From positions 124,001 through 188,000 of the forward strand of contig NZ_JAAWWK010000006.1 of NCBI RefSeq assembly GCF_012272835.1: a stretch of DNA of 64,000 nucleotides, written 5' to 3'. The notes under the pieces are model-generated. The model did not search any database, was not told where the DNA came from, and worked only from the letters and a program-made list of their open reading frames with translations. Of this stretch, positions 1 to 64,000 are shown one piece after another. Each line of letters starts with the position of its first letter. The stretch's first letter is position 1. Position numbers and translations under genes: made by a program. The stretch comes from Spongiibacter thalassae (lineage in GTDB: Bacteria > Pseudomonadota > Gammaproteobacteria > Pseudomonadales > Spongiibacteraceae).

Positions 1-547
1 AGGAATAGGGTGGAATCACGAGGTTTTGCGATGCTGGAGAACCGGCATAAACGCGGCCAGACAGGTCAAAACGAGAGCCGTGACAAGGACAGAAGAAGCC
101 GCCTACCCACGCATCGCCACCCAGGTCAGGCACACCCACTTCCGGCCGGTGCTTCGGTGCACAACCCAGATGGGTACACAAACCCACCATCACCAGTACG
201 TCGGGACGAATCGCGCGAGCGGCGCCTTCAATATACTCCGGCTGATCGGCACCGTCGGATTGAGGGTCTTTCAGGAAGGGTTTGACTTTTTCCAGCTCGT
301 CAATCTGCTTTTGCGTGCGTTTCAGCACGTAAACAGGCTTTCCTCGCCACTCAACTACCACCATTTGGCCGGGCTCAAGCTTGCTTATATCAGCTTTAAC
401 CGGCGCACCAGCCGCCCGGGCTTTAGCGCTGGGGTTCCATGAACCCACAAATGGCGTTGCCACACCGACAACGCCGGCAGCACCAACAACCGAGGTAGCC
501 GCGGTCAAAAAGCGCCGACGCCCCGTGTTTACGCCGTCATTACTCAT
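1..547 (-). CDS. petA: Ubiquinol-cytochrome c reductase Rieske iron-sulfur subunit (3' end outside window)
   Basis: Rieske [2Fe-2S] subunit of the cytochrome bc1 complex, which passes electrons from ubiquinol to cytochrome c1 at the periplasmic face of the inner membrane. My reverse-strand translation begins MSNDGVNTGRRRFLTAAT, a twin-arginine signal followed by a hydrophobic anchor. It contains both cluster-binding boxes, CTHLGC and CPCHGS, near the window edge. About 182 codons are visible and the C-terminal residues lie beyond base 1. The ATG at 547 follows a GGGGGAAA ribosome site; the nearest upstream ATG is closed at once by a stop. Cytochrome b and c1 genes would be expected just outside the window. 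Identity is very secure. Confidence 0.95.
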   Translation of the reverse strand, partial: MSNDGVNTGRRRFLTAATSVVGAAGVVGVATPFVGSWNPSAKARAAGAPVKADISKLEPGQMVVVEWRGKPVYVLKRTQKQIDELEKVKPFLKDPQSDGADQPEYIEGAARAIRPDVLVMVGLCTHLGCAPKHRPEVGVPDLGGDAWVGGFFCPCHGSRFDLSGRVYAGSPASQNLVIPPYS

Positions 548-628
548 GACGTTTCCCCCATAACATACGAATAATCAGACTGAACTCCCCTCAAGCCGGG
601 AGGTCACAGCAAATTTTAAATGGGCCAA

Positions 629-658
629 ATAGTAATGGAATTCCGCCCCTACTGACAA
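629..658 (-). promoter_or_regulatory. Predicted sigma-70 promoter of petA
   Basis: On the minus strand a -35 TTGTCA (653-658) and a -10 TACTAT (629-634) are separated by 18 bp, about 80 bp upstream of the petA start. The position after the rpsI terminator supports an independent petA transcript. Prediction from sequence only. Confidence 0.5.
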
Positions 659-707
659 TCACTTAACGGCCGGCTCTCTCCGGAAAGCGGCTGGCGATAT
701 GTCAGGC

Positions 708-742
708 AAAAAAAAACGCCCACAAATGCTGCTGGGCGTTTT
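708..742 (-). terminator. Rho-independent terminator of the rplM-rpsI operon
   Basis: Read on the minus strand, AACGCCCA and TGGGCGTT form a stem around a short loop and are followed by a run of about nine T. It lies about 50 bp downstream of the rpsI stop codon. Confidence 0.85.
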
Positions 743-792
743 CCGATAGCCGCCAAATAAGCGTCCTCCGGCCACGTAACGGGCCGCAGCGG

Positions 793-1185
793 TTAACGCT
801 TGGAGAACTGTGGCTTTTTACGAGCTTTGCGCAGGCCGACTTTCTTACGCTCAACTTCACGCGCATCGCGTGTCACGTATCCTGCCTTACGCAGTTCGGC
901 GCGAAGGCCTTCGTCGTACTGCATCAGCGCACGGGTAATACCGTGGCGAATCGCACCTGCCTGACCAAAGCTACCGCCACCGCTGACGTTAACCTTGATA
1001 TCGAACTTCTCAACCATATCAACCAGCTCAAGGGGCTGACGAACGATCATACGGGCAACTTCACGACCAAAATACTGATCCAGTCCGCGGTCGTTAATTG
1101 AGATCGCACCGGTACCTGGCTTCAGGAATACACGGGCTGATGAAGTTTTACGGCGACCAGTGCCGTAGTATTGAGTGGCTGACAT
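793..1185 (-). CDS. rpsI: 30S ribosomal protein S9
   Basis: Small-subunit ribosomal protein S9, whose C-terminal tail reaches the P-site tRNA. The 130-residue product has the family length, starts [19 protein letters not shown] and ends in the typical basic tail with a final KPQFSKR. It sits 13 bp downstream of rplM in the conserved rplM-rpsI pair and shares its promoter. A strong terminator follows. Nothing unusual. Confidence 0.98.
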
Positions 1186-1198
1186 AGTACGCTTCCGA

Positions 1199-1627
1199 TT
1201 AGATATTCAGTTCAACAGGCTGTTGCGCGGCATGTGGATGCTCTGCGCCAGCGTAAACTTTCAGTTTTTTAAACATTGCACGACCCAGTGGGTTTTTAGG
1301 CAGCATGCCCTTAACCGCGCCCTGGATCACTCGCTCTGGAGCCTTGTCAATCAGCTTCTCGAAGCTGATTGATTTGAGACCACCGGGATAGCCAGTGTGA
1401 TGATGATACATCTTGTCTGTAGTTTTATTGCCAGTTACACGGATTTTCTCCGCATTGACAACCACAATGTAGTCACCGGTATCGACATGAGGCGTATACT
1501 CGGGCTTATGCTTACCGCGCAAACGGTGCGCAATCTCGCTGGCCAGACGACCCAATGTTTTATCGGCGGCGTCAACCACGTACCAGTCGTGAATGACATC
1601 GTTGGGTTTTGCACTTAAGGTTTTCAT
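1199..1627 (-). CDS. rplM: 50S ribosomal protein L13
   Basis: Large-subunit protein L13, an early assembly protein of 50S. At 142 residues it matches the family length and has the family start [20 protein letters not shown], the [12 protein letters not shown] segment and the HTGYPGGLK motif. It is the first gene of the rplM-rpsI operon, with a well-formed sigma-70 promoter 41 bp upstream. In E. coli L13 represses its own operon; I see no specific operator here. Confidence 0.98.
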
Positions 1628-1667
1628 GAATCTCGCCTATGGGGACCGTACCGAACAAAGAGCGCGA

Positions 1668-1696
1668 ATACTACATAAGCGCCAAGTGATTTTCAA
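1668..1696 (-). promoter_or_regulatory. Sigma-70 promoter of rplM-rpsI
   Basis: On the minus strand a -35 TTGAAA (1691-1696), a 17-bp spacer and a -10 TAGTAT (1668-1673) precede a GC-rich discriminator (TCGCGC), as is common for ribosomal protein genes. The start codon is about 40 bp downstream. Confidence 0.7.
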
Positions 1697-1743
1697 GTGG
1701 AAAACGCAGCTTTTTCAGACCACTCGCCGACCACGCCACCCAC

Positions 1744-2850
1744 TTATGGACGGTGCTCGCGGGACAGGTAGTCCTGTGACTGCATTTCCAGCAAACGACT
1801 TTGGGTACGTTCAAATTCAAAGTCCAGGCGCCCACCCTCATACAAGGATTCAAGTGGCGCCGCCGCAGACAATACCAGCTTTACATTGCGGTCGTAAAAC
1901 TCATCGATCAAATTTATGAAGCGCCGGGCCTGATCATCTCGCCCCGCCCCCATCACCGGCACCCCGCTGAGCACCACCGCGTGGAACACTCGAGCCAACT
2001 CAATATAGTCATATTGGCTGCGCGGCCCGTCGCACAATTCGGCAAAATCAAACCACGCGACGTCGTCGGCAACCCGGCGGGCGCGAATTTTACGCCCCTC
2101 AATATCCAGCAGCTGGTCAACCACCGCAGGCTCCGGCGCCAGACTGTCGAAGCTGCGCAGTAAACTGGCCTCGGCGGCATCACCCAGCGGCTGATAGTAA
2201 AGCTCGGCCTGCTCCAGCGCCCGCAGCCGGTAATCCACACCGCCATCGACGTTCACCACCTGAACATTTTGTTTGATCAACGCGATGGCGGGCAGAAACC
2301 GCGCCCGCTGCAAGCCATCTTTATACAGCTGATCAGGCACAATATTTGACGTTGCCACCAGCACGACCCCGCGCTCAAACAGACGCTCGAACAACCCGGC
2401 CAGAATCATAGCGTCGGTAATATCCGAAACAAAGAATTCGTCGAAACAGATCACTCGGGCTTCGTCGGCGATGCGATCAGCAACCATCACCAACGGGTTC
2501 TTTTCCCCGGAGAGGGATTTCAACTCCTTGTGCACCCGCTGCATAAAGCGGTGGAAGTGGGCGCGAAGCTTATCCTCAAACGGCAGGGTATCGAAGAAGG
2601 TATCCATCAGATAGGTTTTGCCGCGACCAACACCCCCCCAGAAATACAAACCCTGTATCGGCGCCGGAGTCTCGCTGCGGGAAAAGCGGGAGAACAGCTT
2701 TTTCAACCCACCTCCCTGCCCTGACCTCGGCGCAGCAAGCAGCTCGTCATACAGTCGCTGCAGGCAATCTACCGCGTGAGCCTGAGCCGCATCATGGGAA
2801 AACTCCGGCAACGCAAGATCCCGCTGATAGCGCTCTTTCGGTGACAACAT
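1744..2850 (-). CDS. zapE: Cell division protein ZapE (AFG1-like ATPase)
   Basis: AFG1/ZapE family P-loop ATPase, linked in E. coli to Z-ring constriction under oxygen limitation or stress. The Walker A motif GGVGRGKT is at about residues 72-79 of the 368-residue form, and the Walker B region reads ARVICFDEFFVSDI. The length suits the family. The ATG at 2850 is chosen because GAGGGAAGGG precedes it; a reading 19 codons longer lacks a ribosome site and adds an atypical N-terminus. The gene lies upstream of rplM in the order typical of many gammaproteobacteria and is divergent from zapG, so two division-related genes share the intergenic region. Confidence 0.93.
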   Translation of the reverse strand: MLSPKERYQRDLALPEFSHDAAQAHAVDCLQRLYDELLAAPRSGQGGGLKKLFSRFSRSETPAPIQGLYFWGGVGRGKTYLMDTFFDTLPFEDKLRAHFHRFMQRVHKELKSLSGEKNPLVMVADRIADEARVICFDEFFVSDITDAMILAGLFERLFERGVVLVATSNIVPDQLYKDGLQRARFLPAIALIKQNVQVVNVDGGVDYRLRALEQAELYYQPLGDAAEASLLRSFDSLAPEPAVVDQLLDIEGRKIRARRVADDVAWFDFAELCDGPRSQYDYIELARVFHAVVLSGVPVMGAGRDDQARRFINLIDEFYDRNVKLVLSAAAPLESLYEGGRLDFEFERTQSRLLEMQSQDYLSREHRP

Positions 2851-2996
2851 AGCCCTTCCCTCAAATTGAACGGCGGCAACTTTAGCGAGCCGACAGTAAA
2901 TTGGCAATTTTTTCGCGGCTTTGGCTGAAGCTGAGCCATCCCCCGGTTATACTGTGAGCACTGCATGGAAAAGCCCATGCCTCTGGAGGAGAAAAC

Positions 2997-3464
2997 GTGG
3001 ACGAATTAATGACTTTGATTGCCGTGGGGCTGGTATGCCTGCTGGTAGGTGCAATTATTGGCTATTTTGTACTGGCGCGCATCAAGCCCGAAGAACAGAG
3101 CCGTGCCGCACTGGAAAAACAGTTCAATGAAATGCAAAAGCAACAACAGGACTATCAGCACCAGGTCAGCACGCACTTTGATCGCACCGCTGAATTACTG
3201 AATGACCTTGCCGAAAGCTACCGCAGCGTACACAACCATATCGCCGAAGGCGCCCGTCACATGCACGCCACCGGTATCAGCCCTCTGCAACCCTTACCCG
3301 AGGGCCGGCCTGTACTGGAAGCCAACCCCGCTACCAACAAACCCTCGCAACAGCCCCTCGACTACGCCCCCCGCCAACCGGGCAGCAAGGGTGCGCTGCA
3401 CGAGGAGTTTGGTCTGGACAAATCAGAGGAAGACGTCAAACCCCCGATGGCCCCTCACCTCTAA
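2997..3464 (+). CDS. zapG: ZapG/YhcB-like membrane division protein (DUF1043)
   Basis: DUF1043 inner-membrane protein; the E. coli homologue YhcB/ZapG links division and envelope growth. One N-terminal transmembrane helix (about residues 5-30, LMTLIAVGLVCLLVGAIIGY) is followed by a glutamine- and glutamate-rich coiled-coil segment and a disordered proline-rich tail. At 155 residues the size is normal. The GTG at 2997 has GGAGGAG five bases upstream; the ATG four codons later is too far from it. A TATACT -10-like box lies at 2948-2953 with no convincing -35. It is transcribed away from zapE. Confidence 0.88.
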   Translation: MDELMTLIAVGLVCLLVGAIIGYFVLARIKPEEQSRAALEKQFNEMQKQQQDYQHQVSTHFDRTAELLNDLAESYRSVHNHIAEGARHMHATGISPLQPLPEGRPVLEANPATNKPSQQPLDYAPRQPGSKGALHEEFGLDKSEEDVKPPMAPHL

Positions 3465-3488
3465 ACTCTCTCCCCAGCCAGCCCGCGC

Positions 3489-4247
3489 TCACGCCGGGTT
3501 GGCAATATCCACAAACTCATGCTCAATCCCAAGGCGCTCAGCCAGCACCTCACCCAGTGCCTGCACACCATAGCGCTCGGTGGCGTGATGACCCGCCGCG
3601 AAGTAATGCACACCAAGCTCCCGGGCGATATGAATGGTCGGCTCCGAGACCTCGCCACTCAGGTAGGCGTCCACTCCAAGCGCCGCCGCCTTATCGATAT
3701 ACGACTGAGCCGCTCCGGTGCACCAGGCAATTCGCTCAATCTTTTCGCTGCCGACGGCTTCCAATAGCGGCCTGCGACCCAACACCGACTCAATATGCTC
3801 AGCAAAAGCATTAGCGGTCATCGGCTTGGCCAACACCCCGACGTTACCCACGGGACGCGCAGACCCGTCCATACCCCCGGTGATACGAATCCCCAACAAC
3901 TCCGCCAGACGAGCGTTATTGCCCAGAGCCGGATGCGCATCCAGGGGCAGGTGGTAGGCCAGCAAGCTGATCCCGTGCTTTAGCAAGGTTGTAATCCGTC
4001 GGCCTTTCATACCGGTAAGGCAGGGGTCCTCTCCCCGCCAGAAAAAACCGTGATGCACCAGCAGCACGTCGGCGCGACGCTCCACGGCGGCATCAATCAG
4101 CGCCTGGGAGGCGGTCACGCCACTGACAATTCGACTCACCTCCGGCCGCCCCTCCACCTGAAGACCGTTTGGGCAATAATCCTGAAATGCCTCCGGCTCC
4201 ATGATTCGATTGGCCTGTTCTAACAGCGCGCTCAAGGTACTACTCAC
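3489..4247 (-). CDS. NIF3-like dinuclear metal-binding protein (YbgI family)
   Basis: NIF3/YbgI (DUF34) protein, often named GTP cyclohydrolase 1 type 2 although the cellular role is unsettled. The 252 residues include the family landmarks YCPNGLQVEG near the N-terminus, VHHGFFW (metal ligands), YHLPLDAH, and the C-terminal GHHATERYG with GIEHEFVDI. The start is GTG at 4247, preceded by GAGG; an overlapping ATG two bases upstream runs straight into a stop. It is convergent with zapG and divergent from the degS-type gene, as in many Pseudomonas-like genomes. Confidence 0.9.
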   Translation of the reverse strand: MSSTLSALLEQANRIMEPEAFQDYCPNGLQVEGRPEVSRIVSGVTASQALIDAAVERRADVLLVHHGFFWRGEDPCLTGMKGRRITTLLKHGISLLAYHLPLDAHPALGNNARLAELLGIRITGGMDGSARPVGNVGVLAKPMTANAFAEHIESVLGRRPLLEAVGSEKIERIAWCTGAAQSYIDKAAALGVDAYLSGEVSEPTIHIARELGVHYFAAGHHATERYGVQALGEVLAERLGIEHEFVDIANPA

Positions 4248-4384
4248 ATTAACCTCTATGATTCAGCGTTGGATACATTCGTGGTAGGCTAGCACGACCC
4301 TTGGCTCGACCAAAATCGGCCGCCTTTTTCTGTATAGGTAACACTCATCAACAATCCGTCGCCCACCATCGCAGAGGCAAGCCG

Positions 4385-5443
4385 GTGAAGCAGCTTTCCC
4401 TACAATCCCTATTCTGGCCCAGCCTTTGTGGCCTTTTGCTAGGCCTGTGTATTCTCGCCTACCAACCCGCCAACACCACTGCACCCCAGGATTTCTCGGC
4501 CGCTGTTGAAGCTGCTGCCCCCGCCGTGGTGAACATCTACACCACCAAGGTGGTGCAACAGCGCCATCCATTGGCCAACGACCCGCTGTTCAAGCATTTT
4601 TTCAATCGCAACGGCAAGGTGCGCCAGCAATTGGAGCGCAGCCTGGGCTCCGGCGTGATCGTCGACGAACAGGGCTACCTATTAACCAACTACCACGTCA
4701 TCAATGGGGCTGACGAAATTCTTGTCATGCTTCAGGACGGCCGCCAGGCGCTGGCAACGGTGATTGGCAGCGACGCGGACACTGACCTGGCAGTACTCAA
4801 GATCGACCTGGACAAGCTCACCAGCATCCGCGTCAGTGAGCCGGGCAAAGCCCGTGTCGGCAATATGGTACTGGCCATCGGCAACCCCTATGGTTTCGGC
4901 CAAACCGTCACCCAGGGCATTATCAGCGCGACGGGGCGCTACGGCCTCGGGCTCAGTCAGTTTGAAAACTTTATTCAGACCGACGCCGCCATTAACCCCG
5001 GCAACTCGGGCGGCGCTCTCATAGACACCCAGGGCCGCCTGCTCGGCATCAATACCGCCATTTACACCCAGAGCGGTGGTTCTACCGGTATTGGCCTGGC
5101 AATCCCCACCGACCTTGCTCTGCGCACGATGAACGACCTGATCCGCTTCGGCCGCCCGGTTCGCGGCTGGCTCGGCATAGAGGTAAGGCCAGTCGGCAAC
5201 GGCACTAACGGCGTTGTGATTACCGGACTTGCAGACAAGGGGCCTGCACAACTGGCCGGCCTGCAGGTGGGTGATATTCTGACCGAGATCAACGGCGAAC
5301 TGGTCGGCGACGGCCATGCCGGTATGCGGGTGATTACCGATACCCGCCCCGGCGAAACGGTCAAACTGGTGATACTGCGCAACGACGAGCGCATCAGGAT
5401 CAGCACCGAAGTGGCCATGCGCCCCGGTCTACAGGGTAGCTAA
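4385..5443 (+). CDS. degS: DegS/AlgW-type periplasmic serine protease
   Basis: Membrane-anchored HtrA-family protease. In the family, DegS/AlgW senses misfolded outer-membrane proteins and cleaves the anti-sigma factor RseA/MucA. From the GTG at 4385 the product is 352 residues, close to E. coli DegS: one N-terminal membrane helix (about residues 8-27), a trypsin-like domain with catalytic His104 (TNYHV), Asp134 (DTDLAVL) and Ser208 (GNSGGAL), then a single PDZ domain at about 260-345. The single PDZ separates it from DegP/DegQ. GTG is preferred because GAGG lies seven bases upstream; a reading from 4301 adds 28 non-family residues. It is convergent with hisC with only 12 bp between. Confidence 0.92.
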   Translation: MKQLSLQSLFWPSLCGLLLGLCILAYQPANTTAPQDFSAAVEAAAPAVVNIYTTKVVQQRHPLANDPLFKHFFNRNGKVRQQLERSLGSGVIVDEQGYLLTNYHVINGADEILVMLQDGRQALATVIGSDADTDLAVLKIDLDKLTSIRVSEPGKARVGNMVLAIGNPYGFGQTVTQGIISATGRYGLGLSQFENFIQTDAAINPGNSGGALIDTQGRLLGINTAIYTQSGGSTGIGLAIPTDLALRTMNDLIRFGRPVRGWLGIEVRPVGNGTNGVVITGLADKGPAQLAGLQVGDILTEINGELVGDGHAGMRVITDTRPGETVKLVILRNDERIRISTEVAMRPGLQGS

Positions 5444-5455
5444 ACCGCCCTCGAC

Positions 5456-6517
5456 TCAAGCGCCGAAAAAGCGGTCCAACGATTCCAGCAAAAGCTGATT
5501 CTGCTCCACGGTGCCCACGGTTATACGCAGAAAATTGTCGATACGACGCTGATTGAAATGCCGCACAATCACACCATCTGCGCGCAGCGCTGCGGCAATA
5601 TCTGCCGCGGCCTCACTGCGATGTTCGCAAAACAGAAAGTTCGCCGCCGAGGGCAGCACATCGAAGCCCCGGGTATTCAGCTCACTCCGCAACTGCTCGC
5701 GATCGGCAATAACCCGGTCACAGCACTCGCGAAAATACGCCTCGTCACGAATGGCTGCTTCGGCACCGGCCAGCGCCACCCTGTCCAGAGGATAGGAGTT
5801 AAAACTGTTTTTGACCCGCTCAAGGGCCTCGATCAACTCCCGGTGCCCCACCGCCAGCCCTACACGCAGGCCCGCCAGAGAGCGCGATTTCGACAGGGTT
5901 TGAATTACCAGCAAATTGGGGTAGTCATTGACCAGTGTCACCGCCGACTCACCGCCGAAATCGACATAGGCCTCGTCGATAACCACAACGGTTTCATTGT
6001 TCACTTCAAGCAAGCGCCGTATATCCGCCAGCGCCAACAAACGCCCGGTGGGTGCATTTGGATTGGGGAAGATAATCCCCCCGTTAATCCCGGTATAGTC
6101 CGCCACCTGAATGGCGAAATCCTCATCCAGAGGAATCGCTTCACAGGGAATACCATACAGCTTGCAATAAACCGGATAAAAACTGTAGGTGATATCCGGG
6201 AACAACAGCGGCTTGCCGTGCTGAAACAGCGCGTGAAATACGTGAGCCAGTACCTCGTCAGAACCATTACCGACAAACACCTGATCCGCATCAAGCTGGT
6301 AGTACTCGGCAATACAGCCGCGCAAACTGTCTGCATTGGGATCGGGGTACAGGCGCAACCCGTCGCCGAGAACCTCCCGCATCGCCGCCAGTGCCTTTGG
6401 CGATGGTCCATAGGGGTTTTCATTGGTGTTGAGCTTGGTCAATTTATTCAGTTTGGGCTGCTCGCCGGGCACATAGGGCTGCAGATCCTTGACGATGGGA
6501 CTCCAATATCTACTCAT
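5456..6517 (-). CDS. hisC: Histidinol-phosphate aminotransferase
   Basis: PLP-dependent enzyme that transfers an amino group from glutamate to imidazole acetol phosphate in histidine synthesis. The 353-residue protein has fold-type I landmarks: NENPYGPSP near the N-terminus, [16 protein letters not shown], and the PLP lysine in [13 protein letters not shown]. The ATG at 6517 follows GGGGGAT and overlaps the hisD stop by 8 bases, showing translational coupling. It is the last gene of the murA-hisG-hisD-hisC line. No terminator is obvious in the 12 bp before the convergent protease gene. Confidence 0.95.
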
Positions 6518-7829
6518 CGCTATCCCCCGCCATACGGTATTCAGCACTGCGCGCATGGGCCGTCAGCGACTCACCCCGGGCCAACACCGACGCCGTCGCC
6601 GCCAGAGTGGCGGCTCCCGCCGGTGAACAATTGATAATCGACGATCGTTTCTGGAAGTCGTAGACCCCCAGCGGCGACGAAAAACGCGCCGTGCCCGAGG
6701 TTGGCAGCACATGGTTTGGTCCCGCACAGTAATCACCCAGGGCCTCGGGAGTGTGCCGCCCCATAAATATCGCACCGGCATGGCGAATATCCGCCAGATA
6801 TTGCTCGGGCTGATCAACAGACAACTCTAGATGCTCAGGTGCTATACGATTAACCAATGCGATAGCCTCATCCATGTCGGCAACGTGAATCATCGCGCCA
6901 CGTCCCGCCAAAGACTGACGAATGATATCGACCCTCTCCATGTCGGGCAGCAAGCGCTCGATACTTACCGCTACCGCATCGAGAAAGTCCGCATCGGGGC
7001 TAATCAGCAACGATTGGGCGTCCTCATCGTGTTCCGCCTGGGAGAACAAATCCATCGCAATCCAATCGGGATCGGTCTTGCCGTCGCACACCACCAGGAT
7101 CTCCGAAGGCCCGGCAATCATATCGAGCCCCACGCTGCCGAAAACCTGACGCTTGGCCGTGGCAACATAAATATTACCCGGACCGACGATTTTATCGACC
7201 CTGGGAATAGACTCGGTACCATAGGCCAAAGCCGCGATAGCCTGGGCACCACCTACGGCAAATACCCGGTCGACACCGGCGATCGCTGCCGCCGCCAGCA
7301 CCATATCGTTGACAAAACCACGGGGGGTGGGCGACACCATAATCAGCTCTGCCACACCCGCGACCTTGGCGGGCACCGCATTCATCAGCACCGACGAAGG
7401 GTAGGTCGCCTTGCCCCCGGGCACATACAAGCCGACACGATCCATGCCGCGTACCTGCTGTCCGAGCACCGTGCCATCGGCCTCAGTGTAGCTCCAGGAC
7501 TGCTGCACCTGTTTTTCGTGATAGTGGCGAATCCGCGCTGCCGCATTTTCCAGCGCCTCTCGTTGGGCGGCATCAATCCTCGTCAGCGCCGCCAGCAGCT
7601 GCTCCTGGGAGAACTCCAGCTCGGCCATTGCCGACACATCCAGCGCATCGAACTGACGGGTATATTCCAGCAGGGCCGCATCGCCACGCGCCTTTACATC
7701 CGCAAGTACATGTTGCACCGTCGATGCCACCGCGTCGTCCGAGACAGAATCCCAGGCGAGTAGCGCATCCAGAAGACTGTCGAAATCAGCCTGCCTGCTG
7801 CTAAGGCGGGCCATTAAAGGTTCAGGCAT
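6510..7829 (-). CDS. hisD: Histidinol dehydrogenase
   Basis: Zinc- and NAD-dependent enzyme for the last two steps of histidine synthesis (histidinol to histidine). The product is 439 residues, normal for the family. Recognisable segments are [15 protein letters not shown], the NAD region [36 protein letters not shown] and the C-terminal [14 protein letters not shown]. The ATG at 7829 has GGAGGT at ideal spacing and overlaps the hisG stop by 8 bases. A start 16 codons upstream would run into hisG and lacks support. Confidence 0.96.
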
Positions 7830-8478
7830 TCGCCACCTCCACCTGCCGCGCCTCAACGGCACGTGACAGATTACCAATGATTTGCTGAATGGTCTGGTGC
7901 TTGCGTTTCATCGCTGCGCGATTCACCACCAGTCGTGAACTGACATCGGCGATCAAATCCCGCGGCTCCATACCATTGGCGCGCAGGGTATTACCGGTAT
8001 CCACGATATCCACGATCAAATCGGCCAGATCCATCAACGGCGCCAGCTCCATTGCGCCGTAGAGTTTGATCAGCTCCACCTGAATGCCACGCTCGGCAAA
8101 ATGACGCCGGGCGACATTGACGAACTTGGTCGCCACCCGCACCCGCCCGGAAGGCAGGGCCTCTCCCACCCGGCCGGCGGTCATCAGCTTGCAGCGGGCG
8201 ATATTCAAGTCGAGAGGCTCGTACATATCCTCAGCGCCGAGCTCCAACAGCATATCTTTACCCGCAATACCGATATCTGCCGACCCCAGTTTCACATAGG
8301 TCGGCACATCGGTACCGCGAATAACGATCAGCTGAATATGCGCATGATTGGTCGGAAAGATCAGCTTGCGACTGCTGGAAATATCCTCCAGCGGCTCGAT
8401 CCCCGCCTCGGCCAGCAGTGGCAGGGTTTCCTTTAAGATACGTCCCTTGGTAAGGGCTATGGTAACGGGCTGATCCAC
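7822..8478 (-). CDS. hisG: ATP phosphoribosyltransferase, short form
   Basis: Catalyses the first, regulated step of histidine synthesis (ATP plus PRPP). At 218 residues this is the short HisG form, which works as an octamer with HisZ; hisZ is not in the window. Family segments include [18 protein letters not shown] at the start and the PRPP loop [18 protein letters not shown] place the start at GTG 8478 because AGGAG lies eight bases upstream and homologues begin at this point; the longest reading (8538) overlaps the end of murA. Coupled to hisD by an 8-base overlap. Confidence 0.92.
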
Positions 8479-8509
8479 GCGCAAAACTCCTGACTCTATA
8501 CCGTTAACG

Positions 8510-9838
<1,329 letters not shown>

Positions 9839-9844
9839 GTCGGG

Positions 9845-10072
9845 TTAACTGGCTTCGGCGGGCGTGAGAGCCTTGATATTGATGGCGTGGAGAGAGCCGT
9901 CTTTGATCCAGTCGTTGACCGCGGCATAGACCAGCTGCTGACGACGCACAGGACGCAAGCCCGCAAAGGCCTCGCTCACTACCTGCACATCAAAATGATT
10001 GCCTTCCCCGGAAACGTCGAACTCGCCGTCGGCGAAGTGCTCTTTGAGTCGTTCCAATATTTGTTCTTGCAT
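9845..10072 (-). CDS. ibaG: BolA-family protein IbaG
   Basis: Small BolA-like protein (75 residues) of the IbaG/YrbA type, which binds monothiol glutaredoxin with a [2Fe-2S] cluster and influences acid resistance and envelope lipid traffic in other species. The BolA core is clear: an N-terminal helix MQEQILERLKEHFADGEFD, then GNHFDVQVVSEAFAGLRPVRRQQLVYAAV, with the conserved histidine in LHAINIKALTP. It lies directly upstream of murA, the usual place. A TACAAT box on the minus strand at 10112-10117 may be its -10; the -35 is weak. The ribosome site is weak. Confidence 0.92.
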   Translation of the reverse strand: MQEQILERLKEHFADGEFDVSGEGNHFDVQVVSEAFAGLRPVRRQQLVYAAVNDWIKDGSLHAINIKALTPAEAS

Positions 10073-10188
10073 ACCCGCTAGGTTCCGTGAATCCGCTTAA
10101 TCAGGCGGCGAATTGTACGCAATTGCAGCGGGATTGGCGAGGAGCGCGGCACGGGGCCGCGCAATCATCCCCGCCGGGAGGCGCGCAA

Positions 10189-10878
10189 TCAGCCCGCCGC
10201 CTTTTCCATCACTTCCTGCGGTGCCACCGTCCAGTTGTCAATGACCTTGTCCAGATTGCCGTTATAGGCGATAAACGCCGCACGGAACTGGTTCTGGTAG
10301 ATGCGGCCCAGGTTCAGGCCCTCAATCACGACATTGCGCAGCTTCCACTTGCCATCACTATCACGACGCAGGGTGTAAATCACCTCGTAGGGCTTTGCGC
10401 GCTCACCGTAGATATGTTGGCGCACACCGACACTGCCCGACAGATCAACATTGTCGCCCAGCGGCAGCACTTCAATGCGATTACCGTTAAAGCCCAGCAA
10501 GCCCTTGGCATAGGTATTAATCAGCCCGCTTTTGAAGTTTTCGGTAAAACGCTTCACGTTTTCCCGGAATTTCGCCCGCTCCTCCTCGGTTTTCAGGCTT
10601 TCGTAGTAGCCGCGGCTACCGTATTTACCCATTACCCCGCGGGCAAAACTTTGGAAATCAACGACATCATCCAGAATTTTCTCGATTTCACGGTTGTAGC
10701 GCGCCGGATCCTTGTCGATATAGCCCCGCGCCTCTTCAATTACCTTCATTACATGCTGGGTTGTGCCCACCACGACCTCGTAAGGCCCCTGGTTTGCCTT
10801 TGCATCGGCCGCGCTGGCCGCTCCTGCAACAACCAGCCACAACAATGCCGCAGTGGCTACTTTCACGAATTTAAGCAT
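10189..10878 (-). CDS. mlaC: Phospholipid-binding protein MlaC (Ttg2D-like)
   Basis: Periplasmic lipid carrier of the Mla pathway, which shuttles phospholipids between the outer-membrane MlaA complex and the inner-membrane MlaFEDB transporter. The 229-residue product has a signal peptide (about residues 1-23, cleaved after AASA) and the MlaC/Tol_Tol_Ttg2 fold: YNREIEKILDDVVDFQSFARGVMG, FTENFKSGLINTYAKGL, WKLRNVVIEGLNLG and YQNQFRAAF. In Pseudomonas-like genomes mlaF, mlaE and mlaD precede mlaC and an STAS gene (mlaB) follows; here mlaC stands alone between ibaG and the divergent kdsD. The transporter genes must be elsewhere or lost. Confidence 0.92.
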   Translation of the reverse strand: MLKFVKVATAALLWLVVAGAASAADAKANQGPYEVVVGTTQHVMKVIEEARGYIDKDPARYNREIEKILDDVVDFQSFARGVMGKYGSRGYYESLKTEEERAKFRENVKRFTENFKSGLINTYAKGLLGFNGNRIEVLPLGDNVDLSGSVGVRQHIYGERAKPYEVIYTLRRDSDGKWKLRNVVIEGLNLGRIYQNQFRAAFIAYNGNLDKVIDNWTVAPQEVMEKAAG

Positions 10879-10904
10879 TATTCACTTCGCTCCGATTTAT
10901 GTCC

Positions 10905-10921
10905 GATCAACGTCGTTGATC
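10905..10921. promoter_or_regulatory. Perfect 17-bp inverted repeat upstream of mlaC
   Basis: GATCAACG, one central T, CGTTGATC. It lies 27 bp upstream of the mlaC start, just downstream of a minus-strand TATAGAAT -10-like box (about 10926-10933). It could be a repressor operator or a leader hairpin. No regulator is identified. Confidence 0.35.
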
Positions 10922-11072
10922 CGTATTCTATAGCTTCGACATCATACTACGTCATTCGCTCCGGAAGGGCCTGACTAGTAAACCTGTTAATTTGTCACAT
11001 TGGAAATTATCATAGCGAACATTAGCGGCCGCTTAACGGGCCGCAAAACGATAAAAGGAACGCAGCTGCATC

Positions 11073-12041
11073 ATGAAATCAACATACAGCGCCACCGCCC
11101 AGCGTGTTATCGCTATGGAACGGGACGCCGTTGGCACCCTCGCCACGCGTATCGACGACGCCTTCGACAAGGCTTGCGAGCTGCTGCTCAATTGTCGCGG
11201 ACGGGTCGTGGTCACCGGCATGGGCAAATCTGGCCATATTGGCAACAAGATAGCCGCCACCCTCGCCAGTACCGGCACCCCCGCTTTTTTCGTGCACCCC
11301 GGTGAAGCCAGTCACGGCGACATGGGCATGATTACCGCCGGCGATGTAGTGATCGCACTGTCGAATTCCGGTTCTACGGCGGAGCTGGTCACCCTGATCC
11401 CACTACTCAAACTGCTGGCCGTGCCAGTGATTGCCCTGACCGGTAACCCAGCATCAGAGCTGGCCACCAGCGCCGACGTACACCTTGATGTGGGTGTCGA
11501 GGTCGAAGCCTGCCCACTCAATCTGGCCCCTACCTCAAGCACCACGGTTTCACTGGTCATGGGCGACGCCCTGGCCATTGCGCTGCTTGAAGCACGGGGC
11601 TTCACCGCCGATGACTTTGCCTTTTCCCACCCCGGCGGCGCACTGGGCCGCCGCCTGCTGTTAAAGATCGACGGCATTATGCACACCGGCGACGCCATTC
11701 CCCGGGTCGACGTCGGCTGTACACTGAGCACCGCACTGCTGGAAATGAGCAGCAAGGCACTGGGCATGACCACGGTACTCAATAGCGACGGCAGCCTGGC
11801 CGGCATCTTTACCGACGGCGATCTGCGCCGCGCGATAGATCGTGGCGTAGACATCCATCGCGCAGGTATTGACGAGGTGATGACCCGCAACTGCCGCACC
11901 GTTAAACCTGGCATGATGGCCGCCGAGGCCCTGCGCATAATGGAAGACAATAAAATCACCGTGCTCGTCGCGCTGGACAACGACGGCAAACCGGTGGGTG
12001 TTGTCCACACCCACGACCTGTTGAAAGCGGGAGTTGCCTGA
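11073..12041 (+). CDS. kdsD: Arabinose-5-phosphate isomerase
   Basis: Converts ribulose 5-phosphate to arabinose 5-phosphate, the first step towards Kdo of lipopolysaccharide. The 322 residues contain an SIS sugar-isomerase domain (about 30-175, with VVVTGMGKSGHIGNKIAATL and SNSGSTAEL) and a C-terminal pair of CBS domains (about 200-320). It opens the kdsD-kdsC-lptC-lptA-lptB line, with three bases before kdsC. The promoter must lie in the 194-bp region shared with mlaC; a TATCAT box near 11010 is a candidate -10 with a poor -35. Confidence 0.95.
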   Translation: MKSTYSATAQRVIAMERDAVGTLATRIDDAFDKACELLLNCRGRVVVTGMGKSGHIGNKIAATLASTGTPAFFVHPGEASHGDMGMITAGDVVIALSNSGSTAELVTLIPLLKLLAVPVIALTGNPASELATSADVHLDVGVEVEACPLNLAPTSSTTVSLVMGDALAIALLEARGFTADDFAFSHPGGALGRRLLLKIDGIMHTGDAIPRVDVGCTLSTALLEMSSKALGMTTVLNSDGSLAGIFTDGDLRRAIDRGVDIHRAGIDEVMTRNCRTVKPGMMAAEALRIMEDNKITVLVALDNDGKPVGVVHTHDLLKAGVA

Positions 12042-12044
12042 GCC

Positions 12045-12566
12045 ATGCAAACCGTTATTGAAAAAGCACGGCACATCACCCTGCTCGCGATGGACGTAGA
12101 CGGCGTTCTCACCGACGGCAGCCTGTATTTCGGCAACAGTGGCGAAGAAATGAAGGCCTTCAGCATTCTCGACGGCTTGGGTATCAAGCTGTTGCGGGAC
12201 GCTGGCATACGCCCAGCCCTCATTACCGGCCGCAGCTCCGACCTGCTGGCCCGCCGCGCCAAGGAGCTGAGCATCGACATTATTTACCAGGGACGGGAAG
12301 ACAAGGCCACCGCACTGGAAGAATTGCGCAGCGACCTGAAGCTAGACTATAGCGAAATTGCCTATGTCGGCGACGACCTTCCCGACCTCGGTGCCATCCG
12401 CGCCGCGGGACTCGGAATTACCGTGGCGAATGGCCATCACTTTGTTGCCCGCCACGCCGACTGGCAAACCCGCGCCAGCGGCGGCAAGGGCGCAGTGCGG
12501 GAAATTGCCGAACTCATTCTAATGGCACAGGGCCAGCTCAACGCGGCACTCGAGAGCTATCTCTGA
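12045..12566 (+). CDS. kdsC: 3-deoxy-D-manno-octulosonate-8-phosphate phosphatase
   Basis: HAD-superfamily phosphatase that removes phosphate from Kdo 8-phosphate. The 173-residue protein is a capless C0-type HAD: motif I is MDVDGVLTDG, motif II is the TGR segment (ITGRSSDLLARRA), and motif IV is YVGDDLPDLGAI. KdsC works as a tetramer. It lies between kdsD and lptC with gaps of three and two bases, so translation is probably coupled. Confidence 0.95.
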   Translation: MQTVIEKARHITLLAMDVDGVLTDGSLYFGNSGEEMKAFSILDGLGIKLLRDAGIRPALITGRSSDLLARRAKELSIDIIYQGREDKATALEELRSDLKLDYSEIAYVGDDLPDLGAIRAAGLGITVANGHHFVARHADWQTRASGGKGAVREIAELILMAQGQLNAALESYL

Positions 12567-12568
12567 TT

Positions 12569-13141
12569 ATGGCAGCGCCCGGCTTTCGCATTACTGTGTC
12601 GTCGATTTTCTCGGTGCTGGCTGCCATCGCTGGCACGGTCATCTACCTGACCCAGTTCAGCGAAAGCGGCAAGCTCAGCCTCGCCGAGCGCTTTGACCCA
12701 AAACCCGATGTCGATTCTTACCTGGAAAATATCGAGGGACTGAAATACCGACCCGACGGCAGCGTTGCCTATCGCTGGCAAGCTCGCAGCGCCGAGCGCA
12801 TGACGCTGAACGGCGAAGTCGTGCTGCACTCCCCCAACTACATCGGCAATATCGGTGCGCAGCGCCCGTGGACGGCCAAGGCAAACAACGGCAGACTGTC
12901 CCGCGATGGCCAGCAACTGGACCTGAGCGATAATGTCGTGGTCAAGGACCTGATCCGCGAAGCCGAAATTCGCACTGAAGCCCTGAGCATCGACCTCCAA
13001 CGCAGCCTGGTCAGCACCGATCAGGCACTCAGCCTGAATTTACGTAACGGCACCACCCAGTCCGTCGGCATGACCGCCGACCTTGCCAATGAACGTATTG
13101 AACTGCTAGACCAAGTCAAAGGACACTATGAGCCATTATAA
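12569..13141 (+). CDS. lptC: LPS export protein LptC
   Basis: Bitopic inner-membrane protein of the Lpt bridge that takes LPS from LptB2FG and passes it to LptA. One N-terminal membrane helix (about residues 8-27, ITVSSIFSVLAAIAGTVIYL) is followed by a periplasmic beta-jellyroll: YLENIEGLKYRPDGSVAYRW, LHSPN, LDLSDNVVVKDL. The 190-residue length is normal. Its end overlaps lptA by 14 bases. LptF and LptG are not in the window, as is usual. Confidence 0.93.
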   Translation: MAAPGFRITVSSIFSVLAAIAGTVIYLTQFSESGKLSLAERFDPKPDVDSYLENIEGLKYRPDGSVAYRWQARSAERMTLNGEVVLHSPNYIGNIGAQRPWTAKANNGRLSRDGQQLDLSDNVVVKDLIREAEIRTEALSIDLQRSLVSTDQALSLNLRNGTTQSVGMTADLANERIELLDQVKGHYEPL

Positions 13142-13709
13142 ATACGCCAGCGGTCTGCTACTGGGCCTTTTGCTGAGTGCCAACAGCCTCGGCCTGCCAG
13201 AGGATCGGCGCCAGGCCATCAACCTCAGTTCAGACAAAGCGACCTATGAGAACAATCGCGGCATCTACACTGGCAATGTCAACATGTCCCAGGGCAGCCT
13301 GAAGATAAAGGCCGACAAGCTGATTATCGTCGAGTCTGACCGGCGAGTGGAAAAGGTCATTGCCGAAGGCAGCCCCGCGCACTTTGAACAGCAACCACGG
13401 AGCGACGAAGGCGTGGTAGTAGCCAGCGCGCAGCTGATTGAATACAGCCTCGGCGACGAGGAAATCCTGCTTCAGCGGGACGCAACCATACGCCATCAAG
13501 GCTCCAAAATCAGTGGCGACCGCATCGTGTACAGCGGCCGCAAGCAGATGGTTATCGCCGATGGCGGCAGTCGCGCTCTCAATGGTCGCGTGCAGATGAC
13601 CCTGCAACCGCAAAGCAACCCCGAGGATACCCAGCAACCTGAAGCCCCCTCCGACCAAGCCAGCGAAGCCCCCGCCTCCAAGGCTGAAACGACGGAGCCA
13701 ACGCCCTGA
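13128..13709 (+). CDS. lptA: LPS export periplasmic protein LptA
   Basis: Periplasmic bridge protein that oligomerises into a beta-jellyroll filament carrying LPS to LptDE. It has a signal peptide (about residues 1-22), the OstA/LptA domain with [33 protein letters not shown] and a repeated strand pattern, and an unstructured proline/glutamate-rich tail after about residue 160. It overlaps lptC by 14 bases and touches lptB by one (TGATG). In E. coli the lptAB promoter responds to sigma-E; none is visible inside lptC here. Confidence 0.93.
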
Positions 13710-14434
13710 TGCCAGTACTTCAAGCCAGTAATCTCGCCAAGGCTTACAAGGGCCGCGAGGTCATCAAAGATGTTTCACTGACCATCAGCAGCGGCGAAAT
13801 CGTCGGCCTGCTCGGGCCCAACGGGGCCGGTAAAACCACCTGCTTTTATATGATTGTGGGCATCGTCAACGCTGACCGGGGTCGCATTATGCTCGACGAC
13901 CGCGACTTGACCAGCCTGTCTATTCAGGGCCGAGCCAAGCACGGCGTCGGCTACCTGCCCCAAGAGGCATCGATCTTTCGCAAGCTTAGCGTGGCCGACA
14001 ATATCATGGCCATTCTGGAAACCCGCCGCGACCTGAACCGCAAGCAGCGCCGGGAAAAGCTCGACGGGCTGCTACAGGAATTCCACATTACCCATATCCG
14101 CGATTCCCAGGGTATGGCCCTCTCCGGCGGGGAGCGCCGCCGGGTAGAAATCGCCCGGGCTCTGGCCACCGAGCCAAGCTTTATTCTACTGGACGAGCCC
14201 TTTGCGGGTGTTGACCCTATCTCCGTCAACGACATCCAGCAGATCATCCGCCACCTTCAGGCGCGAGGGATCGGCGTGTTAATCACTGACCACAACGTGC
14301 GCGAAACCCTGGACATCTGCGAAAAAGCCTACATCGTTGGTGAAGGGCGTATTGTTGCCGAGGGCAACGCCGAATCGGTGTTGAACAGCCAGATCGTGCG
14401 TGACATCTATCTGGGTGACAAATTCACACTCTAA
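13709..14434 (+). CDS. lptB: LPS export ABC transporter ATPase LptB
   Basis: ATPase that powers LPS extraction by LptB2FG at the inner membrane. The 241 residues hold Walker A GPNGAGKT (36-43), the Q-loop in [12 protein letters not shown], signature [15 protein letters not shown], Walker [14 protein letters not shown] and the H-loop [11 protein letters not shown]. The sequence is typical LptB, distinct from LivF-type ATPases by the YLPQE and GVDP motifs. rpoN follows after 151 bp with its own promoter. Confidence 0.96.
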
Positions 14435-14481
14435 ACCTCAATTGATTAAAAAATCGGCACAGCAATTGCAGTGCGAAAGTA

Positions 14482-14510
14482 TTGCAGCCAATTGCTGGCG
14501 GGACTACACT
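14482..14510 (+). promoter_or_regulatory. Predicted sigma-70 promoter of rpoN
   Basis: TTGCAG (14482-14487), a 17-bp spacer and TACACT (14505-14510), 75 bp upstream of the rpoN ATG. A GCGCC/GGCGC hairpin follows in the leader near 14526-14542. Prediction only. Confidence 0.5.
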
Positions 14511-14585
14511 GAGACGGACGCCCCGCGCCAAACATCGGCGCAAGGGAACATCCTCCTAGCACGCTTGCTGTAGAAGTCACTGCCT

Positions 14586-16085
14586 ATGAAACAATCGCTT
14601 CAGCTAAAAGTCGGTCAACAACTGACAATGACACCCCAGCTGCAACAGGCGATCCGTTTACTTCAACTTTCCACCCTGGATCTCCAGCAGGAAATCCAGT
14701 CTGCACTGGACTCAAACCCCCTGCTTGAAGTAGAGGAAGACGGCACCGCCGTCGATGCCGACAGCTCACTGCCCAGCAACAGCCAGAGCGCCGAAGCGCC
14801 GAACAAGACAGAGACCGAGACAGAGGTCGAGCCTAAAAGCGCCGACACCGACAGCGATTGGGCGGAACGCAACGACATTCCCGAAGACTTGCCCGTAGAC
14901 AGCCAGTGGGACGACGTCTTCCAGAGCGCCCCCAGCACCTCCGGCAGTGGCAGTGGCGGCGAAGACAGTGACTACAACAACGACTATCGCCACGGCAGCT
15001 CCGACTCCCTGCAGGATCATCTGCGATGGCAGCTCAACCTGAGCCGCTTGTCAGATATAGACCGTCTGATCGCCGATGCCATCATAGACGCGATCAATGA
15101 AAAAGGCCGGCTCACCGTCAGCCCGGAAGACCTGGTCAGCGCCTTTGACGATGACAATGTCGAAATCGAAGAAGTGATGGCGGTTCTCCACCTGATCCAG
15201 CAGTTCGACCCACCGGGCGTCGGCGGTCAGGATTTACAGGAGTGCCTGTTGATCCAGCTTCGCCAATTGCCCCCGGACACCCCCTTCCTCAGCGAAAGCA
15301 TACAAATTGTCAGCCAGCACATGGCTCAATTGGGCAACCGCGACTACAATCAAATTATGCGCCGCTGCCGACTTAAGGAAGAGCAGCTGCGCGATGTACT
15401 GCAACTGATACAAACCCTGAACCCAACCCCCGGGGACTCGATTGGCAGCGACGAAACAGAATACGTGGTCCCCGATGTTTTCGTTTCAAAGCGCGAAGGC
15501 CGCTGGCTGGTGGAGCTCAACCCCGACATCGCACCCAAAATTCAGATTAACGCCGGTTACGCCGCCCTCGCCCGACGTGGCAGCAATACCAGCGACAATG
15601 ACTATATTCGCGACAATCTGCAGGAAGCCCGCTGGTTTATCAAAAGCCTGCAGAGCCGGAACGAAACATTAATGAAGGTGGCCACCAAAATTGTCGAGTA
15701 TCAGCGCGGCTTCCTTGAGTACGGTGACGAGGCGATGAAGCCGCTCGTGCTGCACGACATCGCCGACGCGGTGGGCATGCACGAATCCACCATCTCGCGG
15801 GTAACCACCCAGAAATATATGCATACGCCACGGGGCATCTTTGAGCTGAAATACTTCTTTTCCAGCCACGTGTCCACCGACACCGGCGGCGAGTGCTCGT
15901 CTACGGCCATTCGCGCTCTGATTAAAAAACTGGTGGCCGCGGAAAATCCGCGCAAGCCATTGAGCGACAGCAAAATCACTGAATTACTCGCCGAGCAGGG
16001 TATCAAGGTTGCCCGGCGCACCATTGCAAAGTATCGGGAATCTCTGGTCATTCCGCCATCGAACGAGCGGAAGCGGCTGGTTTAG
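14586..16085 (+). CDS. rpoN: RNA polymerase sigma-54 factor
   Basis: Sigma-54, used with AAA+ activators for nitrogen, motility and other regulons. The 499 residues show region I (1-50, glutamine/leucine-rich [18 protein letters not shown]), an acidic region II (about 50-130), the core-binding domain, a helix-turn-helix ([14 protein letters not shown]) and the RpoN box near residues 476-485, reading [10 protein letters not shown] with Ile in place of the usual Val. It is followed by hpf, ptsN, rapZ and ptsO in the classic rpoN cluster order. Confidence 0.97.
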
Positions 16086-16160
16086 GGATCGCGCGGTCGC
16101 GCGGTCGTACACAACGCGCCGGGAGGCGCCGGATGTTTCTCAGCAATGAAGGAGCAAGAT

Positions 16161-16448
16161 ATGCAAATAACTGTCAGTGGTCACCATGTAGAGGTTACTC
16201 CGGCACTACGGGATTACGTGAACAATAAACTTGCCAAACTGCAGCGACATTTCGACAATATCACCAATACCGATGTTACCCTCACGGTAGAAAAGCTCAG
16301 ACAAAAAGCGGAAGCTACCGTTCATGTGGCAGGGGCCGATCTTTTTGCCACCTGCGAGTCAGAAGACATGTATGCGGCAATTGACAGCCTGACTGACAAA
16401 CTCGACCGACAGCTTATCAAACACAAGGAAAAAAACCTGGGGCGCTAG
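16161..16448 (+). CDS. hpf: Ribosome hibernation promoting factor, short form
   Basis: Binds the 30S decoding channel and helps form 100S dimers in stationary phase. At 95 residues this is the short HPF with one S30AE domain: MQITVSGHHVEVTPALRDYV, then the pattern KLAKLQRHFDNIT and the C-terminal DRQLIKHKEK. The ATG at 16161 has AAGGAG seven bases upstream; an ATG five codons earlier (16146) has no site. A GCGCC-GGGA-GGCGC hairpin lies just upstream (about 16115-16128). Confidence 0.93.
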   Translation: MQITVSGHHVEVTPALRDYVNNKLAKLQRHFDNITNTDVTLTVEKLRQKAEATVHVAGADLFATCESEDMYAAIDSLTDKLDRQLIKHKEKNLGR

Positions 16449-16496
16449 TCGCCCCGGCCAGTTTCCGGACACTCTCAACCCGGACCCAATCCGACA

Positions 16497-16949
16497 ATGA
16501 CATTAGACTCAATACTCAGCCCTGGACGTACCCATTGCGGTACGTCCGTTACCAGCAAAAAACGCCTGCTCGAACAGCTTGCCCAATTCCTCAGCGAGGA
16601 CGACAGTCGGTTTAACCCCGACCAGCTGTTCAACGACCTGCTGGCCCGGGAAAGACTGGGCAGCACCGGTATCGGCCACGGCGTGGCAATTCCCCATTGC
16701 CGCAGCGAGCAGTGCACCGAAATCACCGGAATACTGCTGAAACTCACCGAAGCGATCGATTTCGAAGCGATTGACGACCAACCCGTGGACCTCGTTTTTG
16801 CATTGATTGTGCCGGCGGAAGCCCACGACGAACACATCAAGGTGCTCGCCGCCCTCGCCACGGCATTTAACAACGAGAGTTTCCGCCAGGCGCTGCGCAG
16901 CAGTCAGGACGACAGCACCCTGTATCAACGGGCCATCCAAAACCAGTAA
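16497..16949 (+). CDS. ptsN: Nitrogen PTS EIIA component
   Basis: EIIA-Ntr, end point of the regulatory nitrogen phosphotransferase chain (PtsP to NPr to EIIA-Ntr), which controls potassium transport and other processes by protein contacts. The 150-residue PTS_EIIA type-2 domain includes GIGHGVAIPHCR, with the phosphorylated histidine at residue 67. It lies in the rpoN-hpf-ptsN-rapZ-ptsO group, 13 bp before rapZ. PtsP (EI-Ntr) is not in the window. Confidence 0.95.
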   Translation: MTLDSILSPGRTHCGTSVTSKKRLLEQLAQFLSEDDSRFNPDQLFNDLLARERLGSTGIGHGVAIPHCRSEQCTEITGILLKLTEAIDFEAIDDQPVDLVFALIVPAEAHDEHIKVLAALATAFNNESFRQALRSSQDDSTLYQRAIQNQ

Positions 16950-16962
16950 CAAAGGGGCGACA

Positions 16963-17817
16963 ATGCAGCTCATCATTCTCAGTGGTCGATCCGGTTCGGG
17001 TAAAAGTACCGCCCTGCACCAACTGGAAGATGAGGGCTTTTACGCCATCGACAACCTGCCAGTGGCCATGCTGCCACAGCTGGTGCGCGAACTGTTGCAA
17101 AGCCCGCTGAAGCTGCATAAGAAAGTGGCGGTTTGTATCGACGCCCGCAATTCCCCTGATGAGCTATCCCGCTTTCAGGCCCTGTGCGAACAGGTACGGG
17201 AACACGCCACCCTGAGGATTATTTTTCTCGACGCCAACAACGACAAGCTCATCAAGCGCTTCAGTGAAACCCGGCGGCGTCACCCCCTGAGCAACGAATC
17301 ACTGCCGTTGAGCGATGCCATTCGACTCGAACGGCTTCTGCTGGAACCCATCCTGCTTGAGGCCTCACTGACCATCGATAGCAGCGATATGACCGTGCAC
17401 GATCTGCGCGCCTGTATCCGCGACCGAGTGCTCGGTGTCGATGCCAACCGACTGGCGGTACAACTGAAATCCTTTGGCTTTAAGCGTGGCCTGCCCATCG
17501 ACGCCGACACGGTATTTGATCTGCGCATGCTACCCAACCCCCACTGGCACGAAGATCTGCGCAGCTTCACCGGGCGCGACGAGCCAGTGCGGGAATTTCT
17601 CGACCAACAACCTCCGGTACAAAAGATGTACGACGATATTCTTGGCTTTTTACGCCATTGGATACCGGAGATCGAAGCCAGTAATCGCAGCTACTTCACA
17701 GTTGCCATCGGTTGCACCGGCGGACAACATCGCTCAGTATATATGGTCGAAAAACTCGGCGAGGCCCTGCTTGATCTATCTCCGTCCCTGCAAGTCCGCC
17801 ACCGCGAACTCCAGTAA
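16963..17817 (+). CDS. rapZ: RNase adapter protein RapZ
   Basis: In E. coli, RapZ binds the sRNA GlmZ and delivers it to RNase E, tuning glucosamine-6-phosphate synthesis. The 284-residue product has P-loop GRSGSGKST at residues 8-16, FYAIDNLPV, a central RRRHPL segment, and the C-terminal domain with [17 protein letters not shown]. The ATG at 16963 follows the ptsN stop closely; a reading from 16807 would run inside ptsN in another frame and is rejected. Confidence 0.95.
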
Positions 17818-17839
17818 AGGGCCGTCCTGAGAACTACCC

Positions 17840-18109
17840 ATGCTAGAACAAAAAATAACCATTATTAATAAACTCGGACTGCACGCCCGTGCAGCGTCAA
17901 AGTTCGTTGCCACCACGGGTGCCTTCGCCGCGACCATTGAAGTGGGCGTGGGCGACAGGTTTGTTGATGGCAAAAGCATTATGGCGGTCATGATGCTCGC
18001 CGCCAGCAAGGGCACCGAACTGCACCTGCGCTGCGCTGGCGACGACGCTGAAGCCGCTATGAACGCGATTGTCACGCTGATTAACAATCGCTTTGACGAA
18101 GCGGAATAA
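17840..18109 (+). CDS. ptsO: Nitrogen PTS phosphocarrier protein NPr
   Basis: HPr-like phosphocarrier that passes phosphate from PtsP to PtsN. The 89 residues have the active site [10 protein letters not shown] with His15, and a regulatory-site region [16 protein letters not shown]. No sugar PTS genes are nearby, which fits a purely regulatory chain. It closes the rpoN group; mgtE then has its own promoter. Confidence 0.95.
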
Positions 18110-18143
18110 ATCGTTCTTTTATCACCATTTTTTCTCTGGGCAA

Positions 18144-18172
18144 TTGTTGCGGGCCGCGGATTAAAGGATAAT
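18144..18172 (+). promoter_or_regulatory. Predicted sigma-70 promoter of mgtE
   Basis: TTGTTG (18144-18149), a 17-bp spacer and GATAAT (18167-18172), about 62 bp upstream of the mgtE ATG. The leader is too short to hold a known magnesium riboswitch. Confidence 0.5.
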
Positions 18173-18234
18173 TCTCCCGGACAGAGCGTTCCTGCATTTC
18201 CGCCAGTGAGCGCGACCGCTACCCAGGGAATGTT

Positions 18235-19593
18235 ATGGCCCAGTCGGCAGACAAGCATGAAACAGAGAGCCGCCTAGAGACCCTTAACGAAGCTCTCGGC
18301 TCCGGCGCGTTTCTGCAAATTCGCCGTATGCTCAACGGCCTTCCCCCCGTCGATGCCGCCCACCTGATTGAATCCACCCCGCAGAAAATCCGCGGCGTGC
18401 TCTGGCAGCTGGTCGATATTGAGAACGAGGGGGATATTCTCCAGCACCTGAACGACGAGGTGCAAAGCCAGTTCCTCAGTCAAATGGACGCCGAGGAAGT
18501 AGCGGCCATCACTGAAGGGCTGGAAGCGGACGATATCGCCGATATTCTCCAGCAGCTACCCGACCGGGTCATTCGCGAAGTACTCGACTCGATGGACCAC
18601 CAGGACCGGGTGCGCATCGAGCATGTGCTTTCCTTTGACGAGGACACTGCCGGCGGTCTGATGAACACCGACACCATCACGGTGCGGCCCAACATCACCC
18701 TGGATGTCGCCATGCGCTACCTGCGCCGCCACGAAGAGCTGCCGGAAATGACCGACAGCCTGCTGGTGGTCAACCGCAACGACCAGTTCATCGGTGTCTT
18801 GTCGCTGCGCAAACTACTGGTGTCTGACCCCAGCGTTACCGTGCGGGAAATAATGGATACCGAGGTGGAGCCGATCCCCGCCAATATGTCCACCCGGGAA
18901 GTTGCCCAACTGTTCGAACGCCGCGACTGGGTATCGGCCCCGGTGGTCGATGAAAATCACTACCTGCTCGGCCGAATCACCATCGATGACGTCGTCGACG
19001 TTATCCGCGAAGAGTCCGACCATTCACTGATGAGCATGGCTGGTCTGGACGAGGACGAAGACACCTTCGCCTCGGTGTTTACCACGGCCCCCCGGCGCGC
19101 GATCTGGCTGGGCATCAATTTGCTCACCGCATTTATCGCCTCAGCGGTCATCAACCTGTTCGAAGGCACCATTGAAAAGGTCGTCGCCCTGGCCGTGTTG
19201 ATGCCTATCGTTGCCAGCATGGGTGGTGTCGCCGGCACCCAGACCCTGACCGTGGTTATCCGTGGCATGGCCCTCGGCCATATCAGCCGCAATAACAGTC
19301 GCTGGCTGATTAATCGCGAGGTCCTGGTCGGATTGATGAACGGCGTCCTGTGGGCGGTCATCGTCGCAGCAGCGGCGAGCTACTGGTTTGACGATTACAT
19401 TATCGGCGGGGTCATTGCCGCCGCGATGGTGATTAACCTGATTACCGCTTCGCTGGCCGGGGCGGTGCTGCCGCTGATCCTCAAAGCGCTGAAAATTGAT
19501 CCGGCCCTAGCCGGTGGCGTGGTCTTGACCACCGTCACCGACGTTGTCGGGTTCATGTCCTTTCTCGGATTGGCGACCTATTTTTATCGCTGA
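18235..19593 (+). CDS. mgtE: Magnesium transporter MgtE
   Basis: Mg2+-gated magnesium channel of the inner membrane. The 452 residues show the family layout: MgtE N domain (about 20-130, with DIADILQQLPDRVIREVLDSM), two CBS domains (about 135-255), a plug helix and five membrane helices (about 280-450), including the pore region with PIVASMGGVAGTQTL. The ATG at 18235 is preceded by AGGGAA. It precedes darP by 23 bases and may be cotranscribed with it. Confidence 0.96.
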   Translation: MAQSADKHETESRLETLNEALGSGAFLQIRRMLNGLPPVDAAHLIESTPQKIRGVLWQLVDIENEGDILQHLNDEVQSQFLSQMDAEEVAAITEGLEADDIADILQQLPDRVIREVLDSMDHQDRVRIEHVLSFDEDTAGGLMNTDTITVRPNITLDVAMRYLRRHEELPEMTDSLLVVNRNDQFIGVLSLRKLLVSDPSVTVREIMDTEVEPIPANMSTREVAQLFERRDWVSAPVVDENHYLLGRITIDDVVDVIREESDHSLMSMAGLDEDEDTFASVFTTAPRRAIWLGINLLTAFIASAVINLFEGTIEKVVALAVLMPIVASMGGVAGTQTLTVVIRGMALGHISRNNSRWLINREVLVGLMNGVLWAVIVAAAASYWFDDYIIGGVIAAAMVINLITASLAGAVLPLILKALKIDPALAGGVVLTTVTDVVGFMSFLGLATYFYR

Positions 19594-19616
19594 CCCCACC
19601 TTATAGAGCATCTGCT

Positions 19617-20141
19617 GTGACTGATTTCGACGACTCGCAACGCCCCAGTAAAACCGCCCTGAAAAAGGAAATGCAGGCCCTGCAGGACCTCGGTGCGCAA
19701 CTGGTCAAGCTGAGTAATGCCGACCTGGCGAAAATGCCGATTACCGACCCCGACCTCGAAGAGGCGATCGCCACCGCCCGCCGAATCAAAAGTCACGAAG
19801 GTCTGCGACGGCAGATGCAATACATTGGCAAATTAATGCGCCTGATCGACAGCAGTGCCATTCAAGCGGCCCTGGAGGAACGCGAGCGCGGTCAGAAGGA
19901 TCTCGCCCGCCGCTTTCATGAACTGGAAGGGCTGCGCGACCGCCTGCTCGAGGGCGGCGTGCCCGCCATTACCGAGGCCATGGAACGCTTTCCCGATGCC
20001 GACCGCCAGCGTCTGCGTCAGCTGTTACTGCAAGCAGAAAAGGAAAAAGCCGCGCAAAAGCCCCCCGCCGCAGCGCGCAAGCTGTTTCGGTATTTACGGG
20101 AATTGCAGGAAATTGCCAACGCCAACGAGGTCAACCGCTAG
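19617..20141 (+). CDS. darP: Ribosome-associated protein DarP/YjgA (DUF615)
   Basis: DUF615 protein; in E. coli it joins late 50S assembly and contacts 23S rRNA. The 174 residues carry the family core: RRQMQYIGKLMR, FHELEGLRDRLLEGG, FPDADRQRLRQL and the C-terminal ARKLFRYLRELQE. The start is GTG at 19617 with a weak ribosome site. In Pseudomonas the gene lies next to pmbA and tldD; here it directly faces yhdP with a 10-bp convergent gap, so pmbA, tldD and the nitrilase-like gene are missing from this place. Confidence 0.9.
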   Translation: MTDFDDSQRPSKTALKKEMQALQDLGAQLVKLSNADLAKMPITDPDLEEAIATARRIKSHEGLRRQMQYIGKLMRLIDSSAIQAALEERERGQKDLARRFHELEGLRDRLLEGGVPAITEAMERFPDADRQRLRQLLLQAEKEKAAQKPPAAARKLFRYLRELQEIANANEVNR

Positions 20142-20151
20142 CCAACTCACT

Positions 20152-23100
20152 CTATTTAACCCGGTCGCTTTCCACGTCGAAGATTTTGCGAAAGGACAAC
20201 TGAGGGTCCTGCACACTCCCTGAGAGGTCGTACACCGCGCTGGAAAAACTATCGACCTGCTCCTCGAACACCTTGGTGACCACATAGGCGCCGGCTGCAG
20301 CGGGCAAGCCACCCACCAACGCTGCCATCCACGGCAGATTACTGCCAACCGGCAGCGTCGCCACCAGGCGCATATCCAGTTGCTCGGAAATCAGGTCGAT
20401 ATTGCCCGTCATCTGGAAGCGACTCGACGGACCGACCACATTCAGCGGCGAGGTAAGGTGCATACTCCCGGTGGCGAAACCCAGCTCGCCACTGACATCA
20501 TCAAAGTGAATGCCCTTGCCGAAAACATCGCGAAAATCAAATTTCAAACGGCGCACCAGGTTGGTCATATTGAACACGCTCAGCACCCGCAGCGTACCAC
20601 TGGCGGCATCGGAGCTTTTCAAAAACCGGCCGTCCTTAAAGTGGAAACCGACCCGACCCTGGCTCTTGGCCATCGTCCAGGCGTCAGGCGAGCCCAGCCA
20701 GCCGATGTTCATATCAATGGTGCCGCTGCGGGTTTCCATCACCTTCTCATAGCCCAGCGAACGCAGGGTATCGCCGATGTCCTTGACGCCGAAACGCCCA
20801 CGCAACTGGGAGCGCATCACACCGGTGGTGTCCCGCCACCAATGCAGACTGTTCTCCTGAGTGCCGCTGTCCAGCACGACCCCCATCACCTGCCCCCGCA
20901 AGGACAGGAAATGCGCTCCCTGTTCGTCGCTGCGCAGATTAAAGCCCAAACGCCCGTAATTGCGCGCACCTATCGTCAGCTTATCAACATCGAAGTCCAC
21001 TGCGGGAAGGCTGCTCGGGTCCACCTGGCTCAGCGGTGCCGGGGCGCCGGGCTCTGACTTGGGCAAATCGGCAAGGTTGATCCGCGCAAAATACCCGGCG
21101 ATGGGTTCACCCTCCGCCAGTGGGAAAAACACATCTCCGGCCAATTCGTCAGCCGCGAGATTTATGCTCCAGCCATTATCAGAACTCTGTGCCTGCAGCC
21201 GCAGATCGTTAAGAGGCAGCCCCATCACATCCGCCTCGGCAATGCGAATGCCCTCGACGACTATCGGCATCGACGATGTGCCACCGTGCTTTCCCGCTTG
21301 GCTGGTAAACCGCGTCAAGGTCGGCAGCCACTGGTCTGTGGTGGCAAAATCAAGCGCACCGACGATCGAGACAGCGTTATCCCGCAGCGTTGCCGAGGAC
21401 GATTTACCCACACTCAGCGCAATGGCCGGGCGATCACCGCCAAGACGCGCACGCAGGCGAAACTCATCGCCCAACGACATGGTCAGCGGTGGATCAACAT
21501 CGGCGAAGCGGTAATTCAATACCAAGGGCATTGGTTCCGAGGCGGCCTTGTAAATCGGTTGCGGTAGCTGGATACCCACACCGACCATATTGGAGGTCAC
21601 CTTGACGCCCGGATTTTGCCCACCAGCGGCGAGCTCAAGACGCACCGCCGTGCGGCCGTCAAAGAATGTCAGCGCGGGTTGGTCCAGCCAACGCTGGACA
21701 TCGCGCATATTGACAAAACCCTGAGCGTCCACCGATACCGCTGAACCGGATTGGTGGAGAATAGCGCGTATGGGCTCGCCAAAGAGCTTGGCGCTCAGCG
21801 ACTCGCTGTTCAGTCCTGATTCGGTCTGGTAATGCACTCGACCATCAACCTCGGTCAAGGACAGGTTTAGCTCAGGGAACAGCAACAGGGGCAGGTTCAC
21901 ATCGGCAACAACATTGACCTGTGGCAGCGGCTCACCCTCCAGCGGCATTTCCAGATCAAAGCGAGTAGCAATGCGCCCCTCGCCACGCCAGCTATCAATG
22001 GCCTGCCCACTGAGATCACCGAGTGGAGATTGCCGGAATAATCGCTGCACTGCGGCAAAGGTGGGCGATGCCTTCGCCGAAACTTTCAGCGTTGACTGGC
22101 CGCTCTCCTCACTAATAAGTACGGCGACATCACTGGCGGCGATGCCACTGATGCTGACATCTTCGCCGCTGGCAAGCACCTCACCATTATCCAGCAGCAG
22201 TGTTGCTTTGCCCGCTTGAATTGCCGGCCAGTCGGGCTGAAAGCGCAAATTCAGGTCAGACACGGCCAGCTTCAACTGTACCGACCGGGAGTTCGCTCCC
22301 CCCCCCTCGAGGGCACCGTGGTAGATAAAATCAGCGCGATCGGCGCGGCCGGATTTCACGCTATCGGCAATCCAGGAGCGCAGCCCATCACTGAGGAAAT
22401 AGGGAATAAATTTCTGCCCCTCGCCGAGATCGAGATCCTCCACCGCAACAGCCAAAGTCATTTGCGGCGGGACTTCGGCGTCTTTCTCCAGGGGCAGGCT
22501 CAGGCGAAGCAATGCCGAGTGCCGGGCATCACTGTTGCGCAGGGTAATCGGGCCGCTGTACAGACGCAGTCGCTGATCGGCAATCTCCCAGCGCAACTCC
22601 CCGCGGACATCGCTCAGCGCAAACGCCTCGTGGTAGACATTGGGAAAGTGCAGACTCATCTCGCTGCTGTCGATAAGCAGCTTACCGCCGTCGCGCTGCA
22701 CGTCGATAAATCCCGACAAGCCGGATACCCCTGGTGCCCCATGCCACGGCTCCAGCGACAGGGCTTGCAGCTCACTCTGCAGCGAAAACGCTACTTCTTC
22801 CCGAGTATCCACCACCACCCGCGCATGGCGTAACTCGCCCTTGGCGCCGACGACTTTCAGGGTATTTTGCAATTCCGGGTGCAGCACACCGGCATTGGTC
22901 AGCAATTCGGCACTGGCGTGAAGATCGAGTTGCGGCAGGGCAAATCGCCAGCGATGGCGGTCAGGGTGATCCATCGACAAGCCACTGAGATCGATATGCT
23001 GATCTCGCCACAGAGCGGAAAACTCACTGAAGGCCAGTTGCCAGACACCCCGGTGGTGGCTGCCGCTAAAGCGCATTTCAACGTCGTTAAACACATCGTT

Positions 23101-23943
23101 GCTGCCCCAGGCAACACCGGCAGCCAACTCCGGGGCGCGCAGTATTCCCCGCAAACTTAAACGCCGCCCCTCTCGCCAGCGAAACCATATTTCACCACTG
23201 GCTTCGCTGTTGGCCAGCCCCTCGTGCTCAAACAGGGGAGCCAGTGAGGTCATACTGGCCTGATCCACCACGGCGTAGGTGTTGGCAGAGAATTCCTCGT
23301 CGCGGGGATCGCCTCTGGCTTCGCCGAGGAAGCGAATATCACCGCCACCGTCGGTACTGATCCGACCATAGCTACGGCGAAAAAAACCGTCACCCACCCA
23401 GGAGAAATCTTCGATCCGAGCAGAGGTTTTACGACCATCGGCAAAATGCAGGTTCAGGTGCAACTCATCCATGTCGGCGCGACGCACCGCTAACACGAGA
23501 TCGATCAAGGGATCGATGCCGACCTCATCGGAACCGGCAGACAAGCCCGGCAACGACCAACGACCCTCGGCATTCTGCTCGAGGTAGAGTTCCAATTTGC
23601 CGAGCCTTAACTGGCTCAATCTGGGGCCAACCCCGAGCAGACTGCTGACCGGATCCAGCTCGACAGTGACGCGATCCAACACGATTGCCCCACCGGCAAT
23701 GGTCAGATCCGCAGCGGAAATAATAGGGGATAATCCTGACCAGTTCCCCGTCAGTTGACTCACTGAAAGTGGAATTTCGGTCATGTTCTGCACGTAATCC
23801 ATGATCTCGTGCTGGTAACGAGCCACCAGACCGATGTACTGCCGCCCGAGACTGGCGTACAGCGCCAACAGTACCAGCACCAGCAGCGCACAGGCCCAAA
23901 GCAATTTGTACACTCGGCGAAGGAACTCAGCCACCACAGTCAC
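20152..23943 (-). CDS. yhdP: AsmA-like lipid transport protein YhdP
   Basis: Very large inner-membrane-anchored periplasmic protein (1263 residues) of the YhdP/DUF3971-AsmA family. With TamB and YdbH it moves phospholipids to the outer membrane in E. coli. One N-terminal helix (about residues 12-32, LLWACALLVLVLLALYASL) is followed by a long repeat beta-groove domain (DUF3971) and a C-terminal AsmA-like segment with GTIDMNIGWLGSPDAW. Length and position upstream-to-downstream with rng are as in Pseudomonas. Presence of YhdP and of an isolated MlaC in one window gives both directions of lipid traffic. Confidence 0.92.
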   Translation of the reverse strand: MTVVAEFLRRVYKLLWACALLVLVLLALYASLGRQYIGLVARYQHEIMDYVQNMTEIPLSVSQLTGNWSGLSPIISAADLTIAGGAIVLDRVTVELDPVSSLLGVGPRLSQLRLGKLELYLEQNAEGRWSLPGLSAGSDEVGIDPLIDLVLAVRRADMDELHLNLHFADGRKTSARIEDFSWVGDGFFRRSYGRISTDGGGDIRFLGEARGDPRDEEFSANTYAVVDQASMTSLAPLFEHEGLANSEASGEIWFRWREGRRLSLRGILRAPELAAGVAWGSNDVFNDVEMRFSGSHHRGVWQLAFSEFSALWRDQHIDLSGLSMDHPDRHRWRFALPQLDLHASAELLTNAGVLHPELQNTLKVVGAKGELRHARVVVDTREEVAFSLQSELQALSLEPWHGAPGVSGLSGFIDVQRDGGKLLIDSSEMSLHFPNVYHEAFALSDVRGELRWEIADQRLRLYSGPITLRNSDARHSALLRLSLPLEKDAEVPPQMTLAVAVEDLDLGEGQKFIPYFLSDGLRSWIADSVKSGRADRADFIYHGALEGGGANSRSVQLKLAVSDLNLRFQPDWPAIQAGKATLLLDNGEVLASGEDVSISGIAASDVAVLISEESGQSTLKVSAKASPTFAAVQRLFRQSPLGDLSGQAIDSWRGEGRIATRFDLEMPLEGEPLPQVNVVADVNLPLLLFPELNLSLTEVDGRVHYQTESGLNSESLSAKLFGEPIRAILHQSGSAVSVDAQGFVNMRDVQRWLDQPALTFFDGRTAVRLELAAGGQNPGVKVTSNMVGVGIQLPQPIYKAASEPMPLVLNYRFADVDPPLTMSLGDEFRLRARLGGDRPAIALSVGKSSSATLRDNAVSIVGALDFATTDQWLPTLTRFTSQAGKHGGTSSMPIVVEGIRIAEADVMGLPLNDLRLQAQSSDNGWSINLAADELAGDVFFPLAEGEPIAGYFARINLADLPKSEPGAPAPLSQVDPSSLPAVDFDVDKLTIGARNYGRLGFNLRSDEQGAHFLSLRGQVMGVVLDSGTQENSLHWWRDTTGVMRSQLRGRFGVKDIGDTLRSLGYEKVMETRSGTIDMNIGWLGSPDAWTMAKSQGRVGFHFKDGRFLKSSDAASGTLRVLSVFNMTNLVRRLKFDFRDVFGKGIHFDDVSGELGFATGSMHLTSPLNVVGPSSRFQMTGNIDLISEQLDMRLVATLPVGSNLPWMAALVGGLPAAAGAYVVTKVFEEQVDSFSSAVYDLSGSVQDPQLSFRKIFDVESDRVK

Positions 23944-24027
23944 CCGATAGCAATAACGCAGACAGCGCGATGGCCGGCAGGCACTGTGTCAACACAGCGA
24001 ACCAGCGCTCCCGCGGTCAACGCGCGA

Positions 24028-25503
24028 TCACAGCAGAATGACATCAAACTGTTCCTGGGTATACAGAACTTCCACCTGAAACTGGATACTTGCCCCGATA
24101 AACTCGGCCAGGTCGGCGACGTTTGCCGATTCTTCGTCGACCAGCCGGTCAACCACTTCCTGCGAGGCCAACACCAGCAGGCTTTTGCTTTCGTAGGCCC
24201 GGGCCTCGCGCAGAATCTCACGAAACACTTCGTAACACACCGTTTCAGCGGATTTCAGCGAGCCGCGGCCGTGGCAGTAACGGCATGGCTCACACAGCAC
24301 GTGCTCAAGGCTTTCCCGAGTGCGCTTGCGGGTCATTTCCACCAACCCCAGTTCAGACACCCCGGTAATGCTGGTCTTCGCGTAGTCTTTTTCCATCACC
24401 CGCTCAACCGCGCGCAGCACTTGCCGCCGGTGCTCGGGGTCTTTCATATCGATAAAGTCGATGATGATAATGCCGCCGAGATTGCGCAATCTCAGTTGCC
24501 GTGCAAGGGCAGCGGCCGCTTCGAGGTTGGTTTTGAAAATGGTTTCTTCGAGATTGCGATGACCGACAAAAGCCCCGGTATTCACGTCGATCGTTGTCAT
24601 CGCCTCGGTTTGATCGATAATCAGATAACCGCCGGACTTCAGTTCGACCTTGCGCCCCAGCGCCCGCTGTATTTCATCTTCGACACTGTACAGGTCGAAG
24701 ATCGGCCGTTCACCAGGGTAATACTCGAGCTGGCTGCGAATCTCCGGGAGGTAATCCTTGGCGAATTCGTCCACGCGCTGAAAACTTTCCCGGGAGTCTA
24801 TACGAATTTTTTCCAGCCCGGGCCTGACCAGGTCGCGCATGGTGCGCATGAATAGCGGCAAATCCTCATAGATAATACAAGGTGCCTTGTCGCGATTCAT
24901 CCTCCGCTCCACCGCCAGCCACAAGCGGCGCAGAAAGGCGACGTCCGCCGCCAGCTCTTCCTCCCCCGCTCCCTCCGCCGCCGTGCGCAGAATATAGCCG
25001 TCCTCAGCGGCAGGGTTTTTCTCCTCTTGACCCTCGCCGAGCACCCGCCCCATTAACTCCCGCAGGCGCTGGCGCTCTTCTTCATCGTCGATACGGTGGG
25101 ACACCCCTACGTGGGCCGCTCCCGGCATATAAACCAGGTAGCGCGAAGACACCGACAGACGCGTGCTCAGACGTGCGCCTTTTGTTCCCATCGGGTCCTT
25201 GGTTACCTGCACCGTGAGCTGCTGGCCTTCGCGGATTTTGGTGCGAATATCGGCGTGCTCGCCACCCGGCTGGTCCAGCGCGGCAATATCAGAGGCGTGA
25301 ATAAAACTGGTACGCTCCAGACCAATATCGACAAAAGCGGCTTGCATACCCGGTAGCACACGCACCACCTTGCCCTGATAGATGTTACCGACGATTCCCT
25401 TCGAGCGACTGCGCTCGATATACACTTCCTGTAAAACGCCGTTTTCCACCACAGCGACCCGGGTCTCTGCTGGCGTCACATTAATCAGTATTTCTTCGCT
25501 CAT
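24028..25503 (-). CDS. rng: Ribonuclease G
   Basis: Endoribonuclease that matures the 5' end of 16S rRNA and degrades some mRNAs. The 491-residue product lacks the long C-terminal scaffold of RNase E, which marks it as RNase G. It has an S1 domain (about 35-125), the catalytic aspartates in TTIDVNTGAFVG and IIIIDFIDM, and a CEPCRYCHG zinc-link motif near residue 410. The start overlaps the end of maf by four bases. Confidence 0.95.
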   Translation of the reverse strand: MSEEILINVTPAETRVAVVENGVLQEVYIERSRSKGIVGNIYQGKVVRVLPGMQAAFVDIGLERTSFIHASDIAALDQPGGEHADIRTKIREGQQLTVQVTKDPMGTKGARLSTRLSVSSRYLVYMPGAAHVGVSHRIDDEEERQRLRELMGRVLGEGQEEKNPAAEDGYILRTAAEGAGEEELAADVAFLRRLWLAVERRMNRDKAPCIIYEDLPLFMRTMRDLVRPGLEKIRIDSRESFQRVDEFAKDYLPEIRSQLEYYPGERPIFDLYSVEDEIQRALGRKVELKSGGYLIIDQTEAMTTIDVNTGAFVGHRNLEETIFKTNLEAAAALARQLRLRNLGGIIIIDFIDMKDPEHRRQVLRAVERVMEKDYAKTSITGVSELGLVEMTRKRTRESLEHVLCEPCRYCHGRGSLKSAETVCYEVFREILREARAYESKSLLVLASQEVVDRLVDEESANVADLAEFIGASIQFQVEVLYTQEQFDVILL

Positions 25504-26066
25504 CTGGAAAACCCTACCTGTTTCAGCAGGTCTACCGTTTCATACAGGGGTAAACCGACAACACCGCTGTAGCTGCCGTGGATGCGCTGGACAAAACAAG
25601 CGGCATGGCCCTGAATACCATAACCACCCGCCTTGTCATCTGCCTCGCCGGTGTTGAGGTAATTATTGATTTCGGCGTCGCTCAACGAGGCGAAAAACAC
25701 CTCCGTCTTGGATATCGCCACTCGCAGCGCCTCGCCGTAATGCACACTGACCGCGGTCATCACCTCGTGACTCCGCCCGCTCAGCCGCCGCAGCATCATC
25801 GCAGCATCACCCCGGGAGCTGGGCTTGCCCAGAATTCGCCCATCGACGATTACCGCCGTATCTGCCGCCAACACGCAATCATCCGCTGCGCAGAGGCGAC
25901 TGACCTCGCGACCTTTGGCAATTGCCATCCTCGCCACATAGGCGTTGGGGGCCTCCCCAGGCAGCACCGACTCATCAATGTTTGCCGCACGTACAGTGAA
26001 GCGTAGACCAATCTGCTGCAAAAGGTCTGCACGGCGGGGTGAGGAAGAAGCAAGAATTAAACGCAT
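25500..26066 (-). CDS. maf: Maf/YhdE nucleotide pyrophosphatase
   Basis: Maf-family nucleoside triphosphate pyrophosphatase; the YhdE type acts on dTTP and UTP. The 188 residues include LILASSSPRRADLLQQIG at the start, AADTAVIVDGRILGKP and the C-terminal YSGVVGLPLYETVDLL. YhdE assignment rests on its place between mreD and rng, the typical locus. Four-base overlap with rng and 16 bases to mreD indicate one operon with mreBCD. Confidence 0.93.
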   Translation of the reverse strand: MRLILASSSPRRADLLQQIGLRFTVRAANIDESVLPGEAPNAYVARMAIAKGREVSRLCAADDCVLAADTAVIVDGRILGKPSSRGDAAMMLRRLSGRSHEVMTAVSVHYGEALRVAISKTEVFFASLSDAEINNYLNTGEADDKAGGYGIQGHAACFVQRIHGSYSGVVGLPLYETVDLLKQVGFSR

Positions 26067-26082
26067 TCAGGGCCTGTTAACA

Positions 26083-26565
26083 CTATGACATCAGATGCCG
26101 CTGACACCATGACAGCAGCGGCCGTACCAGCAACCACATCAGCGCGGTGGTCAAGGTCGGAAGAAAAATCAACCAATGGGTGTGCGCTACGCCATTGATA
26201 TTTTGCGCCCATTGATCGACCAGAATTCGAAACAGCTCCAGCAAACCGATCAGAGCCGCTTGCTTGCGCACACTGAACATTCGCAACTGCTGATAGGATA
26301 CTTGCACGATGTAGGCAATCACCGCCAGGGAAAACGCATTCTGCCCAATAACGACCCCGAGCAGTATGTCCTGAATAAAACCGCATACCCAGCACAGTAC
26401 AATACCCACGTGCTCGGGAACAGCCAACAACCAGAACATTAATATCAGCAACAGCCAGTCGGGACGGCTCCAGGCAAGACTGTCATGCAGGGGATAAATA
26501 GCCGCCAGCAAACCCAGGATAATACTGACGGCAATGACCCAAAGGCCGTGATGGGTGGACTCCAT
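26083..26565 (-). CDS. mreD: Rod shape-determining protein MreD
   Basis: Inner-membrane protein of the elongasome that links MreB and MreC to peptidoglycan synthesis. The 160 residues form about five hydrophobic helices (for example LWVIAVSIILGLLAAIYPLH and WLLLILMFWLLAVP), with the RPDWLLLIL and CGFIQDILLG motifs found in MreD proteins. It starts three bases after the mreC stop. Confidence 0.93.
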   Translation of the reverse strand: MESTHHGLWVIAVSIILGLLAAIYPLHDSLAWSRPDWLLLILMFWLLAVPEHVGIVLCWVCGFIQDILLGVVIGQNAFSLAVIAYIVQVSYQQLRMFSVRKQAALIGLLELFRILVDQWAQNINGVAHTHWLIFLPTLTTALMWLLVRPLLSWCQRHLMS

Positions 26566-26568
26566 TGC

Positions 26569-27393
26569 TCACTCCACCTCCGGGCGCTCACTGAAAACCA
26601 GCAGCACATTGCGGCTGCGATCCAGCTCCGCCATGGGTCTAGCACGCACCTCAGCAAAGGGCTTACCGGGGTCTATGGCCACCTGGGTAACTTCGCCCAC
26701 CGGATACCCCGACGGAAAACGTCCGCCCAGACCCGAGCTGACCAGCAAATCTCCCACCTGAATATCGGTGGTCGCCGCCACGTGGGCCAGATTCAGCTCA
26801 TCAATACGCCCGGTGCCCTCGGCAATTGCCCGCAAACCATTGCGGCTCACCCGTACAGGAATCGCATGGGCGCTGTCGGCAATCATCAGCACACGGCTGT
26901 ACATCAGGCCAACATCGATAATCTGGCCGAGCAAGCCCTTGGCGTCGATGACCGGCTGCCCCACAAAAGCGCCGTGACGGCTGCCCTTGTCCACCATCAG
27001 CATATGCCGATTGGGGTCCGAGGCAACGGCGATCACTTCAGCAACCACCACGGTATCGTTTACCCGCTCGGCGGAATTCATCAATTCCCGCAGTCGGACA
27101 TTTTCCGCGCGCAGCTCGATATATTTTTGTAATTTGGCGTTGAGAATCAGGGACTCGGCACGCAGGGCCTGGTTTTCTTCAATCAGCTCCTTGCGGCTGC
27201 TGAACATGCCACGGCTCTGCTCGCTGATTCGGGCAGGCACGTCGACCAACCAGTAGAACGGCACCGACAGGGCCGACAGCTGGGTGCGCAAAGGCGCCAG
27301 GACTTCCAGCCGGGAACCGACCAGAATCAAGACCAGGGACAGGCCACCCAGTAATAAAAGACGGCCCCCTGAGGACGGGGGCTTGGAGAACAC
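26569..27393 (-). CDS. mreC: Rod shape-determining protein MreC
   Basis: Bitopic periplasmic scaffold of the elongasome that activates PBP2/RodA. It has a membrane helix (about residues 10-28), a coiled coil (about 65-105, ELIEENQALRAESLILNA) and a two-barrel periplasmic domain. The given start is GTG at 27393, but that codon lies 17 bases from the only strong ribosome site, AGGAGG at 27411-27416. An AUU codon at 27402 is eight bases from it and gives the N-terminus IKPVFSKPPS, which resembles the M-I-K-P-L-F start I recall for Pseudomonas MreC. An AUU start is therefore likely; see findings. Confidence 0.93.
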   Translation of the reverse strand: MFSKPPSSGGRLLLLGGLSLVLILVGSRLEVLAPLRTQLSALSVPFYWLVDVPARISEQSRGMFSSRKELIEENQALRAESLILNAKLQKYIELRAENVRLRELMNSAERVNDTVVVAEVIAVASDPNRHMLMVDKGSRHGAFVGQPVIDAKGLLGQIIDVGLMYSRVLMIADSAHAIPVRVSRNGLRAIAEGTGRIDELNLAHVAATTDIQVGDLLVSSGLGGRFPSGYPVGEVTQVAIDPGKPFAEVRARPMAELDRSRNVLLVFSERPEVE

Positions 27394-27435
27394 CGGTTTA
27401 ATTGCCGCATCCTCCTGCTGCCACGCAGCTCATTG

Positions 27436-28479
<1,044 letters not shown>

Positions 28480-28709
28480 TTATCACCTTGTACGGTTTTG
28501 GTTAGGACAAAACCGGCTGGCAGGGCAGATTTCCTGTAGAAAACAGTAAGAATTACCCCAAGATTAAAAACTTTGCCACTCTATCAATGGCAGGGATTCA
28601 GGGCAAGGCGCAAATATGATAAGTTTAGCGGCTTTTCTTAGACAGGATCCGGGCAATGCCCCGATCTGCGTTGCGGCGACTTGACGCCGCACTCCAACCG
28701 GGACACGCA

Positions 28710-28997
28710 ATGAGTTTAGCACACAGCGACATCGCCAAGCTGGCCAGATTGGCCCGCATTCAAATTGACGACAGCAGCAGTGAAGAATTGCTCGGTCGAA
28801 TCACCGACATCCTGGGCATGATCGACACCATGCAGGCTGTTGACACCAGCGCGGTCGAGGCAATGGCCAATCCCCACGACGCCCACCAACGACTGCGCGC
28901 CGACGTCGTCACCGAGGAGAATCAGCGCGAACGCTTTCAAGCCATCGCTCCGGCTACGGAAAACGGCCTCTATCTGGTGCCCAAGGTCATCGACTAA
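28710..28997 (+). CDS. gatC: Glutamyl-tRNA(Gln)/aspartyl-tRNA(Asn) amidotransferase subunit C
   Basis: Small subunit that stabilises the GatAB amidotransferase. The 95-residue form from ATG 28710 begins MSLAHSDIAKLARLARIQID, as GatC proteins do, and ends ENGLYLVPKVID. A reading from 28656 adds 18 residues with no family match. The presence of gatCAB beside tRNA-Gln in the same window suggests that Gln-tRNA(Gln) or Asn-tRNA(Asn) is made by transamidation at least in part. Confidence 0.95.
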   Translation: MSLAHSDIAKLARLARIQIDDSSSEELLGRITDILGMIDTMQAVDTSAVEAMANPHDAHQRLRADVVTEENQRERFQAIAPATENGLYLVPKVID

Positions 28998-29080
28998 CCG
29001 GCTACCGCTGCTGCTGACCGCAGGCCTGAAAAACCGGCGCTGCATACTACGCCGCGTCACCCAAAAAGAGAACACACCCC

Positions 29081-30535
29081 ATGCCAAGTTATACGGTTGC
29101 CGACATTATCCGCGGCCTCGATGCCGGTGATTACTCCAGCGAAGAAATCACCCGCCAGTATCTCGACGCCATCGCCGCCCGCGACGGCCAATACAACAGC
29201 TTTATTACCGTCACCCCCGAGTTGGCCATTGCCCAGGCCCAGGCTGCTGACAACGCCCGCGCCAGAGGCGAGTCCTCCCTGCTCGGCGGCGTGCCCATCG
29301 CCCATAAAGACATTTTCTGCACCGACGGCATTCGCACCAGCTGCGCATCGAAAATGCTCGACAACTTTATCGCCCCCTACAATGCCACTGTCGTAGAGAA
29401 AATGGCGGCGGCCGGTGCGGTTACCCTGGGCAAGACCAACCTCGACGAATTCGCCATGGGCTCCTCAAACGAGACCAGCTTTTACGGCCCGGTGCGCAAT
29501 CCCTGGAATCGCGACTGCGTACCCGGTGGCTCATCCGGTGGCAGTGCCGCGGCAGTTGCCGCGGGCCTGGCCCCCGCTGCCACCGGCACCGACACCGGCG
29601 GTTCGATTCGTCAGCCCGCGGCACTCTGCGGACTGACCGGCCTCAAGCCCACCTATGGCCGGGTCTCCCGTTACGGCATGATTGCCTTCGCCTCCAGTCT
29701 CGACCAGGGCGGCCCGATGGCGCGCACCGCCGAGGACTGCGCCATTCTGCTGCAAACCATGGCGGGCTTTGACGAGCGCGACAGCACCAGCATGGATGTA
29801 GCTATTCCCGACTACCGGGCCGCGCTGGACACCGATATGCGCGGCCAGAAAATCGGTATTCCCAAGGAGTATTTCAGCGCCGGCCTCGACCCCGCCATTG
29901 GCGATGCCGTGCACGCGGCCCTCGCCGAGTACCAGAAAATGGGCGCGGAATTGGTGGATATCAGTCTGCCCCACACAGAGCTGGCTGTGCCTTGCTACTA
30001 CGTCATCGCGCCCGCCGAGGCCTCTACCAACCTGTCGCGCTTCGACGGCGTGCGCTACGGCTACCGCTGTGAAAACCCCAGTGACCTCGACGACCTGTAC
30101 ACCCGCAGCCGCGCGGAAGGCTTTGGCGACGAAGTCAAGCGCCGTATTCTGGTTGGCACCTACGCCCTGTCTGCCGGCTTTTACGACGCCTACTACCGCA
30201 AGGCGCAGCAGATTCGCCGCCTGATAAAGCAGGACTTTACCGACGCCTTCCAGCAGGTAGATATCATCGCCGGGCCGACCACCCCCAACCCGGCCTTTGG
30301 CCTGGGCGAAAAGGTGAGCGACCCGGTCACCATGTACCTTGAGGACATCTACACCATCGCGATCAACCTCGCCGGGCTACCCGCTCTGTCTCTGCCCGTC
30401 GGTCTGTGCGATGGCAAACCCGCAGGCCTGCAACTGATCGGCCGCGATTTCGACGAAGCGCGCCTGCTCGCCGCCGCCCACCAATATCAGCAACGCAGCG
30501 ACTGGCACAGCCGCCGCGCGCCGGACTGCGACTGA
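29081..30535 (+). CDS. gatA: Glutamyl-tRNA(Gln)/aspartyl-tRNA(Asn) amidotransferase subunit A
   Basis: Glutaminase subunit that releases ammonia for GatB. The 484-residue protein belongs to the amidase-signature family, with the catalytic Lys76 (AHKDIF), the cis-Ser in the [10 protein letters not shown] loop (about 152) and the nucleophilic Ser in [13 protein letters not shown] (about 175). It follows gatC after 83 bp and precedes gatB by 11 bp. Confidence 0.96.
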
Positions 30536-30546
30536 GGAGCAACAAC

Positions 30547-31992
30547 ATGCAATGGGAAACTGTCATCGGGCTGGAAGTACACGTTCAGCTGACTACGAAA
30601 TCGAAAATTTTCTCGGGTGCCAGCACCGCCTTTGGCGCTGAGCCCAACACCCAGGCCTGCGCGGTTGACCTGGCCCTGCCCGGCACCCTGCCGGTACTCA
30701 ATGAGCAGGCGGTCAAGGACGCCATTCTGTTCGGTCTGGCCATCGACGCTGACATTTGCCGCGACTCGGTCTTTGAGCGCAAGAACTACTTCTACCCCGA
30801 CCTGCCCAAGGGTTACCAGACCAGCCAGATGGACAAGCCTATTGTCGGCCCCGGCGTGGTGGAAATTGGATTGGAAGATGGCAGCACACGCCGTATCCGG
30901 GTCCACCATGCCCACCTTGAAGAGGATGCGGGCAAGTCACTGCACGAGGACTTCTCGGGCATGAGCGGCATCGACCTGAACCGCGCCGGCACGCCGCTGA
31001 TCGAAATCGTCTCTGAACCCGATATGCGCAGCGCCGAAGAAGCCGTGGCCTATCTGCGTAAAATCCACTCCATTATTACCTACCTCGGCGTGTCCGACGG
31101 CGATATGTCCCAGGGCTCAATGCGCTGCGACGCCAATGTCTCGGTTCGACTGAAGGGCGAGGAGGAGTATGGCACCCGGGCGGAAATCAAAAACATCAAC
31201 TCCTTCCGCTTCGTCGAGCGCGCCATCAAGGTTGAAGCCCAACGACAAATCGACCTGATCGAAGACGGCGGCAGGGTGGTACAGGAAACCCGGCTGTACG
31301 ACAGCGACAAGAACGAAACCCGCTCCATGCGCAGCAAGGAAGAAGCCAACGACTATCGCTACTTCCCCTGCCCCGACCTGCTGCCGGTGCATATCGAACA
31401 GTCATTGATCGATCAGCTGCGGGACACCTTGCCGGAGCTACCCGACGCCAAGCGCCTGCGCTTTGAACAGCAATACGGGCTGTCTACCTACGACGCCGCG
31501 CTGCTCACCGCCGAACGCTGCATCGCCGATTACTTTGAAACCGCCGCAAGCACTGCCGGCGATGCCAAACTGGCGGCGAACTGGGTCAATGGCGAATTAT
31601 CCGCTGCACTGAATCGCGACAATCTGCACCTTAGCCAAAGCCCCGTCAGCGCCGAGCAGCTCGGCGGCCTGATCCAGCGAATCCGCGACAACACCATCTC
31701 CGGCAAGATTGCCAAACAGGTATTTGAGGCTCTGTGGAATGGCGAGGGGGACAGCGCCGACGCGGTGATTGAAAGCAAGGGCCTCAAGCAAGTCTCCGAC
31801 AGCGGCGCACTGGAGGCCATGATCGACGAAGTGATTGCCGCCAACCCTGCCCAGGTTGAACAGTACCGCGCCGCAGACGACGGCAAGCGCAAGAAACTGA
31901 TTGGCTTTTTCGTCGGCCAGATTATGAAAGCCTCCAAGGGCCAGGCCAACCCTGGCATGGTCAACCAACTTCTCGGCAAGAAACTGGGCTGA
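30547..31992 (+). CDS. gatB: Glutamyl-tRNA(Gln)/aspartyl-tRNA(Asn) amidotransferase subunit B
   Basis: Subunit that binds mischarged tRNA, phosphorylates the attached Glu or Asp and adds ammonia. The 481-residue product from ATG 30547 (GAGGAG upstream) begins [20 protein letters not shown]. It has [36 protein letters not shown] and the C-terminal YqeY-like tail domain (about 330-481) ending [14 protein letters not shown] longer reading from 30406 overlaps gatA and is rejected. Confidence 0.96.
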
Positions 31993-32033
31993 GCCCCCTT
32001 GCCCCATAGCATTTGAAAGCACAGGACAGAACG

Positions 32034-32324
32034 ATGAAAAAAGACAAAGAAAAGGTATTGGACGAAGTCTGGACCGAAGATCGCGTACGGGAGTTTCTCA
32101 GCGTAGAACCCAAGGCCGGCACCAACGCCGACTTCCACAAGCTATTGAAAGCCTATCAAAGCATGCGCGCCGACGATTTTGAGTTATTCATTGGCATGTT
32201 CCTGGAAAGCGGCGGCGATATTAACGCCACCGACTCCGCTGGTCGCACGGTGCTCAGCTATGCTCGCGAACACCGCAACTCCACCGAGTTCGTGGCTGCG
32301 CTGGAGAAAAACGGCGCTGCCTGA
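32034..32324 (+). CDS. Small uncharacterised protein with one ankyrin-like repeat (PA4642-like)
   Basis: A 96-residue cytosolic protein without signal or membrane segment. Its first half (WTEDRVREFLSVEPKAG, ADFHKLLKAYQSMRADDF) resembles the Pseudomonas PA4642 family as I remember it. The second half, ESGGDINATDSAGRTVLSYA, reads like a single ankyrin repeat. The ATG at 32034 has AGGA seven bases upstream. It follows gatB by 41 bp and converges with the Smr gene. Function unknown. Confidence 0.75.
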   Translation: MKKDKEKVLDEVWTEDRVREFLSVEPKAGTNADFHKLLKAYQSMRADDFELFIGMFLESGGDINATDSAGRTVLSYAREHRNSTEFVAALEKNGAA

Positions 32325-32329
32325 GGCTG

Positions 32330-32917
32330 CTAACGCGACTCTGTGCGACCGCGACTCAGGCGGTCGCGATTCTCCTGCTTCTTGCGCTCACTCTTGCGCA
32401 ACAACACATAGGCCGCCCCCGCGCCACCATGCTGGGGCTGCGCACTGCAAAATGCCTGCACTTCCTCCATCTCGGGTAACCAGAGGTTGATGTACGACTT
32501 CAGCACCGCCGCACCGGACTGGTTGTGGTGACCGCGTCCGTGGACAATGATCAGAGTGCGCAGATCCAGGCGCATCGCTTCACGAATAAACTCGAAAACC
32601 TGCACCCTGGCCATTTCCACTGTCACCTTGTGCAGATCCAGGCGCGCCTCTATGTCATAGCGACCCTGCTTCAATTTGCGAAACACACCGTGCTGCACCC
32701 CTTCTCGACGGTATTCCAGCACGTAGTATGGGTCTAAAAAGGGGATTTCAGCGGTGGACAAAAAATTTCGCGGCGCCCGGCTGGCCGTCGCAGCCTGACG
32801 GCGGGCCGCTATTGCCCAGGGCGAAGTACTGACCTTTTGCAGGGCGACGCGCTCCTCCTGGGGCAGACGTTGCACACCCTGCATCTCTGCGGCAAACAAG
32901 GCATCATCGTCACTCAT
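32330..32917 (-). CDS. Smr-domain protein
   Basis: A 195-residue protein with a C-terminal Smr (small MutS-related) domain, of the SmrA/SmrB/YdaL group; Smr domains are nucleases or ribosome-associated RNA cleavers in other species. Seen motifs are LDLHKVTVEMARVQVFEFI and LIIVHGRGHH, plus AYVLLRKS near the end. The first loop reads LDLHK where the classic form is LDLHG. The ATG at 32917 has GGGGGA upstream. It is convergent with the small ankyrin-like gene and divergent from the CWC gene. I cannot assign a subtype. Confidence 0.85.
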   Translation of the reverse strand: MSDDDALFAAEMQGVQRLPQEERVALQKVSTSPWAIAARRQAATASRAPRNFLSTAEIPFLDPYYVLEYRREGVQHGVFRKLKQGRYDIEARLDLHKVTVEMARVQVFEFIREAMRLDLRTLIIVHGRGHHNQSGAAVLKSYINLWLPEMEEVQAFCSAQPQHGGAGAAYVLLRKSERKKQENRDRLSRGRTESR

Positions 32918-32972
32918 TACATCCCCCTTGAAACTACTCTGCACCCCGTACGATATGCGCTATTATCCGCCA

Positions 32973-33179
32973 ATGACGCAAACAACCGCAAACCCGCAAC
33001 TCTGCCCACTGTGTGGTCAGGCTAATCAATGCGCCGTTGCCGCCAATCGGGACCCGGCAACCTGCTGGTGCATGTCTACACCGATCAACCGCACCGCCGT
33101 GGCCACGGCCCGCGAACAGCGACTGCCACAATACTGCCTGTGCCCTCAGTGCGGAACAGCCGCCCCGGCGCAAACCTAG
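32973..33179 (+). CDS. Cysteine-rich CWC-family small protein
   Basis: A 68-residue protein with CPLCGQANQC, CWC and CLCPQCG motifs: seven or more cysteines in paired CxxC arrangements, matching the cysteine-rich CWC domain family (likely zinc-binding, function unknown). The start is most likely ATG 32973; two further in-frame ATGs (32928 and 32955) would lengthen it. Its stop overlaps by four bases the end of the convergent secreted-protein gene. Confidence 0.75.
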   Translation: MTQTTANPQLCPLCGQANQCAVAANRDPATCWCMSTPINRTAVATAREQRLPQYCLCPQCGTAAPAQT

Positions 33180-33550
33180 TCGTAATCCGCTGCCAGCGCC
33201 TCGTAACGGGCGCAGGCCGGGGTGGAATTGTCGCTCGCTTCCAGCTCGGCGCAGCTCTGCTCGGCCAGCGAACGCATACACGCCGTCGCCGGCTGGTACA
33301 GAGGATGGCCGCTGGCGGACGCCACCCTGGAAAATTGCCCCTGCATGGTCATGCAGAGCTGGTCGATATGCTGCATGAGCATCGCTTCCATTTCCGGTGC
33401 CATCGCCTCTCCCGCGAGACTGGCTTTCGCGCACTGTTTACTTTTCTCGCACATTGCCGAGGCCGCTTCGAGAAAGGCATCGCTGTACACGCTCATGGGC
33501 GCCATCGCGATCAACAACACCGCCCACCATTTAATCCGCGCGCTGTTCAT
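33176..33550 (-). CDS. Predicted secreted cysteine-containing protein, unknown function
   Basis: A 124-residue protein with an N-terminal signal peptide (about residues 1-23, ending MSVYSDA) and a mature helical region with six cysteines (in MCEKSKQCAKA, QLCMTM, ACMRS, QSCAEL and ACARYE), a spacing that suggests intramolecular disulfides in the periplasm. I do not recognise a family. It follows a second small secreted protein after 20 bp on the same strand, so the two may be an operon. Confidence 0.65.
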   Translation of the reverse strand: MNSARIKWWAVLLIAMAPMSVYSDAFLEAASAMCEKSKQCAKASLAGEAMAPEMEAMLMQHIDQLCMTMQGQFSRVASASGHPLYQPATACMRSLAEQSCAELEASDNSTPACARYEALAADYD

Positions 33551-33570
33551 TTCAGCCGGCCTCCTGCCGC

Positions 33571-33825
33571 TTATTCCGCTTCCGGTACGATTTCCACTAT
33601 GACCTTGCCACCATCGGCATAGCGCTTAACGATGGCCTGCAGTACCACCGGCCCGCCGTCCTGCTCGACAACCGTCACCCGCGTACCCGGGGCGTAACGC
33701 TGGCTGCCGGGGTCCGCCGCGACCTCATCACCAATGGCCAGGCTCGCAATATTTACCGCAGTCAATGGCGCCGCTTGCAGCGTCACTGCCAACATCAACA
33801 GGATTCCACCCAGAACGTATTTCAT
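33571..33825 (-). CDS. Small predicted secreted protein, unknown function
   Basis: An 84-residue protein with a clear signal peptide (MKYVLGGILLMLAVTLQAAP) and a mature part rich in beta-branched residues (VTVVEQDGGPVV, GGKVIVEIVPE), possibly an SH3-like or small beta-barrel fold. No cysteine in the mature region and no family recognised. It is 20 bp upstream of the cysteine-containing secreted protein, in the same direction. Confidence 0.6.
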   Translation of the reverse strand: MKYVLGGILLMLAVTLQAAPLTAVNIASLAIGDEVAADPGSQRYAPGTRVTVVEQDGGPVVLQAIVKRYADGGKVIVEIVPEAE

Positions 33826-33978
33826 GGCTCACTCTCACTCATATTAACAGGCGCCATCCACCGCCACGCCTGCTGCCAGTCTAGCAAGCTGTGGCCGTGC
33901 TGGGCAGCAGGAAATACTATTGGATGTTTGCCGGCGGCAACGTACCATGTGACCAACACCACAGTCAGGATCCCGACA

Positions 33979-34707
33979 ATGAGCCAAAAAGCCCTGAGCG
34001 GCCCACAGTATCTCGCGCGCGGCTTTCAATTACTGCGACTGCCCGGTATCCGCCTATTTGTCGCCCTGCCACTGGCCATCAACACCTTGATTTTCGGCCT
34101 GCTGAGTTACTTTGCCGTGGGACGCTTTTCCCACTGGATCAACCAACTCATCGACTGGCTACCGGACTGGCTGGGCTTTCTCGAATGGCTGCTGTGGCCA
34201 CTGGCGGTGATTCTGCTACTGGCCATTGTCATGTATCTGTTCAGCACCATCGCCAACATCGTCGCGGCCCCCTTCAATGGCCTGCTGGCGGAAAAGCTGG
34301 AGGAAATCCTGAGTGGCGAGGAAGTCAGCGGCCGCGAAACCTTCGTCTCGGCACTGGCCAGCTTTCCCCGAAGTATGGGCCGCGAGTGCCAAAAGCTGTT
34401 GTATTACGCGCTGTTTGCCATTTTGACGCTGATCGCCAGTTTTATTATTTCACCACTGGCACCAATACTGTGGTTTTGCATGAATGCGTGGATGATGGCG
34501 ATCGAATACGCCGACTACCCGATGGATAATCACAAGCTCAGCTTCAAGGAGGCTCGCCGCCGGCTGGAAAAGCAGCGTTTCACCAGCTTCGGTTTTGGCG
34601 CGGTGGTGATGGTGGGTACGATGATTCCCATCGTTAATCTGATTATTATGCCGGCCGCCGTATGTGGCGGCACGGTCATGTGGCTGGAACGTCTGAAGCA
34701 GCAATAG
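33979..34707 (+). CDS. cysZ: Sulfate transporter CysZ (EI24 family)
   Basis: Inner-membrane protein of the EI24/CysZ family, a proton-coupled sulfate importer for cysteine synthesis. The 242 residues have several long hydrophobic segments (LFVALPLAINTLIFGLLSYF and LLWPLAVILLLAIVMYLF) and the conserved AAPFNGLLAEKLEE loop and YADYPMDNHKLSF. The start is ATG 33979; upstream codons in the same frame are unrelated. No other cys genes are adjacent. Confidence 0.9.
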   Translation: MSQKALSGPQYLARGFQLLRLPGIRLFVALPLAINTLIFGLLSYFAVGRFSHWINQLIDWLPDWLGFLEWLLWPLAVILLLAIVMYLFSTIANIVAAPFNGLLAEKLEEILSGEEVSGRETFVSALASFPRSMGRECQKLLYYALFAILTLIASFIISPLAPILWFCMNAWMMAIEYADYPMDNHKLSFKEARRRLEKQRFTSFGFGAVVMVGTMIPIVNLIIMPAAVCGGTVMWLERLKQQ

Positions 34708-34742
34708 CGCTCACCTCCCCCGGAAACCCAGGGCGGCGCGCC

Positions 34743-36110
34743 TTATTTCAGCAGCACTTCCGGCGGCTGCTCACAGGGCAATTTCATACCCAGCTCGGCT
34801 TCAATGTCCGGCAGCAAAAAGGCATCGTCTTCACAGGCGAAGCTGATTGAGGTGCCCGTGGCCCCCGCACGACCGGTACGACCAATACGGTGAACGTAGT
34901 CATCGGGCTCTTCCGGCAAGGTGTAATTCACCACATGACTGATACCCTTGACGTGAATACCGCGACCCGCCACATCGGTTGCCACCAGACACTCGATTTC
35001 GCCATCCTTGAATTGCTGTAAAGTGCGCGAGCGCTTGTTCTGAGGAATTTCCCCTGACAACAAACCACAGCGCACTCCCGCCTTGCGCAGACGCTCCTGC
35101 AGACGCCGTGTTTCGTCCCGGCGGTTGGCAAACACGATGACACTGGTTACCTCAGGCTGGCGCACGATATTGAGTAACACGCGGAATTTGTCCTGGGACT
35201 CGACCAAATAGACCTTTTGGTCCACGGAGTCAGTCGCCACCGATTCCGGCTCGATTTCGATACTGACCGGCGCCTCTGTCCACTGCTCGGTCAGCCGAAT
35301 AATATCGTCGGTAAACGTCGCACTGAACAACAGAGTCTGACGGTGGGTTTTACGCGGCGTCAGCCGAACGATACGTTTTACTTGCGGGATAAAGCCCATA
35401 TCCAGCATTCGGTCGGCTTCGTCGATAACCAGCAGCTCGACCTGATCCAGGTAGAGATCACGGCGCCCGGCAAAGTCGAGCAAGCGCCCGGGGGTTGCCA
35501 CCACCACATCGACCAGCTGATTGGTTAATTTTTCCTGCTGTTTTTGATAATCCATTCCGCCTATCAGGGTCACCACGTTCAACCCGGTATGCTTACCGAG
35601 CAAGCGGGCATCTTCGGCTATTTGCACCACCAATTCCCGGGTTGGCGCGATCACCAAAGCACGGGGCTCCCCGGCAAAGCGCTCCTCTTCCACAGGGTTG
35701 GCCAGCAGGTCGTTGAAGATCGTAATCAAAAAGGCTGCCGTTTTACCGGTGCCCGTCTGCGCCTTGCCGATAACATCGTTGCCGCGCAGGGTGTGGGGCA
35801 GCGACGCCGCCTGAATAGGAGAGCAATACTGAAAGCCCGCATCGGCAATCCCACGCATCAACCTCACATCCAGATCCAGGTCGTGGAAGCGGGTCTTACC
35901 ATCTTCGGGGGGCACCACAAATTGATCCAGCGTCCACGGCGTCGCCGGGGCCTCCTGGCGCTTGCGCGCCGAGGCGCGGCCACCGCGCTTGCCCTCAGAC
36001 TGTCGTTGGGTTCGGGCGGTATCGTCGCGCCCCGTTTCGGCGGAGGCCGCAGCCTCGGTTGAGCCCTTTTTCTGCTGGTTGCCAGCGGGTGAAAACAACT
36101 TACGTAGCAA
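34743..36110 (-). CDS. rhlB: DEAD-box RNA helicase RhlB-like
   Basis: ATP-dependent RNA helicase, in E. coli the degradosome partner of RNase E. The 455-residue protein has a basic disordered N-terminal extension (about 1-60), Q motif [14 protein letters not shown], motif I AQTGTGKT, motif II DEAD (VIDEADRML), motif III SAT and motif [12 protein letters not shown]. The start is TTG at 36110 with AGAAGAGA upstream, a weak initiation region. The basic extension resembles Pseudomonas RhlB. Other DEAD paralogues (RhlE, SrmB) are less likely, because the C-terminus is short. Confidence 0.85.
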
Positions 36111-36196
36111 AATGATCTCTTCTTCAATTATGTCGCGAATTGGTCATTCTAGCATCATTCCCCGTTAACGACGGGATTTATCCATGAACGGCAAGA

Positions 36197-36868
36197 CTAC
36201 GACGCGGCGTTTTTTGCCTCGACCAAGCCCCGTGCCTGAGTATCCAAATAGTAATCCAGACTCAGCCAACGCCCCGCTCCGGTGAAAAACAGGGTCAGCA
36301 ACATAATAAAATAGGTGGCGGCAAATTCAATCCCATTATTAAGCACGGCAAAACCGCCTTTTTCAGTCAGCCAGTTGTAATTACCGTGTTCCATAAGCAG
36401 CTCTCTGGCCCGCTGCAGACGCTTGCCGACCTGAACGCTGTTTTCCAGACTCTGCTGGGCCAGCGGCACACCGACATCGGCGAGCGGTTTGGCCGTACTG
36501 GTGGCCGGATTCGACGGCGCAATGGCAAACCAACCATTGTCCCAGTGCACGGTATAAGCGGCGACAAGCATCGTCACCATCAGCGGAATACACGCCCACC
36601 GGGTCGCCAGACCAAATAACAGCAAAAAGCCCCCCACCAATTCGGTGTAGCTGGCCAGATACGCCATTATTTCCGGCTCGGGCAGCCCCAGGCCGTGATT
36701 GAACCAATTAATGGTGTCCTCGAGGTGGTAGAGCTTATACAGGCCAGCCGCAATCATTATCGGCGCAAGGTACAGCCGGATTAACAGGGGCGCGAGAAAC
36801 TCCAACGGCCGGAACAAGGCAAAGAAATGATCCTGGACAAAGTAATAGGCTCGCAGCAGCACAACCAT
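36197..36868 (-). CDS. DoxX-family membrane protein
   Basis: A 223-residue inner-membrane protein of the DoxX/TQO family. It has hydrophobic segments LAPLLIRLYLAPIMIAAGLY, ELVGGFLLLFGLATRW, IPLMVTMLVAAYTVHW and FAATYFIMLLTLFF, with a soluble insert between the third and fourth (about 125-175). DoxX proteins are linked to thiol or quinone redox processes; substrate unknown here. The ATG at 36868 is preceded by AAGGAGGTGGTG, and the reading upstream enters the end of moeB and is rejected. Confidence 0.82.
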   Translation of the reverse strand: MVVLLRAYYFVQDHFFALFRPLEFLAPLLIRLYLAPIMIAAGLYKLYHLEDTINWFNHGLGLPEPEIMAYLASYTELVGGFLLLFGLATRWACIPLMVTMLVAAYTVHWDNGWFAIAPSNPATSTAKPLADVGVPLAQQSLENSVQVGKRLQRARELLMEHGNYNWLTEKGGFAVLNNGIEFAATYFIMLLTLFFTGAGRWLSLDYYLDTQARGLVEAKNAAS

Positions 36869-36920
36869 CACCACCTCCTTTTTTATCTTATGAATATAGG
36901 TGAAGAGTTGCACTATGCCA

Positions 36921-37679
36921 CTAAGTGACGGCGGAGCAAACCGGGCAGGCGGGATCCTTGGCCAAACGCAGCTGCCGAATCTCCATCGTCGCGGCATCGA
37001 TCAGCAGTAGACGACCCACCAGGGTGTCACCAAAACCGGCCAGGCATTTGAGAGCCTCAATCGCCTGCATACTGCCCACCATGCCCACCAACGGCGCCAA
37101 CACACCGCTTTCGGCACAGTTGAGCGCAGCGTCGTCACTGTCATGGTAAAGACAGCGGTAACACGGACTGTCGGGGCGGCGAAAGTCAAACACGCTGAGC
37201 TGCCCCTCACTGCGAATCGCCGCGCCGGATACCAGCGGCACCTTTGCGGCACAGCAGGCGGCATTAAGGGCGAAGCGGGTGGTGAAGTTATCGCTGGCAT
37301 CGACCACCACATCGGCGGCGGCGACCGCCTCGTGGAGGGCATCCCCGGACAGCCGGCATTCACTGGCCACCACTGACACCTCCGGATTCAGCTCGGCAAC
37401 CGTCGCCGCCGCCGATGCGACCTTGCTGCGGCCGATATCGGCATTGCCGTGGGCGATCTGCCGCTGGAGATTACTCAGCTCCACCTCGTCGTCGTCCACC
37501 AGCTGCAACACCCCGACCCCGGAAGCGGCCAGATACATGGCCACCGGAGAGCCCAGCCCACCCATGCCGACAATCAGCGCCCGGCTCGCCAGCAGTTTCG
37601 CCTGGCCCTCGACATCCAGGGCGGGCAATAGAATATGGCGACTGTAGCGCAGCAACTGCTGGTTATTCAGCTCACTCAT
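36921..37679 (-). CDS. moeB: Molybdopterin-synthase adenylyltransferase MoeB
   Basis: E1-like enzyme that adenylates the C-terminus of MoaD (or ThiS) for sulfur transfer. The 252 residues have the nucleotide motif GMGGLGSPVAMYLAASGVG, LSNLQRQIAHG and two zinc CxxC pairs (CYRCLY and CPVCS). There is no rhodanese tail. Because related proteins are ThiF and HesA, the MoeB name rests on the prmC-moeB neighbourhood known from Pseudomonas. It overlaps the end of prmC by four bases. Confidence 0.88.
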   Translation of the reverse strand: MSELNNQQLLRYSRHILLPALDVEGQAKLLASRALIVGMGGLGSPVAMYLAASGVGVLQLVDDDEVELSNLQRQIAHGNADIGRSKVASAAATVAELNPEVSVVASECRLSGDALHEAVAAADVVVDASDNFTTRFALNAACCAAKVPLVSGAAIRSEGQLSVFDFRRPDSPCYRCLYHDSDDAALNCAESGVLAPLVGMVGSMQAIEALKCLAGFGDTLVGRLLLIDAATMEIRQLRLAKDPACPVCSAVT

Positions 37680-38536
37680 TGATTTCCCTCAACCCAACAT
37701 CCGGCGGTAACCCGCTCGTGGTCACCGTAGTCCCGGTAGCTGGCGACATCAACATACCCGCGCCGAGAGAGCTGCTCGCGCACCTTTGGCGCCTGCTGAT
37801 ACCCATGTTCCAGATACAAGCGACCACCGTCGCACAGGTAGCCGGGGGCCGCGCTGGCAATGTAAGCGAGATCGGCCATGCCCTCGGCGGGGGCGACCAG
37901 CGCCGAGGCTGGCTCATAGCGCAGGTCACCCTGCTGCAAATGAGGGTCAGCCCCATCAATGTAGGGCGGATTACTGATAATGACATCGAACCGCAGTTCG
38001 GCTGGCAGACTTTCAAACCAGTCGGACTGCCGCACTGACACCTGCTGAAAACCCAGCTTGCGGCGGTTGTTTTCGGCAAGCGCCACCGCGCCGGGATGCT
38101 TGTCCACCGCCCAGATTTCCCAGGTGGGCAACTCGCTGGCCAGCGCCAGTGCAAGGGCACCGGTTCCCGTCCCCAGATCAAGCAACCGGCCGGCCGGCTG
38201 GCCGCGGTAGTGATCCAGCACTCTCTCGACCAGGCATTCACTGTCGGGACGGGGAATCAGGGTATCGGCAGACACTTCAAGGCGCAGTGACCAGAAGTCC
38301 CGGTAGCCCAGAATATGCGCAATCGGTTCGCCAGCTGCACGACGAGCAAACAGAGTTTCGAAACACCGCCACTGGGCATCATCAAGGCAGCGCTCCGGCC
38401 AGGTGTATAAATAGCTGCGCGGCTTGTCCAGCACATGGCATAACAGCAGCGACACATCCAGCTGCGGAGTATCGCTGACCTCCACCAAACGGTGCTGCAA
38501 GGCCAGTGCATCGGCAATGCTGCGGACGGAAGACAT
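37676..38536 (-). CDS. prmC: Release factor glutamine methyltransferase PrmC
   Basis: N5-glutamine methyltransferase that modifies the GGQ motif of RF1 and RF2 and so speeds termination. The 286-residue protein has a helical N-terminal domain and a SAM-binding core with LLDLGTGTGALALALASEL and the catalytic ISNPPYID (NPPY). The ATG overlaps the prfA stop by one base (TAATG), so the modifier and its substrate RF1 are translationally coupled. Confidence 0.95.
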   Translation of the reverse strand: MSSVRSIADALALQHRLVEVSDTPQLDVSLLLCHVLDKPRSYLYTWPERCLDDAQWRCFETLFARRAAGEPIAHILGYRDFWSLRLEVSADTLIPRPDSECLVERVLDHYRGQPAGRLLDLGTGTGALALALASELPTWEIWAVDKHPGAVALAENNRRKLGFQQVSVRQSDWFESLPAELRFDVIISNPPYIDGADPHLQQGDLRYEPASALVAPAEGMADLAYIASAAPGYLCDGGRLYLEHGYQQAPKVREQLSRRGYVDVASYRDYGDHERVTAGCWVEGNQ

Positions 38537-39618
38537 TACTCTGCCATCGCGGCCAGCATATCGGCCTGATGTTCATGGCGAAGAGGGCCTACCACCGTAT
38601 CGATATCGCCCTGTATAAACTCGTCGAGCTTGTACAGCGTGAGGTTGATCCGGTGATCTGTCACCCGCCCCTGGGGAAAGTTATAAGTGCGAATACGCTC
38701 GGAACGATCGCCACTGCCCACCAGATTGCGGCGCTCGTCGGCCTGGGCTTGCTGGTGCTGGCTGTTGCGCACATCGTTGATCTTGGCCGCCAGCAGCGAC
38801 ATGGCCCGGGCGCGGTTTTTGTGCTGCGACCGCTCATCCTGACACTCCACCACAATGCCGGTGGGAATATGGGTGAGGCGAACCGCTGAATCGGTTTTGT
38901 TGACGTGCTGCCCACCGGCGCCGCTGGCGCGATAGGTATCAATACGCAAATCTGCCTTATTGATTTCAATATCGTCCATTTCCTCTGGCTCCGGCATTAC
39001 CGCCACGGTGCAGGCAGAGGTATGGATGCGGCCCTGGGATTCGGTTTCCGGCACCCGCTGTACCCGGTGGGCACCAGACTCGAATTTCAAGTGGGCGTAG
39101 ACGTCCTTGCCGGCCACGCGGCTGATAATTTCCTTGTAGCCACCGTGCTCGCCTTGACGCTCGCTGAGAATTTCAATGCGCCAACCCTTGCGCTCGGCAA
39201 AGCGGGAATACATACGAAACAGATCGCCGGCAAAAATCGCCGCCTCGTCGCCGCCAGTACCCGCGCGAATTTCCAGAAACACGTTGTGGGAGTCATTCGG
39301 GTCGCGGGGCAACAACAGCGCCTGCAATTCCTGCTCCAGGCGCTCTATCTCCTCCTCAGCCGCCGCAATTTCCTCCTGCGCCATCTCGCGCATGTCGGCG
39401 TCATCTTCCTCCAGCATGAGGGTCGCCGCGTCGCGGTCGTCACAGACCTGGCGATACTGCGCATAGCTGTTCACCACCGGCTCAATTTCAGCATATTCCT
39501 TGGAAAGAGCGCGAAAGCGATCCTGGTCGGCGATGATTTCACCATCGCTCAGCAGCGCACCGATCTCTTCGTAGCGATCAAGCAGGTTTTCCAGTTTGGT
39601 GTGAATTGAAGCCTTCAT
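38536..39618 (-). CDS. prfA: Peptide chain release factor 1
   Basis: RF1, which reads UAA and UAG stop codons. The 360 residues match the family length and contain the peptidyl-hydrolysis motif [20 protein letters not shown] near residue 230, the [11 protein letters not shown] segment and a codon-recognition loop. It is followed by prmC and preceded by hemA after a 74-bp gap, the conserved hemA-prfA-prmC arrangement. Confidence 0.97.
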
Positions 39619-39692
39619 GGGATCTCATTTATTCAAGCAAGGGCGGGAGTATACACCGGCATCAACCGGGCTGTGCAGCAGTGGACGCAACG

Positions 39693-40964
39693 CTAATTGT
39701 CACTTTCCTTGATTTGCAGCAGCTCCCTGGCCCAGTCAACCAGGTCGTTGCGCCCCTTGGCTCCCGCTTCCTTGATTTGTGTCGTCGGGCTGTGAATCAG
39801 TTTGTTGGTCAGCCCCCGAGCCAGCTGCTCCAGCACCTGTTCGGCACTTTCACCACGGGCCAGTAACTTCAGCGCCCGGTCCAGCTCCGCGTCGCGCAGC
39901 TGTTCAGCCTTGGCGCGATAGTCCTTGATGGTATTGACCGCATCCTTGGAGCGCAGCCGCGCCTGCCACTCATTGAGGGCTTCGACGATAATCTGATCCG
40001 CCTTGCGCGCCTCGGACTCCCGCGCCCGCTTATTCACATCGACGATTTCGCGCAGATCGTCGACGGTATACAGATACACGTCATCCAGCTCCGCCACCTG
40101 GGCCTCAATGTCCCGAGGCACCGCGATGTCCACCATGACCACCGGGCGATGCTTGCGCTTTTTCAGCGCGGCCTCCACGGCACCCTTGCCCAGAATCGGC
40201 AACTGACTGGCGGTTGAAGCCACCAGAATATCGGCATCGACCAGATATTCGGGGATCTCCGACAGCATGATTGCCTCTGCCTGAAACTCATCGGCGAGTC
40301 GCCGCGCCCGCTCCAGGGTCCGGTTGGCGATTATAATTCGCTTGATGCCCTTGTCGCGCAGATGGCGGGCCACCAGCTCCACGGTTTCACCCGCGCCAAT
40401 CAACAGGGCCGTGCACTTGCTCAAGCTGGAAAAAACATGCTGGGTGAGTGACACCGCTGCATAGGCCACTGATACCGGATTTTCGCCAATGGCAGTATCG
40501 GTGCGCACCTGCTTTGCCACTGAAAAGATTTGCGCGAACAGGCGATTCATCGCACCGCCGACGGTACCGGCCTCAATGGCAACCGCAAAGGCCGACTTCA
40601 TCTGGCCGAGAATTTGCGGCTCGCCCAACACCATCGAGTCGAGCCCCGCGGCCACCTCCATCATATGCTGAAGGGCCTCCTGGTCGGCGCTCAGATAGCT
40701 GCACTCATCAAGATCCGTCCGGGGTACCCGGTGAAAACCCGCCAACCAATCAAGCAGGACATCGCCACTTAAATCCCGCCCTGATTCGCTGACAGCATAG
40801 ACCTCAGTGCGATTACAGGTAGACAGGATCACCAGTTCGTCGCCCACTCCTTGCTCGACACCTGAACGTAACGCCAACTGCATATGCTCGGGCACAAACG
40901 CCACCCGCTCGCGCAGTGCAAGCGGGGCAGAATTGTGATTTATGCCTAACAGGAGCAGTTTCAT
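39693..40964 (-). CDS. hemA: Glutamyl-tRNA reductase
   Basis: NADPH-dependent enzyme that reduces glutamyl-tRNA to glutamate semialdehyde, the first step of tetrapyrrole synthesis in this lineage. The 423-residue product starts MKLLLLGINHNSAPLALRER, has the catalytic Cys50 in STCNRTEVY, the NADPH domain with LIGAGETVELVARHL and IIIANRT, and a C-terminal dimerisation helix. ATG 40964 is chosen by homology although its ribosome site is poor; a reading from 41051 adds a non-conserved leader. It is divergent from the TPR lipoprotein-lolB line. Confidence 0.96.
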   Translation of the reverse strand: MKLLLLGINHNSAPLALRERVAFVPEHMQLALRSGVEQGVGDELVILSTCNRTEVYAVSESGRDLSGDVLLDWLAGFHRVPRTDLDECSYLSADQEALQHMMEVAAGLDSMVLGEPQILGQMKSAFAVAIEAGTVGGAMNRLFAQIFSVAKQVRTDTAIGENPVSVAYAAVSLTQHVFSSLSKCTALLIGAGETVELVARHLRDKGIKRIIIANRTLERARRLADEFQAEAIMLSEIPEYLVDADILVASTASQLPILGKGAVEAALKKRKHRPVVMVDIAVPRDIEAQVAELDDVYLYTVDDLREIVDVNKRARESEARKADQIIVEALNEWQARLRSKDAVNTIKDYRAKAEQLRDAELDRALKLLARGESAEQVLEQLARGLTNKLIHSPTTQIKEAGAKGRNDLVDWARELLQIKESDN

Positions 40965-41165
40965 TGAGAGGAAAGCCGGACCGGGACCGTGAAATCTGAG
41001 GCGAATTCTAACAAGATGACGGCAAAATGTGGATTTTATTCCTCTGGCCAAGCTCGGTAAATCACAACTACCGCCAATATCCGCGGTTTTGCGCCAGGGG
41101 TTTCACCGGATTACCGACAATTTGCCGGGACGCGCAATCAATCCTCATTGGCGCGGTCTCAGGGC

Positions 41166-41183
41166 CTGATTCCGGTGAATCAG
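41166..41183. promoter_or_regulatory. 18-bp inverted repeat upstream of the TPR lipoprotein gene
   Basis: CTGATTC, CGGT, GAATCAG. It lies in the divergent hemA/TPR region and covers the -35 position expected from a plus-strand TAGGAT -10-like box (41190-41195). Candidate operator; the regulator is unknown. Confidence 0.3.
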
Positions 41184-41225
41184 ACATGTTAGGATACCCG
41201 TTCACGACTATTGGCCGGCCAATTT

Positions 41226-42956
41226 ATGCACCGACACCTATACGCACTCTCAACCGCCATTATCCTCGCGCTGTCGGGTTGCTCAATGCTGCCCCAGAGC
41301 GACACGGCCGCCGACGCCGCGACGTCCGAGCCCGCCGCAACCAAAGCAGCAAGACCTGCCACCCGCCCCTTCCCCGAGGACAGCTTCTTCGACCTGCTGG
41401 TGGCCGAGCTATCGCTGCGCAATCGCGACTTCGATACGGCTTTGACCAATTATCGCCAACAGGCGGAGAAAACCGGAGACCCCGGCCTGATCGAAACCAC
41501 CGCGCGACTGGCCGACTTTCTCAACGAACACGAAACCGCGACCATTTTCGCCAAACGCTGGCTGGAACACGACCCACAAAGCAGCGAGGCCCATTTTATT
41601 CTCGCCTCAGCCCTGTCGCGCCTGAACCGCCCACTTGAAGCCCTGCCACATATGCAGCGCGTGCGGGAACTCGGTGGTGAAGCCAACTTCGCTGCGCTGG
41701 CCGCAACGGCGTTATCCGGCTCGGAGCACGTGCGGGAAACCGTCTTCGAGAAGCTGCAAGCCAGCAGTAAGGCCAACCCAAATGACACCAGCCTGCGCAT
41801 TGCCGTCGCACTGATGCTGCAATACCGTCAGCAGGAAGAAGAGGCACTCGCCCAGGTCAGACGGGTGCTGATGGAAGACCCCGATAACGCCCACGCTCTG
41901 CTGATAGAAACCCGCACGCTCAAACAACTGAATCGCGAAGATGAAATGCTGGAACGGCTTAAATACGCCGTCGATGCCAACCCCCGCTACAAGCGTCTGC
42001 GCCACGACCTGGCCCGAGCTCTGGTCAAAGCCTCAGACCTGTACCAGGCGAAAGCCCAGTACGAAGTGCTACTGCAACAATCCCCCCAGGACAGCGATAT
42101 ATTGCTCGAACTGATGCTGGTAAATCGCGAGCTCAGCATCGACGACGAGGCCGCCGAGCAGCTCGAAACCCTGAACAAGGACCCCAGCCAGAGCAGTCGC
42201 GCCCACTATGTACTCGGACGCCTTGCCGAGGAAGATAGAGACTGGAAGAAGGCGCTAAGCCACTATCAGCACGCGACGAACAGCCCCGAATTTAACGAGG
42301 CCAGCAAGCGCATCGCCAGCATCAGCCTGCATACCGAGGGCGTCGAGCCCGCGCTGAAACGCCTGTCGGAATTGCGCAGTCAGCTCCCTGACCACGCAGA
42401 CCTGCTCTACTTGCTGGAAGCCGAAATTCTGCGCAAGGAATCCGCCTATGAACGGGGCTTCGCCCTGCTGAGCGAAGCCCTGCAACAATTCCCCGACAAC
42501 CAGCAATTGCTTTACGCCCGCTCACTCTTCGCCGAACGGGTTGGCGACCTCGACGCCGTGGAGCGGGACCTCAGAAAGATTCTCGATCAGGATCCCGACA
42601 ATGCCGCCGCGTTAAACGCCCTCGGCTATACGCTGGCGAATCTTAGTTCCAGACTCGACGAAGCTGAGGAATTGATAAAACGCGCCCTCGCGCAGGAGCC
42701 CGATGACCCGGCAATCCTCGACAGCTACGGCTGGGTACTGCTGCGCAAGGGTCAGGTGAAAGAAGCCCTGCCCTATCTTGAGCGCGCGTTCAAGGAAACC
42801 AAAGACGATGAAATTGCCGCTCATCTGGGCGAAGCTTACTGGCTACTGGGTCGCGAGGACGACGCCCGCGAAACATGGCAGACCGGCCTGAAATCTACAC
42901 CGGACAGCCAGATCATCTACCGAACCCTGCAACGACTCAACGTGGTCACCGACTGA
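41226..42956 (+). CDS. TPR-repeat lipoprotein (PA4667-like)
   Basis: Envelope protein of 576 residues with a lipoprotein signal (lipobox LSGC, Cys19) followed by an Ala/Thr-rich linker and a long array of tetratricopeptide repeats from about residue 60 to the end. Clear TPR units include DNAAALNALGYTLANLSSRL, DPAILDSYGWVLLRKGQVKE and EIAAHLGEAYWLLGREDDAR. In Pseudomonas the homologous gene (PA4667) also lies between hemA and lolB. A role in outer-membrane assembly is plausible but not shown. The ATG at 41226 is chosen because it places the signal peptide at the N-terminus. Confidence 0.88.
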   Translation: MHRHLYALSTAIILALSGCSMLPQSDTAADAATSEPAATKAARPATRPFPEDSFFDLLVAELSLRNRDFDTALTNYRQQAEKTGDPGLIETTARLADFLNEHETATIFAKRWLEHDPQSSEAHFILASALSRLNRPLEALPHMQRVRELGGEANFAALAATALSGSEHVRETVFEKLQASSKANPNDTSLRIAVALMLQYRQQEEEALAQVRRVLMEDPDNAHALLIETRTLKQLNREDEMLERLKYAVDANPRYKRLRHDLARALVKASDLYQAKAQYEVLLQQSPQDSDILLELMLVNRELSIDDEAAEQLETLNKDPSQSSRAHYVLGRLAEEDRDWKKALSHYQHATNSPEFNEASKRIASISLHTEGVEPALKRLSELRSQLPDHADLLYLLEAEILRKESAYERGFALLSEALQQFPDNQQLLYARSLFAERVGDLDAVERDLRKILDQDPDNAAALNALGYTLANLSSRLDEAEELIKRALAQEPDDPAILDSYGWVLLRKGQVKEALPYLERAFKETKDDEIAAHLGEAYWLLGREDDARETWQTGLKSTPDSQIIYRTLQRLNVVTD

Positions 42957-42957
42957 T

Positions 42958-43536
42958 ATGCGCCGCTTACCGCTCTTTTTTCGCTCGGGCTGGCTGATAG
43001 CAGCCTGCCTCCTCAGCGCTTGTACCACCCTTCCCCCCGCGCAGCTGGGGGAAAGCTGGCAGCTAAAGGGTCGTATTGGCCTTTGGCTGGATAACCAGCA
43101 GGAAAGCAGCCAGGTAGACTGGCTGCAATGTGGCGACAATTACTCCCGCATTCGCCTTACCGGCCCGATGGGTGTCGGCGGGGCTGAAATCATCGCGACC
43201 GCGAAAACCGCCACCCTCAACTATAAGGGCGATATCCGTCACGCAGCCAACGCCGAAGCACTGGCCAGTGATATCGGCTGGCCCATCCCCGTCTCGGCCC
43301 TGCGCCACTGGTTGCGCGGCCGCCCGGCGCCAAACGGCGAAATCGCCGCGCGCATCTCTCCCAACGGTCAGATCACTGAATTACAGCAGCTGGGCTGGAG
43401 CCTTCAGTTCAGCTACCACAACGCCGCCGATGGTGACCCCCTGCCGCAAAAAATCGACGGTCGCAGCGACTTTGCACGACTGAAATTGATCGTTAAACAA
43501 TGGCAAAACGCACCACAGGAATGTAGTCAACGGTGA
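42958..43536 (+). CDS. lolB: Outer-membrane lipoprotein receptor LolB
   Basis: Receives lipoproteins from LolA and inserts them in the outer membrane; itself a lipoprotein. The 192 residues have a signal peptide with lipobox LSAC (Cys22), then the Lol fold with [20 protein letters not shown] and a conserved LTGPMGVGG loop. It starts one base after the TPR gene stop and overlaps ispE by four bases. Confidence 0.93.
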
Positions 43537-44375
43537 CACAACTGACCTTGCCCTGTCCGGCCAAAATCAATTTATTCCTGCATATCACTGGCCAGCGCGC
43601 CGACGGTTACCACGAACTGCAGACCCTGTTCCAACTACTCGACCACGGCGACACCCTGTATTTGCACAGCCGCGACGACAGCGCACTGCGCTTTACCAGC
43701 AAACTGCCGGGCGTGACCGACAGTACCAACCTGATAATGCGCGCCGCGCGACTGCTGCGCGAATACAGCGGCTGCCATCATGGTGCTGATATCGCTATCG
43801 ACAAAGTATTGCCGATGGGTGGCGGAATCGGCGGCGGCAGTTCAGACGCTGCCACCGCCCTGCTAGGGCTAAACCATCTCTGGCAGCTGGGCCTGAGTAC
43901 CGAAGAACTCGCGCGACTGGGCTTGCAACTTGGCGCCGACGTACCTGTGTTCATCCTCGGACGCACCGCCTGGGCCGAGGGCATTGGCGAACAGCTGACG
44001 CCAATAGACACCCCTGAGCGCTGGTATTTTGTACTCCGCCCACCCTGCGAAGTGGCCACGGCTGAAATTTTTTCACATGAACAATTGACACGCGATACCT
44101 CTCCCATCAAAATAGCGGCCTTTCTTGAGGGGGCCACCGGAAACAGCTGCCAGGAACTTGTTCGCAGACTGTACCCGGATGTTGATAAAGCCTTGATTTG
44201 GCTGGATCAATTTGCACCTGCGAGGCTGACTGGAACCGGTTCTTGCGTGTTCGCCAGCTTCGACAACAAGAGTGCAGCCACTGCTGTGTTAGAGGAAATG
44301 CCAAAGGGCATGACTGGCTTTGTCGCCAGGGGCGTAAACCGCTCTCCGCTACACACAACACTGGATATTGCATAA
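43533..44375 (+). CDS. ispE: 4-diphosphocytidyl-2-C-methyl-D-erythritol kinase
   Basis: GHMP kinase of the MEP isoprenoid pathway. The 280-residue product begins [20 protein letters not shown] and contains the ATP loop [14 protein letters not shown] and the third GHMP motif [12 protein letters not shown]. The start is GTG, overlapping the lolB stop (GTGA). tRNA-Gln begins seven bases after its stop and may be processed from the same transcript, an arrangement known from Pseudomonas. Confidence 0.95.
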
Positions 44376-44382
44376 CGACTAT

Positions 44383-44457
44383 TGGGGTGTCGCCAAGCGG
44401 CAAGGCACTGGGTTTTGATCTCAGCATTCGTAGGTTCGAATCCTACCACCCCAGCCA
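44383..44457 (+). tRNA. tRNA-Gln (TTG anticodon)
   Basis: 75 nt including an encoded CCA. Acceptor TGGGGTG pairs with CACCCCA, the anticodon stem CTGGG/CTCAG holds the loop with TTG, and the T-arm is GTAGGTTCGAATCCTAC. It follows ispE by seven bases. The last 18 bases (44440-44457) are repeated twice downstream at 169-bp intervals. Confidence 0.97.
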
Positions 44458-44798
44458 TTTTTACAGAGCGCCATGTATCATCGGCACTCTGATTGGGAAA
44501 GGCATTACAATGCCCAACCGGTAGGATCGAACCAAGGTTCGACAAGTGCTCAGCACTTAGGCATCGCGCAGCGATGGCTGAAAGCCAAGGGCCGTAGGCC
44601 CGCAGCCCATCCTACCACCCCAGCCATTTTTACAGGGCGCCATGTACGATCGGCACCCTGATTGGGAAAGGCATTACGATGCCCAACCGGTAGGATCGAA
44701 CCAAGGTTCGACAAGTGCAAAGCACTTGGGCATCGCGCAGCGATGGCTGAAAGCCAAGGGCCGTAGGCCCGCAGCCCATCCTACCACCCCAGCCATTT
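44440..44798 (+). repeat. Two tandem 169-bp multi-hairpin units flanked by copies of the tRNA-Gln 3' end
   Basis: The 18-mer ATCCTACCACCCCAGCCA occurs at 44440, 44609 and 44778, exactly 169 bp apart; CCATTT is also shared after each copy. The two intervening units differ at eight positions of about 151. In unit 1 I find successive hairpins: CAGAG/CTCTG (44464-44491), GGCATT/AATGCC (44501-44514), CGAACC-AA-GGTTCG (44528-44541), AAGTGC-TCA-GCACTT (44544-44558), CATCGC-GCA-GCGATG (44562-44576), GCT-GAA-AGC, and GGGCC-GTA-GGCCC (44589-44601). An outer 8-bp stem GGTAGGAT (44520-44527) / ATCCTACC (44609-44616) encloses the last five. The array ends seven bases before a strong terminator, so it should be transcribed with the tRNA. 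No protein-coding potential is evident. Confidence 0.9.
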
Positions 44799-44801
44799 AC
44801 T

Positions 44802-44833
44802 AATTCCCGCCTTATGGCGGGAATTGTGTTTTT
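44802..44833 (+). terminator. Rho-independent terminator after tRNA-Gln and its repeat array
   Basis: A 10-bp stem AATTCCCGCC/GGCGGGAATT with loop TTAT is followed by GTGTTTTT. It ends the ispE/tRNA-Gln/repeat transcript, so prs needs its own promoter in the following 100 bp, where I see no convincing sigma-70 boxes. Confidence 0.85.
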
Positions 44834-44933
44834 AGTCTACGGTTTAATGCCAATCGCGGCGAACCGCGTAATGCAGATAGATTTTCAGCACAGCCACCCG
44901 AATCAACCCTTTCAGCCTAACAGGACAACGACC

Positions 44934-45878
44934 GTGCACAATATGATGGTCTTCAGCGGTAACGCTAACCCCGAGCTCGCGCGCAAAATTGCAGAACAGC
45001 TTCGCCTGCCCCTCGGCGACGCCACCGTCAGCAAGTTCAGCGACGGTGAAGTGTTTGTCGAGATCAATGAAAACGTGCGGGGCGCAGATGTATTCATTCT
45101 GCAACCGACCTGTGCACCGACCAACGACAACCTGATGGAATTGGTTGTCATGGCCGATGCCATGCGTCGCGCGTCAGCCGGCCGTATCACCGCCGTTGTC
45201 CCCTACTTTGGCTACGCCCGCCAGGATCGTCGGGTGCGCTCCCAGCGTGTGCCAATCTCTGCCAAGGTTGTGGCCGACATTATGAGCGGCGTGGGCATTA
45301 ACCGCGTACTGACCGTCGACCTGCACGCCGAGCAAATCCAGGGTTTCTTCGACGTACCGGTAGACAACGTCTACGGCTCACCCGTCCTCCTCGACGACAT
45401 CGCCCGGCAGTCCTACAAAGACCCGATAGTGGTCTCACCGGATATCGGCGGCGTTGTCCGCGCCCGCGCCGTTGCCAAACAGCTGAACGACGCCGACCTG
45501 GCGATTATCGACAAGCGCCGCCCCAAGGCCGGGGTTGCCCAGGTCATGCACATCATTGGTGAAGTTCAGGGCAAAACCTGCATTCTGGTTGACGACATGG
45601 TCGACACTGCCGGCACCCTGTGCAAGGCCGCCGGCGCGCTGAAGGCCCAGGGCGCAGCAAAAGTTGTTGCTTACTGCTCACATCCTGTATTATCCGGGCC
45701 CGCCGTTGACAACATCAACGGCTCCGAACTCGATGAGCTGGTGGTTACCGACACGATTCCACTGTCAGCCGCCGCCAAAGAGTGTGCAAAAATTCGCCAG
45801 CTAACCCTGGCAAACCTGTTGGCCGAGTCAATTCGACGGGTCAGCAATGAGGAGTCGATCAGCGCCCTGTTCCGCTAA
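44934..45878 (+). CDS. prs: Ribose-phosphate pyrophosphokinase
   Basis: Makes PRPP from ribose 5-phosphate and ATP for nucleotides, histidine and tryptophan. The 314-residue product contains [16 protein letters not shown], the catalytic flexible-loop region [29 protein letters not shown] and the PRPP motif [10 protein letters not shown]. The GTG at 44934 has AGGA eight bases upstream and gives the family N-terminus ([15 protein letters not shown]); a longer reading from 44814 starts inside the upstream terminator and is rejected. Confidence 0.96.
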
Positions 45879-45911
45879 TTCCAGCGAACACTACGGCGAC
45901 GTTTGACTGTC

Positions 45912-45944
45912 ACCGCCGAACTGGTCGCAAGTTCGGCGGTTTTT
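45912..45944 (+). terminator. Rho-independent terminator of prs
   Basis: A 10-bp stem ACCGCCGAAC/GTTCGGCGGT with a nine-base loop is followed by TTTT. It lies 33 bp after the prs stop and 22 bp before the rplY start, so it may act as an attenuator with some read-through. Confidence 0.75.
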
Positions 45945-45966
45945 CGCATTAATGAGGAGACATATT

Positions 45967-46599
45967 ATGTCCAGCGAATTTACTGTTACCGCCAAAGCGC
46001 GTGCTGACGTGGGGAAAGGTGCGAGCCGCCGCCTGCGTCGTCTGGCCAATGAAGTGCCAGCAATTGTTTACGGCGGCGACAAAGCCCCGCAAATGATCAG
46101 CATTCCACACAAAGATCTGGTCTGGTTCATGGAAGACGAGTCGTTTTTCAGCTCTGTACTGAACCTTGATATCGACGGCACCAAAGAGTCCGTTGTTATC
46201 AAAGACCTGCACCGTCACCCTGCAAAGCCTCAGCTTCTGCACGCCGATTTCCTGCGTGTCAGCGCTGACACCAAAATCACTCTGCACGTGCCGCTGCACT
46301 TCCTCAACGAAGAATCCTGCCACGGCGTGAAAATGCAGGGCGGCTCAATCACTCACACCATGAGTGATATCGAAGTGATCTGTCTGCCCAAGGATCTGCC
46401 AGAGTTTATTGAAGTCGATATGAAAGACGTCAATGCCGGTCAGACCCTGCACATTTCTGACCTGACCCTGCCAGCCGGTGTAGAAAGCACTGAACTGCTG
46501 CTGGGTGAAGCTCACGATGCGGCGGTAGTTAGCGTACTGGCTCCACGCGGCGGCGCAAGCTCTGACGACGAAGGAGAGGGCGAAAGCGAAGAAGCATAA
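45967..46599 (+). CDS. rplY: 50S ribosomal protein L25/general stress protein Ctc
   Basis: 5S rRNA-binding protein of the long Ctc type. The 210 residues comprise the L25 domain (about 1-95, GKGASRRLRRLANEVPAIVYG) and a TL5-like C-terminal beta domain (about 100-190), then an acidic tail. ATG 45967 has GAGGAG seven bases upstream; a reading five codons longer starts before the ribosome site. Order prs-rplY-pth-ychF is the conserved one. Confidence 0.95.
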   Translation: MSSEFTVTAKARADVGKGASRRLRRLANEVPAIVYGGDKAPQMISIPHKDLVWFMEDESFFSSVLNLDIDGTKESVVIKDLHRHPAKPQLLHADFLRVSADTKITLHVPLHFLNEESCHGVKMQGGSITHTMSDIEVICLPKDLPEFIEVDMKDVNAGQTLHISDLTLPAGVESTELLLGEAHDAAVVSVLAPRGGASSDDEGEGESEEA

Positions 46600-46622
46600 G
46601 CTTTCGCTAAGCAGGCACCCCA

Positions 46623-47210
46623 TTGGATAAGATCAAACTGATTGTCGGACTGGCCAACCCTGGCCAGCAGTATCAGGATACTCGACACAATGCGGGCGCC
46701 TGGTTTGTTGCCGAGCTCGCTCGGCAACAGGGCGTAACACTGACCCCGGAGTCACGTTTTTTTGGCGACACTGCCCGTATATTTATCGACGGCAGCGACA
46801 TTCGCCTTCTTGTACCAAGCACGTTTATGAATCGCAGCGGGCAAGCCATTGCCGCCCTCGCCGGATTCTATAAAATTCTTCCCGAAGAAATTCTGATTGC
46901 CCACGACGAACTTGACCTACCCCCAGGCAGCGCCCGCTTCAAAACCGGCGGCGGCCACGGCGGTCACAACGGTTTGCGTGACAGTATCAGCCAACTGGGC
47001 AACAACAAGGGCTTTCACCGCCTGCGCATTGGCATCGGTCACCCCGGCAGCGCCGACAAGGTTACCGCCTACGTACTCGGCAAACCCAGCACAGAAGATC
47101 GAATAGCCATCGACCACACCATCGACGAAGCACTGCGCTGCCTGCCTTGGGCCATCGCCGGTGACTGGGCGAAAGCCATGAACCACCTCCACAGTTTCAA
47201 ACAGGGATAA
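46623..47210 (+). CDS. pth: Peptidyl-tRNA hydrolase
   Basis: Recycles tRNA from peptidyl-tRNA lost from ribosomes. The 195-residue protein has [19 protein letters not shown] with catalytic His22, [10 protein letters not shown], and [20 protein letters not shown]. The start is TTG at 46623 with a modest AGG site; no ATG or GTG fits the conserved N-terminus. It ends four bases before ychF. Confidence 0.95.
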
Positions 47211-47214
47211 TCAC

Positions 47215-48306
<1,092 letters not shown>

Positions 48307-48320
48307 ATACCCGCACACCC

Positions 48321-48349
48321 TTGACAAGGCCCGCTGAACTCTGGAAAAT
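48321..48349 (+). promoter_or_regulatory. Promoter of tRNA-Met with GC-rich discriminator
   Basis: Perfect -35 TTGACA (48321-48326), a 17-bp spacer and -10 GAAAAT (48344-48349), followed by GCGCGCC before the tRNA at 48365. A GC-rich discriminator is typical of stable-RNA promoters under stringent control. Confidence 0.65.
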
Positions 48350-48364
48350 GCGCGCCTTCTCTAT

Positions 48365-48441
48365 GGCAAGGTAGCTCAGTTGGTTAGAGCACAACACTCA
48401 TAATGTTGGGGTCGGCGGTTCGAATCCGCCCCTTGCTACCA
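48365..48441 (+). tRNA. tRNA-Met (CAT anticodon, elongator type)
   Basis: 77 nt with an encoded CCA. Acceptor GGCAAGG/CCTTGCT, D-arm AGCTCAGTTGGTTAGAGC, anticodon loop CTCATAA and T-arm GGCGGTTCGAATCCGCC. The sequence resembles E. coli elongator tRNA-Met; tRNA-Ile2, which also has a CAT anticodon, is less likely by comparison of the body. Confidence 0.95.
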
Positions 48442-48447
48442 TTATTC

Positions 48448-48483
48448 AAAAAGCCTGGCTGGTTCACACCGCCGGGCTTTTTT
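48448..48483 (+). terminator. Rho-independent terminator of tRNA-Met
   Basis: AAAAAGCC and GGGCTTTTTT form the outer stem with GGC/GCC inside, ending in a T-run, about seven bases after the tRNA. Confidence 0.75.
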
Positions 48484-48502
48484 ATGGCCCACCCCCAACC
48501 GC

Positions 48503-48531
48503 GGTCTGTCCCCACCTTTGGAGAACAGACC
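48503..48531. repeat. Inverted repeat GGTCTGT/ACAGACC
   Basis: A 7-bp perfect stem with a 15-base loop, at the start of the accessory patch after tRNA-Met. It shares its core with the larger hairpin at 49265-49300. Confidence 0.45.
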
Positions 48532-48588
48532 CACACTATAATAATGCAAATGCAGCTTAGGCGTGGAGGGTGGTTCTGTTAGAAGCGA

Positions 48589-48867
48589 CTAGAACCCGTC
48601 CGGTATTGTAGGAACGCTGATCACTGCCCCGTCTTTAAATATATACGAAACAGTCTTGGTACCGCTGGCCAGATTCACCCAGGTGTATACCCAGATCACC
48701 TCACCCCCTCTGGTTGTAACCGAGTAAGGGTTACCCATCAGCTCAGTGACTTGATCAGCTGACATCCCCAGCTCCACTTTACGGGCATTCTCCCAAGTAA
48801 ACGGCACGCCTGCACAGGCAACCAGTATCAAGCATGCCAATCCCAACTGAATCATTCTTATTAGCAT
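48589..48867 (-). CDS. Small BamE/SmpA-like lipoprotein
   Basis: A 92-residue lipoprotein: signal with lipobox LVAC (Cys18), then VELGMSADQVTELMGNPYSV and VIWVYTWVN, the pattern of the SmpA/OmlA (BamE) domain. It is unlikely to be BamE itself, because it sits alone in an accessory region and not beside fur or the ratA/rnfH genes; a BamE-fold paralogue of unknown role is more likely. ATG 48867 has AAGGA nine bases upstream; a TTG three codons earlier is possible. It is the only minus-strand gene between tRNA-Met and the aminotransferase. Confidence 0.75.
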   Translation of the reverse strand: MLIRMIQLGLACLILVACAGVPFTWENARKVELGMSADQVTELMGNPYSVTTRGGEVIWVYTWVNLASGTKTVSYIFKDGAVISVPTIPDGF

Positions 48868-49066
48868 TTCACCCAATCCTTTGGTTTAGAGGTCCGCGTA
48901 TCAGACCATACTAACGCTGCCATTCCAAACATTAGGAATAGCCGCTATCAGCCATCGCATCAATCCGGTACGCTCCTGACGATACAACACCCTCCCATTG
49001 CCATAAAACGCCGACACCACGATGATTAGCACCATATTATTTCCGACATAACGGGACCATTCAGTT

Positions 49067-49249
49067 ATGAACAAAGAAGGTTGGTGGCTATTGGCGAAAG
49101 GGCACCCCCTGATCAGCGCCATTATGGCCATTATCTGGCTGGGCTTAATATCGTTTGGGCTTACCATTGATCTAAGCTTTCTTACGGCTATCGCCCTGGC
49201 AACAGGACTGACCTTTGGGTTAATCATGGCGATTGGCCTGTTCGTTTAA
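49067..49249 (+). CDS. Possible 60-residue membrane protein
   Basis: A short reading frame with two hydrophobic segments, HPLISAIMAIIWLGLISFGL and FLTAIALATGLTFGLIMAIG, joined by a short polar turn. No good ribosome site precedes the ATG and no family is recognised, so reality rests on the hydrophobic pattern alone. An overlapping frame on the other strand (48901-49227) looks non-coding. A palindromic hairpin starts 16 bases after its stop. Confidence 0.4.
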   Translation: MNKEGWWLLAKGHPLISAIMAIIWLGLISFGLTIDLSFLTAIALATGLTFGLIMAIGLFV

Positions 49250-49264
49250 CGGAGGGCTGTACCA

Positions 49265-49300
49265 ACGGGGTCTGTCCCCGCCTTGAGGGACAGACCCCGT
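49265..49300. repeat. Perfect 14-bp inverted repeat ACGGGGTCTGTCCC/GGGACAGACCCCGT
   Basis: A 36-base hairpin with an eight-base loop (CGCCTTGA). It has no T-run, so it is not a standard terminator. Its sequence is of the GGGGTCTG type seen in dispersed REP-like elements, and related copies occur at 9826-9838 and 48503-48531. Confidence 0.6.
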
Positions 49301-49385
49301 CAGCTGGACGGACCCGCCGGGAAACCACCCAACTTCTCACAATCACCCCAAAATATACTTCTCTCACCCCCTAGCCAACGATCAG

Positions 49386-49435
49386 GACGCAGGAGCAATA
49401 TAGCGGCTCCAACTCACACCCTGAGTACCTGCGTC
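49386..49435. promoter_or_regulatory. Long-range 8-bp inverted repeat ahead of a small membrane frame
   Basis: GACGCAGG (49386-49393) pairs with CCTGCGTC (49428-49435); inside, GAGC pairs with GCTC. It ends 11 bases before the ATG at 49447 and could be a leader structure. Function unknown. Confidence 0.25.
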
Positions 49436-49446
49436 AGCACCCCACC

Positions 49447-49644
49447 ATGATCGACCTTTTCAACCTGTCAGCCCACAGCGCTTTATCCATTAGCATCATT
49501 TTCGCCGTCTCCTACCTTATCGGCGACCAGCTACTTGGCCGGCTGGCCACACAACACGGTGCGCCGGAGTATCTTGCGCGACTCATCTCTGCCACCGCTA
49601 CGGTGCTTCTGCTGCTTGTCGGCCTGATGGCATTCACGCTATAA
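49447..49644 (+). CDS. Possible 65-residue membrane protein
   Basis: Two predicted membrane helices, ALSISIIFAVSYLIGDQLLG and TATVLLLLVGLMAFTL, around a polar loop LATQHGAPEYLARL. No clear ribosome site. No family recognised. The 229 bp that follow hold no gene that I can see, only a CTGACA/TGTCAG inverted repeat near 49783-49801 upstream of the large lipoprotein. Confidence 0.45.
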   Translation: MIDLFNLSAHSALSISIIFAVSYLIGDQLLGRLATQHGAPEYLARLISATATVLLLLVGLMAFTL

Positions 49645-49873
49645 CCACCGCGTCGTGGCGCTGCCGGATTAGATACCAGTAAGCAAACTGCTGCCCTGTT
49701 CACAAGTTTTCCCCATTGCCGGGGTAATTGGGCTAATATGCTTTTATTGTGAGTAGCTTACTGCGTTAAGCTAACATTAAATCTGACAGTTGGATTGTCA
49801 GCCGCGCCGGTGACAATGAGCCTTGGCGCTGAACCTATAAAACAAAGCGAAATCACAACAGAGGAAGAGGGTT

Positions 49874-52800
49874 ATGGAGCTCAAGTTGCGCGCCAGTATG
49901 CTGGCTTTAACGATCGCAGCACTGGCCGGTTGCGGCGGCGGTGGCGGCGGCAGCGGCCCCTCTTTAACCCCGAACAATAACCCCGGCAGTGGCGACGCTG
50001 GCGGCGGCGACACCAGCACCACCGTTCGCTTCGGCTTACCCAGTGGCGGCAATTTCCAGGATGGCGTCATGCAGGCGACCCCTGCCACCCTGGCCTCGGG
50101 CGAATCCGCGCAAATCTTTGTGGCCTTTGTCGATGGTGATGGCATTCCAAGCAACGTCCCCGCCGACGTGACCTTTACCTCGACCTGTATCGCCAATGGC
50201 AAATCGACGATCAACCCCGCAACCGCTGCCAACAGCAACGGTTCCGTGGAAGTGACCTACACCGCAAACGGCTGCAATATCGAAGACAATATTATTGCCC
50301 GCACCCAGATTAACGGCACCACGTTTAGTGCGAACGTGGCCGTAGCCACCAGCATTGAAGTAAGCAATGGCGGGGGCGGCACGGGTGCTGGAGAAAGCCC
50401 GGACACAGATATACGTTTCGGAATACTCTCCGGCGGTAGCTTTAACGCAGGCAAGATCTCCGCCAACTTCACCGACCTGCGCCCCGGCGACACCGTTGAC
50501 TTGGCGGTATCCTTTGTCATGCCAAACGGACAACCCTACACCGGCCCTGCCAATGTCACATTCAACTCCACCTGCATTAGCGCGGGACTTTCCACTGTCG
50601 CACCGGCAAATGTCACCAACACCAACGGATTGATACAGTCGCAGTACACGTCAAACACCTGCAACGGCGAAGACAATATCATTGCAACCGCCAGCGTAGA
50701 CAACGCTACCCTAACCGCTGGCGTTATTCTGACAACGACCGCGGCAAACCGATTCGGCAGTTTCAACGGCGGCCGTTTTAGCGACGGCATCATGAAAACC
50801 TCAGCCTCTAATCTTAAAACCGGAGACACCGCGGCACTGACGGTACAGCTCCTTGACTCACAGCAGAACCCGATCTCCGGACAGAATGTGCGCTTTTCAT
50901 CCGGCTGCGTTGGCACAGGCCTTTCCGCGATCACCTCTGCGGCGGCCACAGGAGCTGACGGCATTGCGACAGCCAACTACACTGCAAGTGGCTGTGATGG
51001 CGACGACATCGTCGTTGCAGAGACCCGCTACGCCGGCCAAGACCTTACCGCAACCGTCACTCTATCCACAGACGCACTGCAGGTTCGATTTGGTTCGTTT
51101 ACCAATGTGACCTTTAACGAGGGCACTATTTCCAGCAGCGAAACCAGCGTTATCGAGTCAGGAGAGACCACGACGTTAACGGTTGATTTTATCGATCAGA
51201 ACGGCGACCGATTCGTTGGCCCCGCAGACGTCTTCTTTACTTCAGCCTGCCTCTCCAATGGATTGGCAGAATTGGCACCGGCTATCGCGACTAACAACGG
51301 CGGCAGCGCAAGTGTCGTCTACACTGCCCGCGGCTGTAACGGCAATGACACAGTAACAGCCACCACCAGCGCTGCGGACAACACCCTTACCGCTACAGTG
51401 ACTCTTGTCACCGACCAACCACCTCTCGGGGCCTTGCAGTTTGTGTCCGCTTCGCCGCAGATTATTGGTCTGAAAGGCACCGAGTCGATCAACGACGAAG
51501 ACAATGAAGACGGCCGGGAAATTGGCCCACAATCGACGGTTACCTTTAAAGTCACCAGCACTTCCGGACAACCCCTACCCAATCAAACAGTGAACTTTGA
51601 GCTGGTCAGCGGAGATACCAATTCCGGCAATGCCGGCCCCGATGCCTTTTTGAATCACAACTCTGCCGCAACCAATGCCGGAGGGCTAGTAACAACCGTT
51701 GTCACGCCCGGCACCACAGCAATGCCTGTGAGGGTTCGCGCGACAACTACACATGAAGGCGCGACTGTTACCGCTCTGTCCAACAGCCTGGCAATTACCA
51801 CAGGCATACCGGACCAGAACAGTATTGATATCAGTGCCTCGTGCCTCAACCCCGATGCGTGGGCCTACAACGGCATTACCACCCGAGTAACCGCGCATCT
51901 TGCCGACCGGTTCAACAACCCGGTTCCAGACGGTACTACTGTTATTTTCTGGACAGAAGGCGGCTCGATCGAAGGCAGCTGCGATACCGGGACCGGCGGT
52001 TCGCCCCACGGAGAGTGCTCGGTACTGCTTAGAAGCCAAAGCCCCCGTCCCGACAATGGCCGCATCACCATTCTCGCCACCGCAATAGGCGAAGAAAGCT
52101 ATGATGACACCAATCCTACCAACGGTCGCTTCGACTCACCAACCACCCCGGGCGATTTGACCACCGGCGAACGTTTTTACGATATCGGCGAACCCTTCCT
52201 TGATATTGAGGAAGACGGCCTGTACGACAGCGTGTACGAGACCTACACCGACACCGACGGCGACAACCGCTACGACAGGATACCGGAGCCCTATTACGAT
52301 ACAGACCGCGACGGCAAGTGGGACAATGTATTTGAAACCTACACCGATACTGACGGCGATGGTCATTACGACCGGTTTACGGAAACTTATACCGACACCG
52401 ACGGCGACGGCAGCTACGACAACGTGTCCGAGACCTATACCGACAGCAACTCGAATGGCGCCTACGACCCCGGCGAACCGTTCAATGATATCAATGGCGA
52501 CGGCAACTACGACCCAAGCCCGGAACCGTTTAATGACATCAACGGCGACCGTAATTTCGACCCCGCTCCCGAGCCTTTTGCCGACACCAATGGCGATGGT
52601 AACTTCGACGAGCGCCCAGAACCCTTCGTCGACCTTGATGATGACGGTAATTTCGACCAAGTAGCCGAACCCTTTAACGACATCAATGGCGACGGCAATT
52701 TTGACGAAAAACCTGAACTCTTTAGTGACTTCGATAACGACAATAGCCGCGACGCTCCAAATGGGGTTTACGACGGATTGTTATGTGACACGAATCGCGC

Positions 52801-53260
52801 AAATCAGGTCTGCAATCCGGCGTCGGACACAGTGTTCGTGAGCGACCGCTTGGTTATCGTCTTTGCTGACGCAACGGCTTTAAACACTGACATCCTGATC
52901 GACCATCCCCGTGACGGCCTTGGCTATATCGCCGCCAACTCCAGCGACGTGATAGACCTCACCAAAGGCAGTGCGACAGTATTGATCAATGTCTATGATG
53001 ACCGCGGGCAACTGCCGCCAGGCGGCACCAAGATCACCGCGTCAACCGACTTGGGCGAAATTCCGGACATTGAATACGATGTGCCAAACACCAATAGCCG
53101 CGGTCCCTATAGCGCGACTTTTCCAATTGCGCCTGGCACTCCGCCAACAGAACCGAAGACCGGCACAATGGCCATTACTGTCGAAACAGCGAACTGCTCG
53201 GAGGTAGAAACTGGCACAGTGACTTACACTCTCCTGATTCCGGTTATTCATAACCCCTGA
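49874..53260 (+). CDS. Large Ig-like (Big_1) repeat lipoprotein with calcium-binding loops
   Basis: A 1128-residue predicted surface lipoprotein: lipobox LAGC (Cys20), then a Gly/Ser/Asn-rich linker to about residue 45. Four related domains of about 110 residues follow (starting near 48, 178, 292 and 403), each opening with RFG and carrying a cysteine pair (for example TSTC...ANGC, NSTC...SNTC). A cysteine-free invasin-like domain (about 519-650) and another Ig-like domain (from about 652) come next. Inside or after the latter is an acidic array of about twelve DxDxDG-type loops (about 765-965), and a final Ig-like domain closes the protein. Invasin/intimin-type domains suggest adhesion or cell-surface scaffolding. 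There is no beta-barrel translocator and no neighbouring secretion gene. ATG 49874 follows GAGGAAGAGGG. Confidence 0.85.
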   Translation: MELKLRASMLALTIAALAGCGGGGGGSGPSLTPNNNPGSGDAGGGDTSTTVRFGLPSGGNFQDGVMQATPATLASGESAQIFVAFVDGDGIPSNVPADVTFTSTCIANGKSTINPATAANSNGSVEVTYTANGCNIEDNIIARTQINGTTFSANVAVATSIEVSNGGGGTGAGESPDTDIRFGILSGGSFNAGKISANFTDLRPGDTVDLAVSFVMPNGQPYTGPANVTFNSTCISAGLSTVAPANVTNTNGLIQSQYTSNTCNGEDNIIATASVDNATLTAGVILTTTAANRFGSFNGGRFSDGIMKTSASNLKTGDTAALTVQLLDSQQNPISGQNVRFSSGCVGTGLSAITSAAATGADGIATANYTASGCDGDDIVVAETRYAGQDLTATVTLSTDALQVRFGSFTNVTFNEGTISSSETSVIESGETTTLTVDFIDQNGDRFVGPADVFFTSACLSNGLAELAPAIATNNGGSASVVYTARGCNGNDTVTATTSAADNTLTATVTLVTDQPPLGALQFVSASPQIIGLKGTESINDEDNEDGREIGPQSTVTFKVTSTSGQPLPNQTVNFELVSGDTNSGNAGPDAFLNHNSAATNAGGLVTTVVTPGTTAMPVRVRATTTHEGATVTALSNSLAITTGIPDQNSIDISASCLNPDAWAYNGITTRVTAHLADRFNNPVPDGTTVIFWTEGGSIEGSCDTGTGGSPHGECSVLLRSQSPRPDNGRITILATAIGEESYDDTNPTNGRFDSPTTPGDLTTGERFYDIGEPFLDIEEDGLYDSVYETYTDTDGDNRYDRIPEPYYDTDRDGKWDNVFETYTDTDGDGHYDRFTETYTDTDGDGSYDNVSETYTDSNSNGAYDPGEPFNDINGDGNYDPSPEPFNDINGDRNFDPAPEPFADTNGDGNFDERPEPFVDLDDDGNFDQVAEPFNDINGDGNFDEKPELFSDFDNDNSRDAPNGVYDGLLCDTNRANQVCNPASDTVFVSDRLVIVFADATALNTDILIDHPRDGLGYIAANSSDVIDLTKGSATVLINVYDDRGQLPPGGTKITASTDLGEIPDIEYDVPNTNSRGPYSATFPIAPGTPPTEPKTGTMAITVETANCSEVETGTVTYTLLIPVIHNP
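52164..52775 (+). repeat. Coding repeat: about twelve DxDxDG calcium-loop units
   Basis: Within the large lipoprotein, units of about 16-18 codons repeat in two flavours: an N-terminal set like ETYTDTDGDGHYDR and a C-terminal set like EPFNDINGDGNFDE. Each supplies acidic residues at the alternating positions used by EF-hand or thrombospondin-type-3 calcium loops. The last unit (DFDNDNSRD) is degenerate. Confidence 0.8.
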
Positions 53261-53269
53261 TACAAGTTC

Positions 53270-53296
53270 ACCCGCGCCTGAACCACGGGCGCGGGT
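53270..53296 (+). terminator. Possible weak terminator hairpin after the large lipoprotein
   Basis: A 9-bp stem ACCCGCGCC/GGCGCGGGT with a nine-base loop, nine bases after the stop codon. The following CTTCGC is not a real T-run, so termination would be inefficient. Confidence 0.35.
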
Positions 53297-53313
53297 CTTC
53301 GCAGTGACCTCTC

Positions 53314-54039
53314 ATGACCAAGCCCGACACCCTCTACGCCACTCCCCACCCTAATCTGGGGCGTTTTGCCTTTGACGAACAGGTGGTGGAAGTCTTCCCC
53401 GATATGATCCAGCGCTCAGTGCCGGGCTACGCCACTATCATCGCCATGACCGGCGTTATGGCCGGTCGCTACGCCATTGACGGCAGCCATTGCTACGACC
53501 TGGGCAGCTCGTTGGGAGCGAGTTCCCTGGCCATTGCCCGGGAGACACGGGGGCGGCGACTGAGGCTAATCGGCGTCGACAACTCTTCGGCGATGATTGA
53601 GAGATGCCGGGATTATTGCCGCCAGGAGGAGGTAGACATTGAGCTGCGCTGCGAGTCGATCCAACAGACTGATATTCGCAATGCCTCGGTGGTAGTGTTG
53701 AACTTCACCCTGCAGTTCGTACCGGAAAAGGACCGCCAGGCCCTGTGCCAGCGCATCAGTGACGCGATGTTGCCCGGCGGCATTTTGATTCTCTCGGAAA
53801 AAATACGCTTTGCCGACGACCACCTTCAGGAGCTGAATACCGAGCTGCACCACGCCTTTAAACGCGCCAACGGTTACAGCGAAATGGAGGTTGCCCAAAA
53901 GCGCAGCGCACTGGAAAACGTGCTGATCCCCGAAACCCTGCAACAACACCAACAACGCCTTAAAGACAGCGGCTTCAGCAATGTTGACGTGTGGTTTCAG
54001 TGTTTCAATTTCGCCTCAATGGTGGCGATAAAACAATGA
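53314..54039 (+). CDS. cmoA: Carboxy-S-adenosyl-L-methionine synthase CmoA
   Basis: Makes carboxy-SAM from SAM and prephenate for wobble-uridine modification (cmo5U34) of tRNA. The 241 residues begin with a conserved [20 protein letters not shown], then a class I methyltransferase core: [29 protein letters not shown] and [11 protein letters not shown], as in CmoA. It is followed by cmoB with a four-base overlap (ATGA). Confidence 0.96.
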
Positions 54040-55016
54040 GCCAGCGCATGAATTACCGCCCCTTTCTCGATGCGATGCGCACGCACGAGCTACTCGCTGA
54101 TTGGGCGGACATATTACCTGAGCAGATCGCACGCGGATTGAACCCCAAGCGCTACGGTGATCTTCCCCGCTGGCAACAGGCACTGGATGCACTTCCCGCG
54201 CTTAATCTGGCATCGACCCAATTAGATACCTCCCGGGTCGGTGGTGACGGTCCGATCGACGACGCCACCCGTCAACATCTTCGCGAGGCGCTGATGGGGC
54301 TGCACCCCTGGCGCAAAGGCCCCTTTGAGCTGTTTGGCGTGCATATCGACACCGAATGGCGCAGCGACTGGAAGTGGGAGCGGCTGCATAAGGCGATTTC
54401 GCCGCTGACGGGCCGAACGGTGTTGGATGTGGGTTGCGGCAGTGGCTACCACTGCTGGCGAATGCGCGGCGCAGGTGCCGAGCTCGTCGTCGGCATCGAC
54501 CCCACCCCCCTGTTTGTCGTGCAATATTTCGCCCTGCAATACTATTTACGCCAGCCTCAGGTGGGTGTATTGCCAATGGGCATTGAGCATCTACCAGAGA
54601 AGCTGGAAGCCTTTGATACAGTGTTTTCAATGGGGATTCTCTACCACCGGCGCTCTCCCTTTGATCACCTGTTTGCCCTGCGCGACAGCCTTCGCTCCGG
54701 AGGCGAACTGGTGCTGGAAACCCTGGTGATAGAAGGCCAGCTGGGCGATTGTCTGGTGCCGGAGGGGCGCTACAGCAAAATGGGCAATGTCTGGTTTATC
54801 CCCAGCCCCGCGACACTGGAAAGCTGGCTGCGCAAGGCCGGCTTTCGCCATATCCGGCTGGTTGATGTGGGCACCACCAGTCTCGAAGAACAGCGCCGAA
54901 CCGACTGGATGCGCTTTCACTCCCTGGAACAGTTCCTTGACCCGACCGACCCGACCCGCACAGCAGAGGGCCACCCCGCCCCGCGACGTGCGGTGTTTGT
55001 CGCCGAAAAACCCTAA
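54036..55016 (+). CDS. cmoB: tRNA U34 carboxymethyltransferase CmoB
   Basis: Uses carboxy-SAM to turn 5-hydroxyuridine-34 into 5-carboxymethoxyuridine. The 326-residue product from ATG 54036 has an N-terminal helical domain, GKGPFELFG-like segment ([20 protein letters not shown]), SAM motif [14 protein letters not shown] and [16 protein letters not shown] reading from 53991 overlaps cmoA and lacks support. The 221 bp after its stop contain a GACCGT/ACGGTC inverted repeat near 55022-55046 and no recognisable gene. Confidence 0.96.
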
Positions 55017-55237
55017 TTGGACGACCGTACCCGCTCCCTGAACGGTCCCGTTACACCAGCGCGACGGAAAAAACCGGAACAGCGTCAACATTCGGCGAAT
55101 TCAGCCCCGATATTACCCGCGTATGCGCAATAATATGTGCTATGTTCAATAAGAGTGCATTAAAATCATAAGACTTAACTCGGGCTATGGCCGAGAAGAC
55201 CACGTAACACACGTAACAACAGGATGTTGCCCAACCG

Positions 55238-56710
55238 ATGACCCCACAAGCGATGGAAAACCTGACGGCGACGATGGTGTCGCTGGCCAGCGGGTGGTTT
55301 GAAGACCATCTGTATCGCTATCTGGAGCGTCTGGAGGACAATTTCCGCCGCCGAGCCCTGACCTGCGACGATGACACAGAGCAAGCGGCGCTGCTGAAGC
55401 AGCAAAAAGCCGTTAAATCAGGTCAGGATGACGCCTTTCGCCAGTTCATTCGTCAGCTCCAGCAAAATATCGGCCATAGCCGGGGCGTCAACGCCAGTCA
55501 CCCCCAGCTTTTGCTCATTCAGCAACGCGTAGATCAACTGGGCAACGAAACGGTCTCGGCAACGGTCAACAGACTCTGCCACGCCATTTCACCGGTCTCG
55601 CTGCTGGCGGGATTCCAGCATATGCTGCCTACCCTCAAACTCGACAAAGAGCACCACAGCCAATCGCTGGCGCTGTTTAATGTATTGATCCTGAAACAGG
55701 TACCCGCCCTTTACACGATGCTGTTGCGGCAAGTGCCCCGCTCCAGCGAGGAACTGCGCCCGAGTATCGACGCGTGGATCAATCACATTGAGCAACAGCT
55801 CGCACAGGACAAACTCAGCCCCTCCCAACGGGCCTTGAACGAGTTGCGTTTGCGGCGACTGCAAACCCGACGCCAGCTGGAGCCTGCCAACACCACCGAC
55901 TCAGCACCGGTTACCGACGATCAACTGATCCACGAAGCCACCGCAATTTTCTACCGCCACGGAGCCAAACGGCGACAGCTTCCACCCAGTGTGCTGGCCT
56001 CGCTCAATACCCTGCAAACCCATGCCTGCGGAGTGGCGCTGGCAGAGCGCGAACTATTCCTGAATCCACTCCACCCGGTTCGCCAGATCAGCCACCAGCT
56101 GGTTTCCAGCGCCGAACGCTGGGAACAAGCAGAAGCAAGCCACCAACAGGTCTTTGACAGCGAACTTAAGCAAATCGCCCGCCTCGTCAGCAAGAGCCCT
56201 CCCAGCACTGCACTGTTCTGTGAGTTACAGGACCGCATCGACCGCTGCTGCCAGCAGCTGGTGCAAAGCGCCCGTGTTAATGACCGCCGCAAAACCCACA
56301 GCGAAGCCGGCAAACGACGAATTACTCGCCTGCGCCGCAAAGTACACGGCCTGATAGACAGAAAGACCCACAACGTGGATCTTCCCGCCAGCATCGACAA
56401 CCTGTTATACGGTCCGGTAACCACCATACTGCTCTACCACTGGCTGCGCCACGGCAGCAACAGCGATGGCCTGCGCCGCAACCTGCAACTCGTCGATGAT
56501 ATTTTGTGGTACATCACTCCGCATCAGGACTGGGCCTTGCTGCGCCGGGCAAAGCTGATGTCTGCTGACCTGGAGCGCAACCTGCTGGAGGGCCTCGAGC
56601 GCATCAATGTCGATCCCCAAAGTGCCCGCTCCATTGTCAACGAGCTGCACCAGCTACGCCTGCTGGCCTCGGGCATGTCCAAGGTCAACACCCATAACAA
56701 AAGCCTCTGA
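55238..56710 (+). CDS. DUF1631-like protein
   Basis: A 490-residue cytosolic, mostly helical protein without signal or membrane segment. Parts look like the DUF1631 family as I know it: the NPLHPVRQISHQLVSSAERW motif, a long helix QQVFDSELKQIARLVSK, and the C-terminal VDDILWYITPHQ region. At 490 residues it is shorter than many DUF1631 proteins. It stands between cmoB and an aminotransferase with 221 bp and 97 bp on either side, so it is probably its own unit. Function unknown. Confidence 0.7.
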   Translation: MTPQAMENLTATMVSLASGWFEDHLYRYLERLEDNFRRRALTCDDDTEQAALLKQQKAVKSGQDDAFRQFIRQLQQNIGHSRGVNASHPQLLLIQQRVDQLGNETVSATVNRLCHAISPVSLLAGFQHMLPTLKLDKEHHSQSLALFNVLILKQVPALYTMLLRQVPRSSEELRPSIDAWINHIEQQLAQDKLSPSQRALNELRLRRLQTRRQLEPANTTDSAPVTDDQLIHEATAIFYRHGAKRRQLPPSVLASLNTLQTHACGVALAERELFLNPLHPVRQISHQLVSSAERWEQAEASHQQVFDSELKQIARLVSKSPPSTALFCELQDRIDRCCQQLVQSARVNDRRKTHSEAGKRRITRLRRKVHGLIDRKTHNVDLPASIDNLLYGPVTTILLYHWLRHGSNSDGLRRNLQLVDDILWYITPHQDWALLRRAKLMSADLERNLLEGLERINVDPQSARSIVNELHQLRLLASGMSKVNTHNKSL

Positions 56711-56807
56711 CGACGCCTTACTGATCTTCGGCAAAGACGGTATAATCCCCGCTCGGCGATTTTCCTCGCCCACACTCGACCCCACAAACTGCCAAGCGCA
56801 AAATTAG

Positions 56808-58094
56808 GTGACGACCTTGCAACTTGACCAAGCCTCAACGGAACAACTTCGCCAATGGGAATCTGCGCTCAGCGCGGAATACGAGCAGTTCAAAGCCGCC
56901 GGACTCAACCTTGACCTGACCCGCGGCAAGCCCAGCGGCGAACAGCTCAGTCTCTCTGACGCCGTACTCGACATTCTCGGCCGGGATCTCAGCAACGAAA
57001 CCAACACTGATCTGCGCAACTACGGCGGCATCGACGGCCTGCCCGAGTGCAAGCGCCTGTTCGCGCCCGTGCTGGGCGTGAAGGACAGTGAAATTCTGAT
57101 TGGCGGCAATAGCAGTCTGTCATTAATGTACTCCGCCGCACTCTACGCCCTGCACATGGGCTTTGGCGATCTCGGCGAGGCCTGGGCGAAGGAAAGTGGC
57201 AGTGTTAAATTCCTCTGCCCCGTGCCCGGCTACGACCGCCATTTCGGCGTATGCGAGCACCTGGGCATCGACATGATCCCGGTCGCCATGGATGACAACG
57301 GCCCCGACATGGACCAGGTCGAAGCGCTGCTGAAAGCAGACCCCAGCATCAAGGGCATCTGGTGTGTACCCCGCTTCAGCAACCCAACCGGCATTGTATA
57401 TAGCGACGAGGTGGTGGCCCGCATCGCCAAGCTGGGCAGCATCGCCGGGAAAAACTTCCGCGTATTCTGGGACAACGCCTATGCGGTTCACCAGCTCAGC
57501 GAAGACGCCCCACAGCTGGCCAGCCTGATGGATAAATGCCGTGAATTCGGCACTGAAAACAGTGTTTATCTGTTTGGCTCCACCTCAAAAATCACCTACG
57601 CCGGTGCCGGTGTCGCCTTTGCGGGCATGTCTGAGGCCAATCTCAAAGCCTTCAAACAACACCTCGGCATGAGCCAGATCGGGCCTGACAAGATCAACCA
57701 GCTCCGTCACGTCCGGCTGCTGCAAGACAGCGACGGCCTGCACGCCCATATGCGCGCCCACGCCAGTGTGCTCAAGCCCCGCTTTGACATCGTCCTCAAG
57801 CACCTGGACGACGGTTTTGGCGACAACGAGCTGCTGAGCTGGACGGCCCCCGAAGGCGGCTACTTTGTATCGGTAGACACCCTCCCGGGACTCGCCAAAA
57901 AAGTCGTCGCCATGGCAGCGGCGGCTGGCGTGAAACTGACCCCGGCGGGCGCGACCTTCCCCTACGGCAATGACCCCGAAGATCGCAATATCCGCATCGC
58001 GCCAAGCGTGCCCTCGCTGGAGGAAATCGACAAGGCCATGGCGGTGTTCGTCAACTGCGTCAAACTGGCCTCCGTGCAGCAGCGCCTCGGCTGA
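56808..58094 (+). CDS. Aminotransferase class I, MocR-like subgroup (aspartate aminotransferase type)
   Basis: PLP-dependent fold-type I enzyme of 428 residues. It has LDLTRGKPSGEQLSLSD near the N-terminus, the substrate segment RNYGGIDGLPECKRLF, FSNPTGIVYS, and the PLP lysine in FGSTSKITYAGAGVAF. This resembles the Aminotran_MocR group described for Corynebacterium aspartate aminotransferase, lacking a GntR domain. The substrate cannot be fixed from sequence. The start is GTG 56808 or TTG 56817; AGGTGA is well placed for the TTG. A perfect TATAAT lies at 56741-56746 with a weak -35. A bidirectional terminator follows. Confidence 0.85.
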   Translation: MTTLQLDQASTEQLRQWESALSAEYEQFKAAGLNLDLTRGKPSGEQLSLSDAVLDILGRDLSNETNTDLRNYGGIDGLPECKRLFAPVLGVKDSEILIGGNSSLSLMYSAALYALHMGFGDLGEAWAKESGSVKFLCPVPGYDRHFGVCEHLGIDMIPVAMDDNGPDMDQVEALLKADPSIKGIWCVPRFSNPTGIVYSDEVVARIAKLGSIAGKNFRVFWDNAYAVHQLSEDAPQLASLMDKCREFGTENSVYLFGSTSKITYAGAGVAFAGMSEANLKAFKQHLGMSQIGPDKINQLRHVRLLQDSDGLHAHMRAHASVLKPRFDIVLKHLDDGFGDNELLSWTAPEGGYFVSVDTLPGLAKKVVAMAAAAGVKLTPAGATFPYGNDPEDRNIRIAPSVPSLEEIDKAMAVFVNCVKLASVQQRLG

Positions 58095-58126
58095 CACACA
58101 GGGCCAACGTGCCGTCGAAACCCCAT

Positions 58127-58155
58127 AAAAAAAGGAGCCTGCTGGCTCCTTTTTT
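58127..58155. terminator. Bidirectional rho-independent terminator
   Basis: A-run, stem GGAGCC/GGCTCC with loop TGCT, and T-run (58150-58155), serving both the aminotransferase (plus) and the DUF1820 gene (minus), which converge here. Confidence 0.9.
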
Positions 58156-58173
58156 CGTTGTCTCACTCACCAA

Positions 58174-58521
58174 CTAATCCTTGGCAGGTCCCTTCGGCGC
58201 CACCGGGCGACCACTCGCCATGGGGAAGTGACGCACATTACTGCTGCCGTCCGTATCCAGAATCTTGCCTGCGCCTTCCTTCTCCACTTCATCAATACGG
58301 ATAATCGAATACATCGGAAGATAGCTGCGAATCACCCCATTAAACTCGTTTTTGAGCTTTTCTTCGCCGGGATTCACCACAATCTGCCCCGGCTCACCGA
58401 ACACAAACTCTTCCACTTCAATAAAGCCGTACATTTCGCTCTGGTAAATCGCGCGGGCGTACAGCTCATAAACCTGATTGTTGTTGTGAAAAATCACTTT
58501 ATAAATCGGGGACTTGGCCAT
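58174..58521 (-). CDS. DUF1820 family protein
   Basis: A 115-residue soluble protein beginning [20 protein letters not shown], with the [13 protein letters not shown] and [17 protein letters not shown] segments that characterise DUF1820. Function unknown. In Pseudomonas a homologue also lies next to miaB. It is divergent from miaB, with a 188-bp gap containing several palindromes. A short disordered tail ends the protein. Confidence 0.85.
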
Positions 58522-58645
58522 GTGACTTCACTGCTCTCTCTGTGCATGGTCGAAATACTGTCTCAGCGACAGTGGGTTGGACGAGCGCAAGGGCGCTGGA
58601 CCGGGCGCCGGATGATAGCACAATTCATGGTTGGCACCGACTTCA

Positions 58646-58680
58646 TTGGGCTTTAAGCCCCGACATCGCTATAATGTCGG
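58646..58680 (+). promoter_or_regulatory. miaB promoter with two adjacent palindromes
   Basis: TTGGGC (58646-58651), an 18-bp spacer and a perfect -10 TATAAT (58670-58675). GGGCTT-T-AAGCCC (58648-58660) fills the -35/spacer, and CCGACAT-N7-ATGTCGG (58660-58680) brackets the -10. Further upstream ACTGTC-TCAGC-GACAGT (58557-58573) forms another hairpin. The layout suggests operator sites; the regulator is unknown. Confidence 0.5.
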
Positions 58681-58709
58681 CCCATTTTCCAGCCACTTGT
58701 CGCCAGACT

Positions 58710-60047
58710 ATGACCGAAAAGACGAAAAAGCTGTATATCAAGACCCACGGTTGCCAGATGAACGAATACGACTCTTCGCGTATTCAGGATTTGCTGGGAG
58801 TCAGTCATGGCCTGGAACCCACCGACAACCCGGACGAAGCCGATGTACTGTTGCTCAACACCTGCTCGATCCGCGAAAAGGCGCAGGAAAAGGTCTTTCA
58901 TCAGCTGGGGCGGTGGCGCAAGCTCAAGGAAAACAACCCCGACCTGATTATCGGCGTGGGCGGCTGCGTCGCCAGTCAGGAGGGTGCCGACATCGGGCAT
59001 CGTGCGCCCTACGTCGATGTCATCTTCGGGCCGCAGACCCTGCACCGAGTGCCGGACATGCTCAATGCACGCAAAGCCGACGGCCCCGCCATTGTCGACG
59101 TCACCTTCCCGGAAATTGAAAAATTCGACAGCCTGCCGGAGCCAAGCGTCGATGGCCCCAGCGCCTTCGTTTCGATCATGGAAGGCTGTTCAAAGTACTG
59201 CACCTTCTGCGTGGTGCCCTATACCCGCGGCGAAGAAGTCAGCCGCCCCTTCGATGACGTGATCGCCGAGGTCGCCCAGTTGGCCGCCAAGGGCGTCCGC
59301 GAGGTCAACCTGCTGGGCCAGAACGTCAACGCCTATCGCGGCGAAAACCACGAGGGTGAGATTGTCGATTTCGCTGAACTGCTGGGCTTTGTCGCCCAAG
59401 TACCCGGTATCGACCGCATCCGCTACACCACCTCCCATCCGGTAGAATTCAGCGACGCATTGATCGACGCCTACCGGGATATTCCCGAGCTGGTGAACCA
59501 CCTGCACCTGCCCGTACAAAGCGGCAGCGACCGTATTCTGGCGGCAATGAAACGCGGCCACGTCATCGCCGAATACCGGGACAAAATTGCCCGACTGCGG
59601 GAAATTCGTCCGAACATCAGCTTGTCATCAGACTTTATTATCGGCTTTCCCGGCGAAACCGAGGCGGATTTCAACGACACGATGCAGCTGATTGCCGACA
59701 TTGGTTTTGACCACAGCTTCAGCTTTATTTACAGCGCCCGCCCCGGCACCCCTGCCGCCCAGCTCGACGACGACACCCCGGAAGCAGTGAAAAAAGAGCG
59801 GCTGCAGCGGTTACAGCACCGTATTCTGCAACAGGCCAACCAGATCAGCCGCCAAATGGTCGGCAGTCAGCAACGGATTTTGGTTACCGGTGTCTCCAAG
59901 AAAGACCCCGGCCAGCTTCAGGGGCGCACCGAGAACAACCGGGTGGTGAATTTTTCTTCGACAAATCATCAGCTTATTGGTGACTTTGTCGAAGTCCACA
60001 TCAGCGAGGCGCTGCCTAACTCACTGCGCGGCGCATTAGTTCATTAA
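58710..60047 (+). CDS. miaB: tRNA-2-methylthio-N6-dimethylallyladenosine synthase MiaB
   Basis: Radical-SAM methylthiotransferase that converts i6A37 to ms2i6A37 in tRNAs reading UNN codons. The 445-residue product shows the UPF0004 domain ([14 protein letters not shown] with Cys15, NTCSIREKA), the radical-SAM triad C160-x3-C164-x2-C167 (CSKYCTFC) and a C-terminal TRAM domain (about 380-445). ATG 58710 is chosen because homologues begin at this point; a longer frame back to 58542 crosses the promoter. miaA is not in the window. Confidence 0.96.
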
Positions 60048-60052
60048 ACCGT

Positions 60053-60074
60053 GTTGGCGCCCTCTGGCGCCGAC
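60053..60074 (+). other. Stable hairpin just after miaB
   Basis: GTTGGCGCC/GGCGCCGAC (one G-T pair) with loop CTCT, six bases after the miaB stop. There is no T-run, so it may protect the 3' end of mRNA or pause transcription rather than terminate it. Confidence 0.4.
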
Positions 60075-60086
60075 GAAAAAAGCGGA

Positions 60087-60115
60087 TTCACCTCACCCGG
60101 AAACCGGCGTACACT
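60087..60115 (+). promoter_or_regulatory. Predicted sigma-70 promoter of phoH-ybeY-corC
   Basis: TTCACC (60087-60092), a 17-bp spacer and TACACT (60110-60115), 59 bp upstream of the phoH start. In E. coli the related ybeZYX operon is heat-induced; no sigma-32 box was recognised here. Confidence 0.45.
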
Positions 60116-60174
60116 TTTAGTATCCAGTGGTCCCCTTTCGGTAAACGCCGCTCGATGCGGCAAGCGGAGCAACA

Positions 60175-61158
60175 TTGACAGCACAGGCCATTCAGCGCGT
60201 TCTCACCCTCGAACCCAGCGACAGTCAACATCTGGCAGCCCTTTGCGGACAGCTAAACGAAAACCTGAAACTGATTGAGCAGCGTATGCAGGTGCGCATT
60301 GCCGCCCGCGCCAATACCTTTCAGGTCAGTGGCGACGAAGAAGCGGTAGACGAAGCCGTTCACCTGCTCAAACAGCTGTATCGGGAGAGCATTGCCGGCA
60401 CCAGCCTCAGCCCCGAATCGGTACACCTGCGCATGCAACAGGCCAACAGAGAACAATTTGCCGAGCAAAACAGCGACGACGAGCCCACCGAGGCCCTCGT
60501 GATTCGCACTAAAAAGGGCAGCATCAAACCCCGGGGCGGCAATCAGCAGAACTATGTGCGGGCCATTCAGGGCTGCGACGTCAACTTCGGTATCGGCCCT
60601 GCGGGCACCGGAAAAACCTATCTTGCCGTCGCCTGCGCGGTAGAGGCGCTGATAAGCCACTCAGTGGAGCGCATTCTGCTTGTGCGCCCGGCGGTGGAAG
60701 CCGGTGAAAAGCTCGGCTTCCTACCCGGCGACCTGGCGCAAAAAATCGACCCCTATTTGCGCCCGCTGTACGACGCACTGTATGAAATGCTGGGTTCGGA
60801 CACCGTCACCAAGCTGATAGAGCGCAATGTGATCGAGATTGCCCCGCTGGCCTATATGCGGGGACGAACCCTCAACGACTCCTTTATCATTCTCGACGAG
60901 GCGCAAAACACCACCCGGGAGCAAATGAAAATGTTCCTTACCCGCATCGGCTTCGGCTCGACAGCGGTGATTACCGGTGACGCCACCCAGATTGACCTGC
61001 CCCGCGGCACCCCCTCTGGACTGGTTCACGTGATGAAGGTCCTTGATGGCGTTGACGGTATCAGCCTGACCTACTTCCAGTCCCGGGATGTGGTGCGCCA
61101 CCCCCTGGTACAGAAAATTGTCGAGGCCTATGCCGCCTATGAGGACACCCAGGGCTAA
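60175..61158 (+). CDS. ybeZ: PhoH-like ATPase (YbeZ)
   Basis: PhoH-family P-loop NTPase, partner of the rRNA-maturation endonuclease YbeY. The 327 residues have an N-terminal KH-like segment (about 15-75), Walker A GPAGTGKT at 141-148, [19 protein letters not shown], Walker [10 protein letters not shown] and [10 protein letters not shown]. The start is TTG at 60175 with CGGAG five bases before it; no ATG or GTG gives the family N-terminus. It ends two bases before ybeY. Confidence 0.93.
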
Positions 61159-61160
61159 CC

Positions 61161-61634
61161 ATGAGCACTTGCACGGCCGATGTGGCCCTGGACCTTGATA
61201 TTCAGCTAGCCTGTGCCGACAACACGGGTCTGCCCGAAGCCGACAGTTTCCGCCAATGGGCCGCTCTGGCACTGAATGGCCACCGGGAGGACGCCGAACT
61301 CACACTCCGGATTGTTGACGAGGCCGAAAGTCAGCAACTGAACGCGACCTATCGCGGCAAAGATGCCCCCACCAATGTACTCTCGTTTCCCGCCGGCCTG
61401 CCCCCGGAGCTGGAGTTGCCACTACTGGGCGACCTGGTAGTCTGTCGCCAGGTTGTGGAACGGGAAGCCCGCGAACAAAACAAGGCCGTCTACGACCACT
61501 GGGCGCATATGCTGATTCACGGTACACTCCACCTACTCGGCTACGATCATATTAACGATGCCGACGCGGAAGAAATGGAATCACTGGAGATCGCACTGAT
61601 GGCCCAGCTAGGCATTAGCAACCCTTACGCGTGA
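61161..61634 (+). CDS. ybeY: Endoribonuclease YbeY
   Basis: Zinc-dependent RNase for 16S rRNA 3' maturation and ribosome quality control. The 157-residue protein has the metal motif [11 protein letters not shown] (His-x3-His-x5-His) and NVLSFPAG with LLGDLVVC in the central part. It lies between ybeZ and corC in the classic order; the three products act around ribosome maturation and magnesium homeostasis. Confidence 0.95.
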
Positions 61635-61693
61635 ATCCATTACCGACGCAACACCCTAAACTTACGCCAAATTAGAGGACAGCACCCAAAATC

Positions 61694-62545
61694 ATGAGCG
61701 AAGACCGATCTAGCAACGATCTGGGCGAAAAGACCTGGATCGAAAAAATTGCCCATGCTTTTTCCTCTGAACCAAAAACCCGCGAAGACCTGCTGGATGT
61801 GCTCGCCGTAGCCCGCCAGAACGAAGTCATCGACGACGATGCCACCAGCATCGTAGAGGGTGCCATGCACATCAGTGAAATGCAGGCGCGGGAGATCATG
61901 ATCCCACGGCCGCAGATGGTGGTCCTCAAGGCCTCTCAGCCACTGAGCGAAATTCTGCCTATCATCATTGAGACCGGGCACTCTCGCTATCCCGTCATCG
62001 GCGAAAACCTCGACGAAGTGCTTGGCATACTGCTGTCCAAAGACCTGCTGCCACTGCTGTGGAAAGCCGGCCCCGCCGACGACATCGACATGCTGTCGGT
62101 ACTGCGCCCGGCCACCCTCGTGCCCGAGAGCAAGCGCCTGAACGTCCTGCTGCGTGACTTTCGGGAAAAACGCAACCACATGGCTGTCGTCATTGACGAA
62201 TACGGTGGCGCCGCCGGACTCATCACCATCGAGGACATTCTCGAGCAGATCGTCGGAGACATCGAAGACGAATACGACGAAGAAGACGACCTGCCCATTC
62301 GCAAAATCGCCGACAACGACTTTGTCGTAAAGGCCCTCACTCCCATTGAAGATTTTAACGATTACTTCAAGGCGGAATTGAGCGACGACGAATTCGACAC
62401 CATCGGCGGCCTGCTGCTGAAATCCTTCGGTCACCTGCCCAGCCGAAACGAGGTCGCCCAGCTGGACCGCTTTGAATTCAAAGTGGTAAACGCCGACCAC
62501 CGGCAGATCCACCTGCTGCGTATGCGCGAAATTACCCCGGCTTAA
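61694..62545 (+). CDS. corC: Magnesium/cobalt efflux-associated CBS protein CorC
   Basis: Cytosolic protein with a tandem CBS pair (about 65-185; MIPRPQMVVL, HSRYPVIGENLDEVLGIL, VVIDEYGGAAGLITIEDILE) and a C-terminal CorC_HlyC transporter-associated domain (about 200-280). It has no DUF21 membrane domain, so it is the CorC (YbeX) form and not a CorB-type transporter. In Pseudomonas and E. coli lnt follows corC; here the next gene is a glutamate-synthase-family enzyme. Confidence 0.94.
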   Translation: MSEDRSSNDLGEKTWIEKIAHAFSSEPKTREDLLDVLAVARQNEVIDDDATSIVEGAMHISEMQAREIMIPRPQMVVLKASQPLSEILPIIIETGHSRYPVIGENLDEVLGILLSKDLLPLLWKAGPADDIDMLSVLRPATLVPESKRLNVLLRDFREKRNHMAVVIDEYGGAAGLITIEDILEQIVGDIEDEYDEEDDLPIRKIADNDFVVKALTPIEDFNDYFKAELSDDEFDTIGGLLLKSFGHLPSRNEVAQLDRFEFKVVNADHRQIHLLRMREITPA

Positions 62546-62627
62546 GGCCTGCGTTGAACAATTTACTCTGACAAGGTCTACAATGACTCCGTTATCCCGC
62601 GAGTCATTTACCTTTGTCGGAGTCCCC

Positions 62628-64000
62628 ATGCCCAGCCACCTGCTCGACAGCCTGAATGCCATTGCCGCAGGTATTCTGCACTACAGCGCCCTGTTATTTG
62701 TCATTGCGATTGGCGCGATTGTCGCCTACCTCGCCGTGCTCTATATCAAGGATATGCGCCAGACCCAACACGCGATACGCCGCAACTATCCATTGATCGG
62801 CCGTTTCCGCTATTTTTTTGAACATCTGGGTGAGTTTTTCCGCCAGTATTTTTTTGCGATGGATCGGGAAGAACTGCCCTTTAACCGCTCCCAGCGTTCC
62901 TGGGTCTACCGCGCCGCCAAAAACGTGGACACCACCATCGCCTTTGGCTCTACCCGCCCCCTCAATCACAGCAATGAAGTGCTGTTTATGAACTGCCTGT
63001 TTGCCACCCTGAGCGAAGACGCCGCCCCCACCCACAGCGTCACCATCGGCGAAGGCTACTGCGCACACCCCCACAGCAGCTCGGCGATATTCCATATTTC
63101 AGGCATGAGCTACGGCGCCATTTCCAAACCCGCGATACAGGCCCTGTCCGCCGGGGCCAAGGAAGCGGGCATTTGGCTGAACACCGGCGAAGGGGGTCTG
63201 TCCCCCTATCACCTCGAAGCGGGCTGCGATCTGGTATTCCAGATCGGCACCGCCAAATACGGAGTACGCGATGAGCAGGGTAATCTGAGTGAAGAGCGCC
63301 TGCGCGAAATCGCCGCCTACCCTCAGGTGCGCATGTTCGAGATCAAACTCAGCCAGGGAGCCAAACCCGGCAAGGGCGGCATCCTTCCCGGCGGCAAAGT
63401 CACTCCGGAGGTCGCCCGCATACGGGGCATTCCCGAGGGACAAGACTCCATCAGCCCCAACGGCCACCCGGATATTCGCAGTATCGACGACCTGCTCGAT
63501 ATGGTGGTGCGGATTCGCCGTATCACCAACAAGCCGGTAGGGTTCAAGACCGTGCTCGGCTTTTCCGACTGGCTAGACGAACTCGGCGAAGCGATCCACC
63601 GCCGCGGCCTCGACAGTGCGCCGGACTTTATCACCATCGACAGTGCCGACGGCGGCACCGGTGCGGCACCGCAAAGCCTGATGGACTACGTGGGCCTGCC
63701 GCTGCGGCGCAGCTTGCCCCTTGTCGTCGACAAGCTCAGCGAATACCGTCTGCGCGAGCGCATCAAGGTTATTGCGTCGGGCAAAATGATCAACCCCGCC
63801 GAGGCGGCCTGGGCATTGTGCGTGGGGGCCGACTTTATCGTCAGCGCCAGGGGCTTTATGTTCGCCCTGGGCTGTATTCAGGCCCTGCAATGTAATAAAA
63901 ACACCTGCCCCACCGGGGTCACCACCCACGACCCCGACCTGCAACAGGGATTGGTGCCCGCCGATAAATCCAGGCGTGTGGCAAACTATGCCCGCAACCT
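62628..64000 (+). CDS. FMN-binding glutamate synthase family protein (3' end outside window)
   Basis: My translation gives 457 residues with no stop before the window edge. It begins MPSHLLDSLNAIAAGILHYS with one membrane helix (about 17-40), then a Glu_synthase FMN barrel: FHISGMSYGAISKPAIQALS, WLNTGEGGLSPYHL, LSQGAKPGKGGILPG, ITIDSADGGTGAAP and CNKNTCPTGV. Such membrane-anchored single-domain proteins resemble the GltB FMN domain but lack the glutaminase part; their reaction is unclear. ATG 62628 has GGAG five bases upstream; an in-frame ATG at 62583, with AAGG before it, is an alternative. It takes the place of lnt after corC. Confidence 0.88.
   Translation, partial: MPSHLLDSLNAIAAGILHYSALLFVIAIGAIVAYLAVLYIKDMRQTQHAIRRNYPLIGRFRYFFEHLGEFFRQYFFAMDREELPFNRSQRSWVYRAAKNVDTTIAFGSTRPLNHSNEVLFMNCLFATLSEDAAPTHSVTIGEGYCAHPHSSSAIFHISGMSYGAISKPAIQALSAGAKEAGIWLNTGEGGLSPYHLEAGCDLVFQIGTAKYGVRDEQGNLSEERLREIAAYPQVRMFEIKLSQGAKPGKGGILPGGKVTPEVARIRGIPEGQDSISPNGHPDIRSIDDLLDMVVRIRRITNKPVGFKTVLGFSDWLDELGEAIHRRGLDSAPDFITIDSADGGTGAAPQSLMDYVGLPLRRSLPLVVDKLSEYRLRERIKVIASGKMINPAEAAWALCVGADFIVSARGFMFALGCIQALQCNKNTCPTGVTTHDPDLQQGLVPADKSRRVANYARN

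Follow-up and report, generated by a model that had tools for sequence, protein, structure and literature searches.

The window considered here is a stretch of 64 kb of DNA, part of contig C10 of a 4.4-Mb genome, in which ispE is followed by the gene for tRNA-Gln(TTG), an array of two units, an intrinsic-terminator-like hairpin and prs (Table 1). Among the matches listed for IspE, the closest named protein is that of Spongiibacter pelagi, with 67% identity, records nearest to the window's genome possibly being omitted. The last 18 bases of tRNA-Gln (ATCCTACCACCCCAGCCA) start at 44440, 44609 and 44778, and these are all of their occurrences on the + strand of the window; an earlier, sequence-only reading of this DNA had described exactly such a twofold recurrence of the tRNA end at a period of 169 bp. 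TRF delimits the repeat as 44440-44798 (period 169, 2.1 copies, 95% matches), and the two units differ from each other at eight of their 169 positions. When 44458-44795 is removed, tRNA-Gln is followed by TTTACTAATT and the terminator-like hairpin, which confirms the earlier claim that a deletion of 338 bp restores the tRNA with its downstream sequence and terminator, the latter being a hairpin-like candidate. A terminator scan of the locus found no such hairpin on the + strand between tRNA-Gln and the array; it marked three sites in the region, against 2.0 expected by chance from shuffles, and the other two sites are located on the - strand inside the units.

Table 1. Features of the tRNA-Gln locus, with positions in the window.
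Feature	Position	Strand	Evidence
ispE	43533..44375	+	TIGR00154, 289.9 bits; end 7 bp upstream of tRNA-Gln
tRNA-Gln (TTG), host gene	44383..44457	+	ARAGORN; Rfam tRNA, 59.5 bits
Recurring 18 bases (tRNA-Gln nt 59-76)	44440-44457	+	repeat positions
TLR/RtT unit 1, 169 nt	44458..44626	+	TRF; RtT 25.4 bits (44505-44626); R2 50.2 bits, E 3.4e-11
TLR/RtT unit 2, 169 nt	44627..44795	+	TRF; RtT 25.6 bits (44674-44795); R2 48.1 bits, E 1.2e-10
Unit 1 antisense T-arm, GGTAGGATCGAACC	44520..44533	+	sequence, pairing
Unit 2 antisense T-arm	44689..44702	+	sequence, pairing
Unit 1 sense piece, 5' part of the host T-arm plus T-loop (GGTTCGA, to nt 58)	44536..44542	+	
Unit 2 sense piece, 5' part of the host T-arm plus T-loop (GGTTCGA)	44705..44711	+	
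Unit 1 core, 66-nt hairpin chain between the copies of host nt 58 and 59	44543..44608	+	
Unit 2 core, 66 nt	44712..44777	+	
Unit 1 tail, identical to tRNA-Gln nt 59-76 including CCA	44609..44626	+	
Unit 2 tail, identical to tRNA-Gln nt 59-76 including CCA	44778..44795	+	
Intrinsic-terminator-like hairpin, then T tract, downstream of the array	44801..44826	+	terminator scan
prs (ribose-phosphate diphosphokinase), downstream neighbour	44943..45878	+	TIGR01251, 403.3 bits; start codon chosen by hand

Read against its host gene, each unit consists of a 5' part with hairpins, an antisense piece of the T-arm, a sense piece that follows the T-arm as far as nt 58, a core and an exact copy of nt 59-76 with CCA; in the predicted fold, this tail copy closes the unit by pairing with the antisense piece. 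In unit 1, the antisense piece GGTAGGATCGAACC is the reverse complement of the host's GGTTCGAATCCTACC minus one base. The boundaries of the cores were set by comparison with a core of 76 bp at another locus (L296), which is described in the last section.

The predicted fold agrees with the sequence-only reading, which had seen a chain of short-looped hairpins inside an outer stem of 8 bp. The outer stem is formed by GGTAGGAT (44520-44527 and 44689-44696) and ATCCTACC (44609-44616 and 44778-44785), and all 11 hairpin loops on stems of at least 4 bp in the window units have three or four bases. The fold of a single unit has a z value of -5.6, equalled by none of 200 shuffles, and that of the stretch 44383-44840 has a z value of -6.2, equalled by none of 100. 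Between the units, the positions 10 and 31, which are partners in the predicted fold of unit 1, change jointly from A-U to G-C; the differences at positions 21, 52, 93 and 94 lie inside hairpin loops of the same fold, the one at position 22 opens a loop-closing pair, and position 102 is where the folds of the two units disagree.

Elsewhere in the window, positions 49874-53260 are predicted to encode a protein of 1128 aa whose gene contains 48-bp coding repeats rich in D/G/N (YTDTDGDG type) at 52223-52445 and 52474-52724; an NCBIfam search with it gave no match.

Assignment to the RtT/TLR family

The TLRs of E. coli K-12 go back to Egan and Landy (1978) and Rudd (1999), both cited in PMC8144298; they possess an end of 18-19 bp that is identical to the end of the upstream RNA gene, and RtT is their tyrT member. 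According to PMC8144298, TLRs were without a known function before the rRNA-linked work of 2021, in which three rRNA-linked TLRs were found to be transcribed, to be processed and to bind Hfq and CsrA in vitro; RrB was mapped as an RNA of 173 nt with its 5' end 3 nt past the mature 5S, and RNase E was suggested to recognise the copied end. The same paper reports that a claim from 1991, according to which the tyrT repeat acts in recovery from starvation, was later retracted, and on this ground a stringent-response role of the tyrT type was rejected. Single statements in further papers concern RtT candidates in Actinobacillus (PMC4986893), the upregulation of RtT in Thioalkalivibrio in the cold (PMC8092127) and a 175-bp VNTR at the rtT RNA in Salmonella (PMC2658671), from which it follows that the copy number of TLRs varies in the relatives of E. 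coli too.

At its own thresholds, Rfam reports only the two tRNAs of the window. Under an E-value threshold, the RtT model RF00391 matches both units over its full length (1-130 of 130), with the 3' end of the match at the CCA copy, and scores of 25.4 bits (E 0.0093) for unit 1 and 25.6 bits (E 0.0084) for unit 2; the gathering cut-off of 45 bits is reached by neither. An independent test is provided by the covariance model R2, which was built from 40 survey units (alignment A3) that include none from the window's genus and share no 25-mer with the E. coli tyrT region. At E <= 1, R2 finds exactly two places in the window, and these are the two units, at 50.2 and 48.1 bits; over the whole genome the units have E-values of 2.4e-9 and 7.9e-9 and are accompanied by two weak matches (E 0.17 and 5). 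In E. coli, R2 gives 70.5-75.8 bits for the four tyrT/tyrV units and 45.8 bits for the TLR of rrnB. The tail is part of the models R1 and R2, and 16-18 bits are already reached by a bare tRNA 3' end, so that the share of each window match that does not depend on the host sequence is only about 30 bits; R1, which contains both window units, was not used as evidence of membership.

The feature by which TLRs are defined, an end identical to that of the upstream RNA gene, is present in both units with 18 of 18 bases. TLRs are found at tRNA or rRNA operons with one to five units per locus, and here two units stand directly 3' of tRNA-Gln; with regard to core sequence and structure, R2 finds the units of the window, of tyrT and of rrnB alike. 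The array was filed as TLR on these grounds. It is a pair of head-to-tail tRNA-linked repeats (RtT/TLR) of a family that is already known. The statement of the sequence-only reading that no described family could be recognised is wrong; a match to a known Rfam family, which that reading had named as grounds for refutation, was obtained below the curated cut-off of RF00391 and is backed by R2. The array adds a case behind tRNA-Gln to the TLRs, which have been known since 1978 (PMC8144298).

In comparison with the tyrT and rrnB members of E. coli, the window units are alike in their position directly behind an RNA gene, in the 18-bp end identical to the end of that gene, in their tandem arrangement, in their structured nature and, with regard to tyrT/tyrV, in the order of their parts. 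The E. coli array has the order tyrT, unit, tyrV, three units, and the end of the annotated rttR of K-12 (171 nt) coincides with the CCA of the unit that comes first after tyrV, just as the RtT match in the window ends at its CCA copy. The window units differ from the E. coli TLRs in their host, tRNA-Gln(TTG). Their core of 66 nt is shorter than that of L296, they contain an extra hairpin between the parts that pair with the acceptor and with the T-stem, and their predicted loops are devoid of GGA. RrB has a similarly built core and, unlike the window units, is linked to 5S rRNA, lies between two terminators and binds Hfq and, through GGA motifs, CsrA (PMC8144298). In the E. coli rrnB region (L316, 305-420), the 5S-linked TLR contains the same core, flanked by a GAGTAGG piece and a copy of AACTGCCAGGCATCAAAT.

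REP/BIME elements likewise are short hairpin repeats, and a statement in PMC2965389 has it that some enterobacterial BIME-containing leaders resemble rtT. Such an identity would require many dispersed extragenic copies and was rejected, as neither BLAST nor R2 reveals them in this genome. A BLAST search of the 4.4-Mb genome with the unit returned the two units and, besides them, nothing but the tRNA end; the units of the window belong to a single tRNA, whose end they carry, and the genome holds no other convincing copy.

The tRNA-Gln locus in related genomes and the spread of the family

The tRNA-Gln locus is readable in 15 of 18 genomes of the genus, six of which have units there and nine of which do not. 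Two units are present in G000, one each in G006, G012 and G013, four in G011, and a single degenerate one in G014. A midpoint-rooted tree of the ispE-side and prs DNA splits the six carriers from the nine non-carriers with 100/100 support; because the two groups form separate clades, one gain or loss suffices within the genus and a fresh insertion at this locus is not needed. In Dasania (L057), two full units and part of a third are found at a tRNA-Gln gene beside ispE. The number of units would shift by recombination between the repeats, which we infer from the 1, 2 and 4 units found in relatives.

The T-stem of the host reads GTAGG in the window, GCAGG in G011, GGAGG in G014 and GAAGG in Dasania (L057), and each variant is mirrored in the antisense piece and the tail of the host's own units. 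The tRNA-Gln gene and its units have changed in concert. The units would follow changes in the tRNA either through selection on the helix or through mutual correction between short repeats, inverted and direct.

The search for units in related genomes, in which they occur at tRNA-Gln of relatives, found the family behind other tRNA ends as well. RF00391 matches at E <= 0.1 in 97 of 369 Gammaproteobacteria genomes and above its curated cut-off in 23 of the 369; in 14 control genomes an RtT match was obtained in E. coli only. A wider draw from the phylum gave matches in 33 of 249 genomes at E <= 0.01, and the 21 among them that lie outside the window's class all belong to one family (f230). The places examined comprise 128 of the RtT matches, from 65 of the 97 positive genomes. 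They reach down to about E 0.0014, without any weaker match and, within this range, without three or more of the later units of arrays. A tRNA or tmRNA gene is present within 100 nt upstream on the same strand at 85 of these 128 places; at 17 it is found only farther away (several of these are later array units), and 26 have none, 11 of which are less than 200 nt from a contig end. The hosts of the 85 are tRNAs for Ser (40), Gln (28), Tyr (9), Glu (3), Arg (3) and Val (1) and one tmRNA.

Among 57 genomes drawn as relatives, the window's own counted, 35 have a match to R1 at E <= 0.01. Within the genus, R2 detects elements at Ser(GGA), Arg(CCG), Met, Leu(TAA), Pro(GGG), Ser(GCT) and tmRNA genes. 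From 63 R2 matches, four were omitted (E. coli, one duplicate locus, two partial matches), and the 59 that were examined divide into 36 with such a host or tRNA-Gln and 23 without a tRNA within 900 nt upstream; 19 of the 36 have a tail with at least 16 identical bases, and the tails of the tRNA-Arg(CCG) elements have decayed to 9-11 of 18. The sequence examination covered 51 of the 58 matches listed for the genus.

TLRs are consequently no oddity of E. coli: their range takes in the Gammaproteobacteria at large and one further family of the phylum, and many different tRNAs as well as tmRNA serve as hosts. Neither this class-wide distribution nor the border at nt 58|59, the host-matched antisense piece and the core-only insertions described below turned up in searches of open-licence papers; older papers, including Rudd 1999, may hold some of this.

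A search of viral contigs for a 29-base core pattern gave one contig (IMG/VR, L312). At 2252-2280 it has a TLR-like core, which is followed by an apparent truncated tRNA-Ser-like tail; a tRNA scan detected no tRNA gene in this stretch.

Host-derived parts of the units

The tail contains at least 16 of the host's last 18 bases in 72 of the 85 units and is complete in 65. For 84 units taken without preselection (one unit with a 16-base host end was omitted), the match to the own host amounts to 16.77 of 18, compared with 12.56 when the hosts are shuffled and 15.28 when they are shuffled within the isotype (0 of 2000 in both cases). An earlier host shuffle, for which 73 units had been preselected for tails of at least 14 of 18, had given 10.86 of 11 variable bases versus 5.98 and, within the isotype, 9.22. 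With regard to the antisense T-arm, local alignment of 72 units to the whole host yields 13.5. Arbitrary hosts give 9.3, and hosts of the same isoacceptor taken from a different genome give 12.0, the maxima in 100 shuffles each being 9.9 and 12.4, respectively.

The copy begins directly after A58, and GAGTA or GAATA adjoins it on the side of the element in 47 of 72 units. In 70 non-array units without preselection, every position from nt 59 to 76 shows 81-97% identity to the host; the identity falls past the CCA to 69%, 71% and 66%, and is about 50% from 7 nt on. For the 58 non-array units whose tails match in 16 or more of 18 bases, the values are 95-100% and then 81% past the CCA. The duplication extends beyond the CCA by 0-4 nt in 25 of 72 units, by 5-11 nt in eight, by 12-55 nt in 25 and by more than 55 nt in 14; duplications of 12-55 nt often run through the terminator, and those above 55 nt are arrays. 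A site-specific insertion with one fixed duplication length was rejected in view of these widely varying lengths. Ahead of the core, the sense piece of the T-arm has the sequence GGTTCGAC, and it reads GGTTCA where the host has TTCAA (the Leu, Pro and tmRNA hosts of L273, L268 and L229). The survey shows a sharp border at nt 58|59 of the tRNA and a host-matched antisense piece.

In an alignment of 42 units, two of them from the window (A1), the covariation score is 0.405, versus 0.181 for shuffled alignments (0 of 500) and at most 0.127 for slid ones. The stems of this alignment contain 56 G-U against 14 A-C combinations, which are cell counts and not independent events.

A probable RNA trailer and a possibly mobile core

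We are fairly confident that the array represents two tandem TLR/RtT units that would be transcribed as a 3' trailer of tRNA-Gln and cut out by tRNA-processing enzymes, and that most likely descend from a mobile hairpin core. Transcription as a trailer is suggested by the position of the units between tRNA-Gln and the terminator-like hairpin. Since each unit ends like a tRNA, the enzymes that trim tRNA 3' ends should cut after each tail and would release RNAs of about 160-169 nt, as inferred from E. coli with its rttR of 171 nt and its RrB of 173 nt. We know of no job for the released RNA of tRNA-linked members, and it is more likely a tolerated or weakly used by-product of a once-mobile core than a dedicated regulator. 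The sequence-only reading had raised an RNA element transcribed with the tRNA as one possibility; it gains support from the strong fold, the covarying pairs, the finding of no + strand terminator-like hairpin before the array in the scan of the locus, and the processing of the E. coli relatives (PMC8144298).

Its other suggestion was a small mobile element, and here the core-only copies are relevant. At L296 (G037:C12, core at about 301-384), a core of 76 bp is seated exactly between A58 and A59 of a tRNA-Arg(TCT) remnant; the remnant matches its intact neighbour from about nt 14 to 58 and is degenerate at both ends, and the intact tRNA-Arg(TCT) lies downstream. In G011 (L228, 1495-1582), an RtT-type core with its borders is inserted in frame in hsdS (PF01420, type I restriction specificity), so that VTQGL-GSTNSSGTNLNSGSAAGPQGEGMDSSS-NVPMKDSG replaces the VTQGL-DP-NVPMKDSG of a homologue that shares 93% identity with it in the 68 residues before this point. 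Further core-only copies are situated in open frames or in stretches without an open frame. Of all the evidence, these copies argue most strongly for a core that is mobile or once was.

It seems quite possible to us, if short of probable, that the array is selfish DNA first and foremost: a mobile core would insert at the T-loop (nt 58|59), the tRNA end would be duplicated so that the gene survives, and any RNA would be incidental. Next to the lone core in the tRNA-Arg(TCT) remnant and the one that hsdS has and its homologue lacks, this is favoured by the elements behind Gln, Ser, Arg, Met, Leu, Pro and tmRNA genes in a single genus and by units that stand past terminators, which are duplicated in some. 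The terminator, loop and antisense counts draw on 71-72 units whose tails match in 16 or more of 18 bases; a simple pattern search found an intrinsic-terminator-like hairpin between tRNA and element in 28 of 72, so that co-transcription with the tRNA is not general. GNA loops are typical of stable DNA minihairpins, and GNA triloops make up 92 of 260 survey-unit hairpins, compared with 8 of 546 base-shuffled ones and 21 of 412 where windows were drawn at random from these loci; this enrichment would favour a role at the DNA level. Against an RNA that is merely incidental speak the ratio of 56 G-U to 14 A-C in the model stems, which as cell counts are as expected under selection on the RNA strand, and the tandem GA motif of RtT RNA, for which covariation is stated in PMC7657543; moreover, the presence of units at tRNA-Gln calls for a single gain or loss within the genus.

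The units separated from their tRNA by terminators, the core-only copies and the GNA loops speak for an origin of the family as mobile DNA. That RNA matters in the resident form is suggested by the surplus of G-U pairs, by the tandem GA motif and by the border at the CCA. We therefore keep both the mobile-DNA origin and the relevance of RNA, and the description as an RNA trailer is the best one for the tRNA-Gln locus; the mobile element of the sequence-only reading is retained for the core, in view of its lone copies and many hosts, without a fresh insertion at this locus. Only tentatively would we extend this to the family as a whole and suggest that TLRs are the resident form of a mobile hairpin core of 66-80 bp that enters the 3' ends of RNA genes, in tRNAs precisely at nt 58|59. 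Insertion or later correction would write the host T-arm into the element three times (antisense, sense from about nt 52 to 58, and sense from nt 59 to 76), the tRNA would survive, the element would match its host, and the processed RNAs would be by-products.

A switch in cis, in which the antisense piece pairs either with the T-arm of the tRNA and blocks its maturation or with the tail as a decoy, so that the units tune the output of tRNA-Gln, is in our view unlikely. The antisense piece is matched to the host in 71 units, with a helix score of 7.37 for the own tail against 5.18 for shuffled tails and 6.07 for tails shuffled within the isotype (0 of 500 in both cases). In one Ser unit (G277:C2) it covers the T-arm and the variable arm with 20 of 20 bases, several others coming close, and part of this stretch is without a partner inside the unit. 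In the window folds, however, the antisense piece is engaged with the tail and the T-arm piece, or partly with the tRNA's own 3' end when the whole trailer is folded, and nine of the 15 readable genus members have no units at tRNA-Gln.

A CsrA-type sponge RNA in the manner of E. coli RrA, RrB and RrF is very improbable. RrB is a TLR that binds CsrA by way of GGA motifs (PMC8144298), and GGA occurs in the loops of 62 of 260 survey-unit hairpins compared with 49 of 546 shuffled ones and 21 of 412 in random windows, but the window units, with their 11 hairpin loops, show it in no loop, and a sponge role was rejected for them; for E. coli's 19 tRNA-linked TLRs, the predicted probability given in PMC8144298 is below 0.01. 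Next to no likelihood attaches to a plain tandem duplication or an assembly artefact without any family, the latter considered in the sequence-only reading: two copies with 95% identity would fit, but relatives carry 1, 1, 1 and 4 units and one degenerate unit at tRNA-Gln, all differing in sequence, unit positions 10 and 31 have changed in a compensatory manner, and R2 matches independently.

Some further core copies were seen in the survey. In G028 (L224), a copy lies in or beside a gene for a Y2_Tnp (IS91-like) transposase, and the copies of L224 and L294 are followed by a closely similar flank. A Pfam scan of L231 gave no match. G025 contains a dispersed repeat (L288-L293) with a similar hairpin core, largely common flanks and six places without an open frame across them, and from its sequence it looks like a sister repeat family.
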